Below, piece by piece: positions 1-64,000 of a DNA stretch of 64,000 bases. The DNA is from Eucommia ulmoides (Eukaryota > Streptophyta > Magnoliopsida > Garryales > Eucommiaceae): positions 6,023,726-6,087,725 of the forward strand of contig CM028327.1 in assembly GCA_016647705.1 (NCBI GenBank). The letters are read 5' to 3'. Below the pieces are notes generated by a model that had not been told where the DNA came from, ran no database searches, and was given only the letters and a program-made list of their open reading frames with translations. Every line of letters starts with the position of its first letter. Within the stretch, counting starts at the first letter, position 1. The translations under genes and the position numbers were made by a program.

Positions 1-700
1 TGTTTTTTGGAATCTTGGACATCCTATTTTGAATGGCCATATTCGAAAAAAGGAGAATTTTGGCAAATTTCCAGGCGCCATATGGCCATCGTACATTGGT
101 TCTACAGGGGCATGTTATGCCCTTGATATTGTTTTTGTTGGTAGGCTTGTTGTTGTCTACTTGTGTGGGGCTTTTCACCGTAAGGTGTGTATAACATCGG
201 CTGCAACAGTATTGTTCAGACTGGTTTTAGCAAAGTTCAGCCTTGGAGGATGACATGTTTATCGCTGATCAAGGGGTCTAAATATGTAGTAGTTGTTGCT
301 GGTTTCGACAGAGAGGTAACTGAGAGTCCAACCCAGCAACGACGTTAACCTTTTTCCTAAGTGCAACGGTGTCAGTCTCTTTCAAGTTGAGGGTTGTTGC
401 TTATTTTGAGTATAATGTTCGGCTTCTGACCGAATTCATAGTCAGGGTGTAAGTGTGTGTGTTTCAATTTTTGCGTCTGAGCGTTGGTGTGATTATTTTA
501 GCCAGCCACCAATTGTATAATTGTGGCTCAACCAAGTGTGTTTGTATTAGGTTATTTGTGTGTTGTCCTAGGTGTATGTGGGGTCTTGCATCCTACATCT
601 TTAATTGTTAGTGTGTAGTAAGGGAGACCCTTCCCCTTATTTAATATATATATATATATATATAAAAAAAAAATTCTTGCTTATCAAAAAAAAATCTAAA
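1..700 (+). other. Unclassified, possibly 3' end of a retroposed sequence
   Basis: This stretch is less AT-rich than its surroundings and ends in a TA run (641-663) followed by two A-rich runs, the second after CTTATC. That resembles the 3' tail of a plant L1-type LINE or a retroposed transcript. A 74-codon open frame at 29-253 has no family resemblance I recognise. No reverse-transcriptase motif is visible, so the LINE idea is a guess and the open frame is not called a gene. Confidence 0.25.
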
Positions 701-2135
701 ATAACAATTTTAATTCTCAAAATTGCACATTATATGAATAGAAAGTAAAAACTAGGTTGATTGTGGGAGACAACTTAGAGCTAAATATATAGGGGCAAAC
801 CTCAAACTAGAACTAGTTCTAGCCAACTAGTGCATTATTTATGTTCCAAATTGGTGAACCATTCATCTAGTGCTTTCTAAAATATAGAGTGTTTGTGAGA
901 GTTCGATTACTTGTTTTGCTCACTGGAGTTTTTAGTTTGGATTGCTAGTACAAAAATATCAATATTGTTGCGCCTTATGAGATAGGCGCTTATTCAACTA
1001 TTAGCGCCAATATTGGAGAACGAAAATTCTTTAAGGGCATAGATCAAACTTTAGCCTCGATCTATTTCTTCTATTTGTTGTTTTGGTAATTTGTAACTGA
1101 TGACCCTTGAATATTGGGATCAAAATAATTAGTAAAATGTCACTAAGATGCTCAACTCCTCGTGAAGAATGTACCTGAAAGAATTCTTATATCGAGGGTT
1201 TGGATCCCATCGAAGAATTTCCGCGTGAGAGTAAGTATTAGAGGTATGTATAACTTCTAATTTGAATGTATAGAGATGTTGGACTTATCTCTACCCCTCC
1301 ACGCTTTGGGTATTTAGAGATTCTCCCTTGGCCAAAAAAAGTGGAAAGAGAGCACTTGATAACGGATGTAACCAACCCGTTGGGAGGACATATCCTTAGC
1401 ATGAGATCATAGGTGAGCAACGTAGCTCTCTAACGAACAACCCAATCGGACTGAAACCCTAAACTCAAATCTTCATGTGTCTGATCTGTCCTTGATCCAT
1501 GGGTCAATCTTAATCTCGGGTTCAACCCTTTCGTGACCCAATCACAAGGCTAAAGAACATATTACCCCTCATCCTCTATTTTTTTTTTTTTTATATTTCA
1601 CTTGCTTAATTAATAACAAATATTGTATCTATTTATTTGTCACTATTCTTCGTTTTATTTATCTAATCTTTGAATTAATTAAGGATTTAATTTATAATTT
1701 TAGTAATTCCCACCAACAAAAAATAATTGGAGGTTAGACCATCTATATCTCTCGCCCATCTTTTTCATTGCAACAAAAGTTTTTTAACTAACATCACAAT
1801 GAATTTTTATTATAACAAAAAATAAAAAATATTGTAGTAATCTTTTGTTGTAGTATAATCACTTTTCAATTACTATATTTTTGACATAATTCTTGGAGGA
1901 TTACATAGACTGAAAATTTAAATTTATGAACTATTAAACCAAAAAAAAACCTCCAAAGAATTTTGATAACAAAATTAGAATATTAAGTCAAAGACTTATT
2001 GTTTAAAAAAAAAAAAAAGGAAAAAAAAGGGCCAATTTATATAGCATCAAATTAGATGGGATAGAAGAAAATTAACTTGTATAAAGTTATAGAATTAATT
2101 ATTTTTTTTACCCCTTCTACTTGATGTTATTTTAT
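701..2135. other. Intergenic DNA, nothing recognised
   Basis: The part from about 770 to 1560 is of moderate GC and could be an old repeat relic, but it has no terminal repeats or coding motif I recognise. The rest is AT-rich with homopolymer runs. No gene, RNA or transposon end is evident. Confidence 0.5.
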
Positions 2136-2880
2136 TTTAGTAGAAATTACATTTTAAACCCTTTAGGTATAGACACTTTTCTAGTTGGTCCCTTTCCGTT
2201 TGAGCGTTTCATTTTAAACCCTCTATGTATCAACACGTTTTTAATCGGTCATTCCGTAAAAAAATTTGTTAAAACTAATAGAATAGAAAGACAAAACCGT
2301 TATTTTACATATTTTCTATTTTTTAATGATTTTTCCCTTTTTTTTCCTCCCCTACATTTCTCAATTCTCTCTCCTCCCTCCCTCTCTCTCTCTCTTTCTA
2401 TTCCTCTTTCCCTCCTCTTCTCTCCCTCCCTCCCTCCCTCCCTCCCTCTCCCCGCCGACCCGAATAGGGGGTGGTAACACCCCCTTCAACAAGGGGTGTT
2501 TTCACCCACCCCCCGAAACAAGGAGGTGTATCACCCCCTGTTGCATGGGGGTGGTTTTACCCCATAACAGGGGATGGTTCTGGCCAGCGGGAAGAAGGAG
2601 CGAGAGAGAGGAATAGAGAGAAAGAGGGGAAAAGAGGAAGAGAGAGAGAGAGGAAAGGAAGAAGAGAGAGAGAGATGGGTCAAAGAAAAAAATATTAAAA
2701 AATCAAATAATATAAAATGACGATTTTGCCCTCACAATTCTATTAGTTTAGACGATTTTTTTGACAGAAGGACCAATTAAAAACGTGTTGATACATAGAG
2801 GGTTTAAAATGAAACGCTCAAACGAAAATGGACCAACTAGAAAAATGTTAATACCTGAAGGATTTAAAATGTAATTTTCC
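2136..2880. mobile_element. Foldback (long terminal inverted repeat) element with pyrimidine/purine arms
   Basis: The outer 170 bases at each side are inverted copies: the left begins GAAATTACATTTTAAACCC and the right ends with its near complement. Inside them, a CT-rich arm (about 2335-2455) pairs with a GA-rich arm (about 2590-2680). The centre (2460-2590) is C/G-rich and contains several small CCCC/GGGG hairpins. The element therefore folds into one long stem. The flanks are both T/A-rich (TTATTTTATT appears on each side) and could be a 9-10 bp duplication, as in Mutator-like elements, but the low complexity makes this weak. The open frames through it are products of the CT/GA tracts. Confidence 0.75.
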
Positions 2881-4733
2881 CTTTATTTTATTCCTCTACT
2901 GTAGAAATATATATTTCATTCCTTTTTATTCTTGACAAAAGGAAAAATTTAGTATTATGTTAAAAAAAATATAAAATAAAATAAATTTACTTCATTTTTG
3001 AAATTTCAATTTAATATTAAAGGCAAAAAAAGGGAGGAATTGGCGTTCTCCCTCGCTAGTTTTTTTTTTATTTTCTTTTTTAATGAAGGATAAATTTTTT
3101 TATTCATGTAAATTTGGGATGAATAATTTAATTTCACCTATTTTTCAGAATTTCTTGTTAAGTTGAAATGAAAAATATAATTTTTTAAAGTAGAGAGAAT
3201 AAAATAAAATAAGATAAAAAAAAATACAAGGGAACAAAAGAATTAATTGAAAATTAGGACATATCACTAAATGATTGGTCACATTTCTAAGACAAATTCT
3301 ACATGGGTTTGTGGTGGGCTTGTAGATGTACTCAAAGGAGCAAAGAAACATTAAAAAGTACAAATTATTTCAAAAATGATTATAGTGGTCTTAGTCTCTT
3401 CGTGCTTGACTTATACTGGACTAAATCTAACAAGTGATAAATATTTGACTTAACACATATTATTTATCACTCATTTGATTTTTCTCGACATAAGCCAAGC
3501 ACAAAAAAAGTCAAACAAATGGTCCAGACTTATAATTCGATCAAACAAATTAGGCGAATTAGGAAAATTTGTACATGACCATTTTTTTTTACCTTCCCCC
3601 AATCGAATCTGACTGAATCAGGTAAGCCCTTATCATTTTTTTTTAATAATTATACAAACAAAACCACTAAGCGCCCGTTTGACAAAACTAAATTTTTTTT
3701 AAGTGCTTAATTTTAAGTTCTTTAATTATGAGTCGTGAATTTGTTAAGTTAAAAATTTATTAACTATGTTTCTTTTAAGGAAAAATTGGAGAAAATCCTA
3801 CTTTTGTCATTAAAATTAAAATGGTTTACTACTTATAAACCCATATTAAGAAAACACCACTCATATATTTATTATTTAAACTAAACCAAACTATATATTC
3901 TCTCACTACATCAATTGCAACATAATAAATGGGGAGATGTAAATGTTATTACCCAGTAACAATGTCAACATCAACATAATAAATGAGAGATATAAATGTT
4001 AATGTACAATAAATAATTACCACATACCAATTTAATTTTTTTTCTAAACTTAAATAATTACATGGGTATAAGAATAAATTAATAATGGGCCTTGGGGCCC
4101 ATGATAAGATACCCTTCATTTAATATTCTTATGGTAATGATTTTGTATTCTTTCAATTCCTTTTTTTATATAAAAAAAAATCCTCTATTTCTTTTTCTCT
4201 TCAAAGAATTCTTTCCATTTTTTAATTAATAATTTTTTCGTAGAGAGTGTATTTTGTTCCGCCGATAACATTTAATTTGGTTGATTTTAAAAATATTTTT
4301 CAAAAATTGATTTTTTATAAATTTTAACCGAAATCTAAATCATAAAGCGGAGATCCAAATCCAATTTGGTATATTGGAGCTTTAAATTTATAATTTAAAA
4401 CTTTAGGGACTAAATTGAAAATTAAAATAATAAAGCTCCAAGGTTTTAAGTTAACGTTTAAAAAAAATCAATTAAGTCTAAATTGACCCAATTAGTGGTC
4501 CTAAATCATGATTAGGCCATTTTAAAAGTCGATTGAAATATTTTTTTAATTTGAAGTTAAAAATTCAAAATGTTAAATTAAGGCCATAAGGTTCTAAATT
4601 GATATTTTGGAAGTTCAATTAAGTTCAAATGAGGTCCAATGGAAGTGCTATAGTCTTAAGTAGGTCCATTCATAGACCAATTAAAATAAATTTTCAATTA
4701 AAAAAGTTTAAGGACTTAATTGAAATTTTAGAT
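2881..4733. other. AT-rich intergenic DNA with a Tourist-like left end
   Basis: Mostly A/T-rich sequence without genes. At 3668-3690, TAA followed by GCGCCCGTTTGACAAAAC resembles the left end of the Tourist-like elements seen elsewhere here, with the same following text (AAGTGCTTAATTTTAAG). No matching right end was found, so it is a solo end or a decayed copy. Confidence 0.45.
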
Positions 4734-5678
4734 TAAGAGCATATTTGATAACCACATAATTTTTAAGTGTTGAAACTTTAAGTGCTTAATTTTAAGTATT
4801 GAAAATATCATAAGGTTTTGATAAAATTAAATTTTAAGTTCTAAAAATTTAAGTATTAATTTTTTTTTGTTTGATATGTACGAAATTTGGATGCTAAAAA
4901 ATGTTTAATTTATATAACTATTATTGAATTAAAAGAATTTTATTTTGTGTTATGTTTTATATTTTTTGGTTTTGTTTTGTATTTTTTCTATTTTATTTTT
5001 ATTTTTTGAATTTTTATTGTTTTGGTTTTAATTTACTATTTTGTCTTTTGTTTATTATTTTATTGCTTGTGATTTCTTTTCTTTTTTTTTTTCTTATTAT
5101 TTTATGTTTCCTATGTTTTTTCTTTTCTTTTATATATATATTTTTTAATTTTTGGGTTCTAATTTTATTTTATTTTATTGTTTCATTTTTTATTCTTTAT
5201 TTTTCTTTCTTATTTTTTACCTTCTAATTGTGCTTTTAATTTATTTTCTTTTTTATATTTTTTATTATTATTTTTTCTTTCTATTTTTGCTTCTTTTAAT
5301 CAAAATAGAAAAATAAAATATTTAAAAATAATGAAAAATAAACAAAGTGAAAAAAATCAATCTGAATATGAAAATTTTAAAATTTAATATTGGAAAAAAA
5401 TAAAAACTAAAGAAAACTAAAAGATAAAAAAATAAAGCTAAGAAAATAATATTTTATAATATTGATCTTAATAAAAATAAATTCATAAAAAAAAAAAAAT
5501 AACATTAGTTCAATTGACTAAAAAAATCTAACAACAATTTTAACATTCCTATTAATAAATAAAAAGGGATCTCCAAACTACCTAAATAATGGATCATCGC
5601 AAAGCCCAGAGCTTCATTGAAATGCGCCCATAAAATTAAGTGAAAGGTGCTTTGTTGAATTTTTTACTTAAATTTGAC
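4734..5678. repeat. Decayed Tourist-like end plus T-rich/A-rich asymmetric block
   Basis: TTA then AGAGCATATTTGATAACC at the left edge resembles a Tourist-like terminal repeat, followed by AAGTGCTTAATTTTAAG motifs. From about 4935 to 5300 the plus strand is overwhelmingly T. From about 5300 to 5480 it switches to overwhelmingly A, which would allow a weak foldback. No convincing right terminus is visible. The open frames of 69 and 91 codons here are Phe/Leu-rich artefacts of the T tract. Confidence 0.4.
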
Positions 5679-5681
5679 TTA

Positions 5682-7053
5682 AGACATGTTTGATAATCCA
5701 ATTAAGTGTTTAAAACTAATTATATTAAGTACTTAAATTAATTAAATTTATTTTATAAATATAATTAGTATCACTTAATTAATTAAGTTGACTTAAAATT
5801 TTGGGCAAAACTTCATTTAAAATTTCAACCAAAGACCCCTTTACTTATTTCATTTTGCTGAATAAGGTTAGTTTTTTTCCTCTTAAAAAACATTGTGTTC
5901 AAACCATTTTGCCCTTGAATTTTTTGGATTTCTCGTTTGAGCATCTCTCAATTCTCTATTCAACGAAGAGAAAAGAGAGAAACGAGAAGGGAAGAGCGCG
6001 GCTGTGTTTGAGAGAGAAATGAGACTGGTTCGTGGCGGTGTGTGCTGGTTCAAGGTGAGGCGATTTGCTTTTGCAATTTGTACGCTTCAATTTTTTTCGG
6101 TTGTTAACTGAACTCTCGATTTGTGCGGTATTTGCTTCTTCAACTCTTGATTTTTCGTTTCTTTCGTTCTTCTGAAAATCTAAAGTATCTTCTAAAATCA
6201 AAACTGAACTTGTTGTTGGATTGTTGTTGCTAATCTAAATTGAAGGCATATATTCTAATTTTATTCTAATTTGTTAATTTCACTTCTATTTTTGCTAAAA
6301 CTGAACTTATTCTTGGATTGTTGTTGCTAATTTAGTTCTGAACTTATTCTTAGATTGTTGCTAATTTCGTTTTAAACTGAAGTTCAGTTCAGAACGAAAT
6401 TAGCAACAACAATCTAAGAAGAAATTTAGTTTCAGCAAAAATAGAAGTGAAATTAGCAAATTAGATCAAAATTAGCATATATGACTTCAATTCAAATTAG
6501 CAACAACAATCCAACAAGAAGTTCAATTCAGATTTTTGAAGATACTTCAGATTTTCAGAGGAACGAAAGAAATGAAAAATCGAGAGTTGAAGAAAATACC
6601 GCACAAATCGAGTGTTCAGTTAACAACCGAAAAAAATTGCAGCATACAAATTGCAAATGCGAATCGCTTCGCCTCGCCTCCCCTCGAACCAGCACACAAC
6701 GCCACGAGCCAGTCTCTTTTCTCTCTCACACATAGCAACGCTCTTTCCTTCTCGCTTTTCTCTTTTCTCTTCGTTGAATAGAGAATTGAGAGATGCTCAA
6801 AGGAAAAATCCTAAAAATTCAAGGGCAAAATGGTCTAAACACAATGTTTTTTAAGAGAAAAAAAACATTACCTTATTCAGCAAAATGAAATAAGTAAAAG
6901 GCCTTTGACTGAAATTTTAAAAGAAGTTTTGCCTAAAATTTTAAGTCAACTTAATTAATTAAGTGATACTAATTGTATTTATCAAACAAATTTAATTAAT
7001 TAAATATTTCATATAATCAGTTTTAAGCACTTAATTGGATTATCAAACATTCC
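5682..7053. mobile_element. 1.37 kb hairpin Tourist-like (PIF/Harbinger-type) MITE
   Basis: The two halves are inverted copies of each other from the ends (ACATGTTTGATAATCC left, GGATTATCAAACAT right) to a centre near 6380, giving arms of nearly 700 bases. TTA lies directly outside each end (5679-5681 and 7054-7056), as expected for PIF/Harbinger insertions. Removing the element and one TTA leaves a perfect 26-base palindrome as the target. No transposase is encoded, so it would be non-autonomous. A transcript through it would be double-stranded and could feed small-RNA pathways (inference). Confidence 0.8.
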
Positions 7054-7056
7054 TTA

Positions 7057-8410
7057 AGTCAAATTTAATTAAAAGAAAATATAAATTTCTGCAACGAAAA
7101 CGGAAAAGGAAGAAATAGTAAAAAATAGCAAAATTATCCAATCTCATTTGTGACTGTCGGGTTGGTCAACCTTTCCCCCTTTGAAAATCTTTTAAAATCA
7201 TTCTTAATAATTCTAAATAGTTTTCAATAAAAAACGCAAGATTTTTTTGGCAAAAGAAATGCAATGCTTTTGTTAAATCCTTTGTTTAAATAGCAGCTAA
7301 CACTACAGAAAACATCAACATCGACTCCAGTAAGGAAGGGCTTGACTAAGTAATATATTCTCTATTTCTTTGAATTACTCGATCTTATTGACTATTCAAA
7401 TCACTCTTTTCTTTATTCGTTCGAGAAAGCTCATTCGGGATGCTTTAATCCTTGTGGAAGATCAAGTTGGTGAGCCGTGTTATAGGAAACCTTCCTGTAC
7501 GATTCAGAGAGCACTAAATTCGACTGAGAGGTTCACCACCACATCATTGCATAATCGTGCTCCACTTCGGTGAACTCATGTAGTTTTGACGTGCCCAGAT
7601 GCCAGAGGCGAATCCGTTCACGGTTGAATGATGTCATGGATGATGTCACATGTAATCTCATGGACAAGGTAAGGATTTATATGAGGTAAGGATGATATAA
7701 AGGTGATGGAATAATAATTATACTTGAACTCCACCCTAATGTTAATTAATTTCAATATAATCAATTAAATGTTTATTGAAATGTAATTAAATTATAAAAT
7801 TTTATTTTTTGCATCTAAAATTTTAATGGAACTTTAATGGAACTCCAATAGTTCAATTAACTTTTTATGGGAACAAACTGACTTTTAAAACTTAATTATT
7901 TTTTAATATTGGATTTAATTGAATTATTTACGGAATATATGAACTCAAAAAATTCTAATTTTCAATCTGAAAAGTTGTTTAGAATGATTTATTTCTCTCT
8001 TTTGTTCAAAATTCAAAAATTACTTCTTGAAAAACTGATTTTCAATCAATTTTTTTTTTTCCAAAATCACCAAAAGATTTCTCAATCAAGCACAAGTTCA
8101 AATTTTTTTTTTTTTTTTTTTTTTGGGATGCCATGCAGAAATGGGCAAGTAACAGGACAAAATGCAATTTCTACTTTGACTTTTTGGATAGACGGGGAAC
8201 TAGGGCATGATAATTTCTTTCACCAAATCATTTGAAATCTTTTTACTAATAAATTTTTATTTTTATTTATTGATATTCACCTCTAGAATATATTCTAAAT
8301 TCAAGTCATGTATATTTTTTTTAATTGTAAAATCATTTATTTCAAATCCTTCAATTCAAAGTAAACAATTTTAAATTGATAATATGACATGTCTTGCTTT
8401 CCACCATCAA
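7057..8410. other. Intergenic DNA, nothing recognised
   Basis: The part from 7370 to 7680 is of more balanced composition and might be a remnant of an old unique or repeated sequence, but the 67-codon frame there matches no family I know. The rest is AT-rich with poly-T runs at 8051-8060 and 8107-8124. Confidence 0.45.
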
Positions 8411-8544
8411 TTCTGATAATGTGAATAAAATCATAGTTAATCTCAAGCCGTTAATCAACCACTATACTTGGATGTTAAAATTTTATTCCAAAATATTTCA
8501 TATCTTTAGATTTTTTTAAGAAAAATAGAACTTTATAGATATAA
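8411..8544 (+). repeat. Left part of a duplicated host segment (copy 1)
   Basis: About 130 bases here are clearly homologous to 11284-11425; both contain ATCATAGT.AATC, TTAATCAAC.ACTATACTT and GATGTTAAA.TTTTATTCCAAAAT, and both lead into AGAACTTTATAG. Copy 1 is interrupted directly after this by the LTR insertion and resumes on its far side at 10832. Copy 2 is unoccupied and serves as an empty-site reference. Confidence 0.8.
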
Positions 8545-8926
8545 TGACACAACCCTGCCTATTGTTGAGAGCACAGTCTTTTCATGATCTTATCTCTTTT
8601 TGCTATTTGGTTATGGGTTTGTTATTTTAATTGGTTTGTATTGTTAGTTGTTTGTTACTTTGTTAGTTTGGTTTGTTGGGTTGTTTGGTAGGTGAAGTTA
8701 TATATATAGCTCTTGATTAAAGGAAGGGGGATAAGCAATGAATAGATGTTTTCTCTTCAAATTCTCTTTCTTCTTCTGAATTCTTCTCCATTCCTCCTCT
8801 CTAATTCTCTGTATTTTCCTCTTCTTCTTCTTCTTCTTTAATCTTCTTCTATTTTGGAGCCGGCACTCGCTCGAAGAGTATTTATCAACACTAACCGTGT
8901 TTGTGCAGACGGGTTGGTGTATCATT
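8545..8926 (+). repeat. LTR, inverted extra copy
   Basis: Begins TGACAC and ends GTATCA. It is followed by TTAGTGCTTTCATTGAG, the same primer-site text as follows the 5' LTR of the main unit. It is related to the two minus-strand LTRs over most of its length (for example GTTGAGAGCACAG, GATCTTATCTC, GGAAGGGGGATAAGCAATGAAT) and is longer than both. Confidence 0.8.
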
Positions 8927-8951
8927 AGTGCTTTCATTGAGAATACCAATG

Positions 8952-9259
8952 ACACACCATAGATCAAGAAAAATACTATTCGAGCGAGTGCTAGCTCCAA
9001 ATACTAGAATAAGAATAAGAATTGAGAGAAGAAATCAAAGGAGAAAAAGAATTGGAAGAGAAAATTATATTCATTGCTTATCCCCCTTCCTTTAATCAAG
9101 AACTACATATATAGCTTCACCTACCAAACAACCCATTAAACCAAAGTAACAAACAACTAACAATGCAAACCAATTAAAATAACAAACCCACAACCAGATA
9201 ACAACAAGAGATAAGACCATGAAAATGTTGTGCTCTCAACAATGGGCATGGTCGTATCA
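8952..9259 (-). repeat. 3' LTR of the formin-carrying element
   Basis: Read on the minus strand it begins TGATACGACC directly after a purine tract (GGGGGAA, 9260-9266) and ends GTGTGTCA. It matches 10539-10831 closely, with a block of about 25 bases present here and absent there. Confidence 0.8.
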
Positions 9260-9468
9260 TTCCCCCAGTCTTGAAATACCACCTTGTCCTCAAGGTGTAG
9301 ATCGGGGTAGGCCCAACACAGAAAAAAGACCTAAGATTTAGGTGTCTTTTGGGTAAAAACTTGTGACAATGCACGCGATAATGGTAAGCCCGTGATAAAA
9401 TCCATGGTGATCCCCAAAACCTTCAATTTCTTAACACGTTCAACGTCAAGAAAACAAGATTGTGGAAA

Positions 9469-10515
9469 TCAGAAATAGCATAAGAACTTGTTTGTGTGCA
9501 TGTGATTCATCCTCGAATCAGCAAACTCTTCAAATGAATCAACAACCTGTCTTCCCAGGTATTTGTTTATGTGATCAATGTCTAAAACCCCACTGAATTC
9601 AGAGTCAACTTTGGAGCTTAGAATAATGAAAACATGGCTAAGAACAGCTGCGAAGAACATGTGTCTCTCTAAGCAAATCAAGTGGGTCGACATTTGCCCT
9701 GAAGTGCAAATTGCAAACAAGTACTTGTGTGATCTTGATTTCCACTTAATTGTTCTTCTCTCCGATGAGATCTTATCAACTTTCCGGCACCTATACAAGC
9801 TATTGAAATCAACAACATACGGATCTGAAGTATTATCAGCTAAATCTAACAAATTACCAGATCCATGGGAAGACAACAGAGCTTGAGGAGAATTGATTTT
9901 CGGATTAATTCGACTCAACATTCCGAGAATAAAACAAGTGGGTTTCCCATTAGTGCCCTTCACGTCCACAAGCTTCAGCAGTGTGTCGAGCTTGAATGCA
10001 TGGGCGACACCATGGTTCGTTCCAACATTCATGCGATTCCCCGTTTTGACCATTGTTTCGAGAAGTTGCAGGAACATTCTGCTATTTTTCAGCTCTCTAC
10101 AGGTAGTTATGGCAGTCACAAAATCTACCTGGTCTAGAACATAGCTTTGTTTCGGCATTTCATCGAACAGTTGAGGTACACAAACCGAAACTACCCCTTC
10201 AGTTATTACACACTCAACATGAACAACTTCTTCAACGAGTTCTTCATAATCTGACCCTTCTTGAGCAGCCGTGACTTTGTTATTCAAGTCTTCAAAAGCC
10301 GGTTGAACATCTGCTACTGTAGTCATCTCGGTAAATTTGGAGAGGTTACCTTGATAGTTGGCAACTCCAAACAAAGGGCCTTGCAATCTATGGATCTGAA
10401 TTTGGGATCTTAAAATCTTGGTCTGAGCCTGGATATGAGCTTGGATAGCAATGGTCCGATCCTCGAATTGAACCTGGATTGATTTCAGAATCGCGAGCAC
10501 CTCGGATTGCGCCAT
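9469..10515 (-). CDS. Chimeric retroelement ORF: gag-like N-terminus plus captured formin FH2 fragment
   Basis: A 348-codon open frame whose ATG lies 24 bases after the 5' LTR, where a gag start would be. Residues 1-50 ([17 protein letters not shown], then Gln-rich helix) look like the coiled start of a Ty3/gypsy gag. Residues about 132-193 are unmistakably formin FH2: [26 protein letters not shown] and [18 protein letters not shown]. In plant formins this part of FH2 helps build the actin-nucleating dimer; a fragment of about 62 residues cannot nucleate actin by itself. Residues 50-130 and 200-348 match nothing I recognise. The likeliest origin is capture of host mRNA by the retroelement. 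Whether it is expressed is unknown; it may simply be a recent enough fossil that the frame stays open. Confidence 0.7.
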
Positions 10516-10538
10516 GGCAAGAATAATGAAAGCACCAA

Positions 10539-10831
10539 TGATACACCCTAGATCAAGAAAAACACTCTTCGAGCGAGTGTCAGCTCCTAATACAAGAATA
10601 AGAATAAGAATTGAGAGAAGAAATCAAAGGAAAAGAATAATTGGAACAGAAAATTCTATTCATTGCTTATCCCCCTTCCTTCACCTATCAAACAACCCAA
10701 CAAACCAAACTAACATAGTAACAAACAACTAACAATACAAATCAATTAAAATAACAAACCCATAACCAAATAGCAACAAGAGATAAGACCATGAAAAGGC
10801 TGTACTCTCAACAATAGGCATGGTCGTATCA
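10539..10831 (-). repeat. 5' LTR of the formin-carrying element
   Basis: On the minus strand it begins TGATACGACCATGCC and ends GTGTATCA, so the tips form a TGATAC/GTATCA inverted pair. The primer-binding text TTGGTGCTTTCATT follows immediately. Its outer flank, TATAG, matches TATAA on the far side of the composite at four of five bases. Confidence 0.8.
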
Positions 10832-11283
10832 TATAGATAACGGTACAAATCCCATTCTACTACGTTAGAATAATTGAGAGGTAAAATATTATAAGAATAT
10901 GGAGTAATTGTATTGATATATGAGAAAAGTATATTTATAGAGATATATATAGAGTCTATCTATAAGAAATGACTAGAGTCATCCTAGTAGGGTTAGAGTT
11001 TGGGTTTAATTTTCCTAATAAGAGTAGGATTTAACATAACGCGTCAAGTCCCATATGCATATTTTAACATACTAAATGTACAAAACTCACAAAACAAAGG
11101 AAATATCAAAAACTTTAACAATCCTAAATCTAACACTTTAGTTTCTGTTGCCAAGAGCTCACAATATTTACTTTACTTTAGATTTTCTTCTGTTGCACTT
11201 GAACTTGACGAAATCTGTTCCATTACTTCGCTATCTCTATAATCCGGAAGCACGATTATCAATTTATAATACGATGATTATAG
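10832..11283 (+). repeat. Right part of duplicated host segment, copy 1
   Basis: Sequence resumes here after the LTR insertion (GATAACGGTACAAATCCC, compare GACATAAAAGTGCAAACCCC at 11431). Further on, CAAAACTCACAAAACAAAGGAAA parallels 11469-11490 of copy 2. No gene is evident; the 80-codon frame at 11000-11242 is not recognised. Confidence 0.55.
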
Positions 11284-11520
11284 AAGCACGAATAATATCA
11301 TAGTCAATCCCAAATCATTAATCAACAACTATACTTTGATGTTAAATTTTATTCCAAAATGTTACATATATATATATATATATATTTTAATTAATTTATT
11401 TATTTTTTTAAAAAAGAACTTTATAGGCATAGACATAAAAGTGCAAACCCCAATCTATTAAATGTTCAAAACTCATAAAATAAAGGAAAATATCAGAACT
11501 TGTGAATTCTTAACTACGAA
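11284..11520 (+). repeat. Duplicated host segment, copy 2 (empty site)
   Basis: Homologous to 8411-8544 joined to 10832 onward, and free of the LTR insertion. A TA run (11369-11388) has expanded within it. This copy is what shows that the 8545-10831 composite entered as one piece. Confidence 0.75.
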
Positions 11521-12617
11521 AAACACATCCAACAATAATTTTCATAAACAACAATGGTTTAATAATTAGCTAAAAGTATCCACTAGTTTTAATTTTTTTT
11601 TATTTAAATTGAAAATCTCAACTTGCCCATGATAAATACAAAAACAAAAACACACAAAAAAAAAATGTTTGAAGAAAAAAATTTCAAGTTCTCCACAACA
11701 ACAACAACCAAAAAAAAAAAAGAATTAAAAGTGAAAAAATAATAAATACAAAATAAATAAAAGAAGCTCAAAAAAGAGATCAAATCTAAGTTAGACAAAA
11801 TAGGACAACATGCACATTTTGTTGAGCACTCAAGAAGATGGACAACTTTGTTGCGTAGAATGTTTAGAAAAAATGGATGGAAAATTACCAAAAATAAGCT
11901 AAATAAGCGCAACAAATATCAGATAATTTTTAAATCAATGAATGAATAGTGTAAAATAAGCAATGATTTAGAAGTATTGTCAAACTTAATGTGAGCGAAT
12001 TAACTCGATCATCTCTATATAAGTCTTCACTTTTACAATGGACGATCGACATCATTTCAATCCGACGGTCGATATGCAAAGCCTATAACTTTCTCCAAAA
12101 TATTCTACATATTATACAAAACAAACACCTAGAACATCCTACACATGCATAAGTATTAACATTGTGACCTTTTCTAGAGGCCCATGGAGTTCAATAGAAA
12201 CACAAAGCCTCAAATTATATTTGTCCCTCAAATTGGGTTGGATATTTGGGTTATTGGGTCGTGAGACTAGGCTTATGGGCCTTTTGCAATACTTATCGAT
12301 GTGATTGAGACTAGACTAGGTCTTTATGTTAAGAAAATTAGAATAAATAATAAAGAAACAATAAAAAATTATTTTATTTTAATGAATAAAAACATGGTTG
12401 ATAACGCCTAATTTTTTAGCGTTAAAAAATTTAATTGTTAAAAATATATTATTTGATAACATTAAAATTTTAAGTGTTGATTTTCGGTTGAGCATGTTCA
12501 GCAAGACAATTAAGTCACCCACATTTGGTTGAAAATTTTAGTAAAATTTTACGAAAGACTTTAATTGATGAAGTATTTTTCATTGTAGTTATTTGACAAT
12601 CTTATTCAAAAAAATAT
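11521..12617. other. Intergenic DNA
   Basis: AT-rich with A runs. At 12390-12500 the text (TGATAACGCCTAATTTT, TTTGATAACATTAAAATTTTAAGTG) resembles the interior of the TTTGATAA group of Tourist-like elements, so a decayed copy may lie here. No gene is visible; the 103-codon minus-strand frame at 11604-11915 is Phe-rich and unconvincing. Confidence 0.45.
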
Positions 12618-12620
12618 TTA

Positions 12621-13315
12621 GGGCATGTTTGATAAAAAAAAATTAAGTGCTTAAAACTGATTATATTAAGTACTTAATTAATTAAGTTTATTTGATAAAT
12701 GTAATTAGTATAACTTAATTAATTAAGTTAGCTTAAAAAATAATTCAAAATATGAGTAAAAAATTAAGCCAAAATCCCTTCACTTATTTTATTTTTCTTA
12801 ATGCACTCTATTATTTTTCACTTAAAAAAAATTATGTTTTGACTATTTTACCCTTGATTCTCTATGAGGTTTAATTAGAGTTAGGATTAATGAGAATTGA
12901 ATTAATTTTGGATTATTTTATCGTTTTAATTTTATTTTATATTTAAATTATTGTTATAATTTAATTTAAGCAATCAAATTACATAAAAAAAATACATAAT
13001 ATTTACATATTTTTGGGTTAATTTCTACTTTTAATTTTAATATAATTTTTTTTTTTAAAATGGCACCTTGATTTTATTATTTTGTTCTCATTTTTTTTTT
13101 TTTTTTTTTTTTTCACATTATCTTGATTCAAAAGTAGTTACGTAAATTAAATAATTTTCAGCATACAAATTTTATACTTATCAAACAAATAAAAAAAATT
13201 CAGCACTTAAATTTTCAGTACAATTTTATCAAACAAAATTCTTAAATTTTCAGCACTTAAAATTTCAGCACTTAATTTTCAGCACTTAAAAATTAAGTCG
13301 TTATCAAACAAGCCC
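12621..13315. mobile_element. Tourist-like MITE, TTTGATAA subgroup
   Basis: Ends are GGGCATGTTTGATAA and TTATCAAACAAGCCC, flanked by TTA on both sides (12618-12620, 13316-13318). The right 130 bases hold about five direct copies of TTCAGCACTTAAA, and the left end has AAGTGCTTAAAACTG. Such subterminal repeats are typical transposase-binding arrays in PIF/Harbinger relatives (family knowledge). A poly-T run sits at 13092-13113. There is no coding capacity. Confidence 0.85.
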
Positions 13316-13369
13316 TTAATCTATATAGTTTTAAGCACTTATTAAACATGTTAAACATATATAAAGACA

Positions 13370-13680
13370 ATTACGTCTTTGTCCCACTTAAATAGGGTTG
13401 GCTACACGAATCCGTTTACGCCATAATGATTGATCAAGATCATGGGTCATCCGCTCACTCAGGTTTAATGTCATCAAATCAATTCTAATAGACTCGTCCC
13501 AAGTCTTTTTAGGTTTACCTCTCCCTCTACTAGTCCCCCCGCACTCTTGAACTAATTAACATTTCTCACTTATGCTTCTATGGGTCTTCTATGCCCTTGT
13601 CTAAAATGATTAACCTTTGGAACTTCCTCTTTTTCAATTTTGACCACACCATCATATTTTTGGGCATTAGTAAAATTACA
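13370..13680 (-). mobile_element. RTE-type LINE, 3' fragment
   Basis: Read on the minus strand the DNA encodes GRGKPKKTWDESIRIDLM and then ERMTHDLDQSLWRKRIRVA, the characteristic C-terminus of plant RTE-class LINE polyproteins. It is followed by GAATCCGTGTAGCCAACCC and GTGGGACAAAG, the well-known 3' terminal text of these LINEs. Upstream, KVNHFR recalls the conserved K-HFRYLGS stretch, but a segment between is missing. The element is heavily 5'-truncated and internally deleted, so it is a dead fragment. Confidence 0.8.
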
Positions 13681-13711
13681 ATGTATTTATTCCGTTTTCC
13701 TTAGACTCTAA

Positions 13712-14129
13712 GGGTATGTTTGGTTGGGTGAAAAAAAATGGTATATGGGAAATTGAAAAAGAAAAAAGGGTGGAATAAAAATCTTGTTCGGTAAGAAAGG
13801 AAAATGAAATGGAAAAGAAAAAGGAATGAAAAAACAAACTCTTTTTCCTTCCCTTTTTCTACTCTCAAATTTGGGATGAAAATGGATGTTTGAGGGAAAG
13901 GATTAAAGTTTAAGAAAATGTATCAAAATTATAATTATACCCTTGATAATAAAATTCTTAATTTATTTTTATAATATACGAGAGGAAAATAGTAAATTAC
14001 GTGAATTATTTTCCCTCTTTTCATTTTTTTTCCTAACCAAACAATACTAACAAAAATAATTTTCATTTCACAATGAATAAAAATATTATATTCTCATTTT
14101 TTTTTTCATTCTTCCAACTAAAAGTAGCC
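13712..14129. mobile_element. Tourist-like MITE
   Basis: Left end GGGTATGTTTGGTTGG, right end CCAACTAAAAGTAGCC, flanked by TAA on both sides (13709-13711 and 14130-14132). The interior is AT-rich with GAAAAAGAAAAA-type runs and mirrored TTTTTCCTT segments. No coding potential. Confidence 0.75.
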
Positions 14130-14132
14130 TAA

Positions 14133-14799
14133 AGCTTTTCTCCATCTTTCTAACTTAGTATCAAGACCAATTTTATTTTCATCAACTGGAACTATGTCAC
14201 GGCTAAACATATAAATTTTATTCTTGTTTGAACATTTTTTTTTTTAAATATTAATAAGAACATTAATCAAATCACACAAAAAACAATAATGTCCAAAATA
14301 TGATCAACAACATTAGCAAGTAGCCAGTATCCATGGAGCAATGTGTTGTTTCCAACAACCTTTTTTATACTAATATTATTATTGTTGTCGTTGTTTTTCT
14401 GAGTAAGAGTTAGGAATGTGTCTGAAACGGCTATATATATATCCACAATGGAGTTATTTTTGTGGTTTTTAGGTCATTCCCTTTATCATTAAAGAATATA
14501 TAAAAAGGTATGATGATGAAGCAATATGTGTGTGTGTGTGTGTGTGTGTGTGTTTTGGATATTTTCTCATTTAGGAATAGCTTTTGATGCTGGCCAGCTT
14601 GTTGCATCTTGGATTTAACTAGATCTATCAATAGATGGATTTTACATATTCAAAACGACGTTGACACTTTTTTTGTTTTTTTTTTTTAAAAAAAAAAAAA
14701 AACATTGTGATGGCAATTTTTAGATTAAATATCAAGTTAGAAAAACTCTTACGTTGATTTTGGTAAGCAGAAATGAAATAAACTGACAATATAATTGAA
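14133..14799. other. Intergenic DNA with a (GT)n microsatellite
   Basis: The GT run at 14527-14553 is about 13 units. A poly-T tract abuts a poly-A tract at 14669-14703. No gene is visible; the 66-codon minus-strand frame is made partly of His/Thr codons from the GT repeat. Confidence 0.55.
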
Positions 14800-14819
14800 A
14801 TTGTTATGGTAATAGAATA

Positions 14820-15185
14820 GAATGAACATTACCATTCGTAGGATGGTCTTGGCCCTCTCTCAACCCCTAAAGTTAACTCAAGAAGTAAGGTTGTCCATTA
14901 CACTTAACTTGATGACCACTACCTTCCACATCCTATGTGAAATAAACCCAACAATTTTTTCCTCACACATGACCCTTTAGTCGGATAACCCTCGACCAGT
15001 TTATCTTTTTGTGACTATTGGGTGAAAATTGTGGTAACCTGAGCTCTGATATATACTAGTGAATGGTGGTCTTGAGCCTCTCTCAACCCCAAAAGGTAGC
15101 TCAAGAGGTGAGACTTTCTCTCACACTTAACCTGACCACTAGCCCCATCGACATCCGATATGGGATAAACCCAACATCATTCCTA
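14820..15185 (+). repeat. Tandemly duplicated dispersed repeat
   Basis: Two copies of a roughly 130-base unit (about 14830-14980 and 15062-15180) share GGATGGTCTTG/GGTGGTCTTGAGCC, CTCTCTCAACCCC, AACTCAAGA.GT and GACCACTA, and both end ATAAACCCAACA. The text AGCTCAAGAGGTGAGAC followed by a GATATGGGATAAACC block is common in dispersed plant repeats. The class is unresolved. Confidence 0.55.
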
Positions 15186-15988
15186 TGTTTGATAACAAAA
15201 AAGATTAAATGTGATATTAAAATAATCATTTTCATTGGAAGTAACTTTACATCAATTGCGGCCTCATTCATGGTTAGTCGAGCACTCTCTCTCCTCTACA
15301 CACACATATCAAGTATTTGTAGATATGTAACTTCTCTATTGAACGATTTCTCAATATTGTATGCCTCACATGTATAGATAATGATTTTTTCCCCATCTTG
15401 TATGTTTTAGAGATTTGATTACATAAGAATTATCTCATGTTTTTTTTTAATACACACGTATTTGAGTAATCAAAACTACCATTATCCAATAAAACACACA
15501 AATCCAGAAACAATTAACTATCGAGGAATAAACATGTAGTGAACATAAAATTTGAAAATTAACTAAGGGAAAGAAAACAGTAAAACACAAAAATGAGATC
15601 GATCAAAACACGAGACTGTCCCTTTAAATTTGAATTTCAAATTTTTATGCTTGATATTTGTGTATTAAGAAAGAAAGTAAATGAACACTATCATATATTA
15701 AAAAAGATAATGTATTATTGTGAAATGATATTTTGTTATTGAATCGGTTGATTGTTTTGTTTCATTAATTATCTAAATATTAAAGTAAATATTTTCAAAT
15801 TTAAATTATTTTTTCGTTATACAGTAGTCTATTAATAAATTAGGATTATTTTTTTAAAATATTTTTTCATAAAGGATTGAAACTGATTCAAGAGGAATTG
15901 ATGGACGAGATTGAATTATGTAAGTTTTTGGGGGAGATTCCCACCTAAAAATTTCACACCCTAACTTCCAAAGTGGTTAAGTTAAATT
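15186..15988. other. Intergenic DNA, nothing recognised
   Basis: AT-rich, with no terminal repeats or coding motifs. The 104-codon frame at 15063-15377 begins inside the neighbouring repeat and is not credible. Confidence 0.5.
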
Positions 15989-15996
15989 ATATTTTA

Positions 15997-16694
15997 GGGA
16001 TAATAGGTGGGAGGTCCTACATTTAAGCTCTAATTGGTCAAAACTCTTAAAAACTTTTGATTTAGTCCTATATATTTTAAAAAGGTGAAAACCTTGCACA
16101 TATAATAGTCACGCGCCAGTTACATGTAACTATTTTGTGTGTAATATTACTGTATTAGTTGCAAATAACTTTTTTTTTTTTTTTTTTACATGTAACAATT
16201 TTGTGTGTAAAAAATTTGTTTGATGTCACAAAATATATATAATTAGTTAAAGGTAACTAATTATATATAATTTTTTTAGTTACATGTCTCTGATATGTAA
16301 TTAAAAAGTTTGATATTTTTCAGTTATATGTGCCAATAATGTGTAATTTTTTAATTACATGTCTCTAATATGTAATTAAAAAGTTTAATTTTTTCAGTTA
16401 CATGTTCCCATAAAATGTATAACATGTAACTCAAGTATATGTAATCAAAAATACCTAAATATGTGTGAAAAATAACAATAATGTAATTGTAACTAACATT
16501 AGTTACATGGAACAGAATTCACTATAAAAATCTAATGTATTCACTAAGAGCTCTCTACAATTCCTATAATTCCTGTAATGCGAGACTAAAATACAAGTGA
16601 AATCTAACTTAAAGGATTAAATCATAATCTAATAACACAAAATTTTTTTTCACCAATTATACTTTAAAAATGGAACTTTTCACCAATTTTTCCT
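15997..16694 (+). mobile_element. hAT-like MITE family, copy 1
   Basis: Flanked by a perfect 8-base duplication, ATATTTTA (15989-15996 and 16695-16702). It begins GGGATAATAGGTGGGAGG and ends CACCAATTTTTCCT. The interior is rich in GTTACATGTAACT-type palindromic words. Two other copies lie at 27142 and (inverted) 30996. Eight-base duplications are the hallmark of hAT transposons; the short imperfect terminal repeats (AGGGAWAAT) and lack of coding capacity fit a non-autonomous member. Confidence 0.85.
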
Positions 16695-16702
16695 ATATTT
16701 TA

Positions 16703-17395
16703 TACCCTTAAGTTATGCATATATATATATATATATACTTACTTTATTAGTCAAATTTTTATTATTTATTATATTTTTACACATTTAAATTTAAAAATTA
16801 ATATAATATTTTTATGCACGGAAAATTCTTAGAATAATACAAAAGTTAAAACAAAAAATGATATCAAATTTTTTATTTTCCAAAATATTTGAATTAAAAA
16901 TTATATTTTAACAAAGTTTAAAATAATTTTAAATTAGTAAAAAATAACTTAAATATTGGTGGGCACCAACGTGCATGGTGGTCAAAAAAAGGAGGGGATG
17001 CAAATAGTTGACATGCTTATGTAAGCCATGAACTGGATTCTCCTTTTTATTTCTTAATCAACCTTCACATCCTTAATTAATAATTAGTAGAAAATATCCC
17101 ACCTTCAAACACACACTTGAGTCCAAGGGGGCAATGACGTTACTTAGTTTTATATTCTCCATATAGGGCGACTTTTTTACTTAAACAAAATCAAAGTAAA
17201 TATTAGATGGATTATGATGTAAAAGGTGATGCTTTCTAGCTTGTCTATGTTTGGTTTGCAAATTATTATTTTTAAATATTAAATTTTAATAAAATATTGG
17301 ATTATTCTTCGGTTGCAACTTAAAACCATATGGCGTCAAGTTTACTAGTTTTTTTTACTTATGTAGTGGTTGGAGCACTCTCATATAACTAATGT
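16703..17395. other. Intergenic DNA, nothing recognised
   Basis: A TA run at 16720-16737, then A/T-rich sequence. There is no open frame of interest and no element end that I can identify. Confidence 0.5.
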
Positions 17396-17790
17396 GTGAC
17401 AAAAATTTAACACCCGCCTTGAAATGCAACTACCGATTTGTACATTGAAAGATTAATTTGACTACGAGAGAATGATGAAAAATGTGCAATTCCTGACTTG
17501 CACGGATTATTTGACTAAGAATTAAGAGAGGGGAAGTCTCGTAACCTTTACTCTAATATCATGTTTTAAAGTTCCAAATTAAAACCATTTGGTGTAAGAT
17601 GTGAGATAAGAATTTAATACCCGCACTTAAATACAATCTCTAGTTTGCACAAAAGATTTGATTACGAATCAATGATAAGAAATGCATAATCTCCGTTTTG
17701 CACAGATAATTTGTCTATGAGGGAAGACAGGGGAAGTCTCATAACTTCACTCTAATACCATGTTAAGAGATTTCAACTTAAAATCATATG
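17396..17790 (+). repeat. Tandem duplication of a ~200 bp unit
   Basis: Two head-to-tail copies share AATTTAA.ACCCGC, TTTGCAC, ATGATGA.AAA.G, GGGGAAGTCTC.TAAC and ACTCTAATA.CATGTT. Each ends with text resembling CTCTAATACCATGTTA, reminiscent of LTR/primer-site junctions read backwards, but no LTR pair is defined. Part of the unit also recurs just upstream and downstream (AACTTAAAA.CATATG.. GTCAAGT). Confidence 0.6.
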
Positions 17791-18481
17791 ATGTCAAGTG
17801 GAGTAACTCATTTGATTTATATAATGATTTGGTCACTCTCATGTAATCGGAACAAGAATCTAAACACTTCAGATAATTAAGTCGGTTACTCAGTTATAAT
17901 ATTTTTTCATATATATATATATATATATTTTAATTAACGTCATCTATATTGAATATTGCACTAATGTTCAACAATGGTAAATTTTTATTTGATATCGTAA
18001 TTAATATTAACTAAAGTATCAATAATTGCTTTTTGATTTGTATTTAGATTAGGTCTCTAGGACGGATTGATTTGCAATATGAAAATTACTTTTGTAAACA
18101 AAAAAAAAAAATTAACATAATTTTTCAAAAAATCACTTCGCTCAATTTTAAAAATAATTTTTAAGTGAAAAACTAAAAAATATTTTTAATATACGAATAA
18201 CGCACTCTCTAAATGTCGATACTTCTATAGAAGAGTTATTAAATCAACAATATAAGTTTGGCACCTTATTATAAGTTTGAAAATCCTTCAATAAACGAAT
18301 AACATAACCAAATTTAACCAAAACATGAATTTATATCCAAATTTTGAATCATTCTAATCTCCCGGTATTTCAAAAAAGGCATGAATTTAAATATATATTA
18401 AAAAAATTAGCTTTATCATATAGTGCAAATCAGACTCCACATATATCTGACTCACTATGGATATATACATCATGTGTAAAA

Positions 18482-18537
<56 letters not shown>

Positions 18538-19582
18538 TTACATATATATATTATTAAATGCAAATTAAGTTTCTCTTTTTTGCTTAATATAAGTGGGGAA
18601 GAACCTTTTGGTACGTGGAGAAAAGGATGTGAAAAGGATGCTCGTTTGGGGTCACCAAAGGTTATTAAAGCTTAAATTAATTCTTGGCTTGGCTTCATAT
18701 GCATTAATCAAGTGATTAAGATTAAGCATCTACTGAAGTAGTAGGCTAAGTAGGAGGCCTTTCGCTTTCTCTTTATAGTAAGGCACTTTCACTCTCATGA
18801 GACCTTTTGGTAATATGAATTATTTAATTAATGCTACCCTAATACTTAGCTGTTTTCGACGTTTTGTGGTGCACATTTTACTCCTAATTTCTTGTCAAGA
18901 CTTTCTTTTAATTTAGTTTATTATTAATTTTATGTACATGATTCGATTCTCTAGTGAAATACTGTATAAATTAAATCTTGAATTTAGTCCTGAAAGTACC
19001 ATACCGATGTGGGAAAGTATACTCTTAAAATTCCTGAAAAAGTGATTAATCGAAGTACGCGTAAACTGGTTTGGACACATCTTACCATATAATCACAAAA
19101 TATATATATATATATATATATATAGGGATTTTTAGTCCTCAAAGGTACTTTAGTAATAGTTTTTTTTTTTTTTAACATTAATCAATTAACCCCCTTTGTC
19201 TATAAATTTATGAATAATGTCAGTCTTAAAAAAACTACAATCGCCAAACAGATATGCAAAGTGGAACAAATCGATGAATAATCCATCTCTGAAAAAATCA
19301 ATATTGTGAACATTTTTAATATAAAAAAGATGTAAAAAAAAAAAAAAAAAACATATCATTTTCATTTACATTTTATACTCTTCATTTTGATATTCATATT
19401 GTACATTTTTATAAAAAAAAAAAAAAAAAAAAAAAAATTGTGGATGTTCACATCATTGTCATATTCGGTGATTTTTGGTGTGGAGTTTTATTTTCCAAAA
19501 ATATTTGAGAACCCACTACCCACAACGTGATGTTGAATCCAACTATCATAATTTATTTGTTTTTCCTATTAATATTAGAAAC
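17791..19582. other. Intergenic DNA with TA microsatellites
   Basis: Contains TA runs at 17912-17928 and 19101-19123 and A runs at 19333-19350 and 19413-19437. No gene is recognised; frames spanning the TA runs (Tyr/Ile repeats) are artefacts. Confidence 0.55.
18486..18533. repeat. (TA)n microsatellite
   Basis: About 24 uninterrupted TA units, one of the three longest in the window with those at 31886 and 57438. Likely length-polymorphic. Confidence 0.95.
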
Positions 19583-19585
19583 TTA

Positions 19586-20192
19586 GGCCCCGTTTGATTA
19601 GTTTTCCCAACCAAACCCAACCCAAAAATTTTGAGTTCAATTTTTGGAAACGCATTTAGCAAATACAAAACTCAACCCAATTCAATTCAAAAAATAGGAA
19701 TTGATTCTCAAAATATTAAGGAAATGAGAAACAATTTTTTTTTTTTTTTTGTACCCAAAAAACTCAACCCAAAATTCTCAACTCCGGCCACCGTCCGACA
19801 ACCACCAGCCACTGGTCACCGTCCACCGCCGCCGGTCACCGGCTGCCGCCGTCCAGTGACCGTCGTCGGACACCGTGCACCGCCGCCAGCCACCGTCCGG
19901 CCACCACCGCTGTCGCTGGCGTTCGGCCATCTGGTCACCATCTGACACCACCGCCGCCGCCGTCCGGCTGTCGCCAACCGCCGCCAAACACAAAAAAAAA
20001 TTTCAAAAAAAAATAATTAGTTTTAGGATAAAATCGTTACCAAACACATTTTGTTCTCAGCACAAAACAAAAATTATCGTTACCAAACGCAATTATGTTC
20101 CCAAAATTCTTAACCCAATCCAATTCAACTCAACTCAACCCAGCTCATTCCAGTTGAGTTCAGAAAAGTGGAAACACTAACCAAACGCCACC
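19586..20192 (-). mobile_element. Tourist-like MITE with GC-rich core, copy A
   Basis: TIRs GGCCCCGTTTGATTAG (left) and GGTGGCGTTTGGTTAG (right, read inward) are flanked by TTA on both sides. AT-rich shoulders enclose a core (about 19780-19990) made almost entirely of degenerate CCACCGTCCG / CCGCCGCC words. Inside the right shoulder, CGTTACCAAACGCAA and CGTTACCAAACACA repeat the TIR motif as subterminal copies. Orientation is reversed relative to copies C, D and E. The ORFs through the core are repeats of Pro/Arg/His codons and are not genes. Confidence 0.85.
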
Positions 20193-20324
20193 TTAATATA
20201 TTGGATTTAATTTGATGTGTTCTTCTCTTTTTGGTTTTGTTTATAAAAAATTAAATGCATTTTTAATTTTTGAAACAAACGATAGTTTAAAGATTTTTTT
20301 GTACGGTCTTGTACTATATTTTTT

Positions 20325-20670
20325 ATTATTTATATGTATGGCTTGTGTGAACATTCCAATTGAATAAAATTTTAGTGTCGTTTTGAATATGTGAACATTC
20401 ACATCATAGTTTAGTTTTGATTGATTATCATTTTATTATTAATACATATATCTTATGTGAACATTTGCACAGACTAAAATTCTAGTGTTGTTTTGAATAT
20501 ATGAACATTGTTGCTTAGTTTAGTTTTTTTACGTTAGACAACTTCTTGCTTAGTTTAGTTTTTTAATTGACTATTATTTTGTTATTAATATGTTTATTTT
20601 GCGTGAACATTCACATTAAAATTAAATTTTTAATGTCGTTTGAATATGTGAACATTCACTAGTATATACC
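20325..20670 (+). repeat. Tandem repeat with GTGAACATTCAC motif
   Basis: Three head-to-tail degenerate copies of a roughly 110-145 base unit. Each holds TGTGAACATT, then AAATT.TAGTGT.GTTTTGAATAT and a second TGAACATTCAC. The motif GTGAACATTCAC is nearly palindromic and recurs singly at 19445 (inverse form), 20729 and 20935. Function unknown. Confidence 0.65.
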
Positions 20671-21655
20671 AAATAATTGCGTGAACGTCTACAGATTTAT
20701 TGACAAAACAATTGTACAAAAAGATGAATGTTCACAAACGTTTCAAAAATGACATAACCAACGTCTATTATGTCGGAATGAACTATAATTGATAACATAT
20801 GTCAGACCACTCAAAATATCCAGTTTACGTTTCGATGTCAATCATTCTTGTAGATATATATTATTTTAACACGATTTATATCAAAATTTGTGAATGATTA
20901 CATATTTATTGTTTGTACTATTGTATGAAATTGTGAACATTCGCACTGATTCAAAAATGGCAATATTCAACGTTGGTGAATGTGGGATTGAATATTCATT
21001 GACAGTAATCTTAGTCCATTCAATCTTACTTGGCAAACATTTGATATTAATCGTAATTGTTAATGTGTAAACGGGCGAAAAAACATATTAATCGATTGTA
21101 TAAAATGTTTGCATTACTCAAACATGAAAAATTATATAAAATTTTGAAAAACTCGGCGACGCGAAATAAAAAAAATATCAACGCCATGCAATATAAAACC
21201 GTTATTGAAATATAACAAGATGATTATGTGACTAAACTTTTTATTTTTGGTATTTTAATTGATTGCAACTGAAAAATACCAAGTAGTATTATGAAGTGGA
21301 CCACTATACCACCGTTGGACCAACACTTCCATATAGGGTTGGCCAAGGACGAAGCCACCAAAACAATTGATTTGGGTTTTGGGGAATCAATTTTTTTAGG
21401 TCATGTATGTTCTTTGTTTTTTATTAAAATAAAAAATGATTATTAACCTAAATTAGTTCATGGACTTCTTCAAAAATATCTAATTTGGTCGTTGATCACA
21501 CCGTTTTTTACGCAATTTAATATCATTAATCTAAATTTTGTTAATATTTTGAATTAATTAAATTAGTATAATTAATTTATTTATTTTTTAATAAATTTGA
21601 AGGATTAACTGAAAAATACGTTATCGTTTTTGAATTAGATATTGTCCCAGAAACA
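20671..21655. other. Intergenic DNA, nothing recognised
   Basis: AT-rich with scattered GTGAACATT-like words carried over from the adjacent repeat. No gene or element ends identified. Confidence 0.45.
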
Positions 21656-21660
21656 AAACA

Positions 21661-22133
21661 TGTTGGGAGATTGAGTACTATACACATGAAGAGTTGCGTA
21701 TGTGTGAATATTGTTGTACACGTGAATAGTGATGTACATGTGAATAGTATACAGTTCCACCGTCAATGAACAGTACCACACATGCGTTAATAGCACCCAC
21801 TTGCATGAACAGTGCCCACATGCGTCAATAGTACCCACTTGCATGAACAGTACCCACACGTGGATGAATAGTGACCACATGAATAGTACGCATTTTGAAT
21901 TTTTTGTAATTTACCCAATTTGCCCTTCTCGAAAATTATAAATAGGTGAGCCATTCATTTGAGAAAAGAGACCATTCCATTCCATTTTTCCATACCAAAT
22001 TCTAGTTCAATTGTACATATTCTAACTATTTTCTCTTAGTTCTTCTTTTATTTTTATTTTTGGGAGGAGGAAGCTTGAATTCTTGAGGGTACAAGTGTAA
22101 ACGGTATTTTGGAGAATTGTATCCAAGAAAACA
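21661..22133 (+). mobile_element. Probable solo LTR with repeated upstream motif
   Basis: Begins TGTTGGGAG, ends AAGAAAACA and is flanked by AAACA on both sides (21656-21660, 22134-22138). TATAAATAG at 21937-21945 would be the LTR promoter. Upstream of it, a minisatellite of about 20-base units (CATGAACAGTACCCACTTG and CATGCGTCAATAGTACCCAC) runs from about 21665 to 21895. No primer site or internal region follows, so it reads as a solo LTR left after recombination between two LTRs. The A-rich flank makes the duplication only moderately convincing; a host promoter is the alternative. Confidence 0.6.
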
Positions 22134-22138
22134 AAACA

Positions 22139-22989
22139 GCATTCTACACAACGATGAACGTCTAATTTTTTTTAACCAAGTTCTGATTGTGGTAATGTAT
22201 TTTTGAATTTATGTAATGTTAAATTTTTCTTATTTAAATCCGGATATTGTATAAACAATTAAGTGGCAGGAATACCGTTCTTAAATTTGATTTAATTGTA
22301 ATCGAATTTATTGTCAAAATGTTATTGTAGAGATTTTAGTTTGAATCTTATTACTTCTAGAACATTAGATCTTACTTATGGTCTAGATCTAATGGTCACA
22401 TAATTGTATTTTTGGGGATTAATTATTGATCTGAATGATTTATACCTAAATTTTAACTCACCTTAGATTAGTGTAGTGTAAGAATTAAATTCCGAAAATA
22501 AATTATGCCGGAGAATAACAATTCAATCTTTCTAAGTAGTTTCGACTTGTAGTTGGGAACACTCGTTTATACAAATCCGGTTTAAATAGAAAATACGCGA
22601 ACAACATAATACTCAAAATACTAAACCTATAATTCTTAACCCGATTATTTATTTTGTTTTATTTTTAGATTTAATATTTTATTTGCTTATAAAACCAATA
22701 ATCAAAAGTCAAAACTCGTTTTCTATAAAGGAAGAAAAATAATCAGAAATTGATAATTAAAAAACCGATACATATGGTTCGACACCTTACTTGAACACCG
22801 TACTATATCAGTATCGCGATACCACTTAAGGGTATTATTTTTTAGCGATCAGTTGTCCAACGTCATCACTGTCTTTGTAACTAAAATAATTCTAAATATT
22901 GTTTAGTAAATATTTGTTGTAATCAACTACTTTTTCAGTTACAATTAACTATAACACAAAAAAAAACTACAAGATAAGTATAAACAACC
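22139..22989. other. Intergenic DNA, nothing recognised
   Basis: Balanced to AT-rich sequence. No frames of interest, no terminal repeats, no RNA gene. Confidence 0.5.
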
Positions 22990-22992
22990 TTA

Positions 22993-24002
22993 CGGCATGT
23001 TTGATTGGATGGAATCGAGGGCGGAATGGAATTGCATTTCGCTCTCGATTCCTATTCTGTTATTTGGTTCTCCAATGGAATCACTTTTGTGATTCCATTG
23101 GAATGAAATTGGATAGAATGGGATTCCAACCCAATGGAATCAATATCTTAAATTACATGATAACCCTTGTAATTAAGCCCTTGAAAATTAAGAACAAAAA
23201 TTAGAGAACATAAATTGAAATTAGAGAACAGAAAGTTGGGAATAGAAATAGAAAATTGAGAACAAAAAATTGAGAACAGAAGCTGAAAATTGAGAACAGA
23301 AACTGAAAATTGAGAATAAAAACAGAAAATTGAGAACATAAACCGAAAATTGAGAATAAAAACAGAAAATTAGAGAACAAGAAATTGAGAATATAAACTA
23401 AAAATTGAGAACAAAAATAGAAAATTAGATAACAGAAATATAAAATTAGAGAACGGAAAATTGAGAACGAAAACTGAAAATTGAGAACAAAAACAGAAAA
23501 TTAGATTATAGAAAATTAAGAACGGAAACCAAAAATTGAGAATAAAAACAAAAAATTGAGAACAAAAATAAAAAATTGAGAATATAAACTGAAAATTGAG
23601 AACAAAAAATAGAAAATTAGAGAACGAAAAATTGAAAAAGGAAACTGAAAATTGAGAACAAAAACAGAAATTAAAGAATAGAAACTGAAAATTGAGAACA
23701 AAAATAGAAATTAGAGAACAAAAACTTAAAATTGAGTTGAATAGTGAAATATAATAAAATGAGGAAAGGAATAGAATAGTAAAATATAATAAAATTTTAT
23801 TATAACCAACTAAGAAGAGAATTGAATAATAATTTTATAAGGGTAAAATAGAAATTTTACTATATTTCACTATTCCATTCTTTCTTTTATTCCATATCAA
23901 CCAAACAAGAGAATGGAACAGTGATTCCATTCACAATTCCATTCCATTCATTCTCTCATTCCATTACTTCTTTCATTCCATTCCGTCCAACCAAACATGC
24001 TG
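22993..24002. mobile_element. Tourist-like MITE with minisatellite core
   Basis: Ends CGGCATGTTTGATTGGATGGAATCG-like on the left and CCAACCAAACATGCTG on the right, flanked by TTA on both sides (22990-22992 and 24003-24005). Near each end, runs of ATTCCATT/GGAATGGAAT form longer imperfect inverted repeats. The middle is a minisatellite, listed separately. No transposase. The element is longer than its relatives because of the core expansion. Confidence 0.8.
23178..23735 (+). repeat. Minisatellite inside a Tourist-like element
   Basis: More than 25 degenerate head-to-tail copies of a unit of about 20 bases, GAAAATTGAGAACARAAAC, with shorter variants (GAAAATTAGAGAACAGAAA). The minus-strand frames read as Phe/Ser/Ile repeats and are not genes. 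Confidence 0.85.
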
Positions 24003-24005
24003 TTA

Positions 24006-25690
24006 GGAATTGGGATACAACTATAAAAATACTTTGAATTTATTTTCTTATCTCATATTTTCGAGCTCTAGTTGTGCTGGTGATATTGGTGTAGTCTAAT
24101 TTCATTTCGACGTGTCATTCTTAGATTCTTCTTGTATCTTATATAAGATATAAATTGTGAGATTTCACATCGAAAGTATTATAAAAGATTGTCCGATATA
24201 TAAAGTACTATGTGGGTTATTATTAGTACTTTTGTCTTAAATATTTTGAGCCACCTAAAATTTGTCGAAAAGATACTAGGTCAGTTGTCCGCTGTGTAAT
24301 GTTATATATATGGTGATTGATTTTATCTCATAATTGTAGTTATTTTTTTTTTTTCTTAGTGCTCGTTGATTCAAATCTGATAAGAAAAACTAAAAGCAGA
24401 AGCATGAACCTATTAATGCCTCATACTGATTTGCCTCTCTCATCCATATTTGAGTGGATTTTTAATGCTCATTAATATGGAATTGAAGCATAAACCTATC
24501 CAGTGTTTATTATTGAATTTGAGGAGCCGTGAAATTAAGTGCAATTTAATTTAGTGTTAAATTCTTCTACCATTAAAGCAACATGGGTAATCTCATCTTT
24601 TCAATCTATATAAACTAACTAATTTTACATCCGTACAACGTTCGGGATTTAAAAAAATAAATTAAGTTTATATTAATAGATATTTAATATTTGACTATTA
24701 TATATAAAATATTTAGTATTATTTTTTTTAATTTAATGTTGAATAATATTTTTTTTTAAAAATAAAAAATTAATACATTTAAAAAATGTCATTTTCGATC
24801 ACTCTAATTTATTTCTATACTTCAAATAATAAGCAAAAGAGCAATATAAATTTAAGTATTAAATTCTAAGAGGAGATATATAATTTTTAAAATTGTTAAT
24901 TTATGTTTGAATGAAAATTTTATTTATTTATAATTTTTTTTAATTTTTTTTTAGAGTCTAACTTTCAAACAAAATAATAATTTTCACTCTGTTTTTTTAG
25001 TTGTTATTATTATTAGAAATTTTAATATTGATTATCAATAAAAAAATCACAACAAAAGAGAAAAAAAAATAAAATTATTTTGGCTAATTTAATATGTCAT
25101 ATTTATTATAAAAAAAATAGACATTTATTTTTAATTTAAAGAAAATCATTGAACTATTTGGGTAATTAATTAGAATGAAACAATTAATTTAAATATGAAA
25201 GATTTAATTAATTTATATTAAAATATTATTAAAATTACGCTATCTTTAAAAACAAAAAATATGAAAAGTCATAATATTAATGTGAAAAATTAATATCATG
25301 AGAGTTAAACAAATCTTGACCATTCATTCATCCAAATAAATAAGAATTGAGAGATCAGCAATATTTAAATATTTAAATATGAGAGTATATCTTCCGCCTT
25401 TATATATAACATATAGATATAGATATAGAGATGATGGTTGCTCACCGCCATCTGCTCTTCTTCTAAGTTGAAAGATCACTCATTTCGCCCCTTATAGCCC
25501 AACTCATCGCCGTCACCGGCCGCCATGCTTTCTCCCTCATTTTTTGTATGGAAACCTTTTAATTTAATTTTTTTTTAGTCTTTTCTGTAGGGTAAAAATT
25601 TAACACAATGCTTTCATGGTTTCACGAATTGTTTCGCTAAATTATCCTGTGAAACGAACCTCAAAGAAAGAAAAATCTTGTTTTCTATTC
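24006..25690. other. Intergenic DNA
   Basis: The stretch 24100-24300 contains ATTGTGAGATTTCACATCG and later GCCACCTAAAATTTG, text typical of dispersed plant repeats also hinted at near 41800 and 42070. From 24600 to 25400 it is extremely AT-rich. A small GC-rich island at 25440-25545 encodes nothing recognisable. Confidence 0.45.
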
Positions 25691-25699
25691 AAATAAAAC

Positions 25700-26446
25700 T
25701 AAAACAATAATTTTATGGGATGGGAATGAGATGAGAATTTTATTTTGTTCTTGGGAGCAGAAGGGCGTTTGGTAACGATAATTTTTTTTTTTTTAATCCG
25801 AGAACAAAATCGCGTTTGGTAACAATTTTATCATAGAAATCAAGAACAAACCCTAAACCACAAATTCAAGAACAAATCCATGAACAAATTGAAGAACACC
25901 GAAATCCTAACCAAACCACGAAATCATCATCTGCTCTTCCACTGCACGGATCAACGCGAAATCGAAAGCTCTTCCACTGCATGCGGATCATCAACGTGAA
26001 ATCGATTTCGAAATCAAAATCGATTTCGAATTCCAAGTCGATTTCGAAATCGAAACCCTAACTAAACCACGAAATCATCATCTGCTCTTCCACTGCACAG
26101 ATCAACGTGAAATCAAAAGCTCTTCCACTGCATAGATCATCAACGCGAAATCGAAATCGAAATCGAAACCCTAACCATATCGATTTCGAAATCAAAAGCC
26201 TAATCAAACCACGAAATCGATTTCGAAATCAAAACCCTAACCAAACCATGAAATCGATTTCGATTTCAAAATCGAGAAATCGCCCTCGAAATCGAAGGAG
26301 GAGGCAACGACGTTCCACGCGTAGAACACGAAGTATTAAAAAGAAGAAAAAAAAAAAATTTATCAAACGCTATTCTTAGATAAAAATTCAAAAAATCTAG
26401 GAACAAAATGAGAATTTTTTGGTTAAGAATGATTACCAAACTGGCC
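25700..26446 (+). mobile_element. Tourist-like MITE, left end uncertain, GATTTCGAAATC core
   Basis: The right end ACCAAACTGGCC is followed by TAA. Interior motifs GCGTTTGGTAACGATAATTTT and TCGCGTTTGGTAACAATTTTATC are shared with copies C-E. The left terminal repeat is not found, so the start is approximate and the copy may be 5'-truncated. The core (25905-26300) is a different sequence from that of C-E. Confidence 0.6.
25905..26300 (+). repeat. Compound tandem repeat rich in GATTTCGAAATC palindromes
   Basis: Roughly 120-140 base units containing CGAAACCCTAACCAAACCACGAA, CATCTGCTCTTCCACTGCA, GGATCATCAACG and runs of ATCGATTTCGAAATC. The last part degenerates into short GAAATCGATTTC repeats. 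The repeated AACCCTAACC looks telomere-like but is spaced within a longer unit. Confidence 0.7.
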
Positions 26447-26449
26447 TAA

Positions 26450-26751
26450 TCTCATCTGTTGCTTTCATGTTTGAAATTTCGTTTCCGTTATCTCACTTGA
26501 TGTGTCAGTATTCCGATAAATTTATTGATTTGATGTCTTAGAGAAACATGATTGGAGAAGAGACGTAACAATTCATCATAGCATGGATGGTTATCAAAAT
26601 AGAAGACCAAAATTGTGTCTACGACTGGAAATTGGGGAACAATTTTAGTTTGTCCTATAAAATCTAGGAGTAATAAAACAAAAATTGGTCCATATCGGTT
26701 TGACAGGGGGACTGAATACCCTAATTGAAGTTCTAAAAGCAACAATCACTC
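26450..26751. other. Short non-coding gap
   Basis: An 85-codon minus-strand frame (26488-26745) has no recognisable motif and may be chance. Nothing else is seen. Confidence 0.4.
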
Positions 26752-26754
26752 TAA

Positions 26755-27918
26755 GGTAGTGTTTGGCAGTACATAATTCAAATCTCAAAATTGGAATTGG
26801 AGATAAATGGACAAATTTTCATATTTTTTTAGTGTTTCATTTCTAATTTCAAAACCAAAAAATATCTATTAATTATTATTTTATTTTTTCATAAATCTGC
26901 ATATTACGCAGGTCTAAAATTAGTATTGATTAATTTCAAATTCATTGAATTGTATTTTGATTAGTCTCAATTTGTTGTATCAATTACTCATCGTTGTTCA
27001 ATGTATATTTTGGTTCTTCGATTTTTATATCATATTAGATTTGTTCGGGAAAAAGTTGTAGTGTATTGGGAAATTGTCCAATTGTCATTCTTGATTTTGT
27101 CAAGTTTTAATAATAAGACTCTTGCTTAACGGAAAAAATAAGGGATATTCGGTGGGAGATCTTTTATTTAAACTCTAATTGGTCAAAAGTCCTGTGGTAA
27201 AAACTTTTGATTTAGTCTCATCTATTTTAAAAAGACGGAAACATTACTCCGCACTAGTTACATGTAATTATTCTCTGTATAATATTACTGTATTAGTTAC
27301 AAGTAACTAATTAATTTTATTTATTTTTTAGTTACATATATGTAACTTTTTAGTTATATGTCTTTTAATTAAAAATTTAATATTTTTCAGTTATATATTT
27401 TAATAATATATAACTTTTTAATTATATGTCTTTGATATGTAACTAAAAAGCTTGATATTTTTTCAGTAATATCACAAAATATTACACATATATATGTAAT
27501 TGTAACATATAACTAATATTATATAATTAATATTATATTAGTACATGTAATTAAAAATGTTTAAATATGTGTGAAAAGTAACAATTATGAAATTGTAACC
27601 CACATTAGTTACATGTAACATAATTCACTATAAAAATTGAATGTACTCACTAAAAGGTTCCCTACAATCCGTGCAATATCTCTACAATTCCTACAATGCG
27701 AGATTAAAACACAAGTGGAATCTAACTTAAAAGATTAAATCAAAACCTAATAACACAAAATGATTTTTCACTAATTAAACCTAAAAAAATGACTTTTCAT
27801 CGATTTTTCCAAAAAATAATATCTTTCGAGAGAGAATCCAATTAGTCTCTAGCTGATAGCATGAAATTATTTTGTTTAGTTTTAATTTTAAACACTTATT
27901 CCGTACCGCCAAACGCCA
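26755..27918. mobile_element. Tourist-like element interrupted by an hAT-like MITE
   Basis: The left end GGTAGTGTTTGGCAGTAC, preceded by TAA, pairs with CCGTACCGCCAAACGCCA at the right. The right flank is not a clean TAA, so the 3-base duplication is not confirmed. The hAT-like copy 2 (27142-27811) lies inside, so without it the host element is about 490 bases. Confidence 0.55.
27142..27811 (+). mobile_element. hAT-like MITE family, copy 2
   Basis: Flanked by a perfect 8-base duplication AAAAATAA (27134-27141, 27812-27819). The left end GGGATATTCGGTGGGAG and right end TCATCGATTTTTCCA match copy 1, as do the interior phrases TTTGATTTAGTC, ACTGTATTAGTTACAAGTAAC and CTACAATGCGAGATTAAAA. It is nested in a Tourist-like element, so it is younger than that host. 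Confidence 0.85.
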
Positions 27919-27919
27919 T

Positions 27920-28267
27920 TTTGGTAACATGAACGGTCTCAAGTTAATATTTACACAATTTAGAAAATAGAGAGGCTTAATTGAAATTTTTAAGGGGTCT
28001 AATTGGTTTTTATTTCAAAATTAATGGGTAAAATTAGCATTTCTAGTTAAATCGGGGGTCTAGTTGATTTATTCACTAGCCATTTTGAAATATTTATTTA
28101 ACTACCTTTTTCTTTTCTTTTTTTCAACAATAAACACTTAAAATGAAACTTAATTGGCTAGAAAATGTCCATTTGTCAAAAATTTCGCAAAGCTATTGAC
28201 CTAAAAAAATATCCAATTGCACTATACTTTATATCTTTTTCAAAAATAGTAAAACCAGAGTGTAATT
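27920..28267. other. Short AT-rich gap
   Basis: No gene or element end seen; phrases such as GGGGTCTAATTGG recall leftovers of foldback elements. Confidence 0.4.
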
Positions 28268-28277
28268 AAATAGTTAT

Positions 28278-28380
28278 AAAAAGTATTCCAAAATTTGTAA
28301 CATAGTAGATATTTAACTTACTTCTTTTCTGGAAGGTTTAGAGTTCAAATCCCTCTCCCAAAATATGTACCAAAAAAAAA
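28278..28380 (+). mobile_element. Short SINE
   Basis: Flanked by direct repeats AAATAGTTAT (28268-28277 and 28381-28390) and ending in a run of A. It contains GTTCAAATC (28343-28351), a good match to the B box of a tRNA-type RNA polymerase III promoter. A weak A-box-like TAACATAGTAG lies about 45 bases upstream. At about 100 bases it is likely 5'-truncated or a very short family. Confidence 0.55.
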
Positions 28381-28390
28381 AAATAGTTAT

Positions 28391-29325
28391 GGAGTGTCAA
28401 ATAGTGTTTTCACAATTTATGGTAATGACACTCCAAAAATCATTATCTACACTAAAGTTATACTGTTGTCCGAACCAGCTTTACATATAACTCGACTAAT
28501 CATTTCTTCGAATAATCTCAATGACGCACTCTCCCACATATGCCTGGTGCATTCAGGATTTTACTCCTAAAAGGTTCATCAAGAAGATCAAACTCATACT
28601 ATTTCTATAACAAAAAATAAACAATAATATATATATATATATATTGGAGTGGCAATAGAACTTCCCAATATCTTATCCATTTTTTAATATTTTTGGTAAG
28701 GATAAGTAGATCAAGTTGGCATGGATCCTATTAGAATTTAGAAGGGCACAATACATAGAACACAGCTATAGTTGTGAGTATGTTAGGCTGTCCATCACCG
28801 AATTGATTGCTAGCTTCATTGGCCAACATGCATGTACTATATTCCCCCTATAATTTGAAATTATATCAAATATATGTATTTTAATTTAGTAATTTCTATC
28901 AAATTTTTTCTTCCTATTTTTTATTTATTTTTATCACATTTATAGATAATTTATTTTTAATTCTTATCGATATATACATGTATAGTACTTATTGTTATTT
29001 TTGTTGACATTAACCATTATATCAAATATAAATTCAGTATTAATTAACATAAATTTGACGGATTGAAGAATAATTCAATAATTTTTTCAAATTATATTTA
29101 CTAAAAAAAATATCTATTAATAAATCAGGATTTTTTTTTTTAAATATACTTTTATTAATGGTCCAGATTAATTTGAGGAGAATGGATGATCACCATGAAT
29201 TGATGAAATATTTCGAAGTAAAAAAAAAAATTCGCTTAAAAATTTCACAATTCCACTTATAAACAACAGTTGAATTTAACTACATTTTATATCCTTCAAA
29301 TAACTGGTGAGAAGATTTTGAACAC
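28391..29325. other. Intergenic DNA
   Basis: The part 28470-28580 (CCGAACCAGC..., CTCGACTAATC, GGTGCATTCAGG) resembles segments at 47340-47430 and 48960-49050, pointing to a dispersed SINE-like repeat with decayed ends. The rest is AT-rich without features. Confidence 0.4.
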
Positions 29326-29328
29326 TAA

Positions 29329-29840
29329 GGCCCCGTTTGGTTAGTGTTTCCAACCAAACCCAACCCAACTCAACCCAAAAAATAGGAATTGATTCTCAAA
29401 ATCCTAAAAAAACTAGAAACAAAAAAAGTTGTTTCTTCTTGTGCCCAAAAAATTCAACCCAAAGTTCTCAACTTCCGTCTTCATGCCGGCCGACCACCAC
29501 CACCCGCCGCTGTCTGCCGCCGCCGGCCACCGTCCGACTACCGACCTCCGGCGACCTTCCGCTCCCACTGGCGTCTACCTCGGCAACTGTCCGCCGCCGT
29601 CTGACACCACCGCTGTCGCCGGTGTCCGGCCACCGTCTGACACCGCCGCCGCCAAACACAAAAAAAATAAAATAGTTTTAGGATAAAATCGTTATCAAAC
29701 AGTCTGTTCTCAGTACAAAACAAAAATTGTCGTTACCAAACGCAATTTTGTTCTCAAAATTCTCAACCCAACTCAATTCAACTTAACCCAACCCATTCCA
29801 GTTGAGTTCAGAAAAGTGGGAACACTAACCAAACCCCACC
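29329..29840 (-). mobile_element. Tourist-like MITE with GC-rich core, copy B
   Basis: Left TIR GGCCCCGTTTGGTTAGTG, right end CACTAACCAAACCCCACC, flanked by TAA on both sides (29326-29328 and 29841-29843). Same architecture and orientation as copy A: AT-rich shoulders, a core of CCGCC/CCACC words (29480-29655), and subterminal CGTTACCAAACGCAA. Overlapping open frames in the core are Pro/Arg/Thr repeats, not genes. Confidence 0.85.
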
Positions 29841-29843
29841 TAA

Positions 29844-30339
29844 ACTTCTCATCAAGAAAACACACTAGATAGCCGTTAGGTTACAAGTCTTGGGTTTTAT
29901 ATATATATATATAGTTATTGGTGAATTAGATGAAAAGATGAGGGGTGAATATGTGAGAAAAAGAAAAATGTGTGACGATAAATTTCAAGTTTCAACAAAC
30001 TGAGATGGTCAATTATTTGTAGGAAGGGGGGAATACCAAACACAGGAAAATATGATGTCATCAATGGGTATCTGAACATGTAAGGGACAACGGTCCAAAC
30101 AAGAGGGAAGTGGGAACACCTTTCATGGAAACCAGGAACTGCGTGAGCACTAAAACGGCGCATACACATCAATAATTCTATAACATTTTTTTTTAATGAT
30201 ATGTCTATAATTATTATTTTATTAAAAAATAATAAATTAATTAATTTTATATAAATATTTTATTTATTCGTCAACTTCGGTGACCGCTAGTGGATTCTGG
30301 CGACTGACCACATCGATGAACATTGGTCAAACTGCACAA
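29844..30339. other. Short intergenic gap
   Basis: A TA run at 29899-29913. An 85-codon minus-strand frame (29915-30172) has no recognisable motif. Nothing else identified. Confidence 0.4.
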
Positions 30340-30995
30340 CTATACGTTCACGTTGAAAAATTAATCGTGCTCAGCACCTCGTCTTCTAATAAGGATGTCT
30401 TTCGTCATTTCATTGCTCTACTAAAGCTAAAATGTTTTCTCATATTAACGATTTAGGCTTCTCTCTTTTATTGTCAGAGAAATTAGTGTTAGAAAAGGTT
30501 GACGAAAAACAATTTAGATTTTGTTGAGTGATAAAATGATAAAAATATTCCTATTAGAAGGATAGGTGTTAGGCATAACTATAGAAATCCAACGGGCCTA
30601 ACTCACTCTCAAAAGACGCCTTGAAAGGAGGAGGATTGCTTCATGCTTATATATAACTCAAGATCAGGTAGTCTTCTAATGAAGATGTCTTTTGTCATTG
30701 CACATTAACGTTGAAAAATTAATCGTGCTCAGCACGTAGTCTTCTAATGAAGATGTCTTTTGTCATTTCATTACTCCACTAAAGCTAAAATATTTTCTCA
30801 TATCAATGATTTAGGCTTCTCTCTCTCATTCGTCAGAGGAATCAGTGTTAGAAAAGGTTAACGAAAAACAATTTAGATTTTGTAGAGTAATAAATGATAA
30901 AAAAAAATTAGGCATTACTATAGAAACCCAACGGATCTAACTCACTCTCAAAAGACGCCTTGAAAGGAGGAGGATTGCTTTATGCTTATATATAA
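30340..30995 (+). repeat. Tandem duplication of a ~300-350 bp repeat
   Basis: Two direct copies (about 30348-30690 and 30705-30990) share CGTTGAAAAATTAATCGTGCTCAGCAC, GATGTCTTT.GTCATTTCATT, AAAACAATTTAGATTTTGT and GACGCCTTGAAAGGAGGAGG. Copy 1 continues uninterrupted as GCTTATATATAACTCAAGATC. Copy 2 is cut at GCTTATATATAA by an hAT-like insertion and resumes at 31709. This family recurs at 34858-35420 and, inverted, at 43245-43712. Confidence 0.75.
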
Positions 30996-31700
30996 GGGAA
31001 AATTGGTGAAAAGTCCATTTTTTTAAGTCTAATTGGTGAAAAGTCTTTTTATGTTATTAGATTTTGATTTAATCCTTTAAATTAGATTTCACTTATGTTT
31101 TAGTCCTACATTGCAGAAATTGTAGGGATATTGCAGGGATTGTAGGGAGTCTTTTAGTGAGTACATTCGATTTTTATAGTGAACTCTGTTACATGTAACT
31201 AATGTTCGTTATAATTTTATAATTGTTACTTTTTACACATATTTGAGTATTTTTAATTACATGTGTTTATATAATATTATGTGTTTATATAATATTAGTT
31301 ACATGTTATATATATATATATATATAATATTTCGTGACATTACTAAAAAAATATCAAATCTTTTAGTTACATATCAGAGATATGTAACTAAAAAATTACA
31401 TTTTATTAAAACATGTAATTGAAAAATATTAAACTTTTTAGTTACATATCAGAGATATGTAACTAAAAAGTTACATATTATTGAAATATGTAACTGAAAA
31501 AAAAATAAAAAAAATTAGTTACTTGTAACTAATACAGTGATATTACACAGAAAATAGTTACATGTAACTAACGCGTGATTATCACATGAGTAAGGTTTCC
31601 GCGTTTTTAAAAGAGATGAGACTAAATTAAAAGTTTTTACCACATGTAGGACTTTTGACCAATTAAAGCTTAAATATAGGACCTCCTATCCATTGTCCCT
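30996..31700 (-). mobile_element. hAT-like MITE family, copy 3
   Basis: Flanked by a perfect 8-base duplication ATATATAA (30988-30995, 31701-31708). It is inverted relative to copies 1 and 2: it begins GGGAAAATTGGTGAAAAG and ends GGACCTCCTATCCATTGTCCCT. Deleting it and one duplication gives GCTTATATATAATTTAAGATC, matching the unoccupied paralogue at 30646-30666. This is direct evidence of its ends. Confidence 0.9.
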
Positions 31701-31708
31701 ATATATAA

Positions 31709-31788
31709 TTTAAGATCAAGTAACATAAGCGATATGGGATTCAACAAGGTCCCTCGTACGTGCAAGGTGGACTTTGCCAAACTACTGT
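31709..31788 (+). repeat. Host repeat fragment between two insertions
   Basis: TTTAAGATCAAGTAACA, GATATGGGATTCAACA and GCAAGGTGGACTTTGCCAAACTACTGT continue the host repeat and are taken up again at 34853 with ACTGTGAACGGATAT. The stretch is what remains between the hAT-like copy and the solo LTR. Confidence 0.7.
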
Positions 31789-31882
31789 TGTAGACACACA
31801 TTTTGACGCCCCACAAAAATTTATGTTTTATTTTATAACTAACTTTGTTTATATAACTTGGTTTTTATTTATTTTATTTCCA

Positions 31883-31885
<3 letters not shown>

Positions 31886-31930
<45 letters not shown>
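31886..31930. repeat. (TA)n microsatellite within the solo LTR
   Basis: About 22 TA units near the 5' end of the LTR, followed by A-rich and then GA-rich tracts (32085-32130). Confidence 0.95.
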
Positions 31931-31934
<4 letters not shown>

Positions 31935-32394
31935 GGAAAAAAAAAAAAGAAACAAAGAAAATTGAAATAAAATATAAAGGGAGTAAAATTGAAAGAATGA
32001 GAAAAAAGGGGATTAAATGTGAATAAGAGGAAAGAGAGAAAAAAAAGGAAGTGGGGCCCTTTTGGGTCCAAACCGTGAGGTGAGAGAGAGAGAGAGAGGG
32101 AGGAGAGAGAGAGGAGAGAGAAACTGTATGAGAGAGAGTGGAAATTATGTGCAGCGCTCCTTTTTTGCCCTAGTCTGTGTGTGTGTGCATGTAAAAAATG
32201 TGTAGACCTCCTTCCTTTGCCATATGTGTGTGAGCGAGAAGGAGAGAGAGAGAGGCAGAGAGGTGGGACCCCCTGCTGCTATGTGTATGTGTGTGCACGT
32301 GAGAGAGAGGAGAAAGGGCCCAGTGGCCCGCTGCCACGTGTCGCCAACTGAAAGGCGGTGAACAGGCATTTCCCTCACGCGCCCAAGACCTTAA

Positions 32395-32918
32395 CGCCTT
32401 TGGTAACCATTTTTGTTTCCATTCCAGCAGTAGAATGAGAATGAGATGGATGTGATGAAAATTTTGTTTTCTTCTTGGAAGTAAAACCGCGTTTGGTAAC
32501 GATAATTTTTTTTTGTTTTGAAAAAAGAATCGCTTTTGGTAATGATTTTATCCTAAAACCAAATTTATTTATTTTTTTTCTGTTTTGGGCGGCGGCGATT
32601 GCGGACGGGTGGGTGACGGTGGCGGACGGCCGGCGGTGACCGGCCGGTTGGCGGGCAGCGATGTCGGAGGTGACCGGCGACGGTCGTCGGAGATGGCCGC
32701 CGGCGACGGACGGCAATGAACAGTAACTAGGAATGGAATGGGAATTATGAGAAACAAATTTTTTTTATTTCTCATTTATTAAAAAAAAAAAAAAAAATAG
32801 ACACAATTTTCAAATGGGAATGAAATGGAAACGAGAACAAAAATTACCAAACGCTATTCCCAAAAATTTGGGAATGGAATGAGAATTTTTGGAATGGAAA
32901 CAGTTACCAAACGGAGCC
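32395..32918 (+). mobile_element. Tourist-like MITE with GC-rich core, copy C
   Basis: Left end CGCCTTTGGTAACC, right end GGTTACCAAACGGAGCC-like (read as CAGTTACCAAACGGAGCC), flanked by TAA on both sides (32392-32394 and 32919-32921). It has internal TIR-like words GCGTTTGGTAACGATAAT and TTTGGTAATGATTTTATCC, and a GC-rich core (32588-32720) of GGCGGC/CCGGC words. It is nested inside the solo LTR and therefore younger than it. Confidence 0.85.
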
Positions 32919-33264
32919 TAAGGGATTTCTATCCTTTTCTTCCAATTTTACTCTTTCCCAAGTTCGACTTGGATTGGGTTTAGACGGTCACACCTAATTT
33001 TTAGGGTTTCCTAAGTATTTTCCACACTCAATCTTCTCCTATAGGACCCTCATCCTCTTAGTTTATTCATTCAGAAATTGAGAGAAAAAAAAAAATCCTT
33101 AGAAATTGATTCTCATCGTAAACTCTTTTGGGAAACTGTCTGCGCGAGAGAAAAGCCTGAGCATCGGGATTCTTGGCCTAGAACAGGTATATTTTCTGAT
33201 TTTTAATTCTTTTTTCACTTTACTTTATTCTCTTCGTAACTTAAATTCCTACAAACTATTTTTT

Positions 33265-33720
33265 TTATTGTCCGATAACTCGATGAAAAATGTCAGGATA
33301 AGGTTCCTCATTCTCGATCTGAATCTTTGAACATTTAGACGAGTACACCATCTCGTTTTATTTTTTTATTTTCTGCATTTTTTTTTTATTTTGTTTACAA
33401 ATTCATAAAGAAAAACTCAAAAAAATAATAAGTTGTCCGATGATCCGATGAAAACTTCGGGGTAGGTTTCTTGTGCTTAAACTTAATCCCCGAACGTTAA
33501 GAGAATGATGTTTTATTATTTATTTTGCTGCATTTTTTTTATTCTGCATTTTTTTAATTTTGATTTTTATTTTATTCTTCTTATCAAAACCCTAAAAAAT
33601 AAAAAAAAAAATAAAAAAATTATAAAAAAAAAATAATAATAATAAAATCTTTTATTGGTAGAAATTAATCTTTACGAATTTTAAGTTGAATTCGACAATT
33701 CGATAAATCGTGAGAGAGTT
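33265..33720 (+). repeat. Internal triplication within the solo LTR
   Basis: A motif group recurs about three times: TTGTCCGATAACTCGATGAAAA, TTGTCCGATGATCCGATGAAAA and, more diverged, TTCGACAATTCGATAAA. Each is followed by a phrase about GG.TAGGTTTC/AAGGTTCCTC, then GAACATT/GAACGTTA, then T-rich TTTTATTTTGCTGCATTT. Spacing is roughly 165-250 bases. It probably predates solo-LTR formation. Confidence 0.55.
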
Positions 33721-34857
33721 TTCCGTAACCTCGTTTCCATTCCCCGACTCGAGTGGAATTTAAAAACGAATGGTTTTAGGAAATCTCTTCCGTTGGTAGA
33801 TATTTTTTGAAATTTCGTTTAAGTTTCGGAAAGATTAATTTCAATTAAATTGTTTCTGCGAACCCCCCTCGATTCTCATATTCATAGAATTTGAGGGAAT
33901 TTCAAATCGAGACTTCTTTAAATTAATCAGGTAAACTCAAAGTAGACTTTTTTTTTTTTTTTTGCATTCACTTAGCATGTTTATTTCTTACATTATTTAG
34001 ACAGCATATTTAGTACACTTTCATCACTCACACATTTTTTTTTTCTACACATAGTTTTTTTTTTTAATTTCATAAATCCATATTACTTTTTCATATCTAC
34101 TCACGACAAGTGCACCACTTACATTTTTTGTTATAATTAAATCATTGTCACAGATAATCAAGTTAATTCACGTAGTATTCATATCAATTTGCATTGACAT
34201 ATTTAAATTAAACAATTTAGTTCTTTTTTTGTCATTTTTGCATATAAAATAAATTCATATAATTCTAGTTTTTACTTTCATATTTATTTACTTATTTGAG
34301 TTTGTCCATTTGAAGTAAAGAAGTCTTTAGGAAACATATATAAATATCCCCCGGGGACCATCTTTATCAAATCTTTAATATTCGATAAGAGATTATACCG
34401 GGGAAACATTCCAAAAAATCCAAAAAACTTGTCATATCTTATTTGTAAAAGTACCAAAAAAAAATTTATAAGAAGGGAATTATTTCGAAATAAAATAAAA
34501 TACTCAAACTAAATTAATTGGACTTAATTGGATATAAGGTACCATTTTTGGACGAGCGTCTTGGAGTGCCTAACACCTTCCCCGAGTATAACCGACCCCT
34601 GAGTCTTTAAATGAATCTTTGGTTTGACCGTATTTTTGGAGTCAATTTTTAACTTAGGCCTTTTAAATTGTTTTCTAAAAATTCGGTGACCTAGCACACC
34701 ATTTAAACTCAATACTAGGTGGCAACTCCTTATTTTTTTAAAACGGTCTAAAGTATATTTTTTGAGAAAATCGGCGGTTTAAAAATCTCTCTCTCCTTAA
34801 AATTATTTGTTATTTAATATTCTTTTCCTCTTGAAAAAAACGGGGCTCGTCAACTGT

Positions 34858-35420
34858 GAACGGATATTAGGTGGCCAACCTCAATGTGGTATTTAACATG
34901 TCCTCTCGCTCGCATGGTGGACTTTGACAAACCACTATGAACAGATATCAGAAGTCCCAACATTGATATGGAACTCAACACGCCCCCGTATCAGACAAAA
35001 ACTTTGACTCCGACACCTTGTACAAATCCAATTGGCCTAACTACCCCTCAAAACGCCTTGAAAGAGGAGGATTGTCTAGACTTTATATATAGCTTAGAAT
35101 CATGTAACACAGGTGATGTGAGATTCAATACGTCCTCTCACATGTAAGATGAACTTTGACAAACCACTGCGAGCAGATATCGAGAGTCCAACATTAATGT
35201 CAGATTCAACACCTCCCTTATGCGCAGGGTGAACTTTGACAAACCACTGAGAACGTATATCAGAGGGACTAACAATAATATGTAATTCAACACGCCCAAC
35301 ATTAAGACCTGACTATGATATCATGTAGAAATCTAATAGGCCTAACCCAATCTTAAAAGACGCCTTGAAAACTGAGGATTACCTTAGACTTTATATTTAG
35401 CTTATGATTAGATGACAAAA
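34858..35420 (+). repeat. Dispersed repeat with ~100 bp internal tandem units
   Basis: Three or so degenerate copies of GTGGACTTTGACAAACCACTATGAACAGATATCAG followed by CCAACATTGATGT and GGAATTCAACACG. Also two copies of the phrase CGCCTTGAAAG.GAGGATTG. It is the continuation of the host repeat interrupted by the solo LTR. The same text occurs inverted at 43245-43712. The family is widespread in plant intergenic DNA, but its class is not known to me. Confidence 0.6.
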
Positions 35421-35820
35421 CCGATGTGGAATTCAATAAGAACCAAATTTTCATTCAAAATCGTTAACAACATTTCAAAGATTGAAACAAATATAAAACG
35501 AGAGGGACCACATGCAGGTGCAATTTGACAAACCTCATAAAATGTAATTTTTCCATGTTTTGAGATATAGGAGAAATGAATCATGTTATAACGTTACTCA
35601 AATGCACACATTTATCCAGAATACATACTTTGATGAAATGTGGTCTTGTCACCTTTTTCGTCAAAGGTGCGTCCCACAATTTTAGGCCGAAATCAACTAT
35701 ACTTTTATTGAAAATTACCAAATTACTCTTAATTATTCTTTGGAGTAATTGCACTTTATCCCTAAAATTTTGGAAAAAAAATGATAATTAAACTGCATTG
35801 GATGTTCACTTTTAAGAATT
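35421..35820. other. Intergenic DNA, nothing recognised
   Basis: No element ends, gene or RNA. The 71-codon frame at 35576-35791 has no recognisable motif. Confidence 0.45.
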
Positions 35821-35824
35821 AAAA

Positions 35825-36035
35825 ACGATTTTTTTGGGAACATTTTTTGGAATATGTTTTAGGAACAAATAGATTTTTGGGGCGAATATATTTTGGGAAC
35901 AATTTTTTAGGAACAGATTTTGGGAATAAATATTTCTTTTGAGAATAAATAGGGAACAATTTTTTGGGAACAAATAATTTTTTTTGCAACATTTTTAGAA
36001 ACAAATAATTTTTTTGAGAACGGATTTTGGGAACG
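35825..36035 (+). repeat. Minisatellite TTTTTTGGGAACAAATA
   Basis: About ten degenerate head-to-tail copies of a roughly 18-24 base unit, GATTTTTTGGGAACAAAT. The minus-strand frame across it reads as Phe/Pro/Lys repeats and is not a gene. Confidence 0.8.
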
Positions 36036-36474
36036 GAACACGTTTGCAGTGCCGATACGACTTTCTAATCCTTAAACTCAAATTCCCTTCTTCATTTAAA
36101 TTTCATATTTTTATTATCAAATATCAAATAAATCTTAATATATTTATGGTGACTTGTTAAAAAAAAAAAGGGGGGTTATAACAAAAAATTAAGAATTTAA
36201 CAAAGGGGAAAAAAAGTTATTTATTAATTTTTATTTTTTAAATTAAAGTTTTGTGGAATATGATATTAATATACCCAGGAACATATACTAAAATTGTGTG
36301 GCAACAATTAAAGGAAATCGATAAGATAAGCTCATGCATCAGATTCTTATCAAAAAAAAAAAAAAAAAATTTATTTATTTATTTACCATATTTCTATTAT
36401 TTTTCCAAAAAAGAAAAAGCAAGTCAAAAAATAAAGAGAATAATTTCCATGATAATAATAATGAAAAAAAAAAA
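36036..36474. other. AT-rich gap
   Basis: Poly-A tracts at 36351-36370 and 36464-36474. No gene or element end. Confidence 0.45.
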
Positions 36475-36889
36475 GGTTAATGGTACTTTACCCTATGTGA
36501 TTTGACCGAATTGCGTTTTACCTCTCTATAGTATTTTTATACACACTTATCCCTTCTTTAATTAACAGAATTACGAAAAATAACAGATTCGCCCTTATAC
36601 CTGCCCTCGACCGGAATCTCCTTGCCCCAACTAGGGAGAATAAAGAAAAAAAAAAAAAAAAAAAGGGTAAATGGATATTATCCGACTCGACCTGACCTAA
36701 CCCAAAGTTTAAACGTCAATCGATAATTTATCATTTTTTTTTACTTTTGAGCTTTGACCGTTAAGTTTAACGAAAAATATAACCATTGCATTTTATTTTG
36801 AATCACATGAGGTAAGTGTTTACGAGAAAATACTACAAGGAGTTAAGTGCAATTTGATCAAATTGCATGGAAGTAAAATGCCACTAACC
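36475..36889. mobile_element. Foldback element, TTTGATCGAATTGCACTTAAC family, copy 1
   Basis: About 85 bases at each end are inverted copies: GGTTAATGG...ATTTGACCGAATTGCGTTTTACC on the left pairs with the right end, which closes CAAATTGCATGGAAG...CCACTAACC. The middle is pyrimidine/A-rich. Two relatives lie at 47547 and 52470. The target duplication is not clear. No coding capacity. Confidence 0.65.
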
Positions 36890-38221
36890 CTAAATGTAAA
36901 CTAATGGGAAAACACTAAACGGGAGCGTGCCTTTCAGATTCGGAAAACTTTTTTACAACTCGTTCTTCGTTTTTTCTCTCGTCGGCAAACAAAATACTAC
37001 TAAAGTTTTTTCCCAATAATATCCATGCACTCACTTACCAAACTCACTCATTTTTTTTGTAATTTAATAGGATTAAAAGTCTTAGAGGAATCGATACTTA
37101 TCTATAGAGAGAGTCCTAAAGGTTGTGTCATTTTCAGTTGATATCTACTAAATAAATATGGTCTTCGCGATAAAAAGAAAAAAATGACATCCATTCACGT
37201 GGTGACTGCTCATAAAACTGGGATCCACCTGACTCGCACTGTAATTTAACAATTAAAAAAATCCACTTGATATTTTTCATTGTGAGAAAAAGCATTAGAC
37301 CGTACAAGAATATATTGTCATGCTCACTAATGACAGCTGAATTTCCATTTATTTATTTATTTATTGGTACATCATGTTTTCCTCATCCTATTTATGGTAT
37401 GTAATAGAATTAATGTTTCTAATATTGGCAATCTAACACCCCCTAACTCCTAATAAATAGTTTTTTTAGGGATGTGAACCTTATAATAAGCCCACTTTCT
37501 AATAAATTTGCATGTTAGGGTTAGGTCAATTGTTCTCTCCTCCCACATGCATGCTTTGGCATCAATTTTTAATTTGTTTTTGCACTTTTACCCCTTCCAA
37601 TTTCCAAAGTTTAGTCAAATTAACCCAAATTTTTAATTTTTTGAACAAAAATATCCAATTTATAAACTCGTACAAGCACCAAAAACACCGATATTCCCAC
37701 AAATTTAGTAAATATAATCTTCACGTCGCTAAAATTCCATGATTTCTTAAACATTTTTTTTTTCTCGAAGTTTCTAATAGAGTGAGTACAATAAAAATCT
37801 GGAGCTGAAGTTTAATTTGTGGGTTAAATTCAACCGAACGTCTTCAATTTTGTTTTTATCTTAAATTTTTCAAAATGGGTCGGTCGAACAACAAATTTTA
37901 AATGGGAGTGGGTTATAGCAAGTTATAATTCATTTTTTTTGTGGTGTAATCTATCAAATAACAAAAACATTAGGGTTGGAAAATGTAATTTACCCCAAAA
38001 GGAAAGGGCTTGTAGATGTTAATAGGTAGCCAAAAAAAAGGAGGTGATGGTGGAGAATGATTTCACTGCCTTTATTGAAAAAAGAAAAAAGGAGATTTTT
38101 TGGTTTATTTTATTTTATTTTTTTAATAAAATGCAAAAGAAAAACTTTGCAATCTGCGTAAGCATTTTCCGTACAATTAGTCTCTCTTTTCCTATTTTTA
38201 CTTTTAATAAAAAACGAAAAA
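36890..38221. other. Intergenic DNA, nothing recognised
   Basis: No terminal repeats or motifs. The 76-codon frame at 37512-37742 and the 62-codon frame at 38044-38232 are unconvincing. Confidence 0.5.
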
Positions 38222-38580
38222 AACATGTTTAGTAACGCCTATTGTCTTGAAATTGTTTTTATTTTATTTTATGAGAATAGAAAGAAGAAACACGTTTGGT
38301 CGTAATATTTTTTTTTAAATGTATGGTGGCCGGCGGAGTGGTGTCGGACGGAGAGTGTAGTGGACAACAGAATGATAGTGAGAATAGTTTTAAGAGAGTA
38401 AATAAGAATTAATATTTTTTTGTTTCTCAGATTTTTAAAGAATTCAAGAAATAGTCTCAAATTACTCTTAAATTTTTTGGAACAAAAATGTGTTTACCCA
38501 ACGCATTTCTGAACATTAATCCCAAAATTTTAAGAGCGTGAACAGGAATCAGAGAACAGAAACAATAACCAAATGGGGCC
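38222..38580 (-). mobile_element. Tourist-like MITE, one end missing
   Basis: The right end CAATAACCAAATGGGGCC is followed by TAA. The interior matches the copy at 41081-41516 (ACATGTTTAGTAACGCCTATTGTC; AAATGTATGGTGGCC; GTGTTTACC.AACGCATTTCTG). The left terminal repeat is absent, so the copy is truncated. Confidence 0.65.
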
Positions 38581-38583
38581 TAA

Positions 38584-38824
38584 TTGTCTTGGCAAATACA
38601 ATTGTTTGTTACCTTTAACCATAATGGGCAAATTCCAATTTTGACATTTTAACTCTTGGTCCAATAGTTTGTCCATTTCACTTTGAATTCTGTATCTTAT
38701 CTTTATTTTTATCTAACTTAACAGATAAATTAGATGGAATGATTAATTAAAACCGTAGCTAAAGTTATATTATTCAAAATGAAACGCACAAATTTATTGG
38801 ACTACATAAAAACATAATCAATAA
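38584..38824. other. Short AT-rich gap
   Basis: No gene or element end is seen between two Tourist-like copies. Confidence 0.5.
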
Positions 38825-38827
38825 TTA

Positions 38828-39177
38828 GGTGGCGTTTGATATGCGGGATTCGAGGCGGGATTGGAATGACCATGAGAATGGTCATTTCATTCTTATGTTT
38901 GGTACATGGGATTAAATCTCATTTCCATTACTAAGAATTTCTTAATCCCACAAAATATGAGATTAATCAATACCAAGATAAATTTGATATTAGTTAATTC
39001 CAATTACATGAGATTATATTTTAATAATTTATCGGTTAAAAAACGAGACCAAATACTAACTAAATATTTAAATTGGAATGAAATTAATTAAATTAATTAT
39101 TATACCGTTTGAAAATTTAATTAAATTACTATTTTACCCTTTTCATTCTATTTTATTCAAGCGTACCAAACGCAGCA
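38828..39177. mobile_element. Tourist-like MITE, short
   Basis: Left end GGTGGCGTTTGATATGCGGG, right end CGTACCAAACGCAGCA, flanked by TTA on both sides (38825-38827, 39178-39180). It is 350 bases, AT-rich inside, with GGGATT.GA / TAATCCCA words. No coding capacity. Confidence 0.8.
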
Positions 39178-39180
39178 TTA

Positions 39181-40040
39181 GAGGATCAAAAGTGAAATTT
39201 GCCCTATTAATAAATCTTGATAGTGAAAGTAAACAAGCAAAATTGATTGTAGGAGGCAATTATATATATTATTTAGAAAACTTAGGGGTAACATTGCGTA
39301 ATTTTTAATTTTTTTAGGGGTCTAATTACAAATAAATAAAACTATTTATATACACAAACTATATTCTGTTTTAAATGCGCCCAAGCCTAAGAACATAGCG
39401 TACATAACGATATGTTTGATAAAAAAAATAAATTATTATTTTAAAAATATAAGAAAAAAAATTAATAAAAAATTCGTCATGAATTATTTAAAATTATAAT
39501 TTTTTATTAACACGAGTATCATTAATTATAATAATTAAAAATATAAAAAAAAAATTAGAGAGAGAAAGTAATACCAAGAACAAAAATATTCAAAAATAAA
39601 CAAATTCAAAATTTGTATGGTTTATACATTCCTTTTAGTCTCGACTCTGGAGATCATTTTCTTCGTTATCTTTTTCAAAAACCGCCCAAAGTTCCATTGA
39701 AAATATTTTTTTAAAATGTGGATTTAAATAAAATTTAAAACTAAGAGTATATTAGTTTCAATATTTAATTTTTAATTTTATTCAGAGAATATATATATAG
39801 ATATGGATAGATGTAGAGAGAGAAGGGTTGCTTGATTTGCCACCAATCAAGAAAAATTATTAAAATGGTGGGCATCAATTGTTATGGAAAAGGAATTTGG
39901 GAGGTCAAATCAAGTGAGACAACATTGGACAACAAAGTCAAAAAATTTAAAAAGAGGGTCATTTTTGACATTTTATCCATGACACAATCATCATTTTTCC
40001 AACAAGACCGCAGCCATAACAAACAATGCATAAACACCTA
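39181..40040. other. AT-rich intergenic DNA
   Basis: Strongly AT-rich; no genes or element ends seen. Confidence 0.5.
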
Positions 40041-40045
40041 ACTTT

Positions 40046-40265
40046 TTTTTTTTTTTTTTTGTAAATAGTCTACAAAATTAAAATTTTAATCTATACATTT
40101 TACGTGTGACAATAATTTTTTCAGAATTTTGACAATAATTTTTTTCAGAATTTTAAAAATTATTGTACGTAATAAAAAGTTAATATAATTTTTTACATAA
40201 AAAATTATTGTATCGCAGAAACTGAATAGACTAAAATTTTAATTTCGTGAACTGTTCACACTTAG
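40046..40265. mobile_element. Foldback element, GTGAATAGTCTA family, copy 1
   Basis: AATAGTCTACAAAATTAAAATTTTAATC at the left pairs with AATAGACTAAAATTTTAATTTCGTGAACTGTTCAC at the right. AATAATTTTTTCAGAATTTT is repeated inside. A clearer relative is at 42256, and degenerate tandem versions are at 46540-47110. Confidence 0.55.
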
Positions 40266-41077
40266 GAGACATATTTTTGGTCAGATGACATAATTACCCT
40301 CCTCTTTGAAGTACCCTTCATTTTGTTTTGTTTAGGATGAAGGGTAATTTTGTCAATTCACAGAAGGGTTGGTGTTGATCCCATGATGAATAATAATGTC
40401 CACTTAAATTAAGTAATTTTCAGTGGCTGTAAAATTCAAAAAATGTGGGCTGCTGTAATAAGATTTCCTCTGTGAATGCAGAATCTGCCTTGGATTGACT
40501 GTGAAGACATGTAGGGTCTGTTTGGTTTGAATTTGGTAAGCCATTCTTCATTTTCCTGTCATGTCCAAAATTCTTTTCATAACTTAGTCAAAAAAGATTA
40601 AATCATAAAATTTTATTTTTAAATTTAATTTTGGGGTTTTGACATTTTTCACCCCTGAGCTTGCCAATTATTTCACTTTGGTCCCTATGGTTGTAATTTG
40701 AACACAGGTTCGGTAATCATCCCACTTCAGTCCAAGTTAATAACTCCATTATAATTTTGAGAATAAGCCGTCAACATATTTTTAAGGGGACTTTATAGGC
40801 ATTTATGACCTCTTCTTTTGCCCCTTACAATTTTTTTTACAAATCTATTTCTCCTTCGCTCCCTCTCTCTCTCTATCTATCTATCTATCTATCTATATAT
40901 ATATATATATATATATTTCGAAGTATTTGAACGGGAAGGAGAATCGGAGAGAAGAAGAAGATTGAAATTGCCTATCAAGCCTTTTAAAAACAGTCAGGTG
41001 CATGACAGTTATTGTTGTCCATCCAAAATTGTCATGGGGATAATGACTTAGACAATAGTGGGATGATTAAGAAACTT
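40266..41077. other. Intergenic DNA with a microsatellite and a partial foldback
   Basis: GGTAATCATCCCACTTCAGTCCAAGTTAATA near 40710 pairs with the inverted text GACAATAGTGGGATGATTAAGAAACTTT at 41051-41078, suggesting a foldback whose right side stops at the Tourist-like copy. A TCTA/TA microsatellite lies at 40867-40916. At 40513, GGTCTGTTTGGTTTGAA may be a solo Tourist-like end. Confidence 0.45.
40867..40916. repeat. Compound (CT)n(ATCT)n(AT)n microsatellite
   Basis: CTCTCTCT, then five or six ATCT units, then about ten AT units. Confidence 0.9.
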
Positions 41078-41080
41078 TAA

Positions 41081-41516
41081 GGGGACATTTGGTTAGTGTT
41101 TCTGTTTTTTCTGTTTCTACTTCCAATAAACTGGGATGGGAAGGGATTAAAATTTTGTTTTTTTGCTGAAGTATTCTAGAAATAGAAACATGTTTGGCAA
41201 CGACTATTGTCCTGAAATTGTTTCTTTTAATTTATGAGAACAGAAACAAGAAACATGTTTGGTTGAAACATTTTTTTTTTCTTTTCTTTTAAATGTATGG
41301 TGGCCTGTGGGTGGTAGTAGGAATAATTTTGTGAAAGTAAATATGAATCAATATTTTTTTGTTTCTCAAATTCTTAAAAAATTCAGAAAATAGTTTCAGA
41401 TTACTCCCAAAATTTAAAGAACGAAAACGTATTTACCAAACGTGTTTCTGTACATTAATCCCAAAAAATTGAGATCGGGAACAAGGATCAGGAACATAAA
41501 CAGTAACCAAACGTAG
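41081..41516 (-). mobile_element. Tourist-like MITE
   Basis: Left end GGGGACATTTGGTTAGTGTTTC, right end GTAACCAAACGTAG, flanked by TAA on both sides (41078-41080 and 41517-41519). Contains CATGTTTGGCAACGACTATTGTCC and AAATGTATGGTGGCC, shared with 38222-38580. There is no GC-rich core here, only a short remnant (GGTGGCCTGTGGGTGG), so this copy shows the family without the expansion. Confidence 0.75.
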
Positions 41517-41519
41517 TAA

Positions 41520-42255
41520 AAACAAGTAATTAATTCTAAAAAATATTATATTATTTTTCTGTGATATTTTTTTTTTTAAAAAAATAATTTTTTAAAATTA
41601 AAAGGAGGAGACCGTAGTATTAGAAAAGCATTGATTGTCTTAAAAAATAGAGTCAAAAATTGAGACAGAAGGCAATCGCTGTCATGAAATATATGGTAGA
41701 ATCTACTGGTCTCAGCTTGTTTTGTTGGCTTTCCCTTTAAAAGTAAGAGAGAAAGGGAATAGAAACTAATAATATTCTCCAATATTAATATTATTATTGT
41801 AAGATTCCATATCAAAAATATTAAAAAAAAAAAATTTAATTATTTTAGACGGTACAAAAATTATTAGGACGGTGGACCTTACGAGAACGTTTGTAATGGT
41901 ATCATAGTCAATTCCAGTCTGAAAACGATAGCGTGATAGAGTTATCTGTATCCTATTAGTCCTGAGGTAGGTATCCTATGTCTGCTTATGAATTGTTATT
42001 TGTATCACCGACTAAGGAAAAGAAATGGATCAATGCGACGATGACAACGCATTATTGAATGGGGGATATTATGAGATTCTACATCAAAAGTCTAAATTAT
42101 TAGAAAAATAAAAATTTCATATATAAAAGTAACATGTGAACTACCCCACTAGTATTTTAAATTAAGCATTTTAAGTCATGTGAACTTGGTCCAAAAGCTA
42201 CTAGACTGGTGGATCGCATAGAGCGTTACAATTACTCTAAAAAAATTAGATTTTT
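41520..42255. other. Intergenic DNA
   Basis: Two degenerate copies of a phrase AAGATTC.A.ATCAAAA.T...TTATTAG..CGGTGGA.C (about 41799 and 42070) suggest decayed dispersed repeats. No gene; the 79-codon minus-strand frame is unconvincing. Confidence 0.4.
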
Positions 42256-42480
42256 TTGGTGAATAGTCTAAAATTAAAATTTTAGCCGATGCAATCCACG
42301 TGCTATAGTAATTTTTTCAGAATTATTTAATGTCAATAGTCTATAAAGGTTGGAGTAATTTTTTATATGAAGAAATTATAGTAAATTTTATAGAATGCGG
42401 CGACTTTTAAACTTCTCAAAAAATTACTCTAGTGAGTGGATTGCATGAGGTAAAATTTTAATTATGGACGGTAAGAAAAA
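42256..42480. mobile_element. Foldback element, GTGAATAGTCTA family, copy 2
   Basis: The left arm GGTGAATAGTCTAAAATTAAAATTTTA, then GATGCAATCCACGTGCTATAGTAATTTTTT, pairs with the right arm AAAAAATTACTCTAGTGAGTGGATTGCATGAGG and TAAAATTTTAATTATGGACGG. About 220 bases, non-coding. Confidence 0.65.
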
Positions 42481-43244
42481 TAAAAATTCAGAAAAATATT
42501 ATTATTTTAATTAACTAGGAAGTGTGTGAAAGGCATTTTTTCAAAAGATTTTTTTGTGTATTAGTGTGCGAAAGCCATGGAATCGTACAAAGAATATTTC
42601 TTTTCCAATTAAATTACAGTATATACCCCTAAAGTATATACTAGTTTGCATTTTGTACCCACTATTTTAATTTAATTACACTTGTTAATGAATTGCTTAA
42701 TTGTCACATCTGTTGCCAGATATATATTAACATGTGAAAAACACATACCTGATAAATTTAATGTGGAAATTCCCATGTAGAATTGATTTATCCGGGTCAA
42801 AATAAAAAAAATAAAATAAATATAAAATTTCAAAAAAAATATATAATAAATTTTAAATAGTAAGAATAAAGTATAACTACATTTTATGGGTTGGTTTTTG
42901 TCCCCTTCCAGTAAAAACTAAAACTAAAATCATGAAGAAAACATCAAACCCAAAATTGAACCGCAAATTATTATTTTTTTTTAAATTTGATTTTTAAACA
43001 GAACCATTTAGTTAAAAAATAAAAATAAAAATAATAATACATTTTTTTATATATATACCCACACTCACTTTTTTATTCTAATTGCTACTTACTAACAATG
43101 CAAGTTGGTAAATTATAATAAAAAAATAAAATAAAATATAAAACATAAATTCTGAACAAAATCAAAACCAAATGATTAAAGTATAAAGTATAGAACAAAA
43201 GGTTCAAAATTAATAAAAGACAAACAAACAAACAAACGACAGAC
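42481..43244. other. AT-rich intergenic DNA
   Basis: No gene or element end. The 75-codon minus-strand frame overlapping the right edge is not recognised. Confidence 0.45.
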
Positions 43245-43712
43245 CCTGATGATAATGACGTCTTTTGAGAGTAAGTTAGGTCTATTGGGTTCCTACATGA
43301 GATCAGAGTCAAGATTATTATTTGATGTTGGGTGTGTTGAATCTCACATTGATATTGAGTCTCTCGCTATCTGTTCGTAATGGTTTGTCAAAATTCCATA
43401 TTGCGTGTGAGGGAGTGTGTTTAATCCCACATCGATATTGGACCCTTCCTTGATATCCGTTCGTAGTAGTTTGGCAAAATCCACCCTAAGGGTAAGGGGG
43501 CGTGTTGAATCCAACATCGCTTGTTTTACCTGATCCAATGCGTCATTTGAGAGTGAGTTAGGCCCGTTAAATTTTTACATAGTATTAGAGTCAAACCTTT
43601 ATATGATGTTTGACCCTTGATATCCGTTCGCAGGGTTTGGCAAAGTCCACTTTACACGTGAAGGGGCGTGTTGAATCACACGTCTATTATCTGATTCTGA
43701 GCTGTATATAAA
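43245..43712 (-). repeat. Dispersed repeat with ~100 bp tandem units (inverted copy)
   Basis: The inverse of the family at 34858-35420. GTGTTGAATC.CACATCGATATTG, GACCCTTGATATCCGTTCG and GTTTGGCAAA.TCCAC recur two to three times at about 100-base spacing. GACG(T/C).TTTGAGAGT.AGTTAGG occurs twice. Not coding; the 64-codon minus-strand frame is repeat-derived. Confidence 0.6.
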
Positions 43713-43717
43713 GCTTA

Positions 43718-44399
43718 GGTTGCGTTTGGATAAGAGATTTGTAAAATGATGAGATTTCAAAATCCATAATTTTCAAATCCCGTCATTTACAAATCTCCTT
43801 ATTTGGATAAATTAGACAACTTTGAGAACAAAACCCATACTCATCCACGAACAAAAACCATAGCAAAATTGAGAACAAAAATTAGCAAAAATTGAGAACA
43901 AAGACCAGCGATGCACAACAGAGGGAAGATGACGGCGACGATTCGAAGACGACGAGGGAAGGATTCGAAGACGACAACGGCGACGGCTACAATTCGAAGA
44001 CGACGACGATTCGACAATTGGACAACGACGAGGGAAGAAGATGATTCAATGACGACGATTCGACGATGGAAGAACCCTAGACGATTGACGATGGGCGACG
44101 ACGATTGACGATGACGAGCCCTCGACGACGACGACCAAATCCGACGGATGACGACCAAATCGACGAAGAAGAACGAAGAAGAAAAAGACGACAACGAACA
44201 GAGGGGCTTCAGGTGCGAAAAGAGCAAAGGGCGAAACACAAAGAATTTGTCAAATTTCACCTCTCTCAAAAGGATTTCCAAATCCTCTTTTACAATTCTC
44301 TCTCTCCTAAAACTCAAACAAAGAATTTGTCAAAAGAAGATTTTAAAATCTTCTAAACAACTGAAATCCTCCCTAGAAATCCCTTACCCGAACACAAAC
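43718..44399. mobile_element. Tourist-like MITE with GAC/CGA-rich core
   Basis: Left end GGTTGCGTTTGGATAAGAG, right end CCCTTACCCGAACACAAAC, flanked by TTA on both sides (43715-43717 and 44400-44402). Inner shoulders GAGATTTGTAAAA and AATTTGTCAAATTTC are also inverted. The core (43915-44190) is made of GACGACGATTCGAAGACG-type words and yields Arg/Asp/Thr-rich frames on both strands that are not genes. The nearest relative is at 53292. It sits about 740 bases upstream of the FAF gene start codon. Confidence 0.8.
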
Positions 44400-44402
44400 T
44401 TA

Positions 44403-44990
44403 GGATAATCTTCCTCTTACCTATATAAACTATTGGAAAAATTGAAAATAAAAGAAAAACTATAGATAATATATATAGAGAAATAGATAAGAAACAACAG
44501 ATATGTGGTTCTATTCACAGTTAAGTTTTACAATTACAATGCAAAAACCAAAACTAAAACCGTTTCGGTTTTAAATTTCGTAATCAAAATCGAAACCAAA
44601 TCCATTTGACCATGGTCATACCGAAACCATTATGTTCGGTTTGGTTCATTTACCCACTTATTTGGGTACAATTGTCATTCTTACTCTCAAAATTTTGTTC
44701 AAAGTATCTTAGAGGAATGGAACAAGTTTTTTTTTATTTTTATCATTCAATATTTTGATTTTATATAAAAAAATAAAAAAATAATTAACCGGGACCTAAA
44801 TACAAATACCTTCTCAGTTCATCTTCCAGTTGAATTCGACATTTGCATAGTTTATTTTCCAGTGGCATTCAACATTTGAATAGTTTATTTTTCGAGTTGA
44901 ATTTAACATTTGTATAATTCAAGTGGCTCAAAAAGCAAACACTACTCCTCATTCCACCCACATACTGCCTCTGTGGCACCCTTTGGACAC
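44403..44990 (+). promoter_or_regulatory. Upstream region of the FAF-like gene
   Basis: AT-rich DNA between a Tourist-like element and the gene's TATA box. A short motif is repeated three times at 44826-44925 (TTGAATTCGACATTTGCATAG, TTTTCCAGTGG.ATTCAACATTTG, GAGTTGAATTTAACATTTG). No other recognised cis element is claimed. Confidence 0.45.
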
Positions 44991-44997
44991 TATAAAT
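44991..44997 (+). promoter_or_regulatory. TATA box of the FAF-like gene
   Basis: TATAAAT lies 147 bases before the ATG, followed by CT-rich stretches (45036-45077) of the kind found as Y patches and 5' leaders in plant core promoters. The inferred transcription start is about 30 bases downstream. Confidence 0.65.
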
Positions 44998-45137
44998 CCC
45001 CTTCCTCCCTTCACTTATCCCTTATGATCAACGCTCCTCTCTCTCCTCCACCTCTCTCTCTCTCTACTCTCTCTCCTCATAATCCATAACTCACTTACAG
45101 ATCATCTGTTCTTCCCAATTCAAATCAAATCAAACCC

Positions 45138-46142
45138 ATGTCGACGATCGTCTGTCAAAATCGACAGTCGTATTTAGAGCCACCGCAGATTCTTGAAACC
45201 ACCACCACCCTGATGCTCAAATTTTCTGCACCCAAATCCATAGAGTTTTGCAGAGGGCCCTTCGTCTTGGACTCCGAACCCATAGAAATTGCAGAGAAAT
45301 GCCACCTCGAGAAGAAGAAATTGCCCACCAATCTCGATCAATTGGGCGGTGGATGGACCTTTCTCCAATCTCTCTCCTCAATTTCGCAGAACCCCAATGA
45401 ATCGATCGAAAAACAGAGTCCTTATGTTCACCCGTCGGCGAAGCGATCTTCGTCTTCGAAGCTCAGCGATAAGAGCTTGGAGTTGTGTACGGAGAATCTG
45501 GGTAACGAGACGGGTACGGATATAATGGAAAGCAGCATTTGGTTCTCGGATTCGTCTTCGTCTTCGTCGTCTTCTTCTTCTTCTTCGGCAGAATCGAGGA
45601 TTGGAAACTCGCCGCCGAAGAAACAGAGGAGCTCTTCTTGTAAGGTGAGCAGCTTTCCGCCGCCTCTGACGACGATAAGGGGATCGAGTTCTATTCAGGT
45701 CAGGCGTCACCGCGAAGGCGGAAGATTGATAATCGAGGCGGTCGAAGCACCTTCTTCTACCGCGTATCTTCACGCGGAGCGGAGCGACGGCCGTCTCCGG
45801 CTTTGTCTCATGAAGGGCGCTGCCGCGGCCACCCCCCCTGTTCTTGACGAGGAACAGAGCACGTCGGAGACTGCGGAAGAGTATGAAAACGACGCCGGTG
45901 ATGAAGATAATCTAGATGATGATGAAGATGAATACGGAGAGGAGGAGGAGGAGGAAGAAGAAGAAGAAGATGAAGAGGAGGAAAATGGCGGTTACAGAGG
46001 AAGTGACATGGATGGAAATAGTGGAGATGTTGAGGTTGAAATGGGAATTGAGAAATTTCAAAGGCCAAGCACGTGCAAGGAACGTGGGAGAGGGAGCAAA
46101 GGCTTATGCAACTGGGAGCCTTTGTGTGTGGCTACTTCATGA
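45138..46142 (+). CDS. FAF-like: FANTASTIC FOUR (FAF)-like protein
   Basis: A 334-residue intronless frame, as usual for the family. The N-terminus MSTIVCQNRQSYLEP has the conserved FAF start, followed by a GGWTFLQSLS block (about 71-80) and ENLGNETGTDI (about 120-129). A poly-Ser tract (about 138-151) follows. The FAF domain lies at about 172-226: SFPPPLTT at its start, RRHREGGRLIIEA in the middle and ERSDGRLRLCL at its end. An acidic run of Glu/Asp covers about 249-284. FAF proteins are plant-specific; in Arabidopsis they limit shoot meristem size and dampen the WUSCHEL-CLAVATA circuit (established for that species, not shown here). The first ATG after the CT-rich leader is used as start. 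The Ser and Glu tracts are encoded by TCG/TCT and GAG/GAA trinucleotide runs and may vary between individuals. This is the only convincing host gene in the window. Confidence 0.93.
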   Translation: MSTIVCQNRQSYLEPPQILETTTTLMLKFSAPKSIEFCRGPFVLDSEPIEIAEKCHLEKKKLPTNLDQLGGGWTFLQSLSSISQNPNESIEKQSPYVHPSAKRSSSSKLSDKSLELCTENLGNETGTDIMESSIWFSDSSSSSSSSSSSSAESRIGNSPPKKQRSSSCKVSSFPPPLTTIRGSSSIQVRRHREGGRLIIEAVEAPSSTAYLHAERSDGRLRLCLMKGAAAATPPVLDEEQSTSETAEEYENDAGDEDNLDDDEDEYGEEEEEEEEEEDEEEENGGYRGSDMDGNSGDVEVEMGIEKFQRPSTCKERGRGSKGLCNWEPLCVATS

Positions 46143-46539
46143 AAAACCCAACTCGGAATTTCGCTATCCACTCGACCCCTTTTTTTTAATTTTTTATTTA
46201 TTTTTTCAATTTTCTTATTACCCTTTATTTTTCCACTTTTTTCTCCTCAAGTGTTTTTTGCCTCCATTTAAAAAATATGGTTGTGGTTTGGTAGTTATTA
46301 TCGTTATTTTGAAGATGGCCTTTCTCTCTCTCTCTCTCTCTACCACTCTCACTTTCTCTCATCACTTAGAGAGAGAAAAATTACATAATTTTATGTTAAT
46401 TTTAACAAATGAATGAGTGGTAGATAATAAGATGAGAATTTGGAGGATCTTCTTTGGAACATTTCACATTACATTTTCAAACTTATATTCTAATTTTTCA
46501 TTAAAAAACAATAATTCGATACAATTTTTAAGTGCATGT
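46143..46539 (+). other. 3' flank of the FAF-like gene
   Basis: A T-rich 3' region with a CT microsatellite (46322-46340) paired with GAGAGAGA at 46368. No canonical AATAAA is seen near the stop; T-rich and AATAAG-type elements may serve. The 166-codon frame at 45916-46416 runs across the FAF end in another frame and is a shadow. Confidence 0.45.
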
Positions 46540-47115
46540 TTTATTTAGTGGTTCATGGCGAACCGTCCACGAAGTTACAAATTTTGTGCATCAATCCACG
46601 TGCTACAGTCGGATGACCAAAGTTATTGTACTACAAGAAAATTACTGTAATTTTTCTATGTAAAAAATTATAGCAATTTTTATGGCGTGTAGTGACTTTA
46701 ACCTTTTTACAAAATTATTAGATTTTTCAAAAAATTACTATAGTTGGCGAACAATTTTTAAATGCATGTTTTATCTAGGGATTGTTGGTGAATTGTTCGC
46801 AAATTATTTTTTTATGCATGCAATTCATGTATTAAGGTAATTTTTTCAAAAGTCAAGAATTTAAATGCATATTTTTCCTAGGGGTTATTGGCGAACAGTC
46901 CATAAATTTAAATTTTTTGCATACCAGTCCACCCGTTGCTTTCATTTTTTTTTTCTTCAGAAAATCAAAATTATTGTAATACATGAAAATCACTGTAATC
47001 TTTCCACGTATAAAATTACATTAATTTTAATGACATGCAATGACTTTGAATTTCTGACAGAATCATTAAATTTCTTAAAAAATTACTATACCGAATGAAT
47101 CGGATGAATAGTGAG
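46540..47115 (+). repeat. Degenerate tandem array of the GTGAATAGTCTA foldback family
   Basis: Three successive diverged copies begin TTTAAGTGCATGTTTTATTTAG.GG, TTTAAATGCATGTTTTATCTAGGG and TTTAAATGCATATTTTTCCTAGGG. They include GGCGAAC.GTCC, CAATCCACGTGCTACAG, ATTACTGTAAT.TTTC and AAAAAATTACTATA, shared with the foldbacks at 40046 and 42256. Confidence 0.6.
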
Positions 47116-47546
47116 TTACAAAATTTAAATTTAAATTTAGGTAAAAAAAAAAGTCTTTATATTTAAGGATATAAAAATTAAATAAAATAATTTATTCGAT
47201 AAATTACATGTTAGTTTGAAAAGCTCATTAAAATCGATGTGGACGTGATTATCTATACAATAATAGGTAAACTAACAGAATTATGTGCACAAAGTTGAGT
47301 AAATTACTGTTTGTTTTTTTTCTTTATTTTTTTTTTTTCGGTAAGGGATGTTTAGGTCAATTTACGTCCATATCAACTAATCTCGAGCAATCATAAAGAC
47401 ATATTCTCTCATATGACTTGTGCATTCAGTTAAGTGGTTTACTAAGCAAGAGGACTGATATGATTTTTCAAAATTTTATTCTCTTTTTTCTTTTTATTAT
47501 GCCATAAAGACAAGGTTAGTATACTATATTCTCAATGGATTAATTA
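47116..47546. other. AT-rich gap with SINE-like remnant
   Basis: TTTAGGTCAATTTACGTCCATATC.ACTAATCTCGAG (about 47350-47390) resembles segments at 28490 and 48960 and typical plant SINE text. No tail or duplication is definable. Confidence 0.35.
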
Positions 47547-47932
47547 TATTTTGTTCTTTGCAATTTAATTGAATTACATTTTATGTCCCTATAATATTTT
47601 TGTCATCACTTGTTCCAATGGTTCAGACTAAAGTACCGTAGGCTAGATTTTTCATTAAAATTAACTGTCAAATATCAAAAAATCAAAATTAATAAATTAT
47701 TTAATATTTATTGATATTCATACTCCTAATTCTAGTCGGGTAGAGTAATATATGTTTGTCCTATATTTTTTCCTTTTTTTCCTGGGGTCGAGTTGAGTTG
47801 GATATATGGGTAAATTTGTAATTTTATGCAATTTTGTTAAATATTAACAGTTATATTTAAGTTTAGACCACACTGAGTAAGTGATCGGAAATACCACAAA
47901 ACAATATAAAGTGTAATTCGATCTAATTATTG
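47547..47932. mobile_element. Foldback element, TTTGATCGAATTGCACTTAAC family, copy 2
   Basis: The left arm TTTGCAATTTAATTGAATTACATTTTATGTCCCTATAATATTTTTG pairs with the right arm CGGAAATACCACAAAACAATATAAAGTGTAATTCGATCTAATTATTGAG. The central AAAATTAATAAATTATTTAATATTTA is shared with the copy at 52470. Confidence 0.6.
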
Positions 47933-47944
47933 AGTAAAAATTAA

Positions 47945-48451
47945 GGTGGCGTTTGGTAACCGTTTCTATTTCCATTCTAGCAATGGGATGAGAATTTGTT
48001 TCCTTCTTGGGAGTAGAATCGCGTTTGGTAATGATAATTTTTTTTTTGTTTTGGGAAGAGAATCGCATTTGATAACGATTTTATCCTAAAATCATTTTTT
48101 TTTTGTTTTGGCCAGACGGCGGCGACGACGACCGGTTGGTGGGTGACGGCAGCGGATGGCCGGAGGTGATTGGCAACGGTCGCCGGAGATGGCCGTCGGA
48201 CAGCGGCTGCGGACGGTGGCCAGCGGCGATGGATGAACAGTAACAGATATTGGGAATGGAATGGAAATAATGAGAAACAATTTTTTTTTTTTATTTCTCA
48301 TTTCTTAAGAAAAAAATGGGCACAATTTCTCAAATGGAAATGGAATGGAAACGAGAACAAAAATTACCAAACGTTATGTCCAAACAGAATTTCCAAAAAT
48401 CTGGGAATGAAATGAGAATTTTTGGAATGGAAACAGTTACCAAACGGGGCC
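47945..48451 (+). mobile_element. Tourist-like MITE with GC-rich core, copy D
   Basis: Left end GGTGGCGTTTGGTAACCG, right end CAGTTACCAAACGGGGCC, flanked by TAA on both sides (47942-47944 and 48452-48454). It has subterminal GCGTTTGGTAATGATAAT and GCATTTGATAACGATTTTATCC, and a GC-rich core (48108-48240). It is close to copy E in both shoulders. Confidence 0.88.
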
Positions 48452-48454
48452 TAA

Positions 48455-49081
48455 TTAGCCATTTTGAAAAAATTGACTCAACTATCATGAAAATTATATT
48501 TTCAAGCCGTTTTTTTTATTTTCCAATTAAAATCAATTGGATTGAAGAAAAACATGTGAAAAAATTATCCTTTCATATCATCATTACTATTTATTTAAAT
48601 ATTTATATAAAAACAAAAAAATAAATTTAAAATAATTTGATAAAAAAACTAAAAAGTAAAAAGTAAGATGGCTCTATAAATAAAATAAAATAAATAATAA
48701 AAAATGAAAAATAGAGTACTACCCCCTCAAATTTGAATAAATATTATTAGTACCCTATATTGTTTCAATTTTTATGGAGATACCCTTATTAATTTATGAA
48801 ATAATCATATTAATTTTTGTCATGTTCATTTTACTCCTTCACTCTTTTCTTTAATTTCTTTATGGTTTTTAACACCTAAAATTTTGTGTTCCTCCTAAAC
48901 AAACCCTAATTTTTTTTTTTCAATTTTTTACATGGTAAGGTATGCCTGAGTTAATTTATGCGCACCTCAATTAATCATCTTCACGGTCAATCTAAATTGC
49001 GTACTTTTCCATATCGGTTTGGTGCATTCAAAATTAAATTTAAAATTTAATTCCAAGTCTGATCACTCAACATAGTATCAA
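48455..49081. other. Intergenic DNA
   Basis: AT-rich. From 48948 to 49060, CCTGAGTTAATTTATGCGCACCTC and GGTTTGGTGCATTCA resemble the SINE-like remnants noted at 28490 and 47350. No gene. Confidence 0.4.
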
Positions 49082-49086
49082 ACACT

Positions 49087-50845
49087 TGTTGGAATTTTAT
49101 TCCTTATAGATCTAAATTTATAACACCTTAATTAACATGTCAAATCACAAAAAATTCTAATGTATACGTAAATTACGTACTTGGATCCATTACGACCAAT
49201 TGACTTATGATGCGGAATCCTGTGACAATCGATCATGAGAAGAACACCAATTGAGCGGGTACGTGATCTTCCTCAACCAATCTTCGGAGTTTCTTAATGG
49301 GATTCGTGATTCACTTCCAGATGGAGAGAAGTGAGCCGTCAAGGCGATTTAGTATTATTGGTGACCATAACCTTAGCATGATCTATTTATATGGTGTGAT
49401 TAAGGTTCCCCTAATCCTCTAATAATTTCAACAGTTTCCTGTAAAATCCCAAAAAATTCAAAATTTAGGATTTTTCTTTCTTTAGATTCATAATATTTAG
49501 CAAAAAATCATATAATTATGCAAAACACATAATATAAGCCTTAATGTTTTCTCCCATTATTTTTACAAATAAGAATACTTTAATAGAGAAAACATAGACC
49601 TTAAGGTGGCGTTTGGTAACCGTTTCTGTTTCCATTCCAGTAGTGGGATAAGAATGGGATGGGATGGGATGATAATTTTATTTTCTTCTTGGGAGTAGAA
49701 TCGCGTTTGGTAACGATAATTTTTTTTTTGTTTTGGGAAGGGAATGTGTTTGGTAACGATTTTATCCTAAAATATATATATTTTTTTCTTTCTGTTTTGG
49801 CCGGACGGCGGTCCGGCGGTGGCTCCGGCGCTCTGCGACGACCGGCCGGCGGTGGCTCGCATCGGCGACGACCGGACGGTGGTGGCGCCGGCACCGGCGA
49901 CGCAGGTCGGAAGACAATGGCGCCGTCGCCGGCAACGGCGGGTGGGTGACAGTGGCCGGCGACTGGATGTGGCCGGAAATTTTTTGCCAAATGGTGATCG
50001 GCGACGGTCGCCGGAGATGACCGCGGCGGCGAACGGTGGTCGGCCGACGGATGAACAGTGACCACGTGTTTTGGGAATGGAATGGGAATAATGAGAAACA
50101 ACTTTTTTTTGTTTCTCATTTCTTAAGAAAAAAGTGGGCACAATTTTCAAATAGGAATGAAATGGAAACGGAAACAAAAATTACTAAACGCTATTCCCAA
50201 ACAGAATTCCCAAAAATCTGGGAATGGAATGAGAATTTCTGGAATGGAAATGGTTACCAAACGGGGCCTAAAATTCTATGAACTTGAAAAACTCAAGAAC
50301 CCTAATGATTTAACATGAAGTAGGTTCCGATATCATTTGTTGAAATTTTATTCCCTATATATATAAATTTATAACACCTTAATCAACATGTCAAATTACC
50401 AAGAGTTCTAATGTACACGTAAATTACATACATGAATCCATTACGATTAATTGACTTCTGATGCGGAATCCTGTGACAATCGATCACGAGAAGAACATGG
50501 ATCGAGCGACTACGTGGTCTTCCTCAACCAAATCTCCGGAGTTCCTCAATGAGATGCGCGATTCACTTCCAGATGGAGAGAAGTGAGCCGTCAAGACGAT
50601 TTGGTATTATTGGGAACCATAACCCTAGCATTACATATTTATATGGTGTGATTAGGTTTTCCATAATCTCCTACTCCAATAATTTTCGATATTTACTCAT
50701 TTAACCTACTTTATTTTGAGCAGTTTATAGATTTATTTAAATTAATTAGATCACTTAATTTTAACTCATTAAATTTAAATATCAAATAAAAATATATAAA
50801 TAATATGTTGCCTAAAATTAGGTTAAGAAATAAAATTTCCCAACA
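49087..50845 (-). mobile_element. Small LTR retroelement with nested Tourist-like MITE
   Basis: The outer ends are TGTTGG and CCAACA, with a perfect 5-base duplication ACACT at 49082-49086 and 50846-50850. Direct repeats (49087-49430 and 50338-50675) share GATGCGGAATCCTGTGACAATCGATCA, TCACTTCCAGATGGAGAGAAG and TATATGGTGTGATTA. The 5' LTR is 50338-50845 on the minus strand, followed by a site resembling TGGTATCAGAGC (50323-50336). The rest is only a short stretch plus a nested Tourist-like copy, so this is a miniature (TRIM-like) or internally lost fossil with no coding capacity. Confidence 0.8.
49605..50268 (+). mobile_element. Tourist-like MITE with GC-rich core, copy E
   Basis: Left end GGTGGCGTTTGGTAACCG, right end TGGTTACCAAACGGGGCC, flanked by TAA on both sides (49602-49604 and 50269-50271). 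Shoulders match copy D. The core (49798-50045) is the longest GC-rich core in the window, with repeated CCGGCGGTGGC-type words. Open frames of 96-172 codons across it on both strands are by-products of the repeat composition. Confidence 0.88.
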
Positions 50846-50850
50846 ACACT

Positions 50851-51057
50851 CTCTCTATATTTCTCTCTCTCTCAGTCTTCCCCCTTTCTCTCTCTCTAAA
50901 TATCTCTCCCTGTCTCCCCCCTCTCTCTCTTCGACTTTCTTAGCAAGGCAAAAGGGAGATGGAGAATATAATCTAACAGCAGATCCATTTCATCATCTCC
51001 GTACACATATGGGACCAATCCATCTGTCCATTTTTCTTTATAATTACTCTCTCTCTA

Positions 51058-51088
<31 letters not shown>

Positions 51089-51511
51089 CATATATACATA
51101 TATTTACGTGTACCAAATCAAGATCTCGCCCACCGCCAGAGAAAATAAGCAATAAATTTATGTCATATTGACATGTAATGTTCAGACCTGATATACAGCT
51201 CAAAACAATGTTCTTAGTGAATGCATGACAAACGATTAAATTACACTTCTGTCCCCAAACTTTGAACATAATTGCATTTTGTTTTCTGATTTTTTAATTC
51301 TTATAATTTGCCCCATTGAAGTTTACTTTTTGTATCAAATTTGTCTAATTTATTAATTTTCTATTGATTATATCGTCGAACTTAGTCAATTAGACAAAAA
51401 TATTAATAATTATTGCACTCTTGAAGTTTGAGTATGATTTCTCTTTTCTTAGTCGGACGATAAATTGACCAGAATCAGTTAGTTGAATTGGACCAATTTA
51501 ATACCAAAAAA
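50851..51511. other. Simple-repeat-rich gap
   Basis: CT-rich blocks (50847-50940, 51048-51078) run into a TA block (51079-51105). From 51234 to 51300, ATTACACTTCTGTCCCCAAACTTTG looks like the arm of another foldback, but no partner arm is clear. No gene; frames here are CT-repeat artefacts. Confidence 0.45.
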
Positions 51512-52050
51512 ATGGAAAATTTCGCTTTTTGTCCTTCAAGTTTGGGATGCGTGTTTAATTGACCCATGATATTTTGTAGTTAATGCATTTGGACCCTCAA
51601 CTTATAATTTGATTTCAATCTGGTCCAATTGCAAACGGTATTCGATAAATTGGACAGAATTAGTCACGTGCTATGTTAACTGAGGGCATATGCATCATTT
51701 TTAAAACCAATATCCTCCGACAGTTACAAATATGATCATTGTCTATTATTTGCATTCTCACATTTAGAAGTTGAAGATTTAGTCAACAAACACGGCCTTA
51801 TAGTTGGTAAATTCAAAGAATGGCCCAGAAGATGAAAAATAGAAAATGGCATAATAAGTTCTGGTCCTCAAAAAACGAATAGGGCCTCTGCACAAATGAT
51901 AAGCCGTCTAATTTTCTTAACAGATTTTTCAATTGGAGCAGATTGAAACCAAATTATAAGTAGGGACCAAATGTATTAACTACAAAAAAATTCTCAAGAA
52001 CCACTTAAATACCCACCCTGAACTTAAGAACCAAAAATGCAATTTTGACC
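51512..52050. mobile_element. Foldback element with ~115 bp arms
   Basis: The left arm includes CGCTTTTTGTCCTTCAAGTTTGGG, TTTTGTAGTTAATGCATTTGGACCC and CTTATAATTTGATTTCAATCTGGTCC. The right arm contains their inverse (GGAGCAGATTGAAACCAAATTATAAG, GGGACCAAATGTATTAACTACAAAA, CTGAACTTAAGAACCAAAAATGC). No target duplication was resolved and there is no coding capacity. Confidence 0.7.
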
Positions 52051-52469
52051 CCCAAAAAAAAAAACATCAAGAAACAAAGTACACTACTTTACCAACTTTC
52101 AAAGGTACAAAGTATCATTTGGCCTATACTTTACTCCAAAATTTGGGGGCGTGTTTGCCTTTTCCCAAAATTTAAAGGCATAACAAAATGCAGCTAAATA
52201 CAAAGAGAAGAAATGTGTATATATATATATATATACACACAAAGAGAAGAAATATATATATAAAGAGAGAGAGAGATAAAGAGAAGAACATGTAGACAGA
52301 GAGTAGTGTCAGAACAAGTTGGTTAATTTGTACATAAGATCGAAGTTTCAAGAAGTCATACATGAGGGAGGTATCTTCCCCCTTGTCTTTTTTTTTTTTT
52401 TTCATTTAAAAAAATAATAATAATAAAAACACAAATAGTAATGTATTTGATTTTCCATATCGAATTGCA
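52051..52469. other. Gap with TA and GA simple repeats
   Basis: TA runs at 52215-52235 and 52250-52262 and GA runs nearby. No gene; the 77-codon minus-strand frame is repeat-derived. Confidence 0.5.
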
Positions 52470-52855
52470 GTGATTACGTTTGTAAAGATATATAGTTTGA
52501 TCGAATTGCACTTAACTTCCTGTAAATTTTAGTAAGTAGTTATCCGTTTATGGTAAAATTAGGTTGCAACAGTTATATTTTTTGTTAAAATTAATAGTTA
52601 AATCTTAAAAAATTAAAATTAATAAATTATTTAATATTTAATTGACATTTATATTACCGGTTGCTTAGGGGCAATATTTTTTTGTCCTTTTATTCCTAAA
52701 GGTCAGACCAAGTATAAGGGTAAATTTGTTGTTTTGTTAATTATGTAACAGTTGCATTTTAGTTTGAACAACAGAGAGGATAAGTGCTCGTAGAAATACT
52801 AAAAGAAAACAAAGTACAATTAGATCGAATCATTGAGGGTAAAATGTCATTTAAG
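52470..52855. mobile_element. Foldback element, TTTGATCGAATTGCACTTAAC family, copy 3
   Basis: Left arm GTTTGATCGAATTGCACTTAACTTCC, right arm AAAGTACAATTAGATCGAATCATTGAGGG, with the inner pair GTAAGTAGTTATCC / GGATAAGTGCTCGTAG. The centre shares AAAATTAATAAATTATTTAATATTTA with the copy at 47547. Confidence 0.65.
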
Positions 52856-53288
52856 TCTTGATTTTATTAAGGGTTCTTGGTCAACAATAGAGTGTCATGA
52901 ACAATGTAACATAGTGCGTGGAACGTAACAAATAGAATAGTTGTACAAAGATAGCAACGCAAAATCACGGTGAACTAACCTATTAAGCACGGATTCAGAT
53001 ACACATGTCGTATCCAACGTGATACGAATATAGAGAACGGATTTTTTTTTTATAATATTTTTTAAAAATAAGATACAAGTACGTCCAGGATGATGCCTAA
53101 TAAATATAATATTTTATATACTTTTATATATTATGTATTTTAATCCAAAATAACCATCAAAATATGAATAAAAAATATTTATGCAAATTATATAAAATAT
53201 AAAATTTTCAACACAACCGTTATATAAAATACAAAATATCAAATTATGTTTGAAAAAAGTGAAGAAAAAAAAATGTTTTCAACATATC
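52856..53288. other. AT-rich gap
   Basis: No gene or element end seen. Confidence 0.5.
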
Positions 53289-53291
53289 TTA

Positions 53292-54185
53292 GGTTGTGTT
53301 TGGATAAGGGAATTGTAGGAGGAATTTCATTTAGGTAGAGAATTTGTAAATTCTCTTTTGACAAATATCTTATTTAGGGAGTGGAAGGATTTTAAGAAAT
53401 GAGATTTGTCAAATTCTTTTTGGGGTGAAAGAATGGATTTCAAAATACTTTTGAAATAGGCTAAATTTGTGAAATCCTTCGATCGTCGTCTGCTTCGTTC
53501 TTTGTTCTTCTGCTTCTGCTTCTTCTTCGTGACTCGTCTTCTGCTTCGTGAAGCCATCATCGTCGTCGTTGGCCATCTAGGGCCGTCGTCCGTCGTCGTC
53601 TTCTGCTTCGAAGGTTGGTTGTCGTCCGTCGTCGTCGTTGTCTAGGGCCTTTGAAGACGATTTCTAAGACGATTTCGACGACGATTTTGTCTTCGAAATT
53701 GAAATCAATTGCAAAAATGATTTCGATTTCAAATGAGAACTCAAAATCGAACGACGATTTCGTCTTCGAAATGGAAATCGAACGTCGATTTGTGAAGGTT
53801 GTGTTTGCAGATTAGGGTTTCGACTCCATTTCGAACGAACGATTTCGATTGCGAACACGAACGAACGATTGCAATTTCAACACGAACGTTTTCGAACTAT
53901 CTGGTCGATTTTAATTTGAGTTTTTCTTGGATTTGGTTGAATTTGTTCTTGGATTTGGGTTTGGTATGGCATTTGGCGAAGGGTTTCTATTTTTATTCCC
54001 ATAAATTCTATTCTGTTCTGTTTTGTTCCCATAATTTGTTGAAATTACACGTTTAAATATTTCGGCTCAAACTATTATCCAAACAGAAGATTTATGAAAT
54101 GAACGGATTTCAAAATCTAGAATTTTGAAATTCTTTCATTTCATAAATCACTTAAATTTATCAAATTTCTTACCCAAACGCAACC
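53292..54185. mobile_element. Tourist-like MITE with GTCGTC/GATTTCGA core
   Basis: Left end GGTTGTGTTTGGATAAGG, right end CTTACCCAAACGCAACC, flanked by TTA on both sides (53289-53291 and 54186-54188). Inner shoulders AGAATTTGTAAATTC / GAAATTCTTTCATTTC are partly inverted. The core (53475-53900) starts with TTCTTCGTC/GTCGTC words and passes into GACGATTTCG/TCTTCGAAAT words, like a mix of the cores at 43915 and 25905. Frames in the core are not genes. Confidence 0.85.
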
Positions 54186-54188
54186 TTA

Positions 54189-55580
54189 TATACCCTTATC
54201 TGATACATTAGGATAGGCTTATAATATGTCTAAATATTTTCAATCAAAAGATATGCCAAAAATTCAGGTCTATTACGTATTCGTAAAGTGTTATATGTGA
54301 TTTATTCACCAATGTATTTAGTACGAGTGCCAATAACACATAAACTTCGAATTAAAGGGACGTCAAATGATAACTAGTGGTTGTACGAGCATAATAAGAT
54401 GTAATAATGTTTTTTTTTTTTTATATATATATATCTATAAGTATAAAAGACAATCATGGCCAAAAAATTGGTGAAATTTATTAAATAAAAATTGATTGAA
54501 GTGGTCATTTTTTTTGGGTAATTGTAACCATTAAATAAAAACGTTTTCAAAAATTGTGATGAAACGTTGGTAAAAAAAAGGGCTGATCTTATCCAAAAAG
54601 GCTAATTAAGCACAAATGTGTAATTTTAAAGAACAACGACAGATGAAATAAATATATCTATTTCTATAAATCATGAAAGATTTTATATTTGAGACATTTT
54701 TGACAACTAGATTAAATTTTAGATTCAATGGTTGAGATTAAATAACATTTCAACATTGGGATTAGCTACCGCCTCATCAATTTTCAATCTCAAATATGTG
54801 TTTCCTTCTCTCTATTTCTCTGTCCCTCTCTCTGACACGCACATAGAGTTCACGTTATTGTCATTGCACCGATGCTCACCTCCGCCTCTCTATCTACTCA
54901 TACATGCCTCTTTCTACTCCCATCTCCTCATGAATCTTCCACTCACTCCATCCTCTTATTCTCTTATTGAACAATCGCCGAATCACCATCACATTTGATG
55001 TTTATCATTCTTTTTTATTTATTTATTTATTTAATTATTTAAATTAAAATTTGTACTTTCAGACACTGAGTATACACTAATATGTGTGTATATGTATGTT
55101 ATATATAAAGAGCGAAGTGTAAGAAACTATATATCCCTTGATGGGTACAATGTGTAATTAAATCAAAGTTGGGAGGATTTGAGTGAGAACTTTACCCCAA
55201 ACTTTTTTACGAAATAGGTGGTATATAAAAAATATTTATAATAAATTATAATATCTCTAAATTGAAATATGCTGAAATTGATATTGTATTTGTGCGGAAG
55301 CACACATACGAAAGGATGAGGAAACACTCTATGAAATATTTTGTTTACTTAAAATTCATGTAACAATATAGGAGACAATTCTCTTAAGTTTCTCAAATCA
55401 CGAAACTCTAAATTCCACTTCTTTAGTCTACTTCACATCTTAATTTATACTACATGATGTATATATATAGTTATTCAACATATGTAACTGCTATAAGATT
55501 TAAAGGCACCATTATTTTAATATTTTATTATATATACCAAACACTATCACTACTACTTCACATAACTTATATCCATTATC
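54189..55580. other. Intergenic DNA, nothing recognised
   Basis: A pyrimidine-rich part at 54796-54975 encodes an 88-codon frame without recognisable motif. The rest is AT-rich. Confidence 0.45.
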
Positions 55581-55604
55581 ATTGATCCACTTCTTACACT
55601 AACA

Positions 55605-55784
55605 AGGTGTAGCTCAAGTGACAAGTTACATTTGAGTTAAAGAAGTTGAGGGACCTCTACAAGGTCAAGAGGCCTACGGAAATACACTTGTTGGGAGAGA
55701 CAGTCACGCATCCTGAACGAGATAATCTTTCATCCTGTGTGGGGAGGGGAACACTCGTGGATATACAAATAAATAAATAAAAAA
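55605..55784 (+). mobile_element. tRNA-derived SINE with intact target duplication
   Basis: Flanked by a long direct repeat, ATTGATCCACTTCTTA plus CACTAACA, at about 55581-55603 and 55785-55808 with a one-base difference. It begins AAGGTGTAGCTCAAGTGAC; TAGCTCAAGTG (55610-55620) matches the RNA polymerase III A box. AAGGTCAAGAGGCC, about 50 bases later, is a B-box-like element. It ends in an AAATAAATAAAT tail. At 180 bases it looks full length and fairly young. Confidence 0.85.
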
Positions 55785-55858
55785 ATTGATCCACTTCTTA
55801 CCACTAACACATAAATAGTAAGTTACTATAAATCAATTTTATTATGTCAACAGTCTTA

Positions 55859-56269
55859 GGGCCTGTTTGATAACACTTATAAGTGATAAATTTCTTAAGT
55901 GCTGAATATATTCAGCATTTGATTTTTAATACATTTAACTTAAAAGAAAAATTATCTTCGTACAAATTTTTGTTCCTAAAATCATTTTTTACAACTTTAT
56001 TCTTCTAAAGTAATTTCTCTCTACAACTTTCTCTCTCTACTTTTTGTCAATTTAGTATTTTTTCTATTTATAATTTTTTGTATACAATTTTTTTTGTGAG
56101 ATTTTATAGTACTGATTTAAAATGTTAATTGTGATAATTATATATTTTATAGCATTAAGTGATAAGCGCTAAATAGTTTAATTTTAAAATTTTCAATATT
56201 TTTTAAGTGATGTTTAAAATATTTAATATCTTCAATTTTAAGTGTTTAATTGCATTATTAAATAAGGCC
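55859..56269. mobile_element. Tourist-like MITE, TTTGATAA subgroup
   Basis: Left end GGGCCTGTTTGATAACAC, right end TTATTAAATAAGGCC, flanked by TTA on both sides (55856-55858 and 56270-56272). Interior AAGTGCTGAATAT and TTTTAAGTGTTTAATTG are shared with the element at 12621. Non-coding. Confidence 0.8.
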
Positions 56270-56272
56270 TTA

Positions 56273-57174
56273 TTCTTCTCTTTTTTCTTGCTAAAAAAAT
56301 CTCAGCCCTTAATTGTGAGATATTTTCAAATACCGTCATGTTTTATAATATAGACGCCTTGAGCGAGATTTTTTTAGACAATTGTTGAAAATTAAAAAAA
56401 AAATTATTTTTTTTATAATAAATCCATTAATTTTTTTTCTTCTTGTGGATAATGATGATGAGGTTGCCCTAACCTTATTAGCTAAGGAACTAAAATGGAT
56501 GATGACCCAATTTGGGGGGGTCCCAAATGCTTAATCTATTTGCCAAAAGGGGCATTTTTTACCCAAAAAAGATTTAAAGAACACTATAATCCAACATTCA
56601 GCATTAACTTTTTTTCTTTTAATTTTCCTTTTTTGCCATTGTCTCTATTGGCGGGCATTATAATTTTTTTAATCATAGACAATAGTCATATAAGGCTGAA
56701 ATGTATGATAACGCTTAAATTTTAGTACTGAAAATTTGAAGCGCTGAGTTTTAATTGTTAAATTTATTAAGTGCTGAATATATTAAGTATTTAATTTTTT
56801 AATACTTTTTACTTCAAAAAATTATTTTTGTACAAATTTTTATTTTTAAAATAATTTTTATAATTTAATTTTTCTAAAATAATCTGTCAATACAACTTTC
56901 TCCCTCTATTATTTTTTAATTTAGTATTTTCTTCATCTATAATTTTTTTTTGACTTCTTTTTTAGAGGTCCTAAAAGTTTAAAAAAAATAAAAATAAAAA
57001 AATAAAAAAATCATATTTCTAAGGACTGCAAAAATTAGACTTATTCAAAAGTATCAAAATAATTATCATTCTAAAATTACTCTTCCTTTATATACACAAA
57101 TTCTGCTTAATTTTTAAAATTCTACTTAATTTTTACAAATTATTAGTAAGAGTGTGTGCAAATTATGAACAATG
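56273..57174. other. AT-rich DNA with a decayed Tourist-like relative
   Basis: At 56690-56800, GGCTGAAATGTATGATAACGC, AAGTGCTGAATATATTAAGTA and later TTTTGTACAAATTTTT parallel the element at 55859, so a diverged copy starts here; its right end is not found. The 76-codon frame at 56495-56725 is not recognised. Confidence 0.45.
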
Positions 57175-57432
57175 TGTAATACTCCGGAAATTTACACTTT
57201 TAAAAATATTATTTTATATAAGTTTAATATTTTTTTAAATTGTTTTGTAAATTTATAATATAAATTTATGTTTGATAGTTTGTGGTTAAATGTTGATTTT
57301 AAATTAATTTTTAAAATTTTTTGGACTATTATGTTATTTAAAATACACTTTTAAGAATTTTAGATTATAATTAATATTTTTTTTATTTCTAGAGGGGTGA
57401 TTAGTATAAATAAATAAAAATAAATAAATAAA

Positions 57433-57489
<57 letters not shown>

Positions 57490-58597
57490 TGTGGCTGAAA
57501 TTTGATGACTTCTCAAGGAAGCTATAAAAAGGGATATATTAAGCAAAAGAGAAGAGGGAAATAATGGAGGCCTTATTTTGGGGTTAAACGGATTTATGGT
57601 TTCATTATCATGGGGTAAAAATATATATATTTGGTTCGGATTTCGGCTTCGAATTTTAGGTAGAATTTTTAACTATTTTAATATATATATTTAATTTTCC
57701 GATTGTGTGAATTATATTATTATTATTGTTGAATTTTAACTGTTAAATTTTATGAAATAATTATGATTATGTGAAAATCATGCCAGCGGTTGGAGTTCTA
57801 CTAAGCGTTGACTCACAACCCCACAGTTTTGATTACAGGGCTGGTGAGAACGAGAACGGCGCTAAGAATTTTAGTTGAATTTCTATTTAATTTGTAATAA
57901 TTATAATTATATGTATATATTGGGAAAATGGTTTTCGACCCCCGGAATATAAGTTTCAAATGTCACTGTTTAAATTTAATGCTTATTAGGCACAATGGTT
58001 GATAATGCACAGAAAATATTACTTATGCGTAATATTTCGATAATTATAAAAATCAAATATTACGTATTATACCAATTAGTAAAATATCAAATCAATATTA
58101 CTATGCTCATAATTAATTTATCATATATTACAATCAATCTCTTAATATTCCAACTGTTTCGGTTGGAATTTGGGTTATAACAAATAAACATTATAATTAA
58201 ATATTCAACCCCTAAATATGGTTTTATGCATACTAAATCTGATATCAACTATTAAGGGGAGAATTATTGTTGTAATAACATTTTTTCCAAATATCAAATA
58301 GAATATTCCTCAGTTAAATTTTTTTAAACTTATTTCTCTGTGGGAGAAATTGAATTTTGATTTAATATGTAGTAATTGTATTTATTAATCATTGTTGTAA
58401 AATTGACTTGAAAATTCAAGAATTATAATTATCGCCACTACAATGTAAATTTAAATATTTTTATAAAACAAATTAAAAATTATCAGCGTCGTTGTAAAAT
58501 TTATCCGATTTTGTGAAACTGAAATTTCGGTCAATCGGTTTAAGCGTTAATTCTCTATAGGAGAAACCGAGTGACGGTCCTGAGAAACCAGGTTGTT
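57175..58597 (+). mobile_element. Ty3/gypsy-like LTR, plus strand, with primer site
   Basis: Begins TGTAATACTCCGG, a common start of plant chromovirus LTRs, and ends near GGTTGTTA. It is directly followed by TGGTATCAGAGC (58603-58614), an exact complement of the initiator tRNA-Met 3' end. It includes a TA microsatellite (57438-57486). No gag follows, and the next coding remains are on the other strand, so only this end of the element is left. LTR limits are approximate. Confidence 0.6.
57438..57486. repeat. (AT)n microsatellite
   Basis: About 24 AT units preceded by AAATAAATAAATA runs. Confidence 0.95.
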
Positions 58598-58602
58598 AAA
58601 GG

Positions 58603-58614
58603 TGGTATCAGAGC
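58603..58614 (+). other. Primer-binding site (initiator tRNA-Met type)
   Basis: TGGTATCAGAGC, the standard minus-strand primer site of many plant LTR retrotransposons, a few bases after the LTR end. Confidence 0.8.
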
Positions 58615-59390
58615 AAGTTTGCGACTACCCTAGGTTTGGGTTGTGATACCCATTACTCATATTAAATGAAGTAATATCTAAAAATAATAATTTTCGTATG
58701 ATTCATTAATTCATCAAAAAAAAAAAAAAAAAACAAAAAATCGACACGATGTTAAATTTCCAAACCCATTAAAACTCTGCACATAATAATCATATTTATA
58801 TATATATGTCTTCATTTTGATGTAAAGGGGACAAAATTTAGTATTTGTATCAAAATTTACCCCTATCTTGGTTCCATGAATGCCACCAACAATATAGTTT
58901 GGTGCATAGAAAATTAAACCTTGAGCAATTTGGACCGAAAAGTCACATAATCAAATATTAAGGAGTGAAAGGTGTAAAATAAATAAATAAATAAATAAAA
59001 TTTGAATAAATATAAATTTGACTATTTTATTTCTTAGTTTTATAATTTGTTGATTTTGTGGTTTGAATAGTGAATTTTGACTAGTTGAATGCCTTTGATT
59101 AGGTGAATAGAATTAAGTTTACTTAAGTGTCTCGTTAAAGTAAAATTTTGCTATACTTTTCTTTTTGAATAGTGAATTTTCAATAGTTTGAATGTCATTT
59201 CGTAACTTGAATGTAAAAATTAAATGTCAATCTTCGTGCAATTCAATTTGTGTTTGAAGTGAATGAAAAATTCTATAACAATGAGTAAATTGGAAAAAAA
59301 AAAAAAAAGTAAAGTGAGGATGGATTAGTGTCGTGTTTGTCGTGGACCATAGGATATATTGTTAAATTGAAATAATCGACTTAAAGGGTA
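58615..59390. other. Non-coding stretch between two LTR fossils
   Basis: AT-rich leader-like sequence with poly-A runs (58715-58732, 59295-59308). No recognisable gag. Confidence 0.45.
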
Positions 59391-59391
59391 T

Positions 59392-61947
59392 TTACTGTCT
59401 TCTATATAAATGATCAAATTCTATTTTTGTATTAAATTGAGGAAAAAAAAGGGGGTTACTGAAACTGGACAGTTTTATGATGCTAAATGGATCATAGCCC
59501 TTGATCAATTCCATCCAATGTCTCTGCCTCAGATTTAGTTCCTTCTGAGTAAACACGTATTTCAAACTCTGGTGGTCGGTGTATATTTCATAAGTCTCAC
59601 TATACAGGTAATGCCTCCAAATCTTCAAGGCAAACACAAATGCCGCCAACTCCAAATCATGCGTTGGGTAATTACGTTCATGATTCTTTAATTGTCGGGA
59701 GGCATATGCAATCACGTGACCATGTTGCATCAGCACACACCCTAACCCTTGGTGTAACGCATCATTATAGATCACAAAGCCACCGCCTTTTGTCGGAAGG
59801 GAAAGTATTGACGCAGATATCAGTCTACTCTTCAGCTCTTGGAAACTCTGCTCACATTGGTCAGTCTACTCGAATTTGGATTCTTTGCGGGTTAATCGGG
59901 TAAATGGGGCAGCTATAACAGAAAATCCCTGCACAAACCAATGATAATAACCCGCCAATCCCAAAAAATTTCGAACTTCGATCACACTTTTCGGTCTTTC
60001 CCATTGGACAACAGCTTCGACTTTCTTTGGGTCAGCTTGAATACGCTCTCCCGAGATAACATGCCCAAAGAACACAACTCTATCCAACCAAAATTCACAT
60101 TTACTGAATTTCACATACAATTGTTTCTCTCTCAAAGTTTGCAACACAGTTTTGAGATGCTCTGCATATTCTTCTTTATTTTGGGAATAGATCAATATAT
60201 CATCAATGAACACGATAATAAACTGATCTAGATAGGAAATTTGCAATGGCCGTACCTCGAACGAAACGCCGTCTTCGCCACATCACTGTCTCTGACTTTC
60301 AACTGATAATATCCCTATCGAAGATCTATTTTGGAAAATACCTTGGCCATCTGCAATTGGTCGAACAGATTAGCAATTCGGATATTTATTATGAATCGTC
60401 ACCTTATTCAACTGTTTGTAATCGATGTACATCCTCAACGTACCATTCTTCTTCTTACGAATAACACTGGGGCTTTCCACGGAGAAACACCAGGTCTGAT
60501 AAACCCGCGGTCTAACAGATCTTGCAACTGAATCTTCAATTCCTTTAACTCAGTAGGCGCCATACAATAGGGTGGAATTGATATAGAAGAAGTTCCTGAA
60601 GGTAACTTGATAATGACTTCAATTTTTCTATCCACTGGCAACTTTGACAATTCTTTTAAAAACACATCGGGAAAATCCCTAATTATTGGAATATCCGCCA
60701 CCTGAACTTCATTCTGACTGGTGTCGATCACATGCGCGAGGCATCCCTGACATCTTTTCTTTAATAACTTCTTGGCCTCCAGGACTGAAATAAAACAGAT
60801 TGGGGTAATGATTCTGTCCCCCGAAAATACAAACTCTGACTTGTCTGAGACCCAAAAAGTAACTTCTTTTTTAAAACAATCCACGTAGCATGGTAGTCAG
60901 ATAGAAAATTAATACCCAGTATCACATCAAAATCGTGAATACCCAGGGGTAAGAGATCCACCGACAATTCTCTATTACCAATCCAAAGTAGACTGTCTTT
61001 ATACACACTAACTATCAACACGGACTCACAGTTCTCGGCTGGTTCCCGCACATCATTCTCTATTAATTTTGTTGTGTTTACTAATTCCACATAACTTTTG
61101 ATCTGCCTGCCCGTCAACCTGGAATGTATTTCTAAATCAAATCCTTTCTGGAATCATCTACATCTTGTCTCTTCCATTTTTACCCAATCAGGAGCAAATC
61201 GGGACAGGACATTGAACGGTCATCTTTTCTTGTTTTCAATAATATAAACTCCCCCTCCAATAAAATTGCAAGGTCTCCTTAGTATTGCCTAGAAGACAGT
61301 TTTATGCACACTTTTGGATGTTGTATGCTAGGATAGAGTCCATGAATATCAAATAGTAGCGCAATGTGTTGTGTAGTCCCATAATACCAGTAAGGTGTTG
61401 TCTAATAATCCAATTAATAACTTAGCATTGGGCGAATCAAGTGTGCTCTATCACACTATTAGTTTAACAACTAAAATATTAAGTACTACCTACAGTGAAT
61501 CCAAATGTCAAGTAACACGAATATGATTTACTTATCAGTTATAACTTAGCATTTAAAACCACTAGCACCCCCACAATCATAATCCATCCATCACCACTAC
61601 CAACAATACCACCTAATCCACCAACTAGCAGTATCGCAATTTCATCGCACCACTAATCGTCAACTTTATAGTTATTCCTGTTAACGGAAAACGAGACTAG
61701 AAAAATAATGCAACAACTTTAACCAGTGGTCAGACTCTCCTATTTATTTATTACTAATTTACTATATATTAAGAGAGGGCCAACAAGACAAATAACAATG
61801 CACGATGCCAATGTACTATCTAATGCAATACAATAACTATCACTCACGTGCCGAACCCACCTATCAACATCCTATCTCATGGTCCACTACTGGCTAGACA
61901 ATCAGACACGTCTACAGAACCTATAAGTTAAGCTCTAATACTAAAAA
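59392..61947 (-). mobile_element. Ty3/gypsy pol fossil, chromovirus-like
   Basis: In minus-strand order: a primer-site-like TAGTATTAGAGC next to the LTR end (61932-61943), a stretch without a recognisable gag, then the C-terminal part of an aspartic protease (VILGINFLSDYHAT). Next come the linker into reverse transcriptase (IKLPSGTSSISIPPYCMAP), the RT core with FIDDILIYS and FGHVIS, the tether [12 protein letters not shown], and RNase H ([11 protein letters not shown]). Integrase and the 3' LTR are not seen. The copy is broken, with at least four interruptions or losses, and looks old. Plus-strand frames across it are shadows. Confidence 0.88.
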
Positions 61948-63050
61948 TGTCACACCCCCACCCTGGGCCCCCGCTGCCCAAGGCCGGGAATGACGTCGAC
62001 ATGACGCTACCTGCCCAATCAACTAAATACATACATATATATATGTACACGTACCGTTACCCAATTTTTTCCCAAAAATATATATTTATCCATTCCAAAA
62101 ATTTGGGAATACACCGGTCCCCAAATATTTACAACAAAAAAAAAAAAAAAAAGCCTCCACGGTTCGCATCTGATCGGCCTACCTCCAAAATGACACTACC
62201 TCCGGACTCTTCCTAGTGCTAGTAGTAGACTCACTCCTAACTGCGACACCTGAAACCAAATAATTTATCAGTGTACTGTCTTCATAATATAAAATATTTT
62301 ATGGATCAAATATAATTATTAAACACCACGTTTCAAAATATAATAGCATATAATCGCATACCATGCCGGAATCAATTTCCACTGTCATCGAAGCAATAAA
62401 ATAATATAATTAAGTTAACCAATCCAGATAGTTCATCGTATAGTAAAATACCGCACCCATAATTTCTTACTAACCATAGGATCGTTTCACCTCACGATCG
62501 GGAGTTACGACGGTACCATCTCACGTGACTATCAGTGCCATGGACATTTAATATCCCCAATGGTAGGGGTACCACCCACAAGATTTGCACTCTTGACGGA
62601 TTAATCAACCACCTGTAGGACTAATCCTCCTGACAGGTCATAATAATCAACCACCTGCAGAATTAATCCTCCTAATAGGTCATCATATTAACAACCACTT
62701 GCAGGATTAATTCTCCTGACAGGTCATAATATATCACAACATAATCAACCACCTGCAGGACGTGCCCTCCTAACAGGTCAATATCATCCCGCAGGACATG
62801 CCCTCCTGAAGGGATTAAACTATGGTATAGTCGGACAAAAATCACTTTCCACATTTAAAATCTACTTGATCCACATAAGTCATAAAATTGTCCACTTTTA
62901 ATAAACATTTTTTTTCCCACAATTTATACAAAAATATAATTTGTAAATTTACATAGAAGACAATACACTCACCTCGATTTCCGCACTACGAAAATACCGT
63001 TGTCAAAAAACTACCAGGCCGGTGGCGTCTGTGAACCAAACATCGATAGA
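61948..63050 (-). repeat. 5' LTR of the Ty3/gypsy fossil (outer limit unknown)
   Basis: On the minus strand the LTR ends GGGGGTGTGACA just before the primer-site-like sequence. The GC-rich stretch near that end (CAAGGCCGGGAATGACGTCGAC in plus-strand view) is typical of chromovirus LTR U5 regions. Its outer end could not be fixed; it may reach 63.3 kb or beyond. A palindromic minisatellite lies inside. Confidence 0.6.
62588..62820 (+). repeat. Minisatellite of ~45 bp units in the LTR
   Basis: Four full and one partial copies of AATCAACCACCTGCAGGATTAATCCTCCTGACAGGTCATAAT-like units, spaced 42-53 bases. Each unit is itself hairpin-forming: ACCTG/CAGGT outer and AGGATTAATCCT inner inverted words. 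The array starts after ATTTGCACTCTTGACGG and ends CTCCTGAAGGG. Confidence 0.8.
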
Positions 63051-63395
63051 CCTAAATTAATATTTTATTTAAAATAAACCTAATATGCAATGTGTTGAAC
63101 CTAACAGCGATAGGCCTAAATTAACATTTTATTTAAAATAAACCTAATATGCAATGCGTGACCCTAAAATGCGTAATTTCCCATTCCTCAAATTTAATTA
63201 TGCAAAATTATTATATACCTCATTTCCCTATATTAATATTTACTGTACAAAAATTACTAGAATAACGGTTACAAAAATTACTTTTAATAATTTAATTTGA
63301 CGAAAATAGTAATCGACTAAATTTTTACTTGTTCCGAATCGTCTGCCTACCGAGAGGTGGTTGGTTTGTTTTTGTTTTTTTTTTTTTTCGTTTCA
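63051..63395. other. Gap before the CA-rich block
   Basis: A short direct repeat: GATAGACCTAAATTAATATTTTATTTAAAATAAACC (about 63045-63080) recurs at 63108-63143. Otherwise AT-rich. It may still belong to the LTR. Confidence 0.4.
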
Positions 63396-63397
63396 GC

Positions 63398-63524
63398 CGA
63401 CACACACACACACACTCACTCACTCACCGCCAAACGGCAACACACACACACCGCCGGCGTTCCAGTTGAACACACATACATACACTCACAACCGAACGAC
63501 AACACACACCTACCGATGATCACC

Positions 63525-63559
<35 letters not shown>

Positions 63560-64000
63560 GTTTGCACATACACCCACACGAAATCGATGACACACACACA
63601 CACACACACATACAGTCACACCGTCGGACAAACAGAACACATACACACACATACAGTCACACCGTCGGACAAACAGAACACACACACACAATCGATCGAA
63701 CAACATACACACATGCACGCCAGATCAAACGGAGGAACACACGCACACACACACACACACACACACTGCCGGCGACGAACACACACACACACACACACAC
63801 ACAGATACGACGAACGAACGGCGATGCCACACACACACCCACGCAATCGCCGGACGAACATAACACCCACCCATACATACACACACTGAACGGACGAGCA
63901 ACACACATGCACATTCACCACCGAACGACCGACACCCACGCCGGACTGCACACCGTCGACCAAACGACTGACTACCGAAACCCACACCCACCGGCTAAAC
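63398..64000 (+). repeat. CA-rich compound satellite
   Basis: Many (CA)n runs alternate with short GC-rich words (CCGCCGG, CGTCGGACAAACAGAACA, CGATCGAAC, ACGACGAACG). A unit of about 50 bases, ATACAGTCACACCGTCGGACAAACAGAACACA, is present twice in direct order at 63611-63690. The array runs to the window end. Frames on both strands read as Thr/His or Val/Cys repeats and are not genes. Confidence 0.85.

Follow-up and report, generated by a model that had tools for sequence, protein, structure and literature searches.

Pieces of at least four host genes, including a formin, in one frame between the LTRs of a putative Ty3/gypsy-type element

How did a piece of a formin gene come to lie in a long open frame between two LTRs, and what else does that frame contain? 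A first-pass annotation of the window (the whole stretch of 64,000 nucleotides that was analysed) had proposed that a Ty3/gypsy-type element captured the fragment. With a probability of roughly 85%, we read the locus as a non-autonomous Ty3/gypsy-type LTR element whose interior consists of host mRNA pieces joined by template switching. The features are as follows.

10539..10831, minus strand: 5' LTR, 293 bp, TGATACGACC...GTGTATCA, K2P 0.092 to the 3' LTR
9469..10515, minus strand: open chimeric frame, 348 codons and stop, from ORF and shuffle analysis
10255..10515, minus strand: gag-start module, residues 1 to about 87, with at least 16 genome matches to residues 1-61
10195..10254, minus strand: stretch of residues about 88-107, common to L010, L011, L012, L047, and partly L049
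10108..10194, minus strand: PPR piece, residues about 108-136, 70% identity to L050 and L051
9937..10106, minus strand: formin FH2 piece, 89.4% over 170 bp to the donor L017/L056
9878..9949, minus strand: DEAD-box helicase piece, 72 bp, 64/72 identities to L063
9405..9885, minus strand: O-fucosyltransferase (O-FucT) piece, 481 bp, 90.9% over 481 bp to L009
9269..9404, minus strand: pol-end module, DFITGLP... to ...HLEDKVVFQ, in frame with the cargo at its start; its motif is one that we take to be gypsy-type
9260..9268, minus strand: polypurine tract, from the sequence preceding the 3' LTR
8950..9259, minus strand: 3' LTR, 310 bp, from the LTR alignment
8545..8924, plus strand: third LTR, of a different subtype and in opposite orientation, K2P 0.153-0.163 to the other two LTRs

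The open frame and its host gene pieces

The 348-codon frame lies on the minus strand, with its ATG at 10515 and its stop at 9471-9469. A plus-strand reading of 9469-10515 was rejected because of the many stops there. Counting from the LTR, the ATG starts at base 24, where the first-pass annotation had placed the start. Counted from stop to stop, the frame has 384 codons, and it is the longest such frame in the window among the listed frames of at least 100 aa. None of 2000 dinucleotide shuffles of the internal region reached 348 codons (maximum 221). The description of a frame open over more than 1 kb holds. The order read in this one frame is gag start, PPR, formin FH2, DEAD-box helicase, O-fucosyltransferase, and gypsy pol end; the polypurine tract and then the 3' LTR come past these modules. 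The stop at 9471-9469 interrupts the O-FucT piece, past which the same frame runs on through that piece into the gypsy-like pol end. The chimera is thus composed of pieces of at least four host genes in one frame.

The LTRs at 10539-10831 and 8950-9259 form a direct pair with TG...CA ends. The sequence TTGGTGCTTTCATT comes right after the 5' LTR, at the candidate tRNA primer-binding site, and the polypurine tract TTCAAGACTGGGGGAA abuts the 3' LTR. The assignment to an LTR element is borne out, as the LTR pair and the polypurine tract bound the cargo. The gag-like start also stands, and corresponds to the gag-start module; its residues 58-87 have weak similarity to the gag frame of L049, which itself matches Ty3_capsid at 5.9e-4, under the Pfam cut-off. 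FH2 is the sole Pfam family above cut-off between the LTRs (interior of 1.28 kb): no gypsy gag or pol family reached the Pfam cut-off in the window copy, and the Pfam search for reverse transcriptase and integrase found neither encoded in the element. At L060, the Pfam integrase core was matched at 0.019, under cut-off.

The inverted outer LTRs were rejected as a pair, since K2P between the two minus-strand LTRs is 0.092, versus 0.153-0.163 to the third. The third LTR stands head to head with the 3' LTR across a gap of 25 bp, and this spacer opens with sequence resembling that after the 5' LTR. Beyond the three LTRs, the flanking bases are TATAA and TATAG, with no clean TSD. The three-LTR composite may have been inserted or rearranged as a single unit.

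The profile search confirmed the FH2 fragment. The Pfam FH2 match covers residues 132-193 (E 2.3e-19; 70.2 bits, cut-off 34.8), and spans positions 183-244 of the 372-position profile. The FH2 domain is incomplete, and formin activity of the window frame is very unlikely. The figure of about 62 formin residues given earlier agrees with the Pfam match, but DNA homology to the donor covers just residues about 137-193; the last 15 or so bases overlap the helicase match. Donor and copy searches covered the window's genome (946.7 Mb, 391 contigs), in which an FH2 search gave 40 matches, exons being counted separately. The donor formin, supposed from the outset to lie in this genome, was found at G000:C3:46117.5 kb (C3:46117546), on the window's own contig about 40 Mb away; the next-best formin locus, among those fetched, has 80% identity over 133 bp. 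We interpret the short formin matches at L037, L039, and L042 as exons from other formin genes. The formin piece begins at a donor exon start, and ends within that exon.

The FH2 match itself would also be expected if the frame belonged to a formin gene that is intact or was recently disrupted. However, only 62/372 FH2 positions are present, with gag, PPR, helicase, and O-FucT pieces around them, all between LTRs, and the order formin-helicase-O-FucT recurs in loci on C8, C11, and C17. A formin gene at this place is hardly conceivable; the match lies between the LTRs and outside any intact host gene, as had been supposed.

The capture of a formin piece is real, but as an account of the locus it was incomplete, the helicase, O-fucosyltransferase, and PPR pieces having been left unnamed. 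Residues about 88-107 matched no Pfam family above cut-off. The donor gene of the PPR piece was not found in the genome; the frames similar to it matched PPR_2 (1.3e-6 in L050, 4.3e-4 in L051) and PPR (6.4e-6 in L050). The sequence following FH2 had been considered as a 'spacer'; this was rejected, as it is the helicase piece. The nearest helicase gene, L063 (G000:C16:2.789 Mb), matches DEAD at 2.2e-14. The O-FucT donor L009 (G000:C14:~507 kb) contains introns, and the chimeric frame from residue 211 onwards matches sequence inside its exon 1. The joined exons of L009 matched O-fucosyltransferase PF10250 at 2.4e-7 (31.1 bits, just below the cut-off of 31.5), and one exon alone gave 0.0048; exon 1 had no Pfam match, and the piece alone had none in Pfam, NCBIfam, or PDB. 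The donors of the window pieces are unlinked: C3 (formin), C14 (O-FucT), and C16 (helicase). Searches of viral contigs, bacterial genome contigs, and plasmids gave nothing informative.

Sister copies, selection, and age

The internal chimera is present at three further loci of the same genome: C17 (L012), C8:26.8 Mb (L011), and C11 (L010). The captured chimera is present as first described, but it is not alone: there are three other copies, and also relatives with other host pieces. Interior identity to the window copy is 92.4% for L012, 92.0% for L011, and 89.1% for L010. The LTR pairs of L012 and L011 are each 91.5% identical, and L012 has the TSD GTAAA/GTAAA (by eye); at L010, no LTR pair was found and the gag start is missing. 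The interior of L011 is 92% like that of the window and its LTR pair is mostly unlike, as if the LTRs had been exchanged. In L010 and L047, the gag-side sequence is fused to another host-like frame (...SVDMEDA..QD..YQ...), not to the gag start.

Over 367 codons of the window's frame, the sister copies contain both stops (five in L012, one each in L011 and L010) and indels (one in L012, five in L011, one in L010). The window copy lacks private indels, and its only stop is at codon 349. Judged from its sequence, the window frame might then be an exapted chimeric gene under selection, as proposed for maize Bs1: no stop occurs in 348 codons, and the private changes (19 silent, 15 replacement, 1 stop) depart from those expected (10.6, 22.5, and 1.8; P 0.003). 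The private changes of the three sister copies look neutral (Fisher, window versus sisters, 0.0015). However, downstream untranslated sites of the window copy (3/142) changed no faster than replacement sites (14/670), while silent sites changed at a high rate (18/185). Since the replacement rate equals the downstream rate and the silent rate is high, the signal is a silent excess, not a clear replacement loss; clear purifying selection, taken up as a candidate explanation, was weakened by this control. Moreover, the window frame terminates within its O-FucT piece, at a point that the other copies read through, and some of the private branch may be older than the insertion. Exaptation is thus considered unlikely. 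The open frame is notable for its length, as the first-pass annotation stated, but doubtful as a sign of function.

Silent sites have diverged from the donors by 0.31 in the formin piece and by 0.19 in the O-FucT piece. Both values exceed the LTR divergence of 0.092, so capture was earlier than the window insertion. At commonly used plant rates, the LTR divergence corresponds to a few million years.

Relatives with other cargo

Relatives of the element have its gag start, its pol end, or both in common, and differ in cargo. Their cargo includes FKBP, UCH, spermidine synthase, RabGAP-TBC, peptidase M24, glycosyl hydrolase 9 (GH9), and invertase. Among the best candidates scored, the gag start has at least 16 genome matches and the pol end (L053 query) at least 76, which may include autonomous relatives. 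Interiors were read at a minority of these gag-start and pol-end places.

L013, L058, and L059 combine a helicase N-terminus with FKBP (3.5e-19 in L058, 6.2e-13 in L059), and L013 also holds the O-FucT tail. We take L065 to be the FKBP gene because its edges resemble splice sites. L053 contains gag-like sequence and 219 bp of exon 1 of the formin donor gene (85.8%), within an LTR pair of 87.5% identity and the TSD TAGAC/TAGAC (by eye). L050, which lies within L054, has UCH (1.8e-6), the PPR match given above, and the pol end, all in one frame. L069 and L070 contain spermidine synthase (4.9e-22 in L070) and peptidase M24 (3.9e-20 in L070); L070 additionally matches RabGAP-TBC (7.6e-7), and PPR_2 at 1.2e-4, under cut-off. 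L052, L071, and L072 were chosen partly for their long frames. A 508-codon frame at L052:7166-8689 contains GH9 (7.8e-86), DEAD (1.2e-11), and the pol end, with ketoacyl synthase (5.5e-4) just short of cut-off. Neutral invertase (1e-15) and PPR (4e-17) were found in L071, and PPR (2.1e-26) in L072. The helicase, O-FucT, and PPR modules recur in elements with different cargo.

Two further observations were made at these loci. Copia-like frames lie upstream at the L052 locus, by eye. At L054:8884-9900 (minus strand), a 339-codon frame contains 100 bp of exon 1 of the formin donor (91%), followed by eIF4G- and prolyl oligopeptidase-like sequence (by eye; no Pfam family above cut-off). It lies 3.5 kb from the UCH-PPR frame, and the two perhaps belong to separate elements.

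Joins, proposed mechanism, and known systems

The helicase gene has a GT-AG intron that is precisely missing from L013 and L058, and this indicates that the cargo there came from spliced mRNA. The absence of donor introns, which the first-pass annotation had raised, could not be read from the formin piece, as it lies inside one exon; the helicase intron of the relatives does bear on it. Since no window piece spans a donor intron, an mRNA origin of the window pieces is inferred from the relatives.

Pack-MULEs and gene-capturing Helitrons carry mosaics of host gene pieces. A DNA transposon of this kind might have carried the pieces here, the LTRs being incidental, and both classes are known for gene-fragment mosaics according to passages of PMC13317346. 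However, 5-bp TSDs lie at the LTR ends of two relatives (C17 and L053), the polypurine tract and LTR ends bound the cargo, and the helicase cargo is intron-free. These DNA elements thus differ from the present family, which has LTRs, a polypurine tract, 5-bp TSDs, and intron loss, and such an origin is very improbable.

The flanking donors share short identities at the joins: 9 nt at the formin-helicase join (P 0.0003), 8 nt at the helicase-O-FucT join (P 0.0006), and 5 nt at the PPR-formin join (P 0.019, with element L051 used in place of the PPR donor). The two joins of L013 have shared runs of 3 nt (P 0.22) and 4 nt (P 0.07). The combined P for these five joins (three window, two L013) is 8e-7, calculated without the PPR-formin row on L050 (1 shared nt; wrong diagonal), and with crossovers picked by best fit, which favours shared bases somewhat, beyond the null model. 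The O-FucT-to-pol join lies at L009 position 3150 in the window, L011, L012, and L013, and at 3153 in L010; the same donor position indicates that this join is common while the upstream cargo differs.

Two observations stand against template switching: three piece ends coincide with exon edges or fall within about 3 nt of them, a pattern that such a mechanism does not predict, and the two L013 joins share only 3 and 4 nt. The joins might instead have been made by splicing, with read-through from elements in host genes and exons spliced before reverse transcription (transduction, exon trapping). This would fit the formin piece, which starts at a donor exon start, and the FKBP piece of L013, whose first base is within about 3 nt of an exon start and whose last coincides with an exon end. 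It does not fit the formin end, both ends of the helicase piece, and both O-FucT ends, which lie inside exons, and identities as long as 8 and 9 nt, as present at two of the joins, would be unexpected. Splicing as the general explanation is therefore improbable; as a minor route, it is possible.

The preferred reading remains template switching, and repeated capture of host mRNA pieces by the family is the best reading of the relatives. Passages of PMC5408686 describe such a mechanism, in which templates are switched at microsimilarities. For the window element, host mRNAs would enter the particle along with the element RNA. The reverse transcriptase would probably be supplied by an autonomous relative (helper), and might jump between templates at short identities. 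These jumps would leave gag start, PPR, formin, helicase, O-fucosyltransferase, and pol end in one frame, and the finished chimera could then spread as an ordinary element.

In the window, the four host pieces (PPR, formin, helicase, and O-FucT) and the beginning of the pol end share one frame, with a chance of 1/81 if the four joins are independent. In-frame joins were also found in L058, L013, L053, L050, and L052, a biased count as these were read within open frames; further pieces of L053 are in other frames, and pieces of L013 and L069 are in separate frames. Tentatively, this plant might have a dedicated gene-shuffling LTR family, with many copies that have their gag-start and pol-end modules in common and an interior that can be exchanged, built up serially from many host mRNAs; it would generate in-frame multi-domain chimeras of which few are selected. 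RNAs with early stops would perhaps be degraded before packaging, so that in-frame fusions persist, and the window copy is perhaps among the chimeras under selection. That out-of-frame RNAs are filtered out in this way is conjecture.

Maize Bs1, which the first-pass annotation offered as an analogue, is reportedly transcribed and translated; the window frame is known here from sequence alone. The analogy is apt: in the passages available, Bs1 is an LTR retroelement that holds segments from three host genes (PMC13317346), likewise non-autonomous, with several host gene pieces and a hybrid frame with gag remnants. The host genes are different, however, and here at least four donors contribute to the window copy and many more across the relatives that share its ends, with helicase, O-FucT, and PPR modules reused beside different cargo. 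LTR-mediated retroposition, in the available passages of Tan et al. 2016 (PMC5408686), shares the microsimilarity at joins and the intron-free cargo where testable; those retrocopies are mostly metazoan, whereas here several donors occur in one plant element. The LTR-captured genes of rice and sorghum (PMC3726574) are similar in that host genes lie inside plant LTR elements and are copied along; the passages available count annotated genes in full-length elements, and describe no short multi-donor mosaics with shared modules. Further background on what is known was drawn from parts of PMC7264820 and PMC8764390.

In the passages and abstracts of the open-access literature searched, no report of formin capture by an LTR element was found, in line with the earlier statement that none was described, nor any analogue closer than the systems cited. 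Judged from these open-access passages and abstracts, a single family with cargo of such breadth and with modules shared between its members looks new. Plant LTR gene capture, as described in that literature so far, concerns whole genes in elements, or the single case of Bs1. The present family combines several donors per element, named donors, short join identities, intron loss, and reused modules. The order of capture, the rule of template switching, and any in-frame bias would be countable in one genome.

Three other features were observed elsewhere in the window. About 1.4 kb at 5662-7074 aligns with its own reverse complement (87%), like a foldback element. Minus-strand frames at 59395-61153 resemble the protease-RT-RNase H of a separate Ty3/gypsy element (by eye). 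The second longest frame, of 350 codons on the plus strand at 45090-46139, is possibly a host gene exon.
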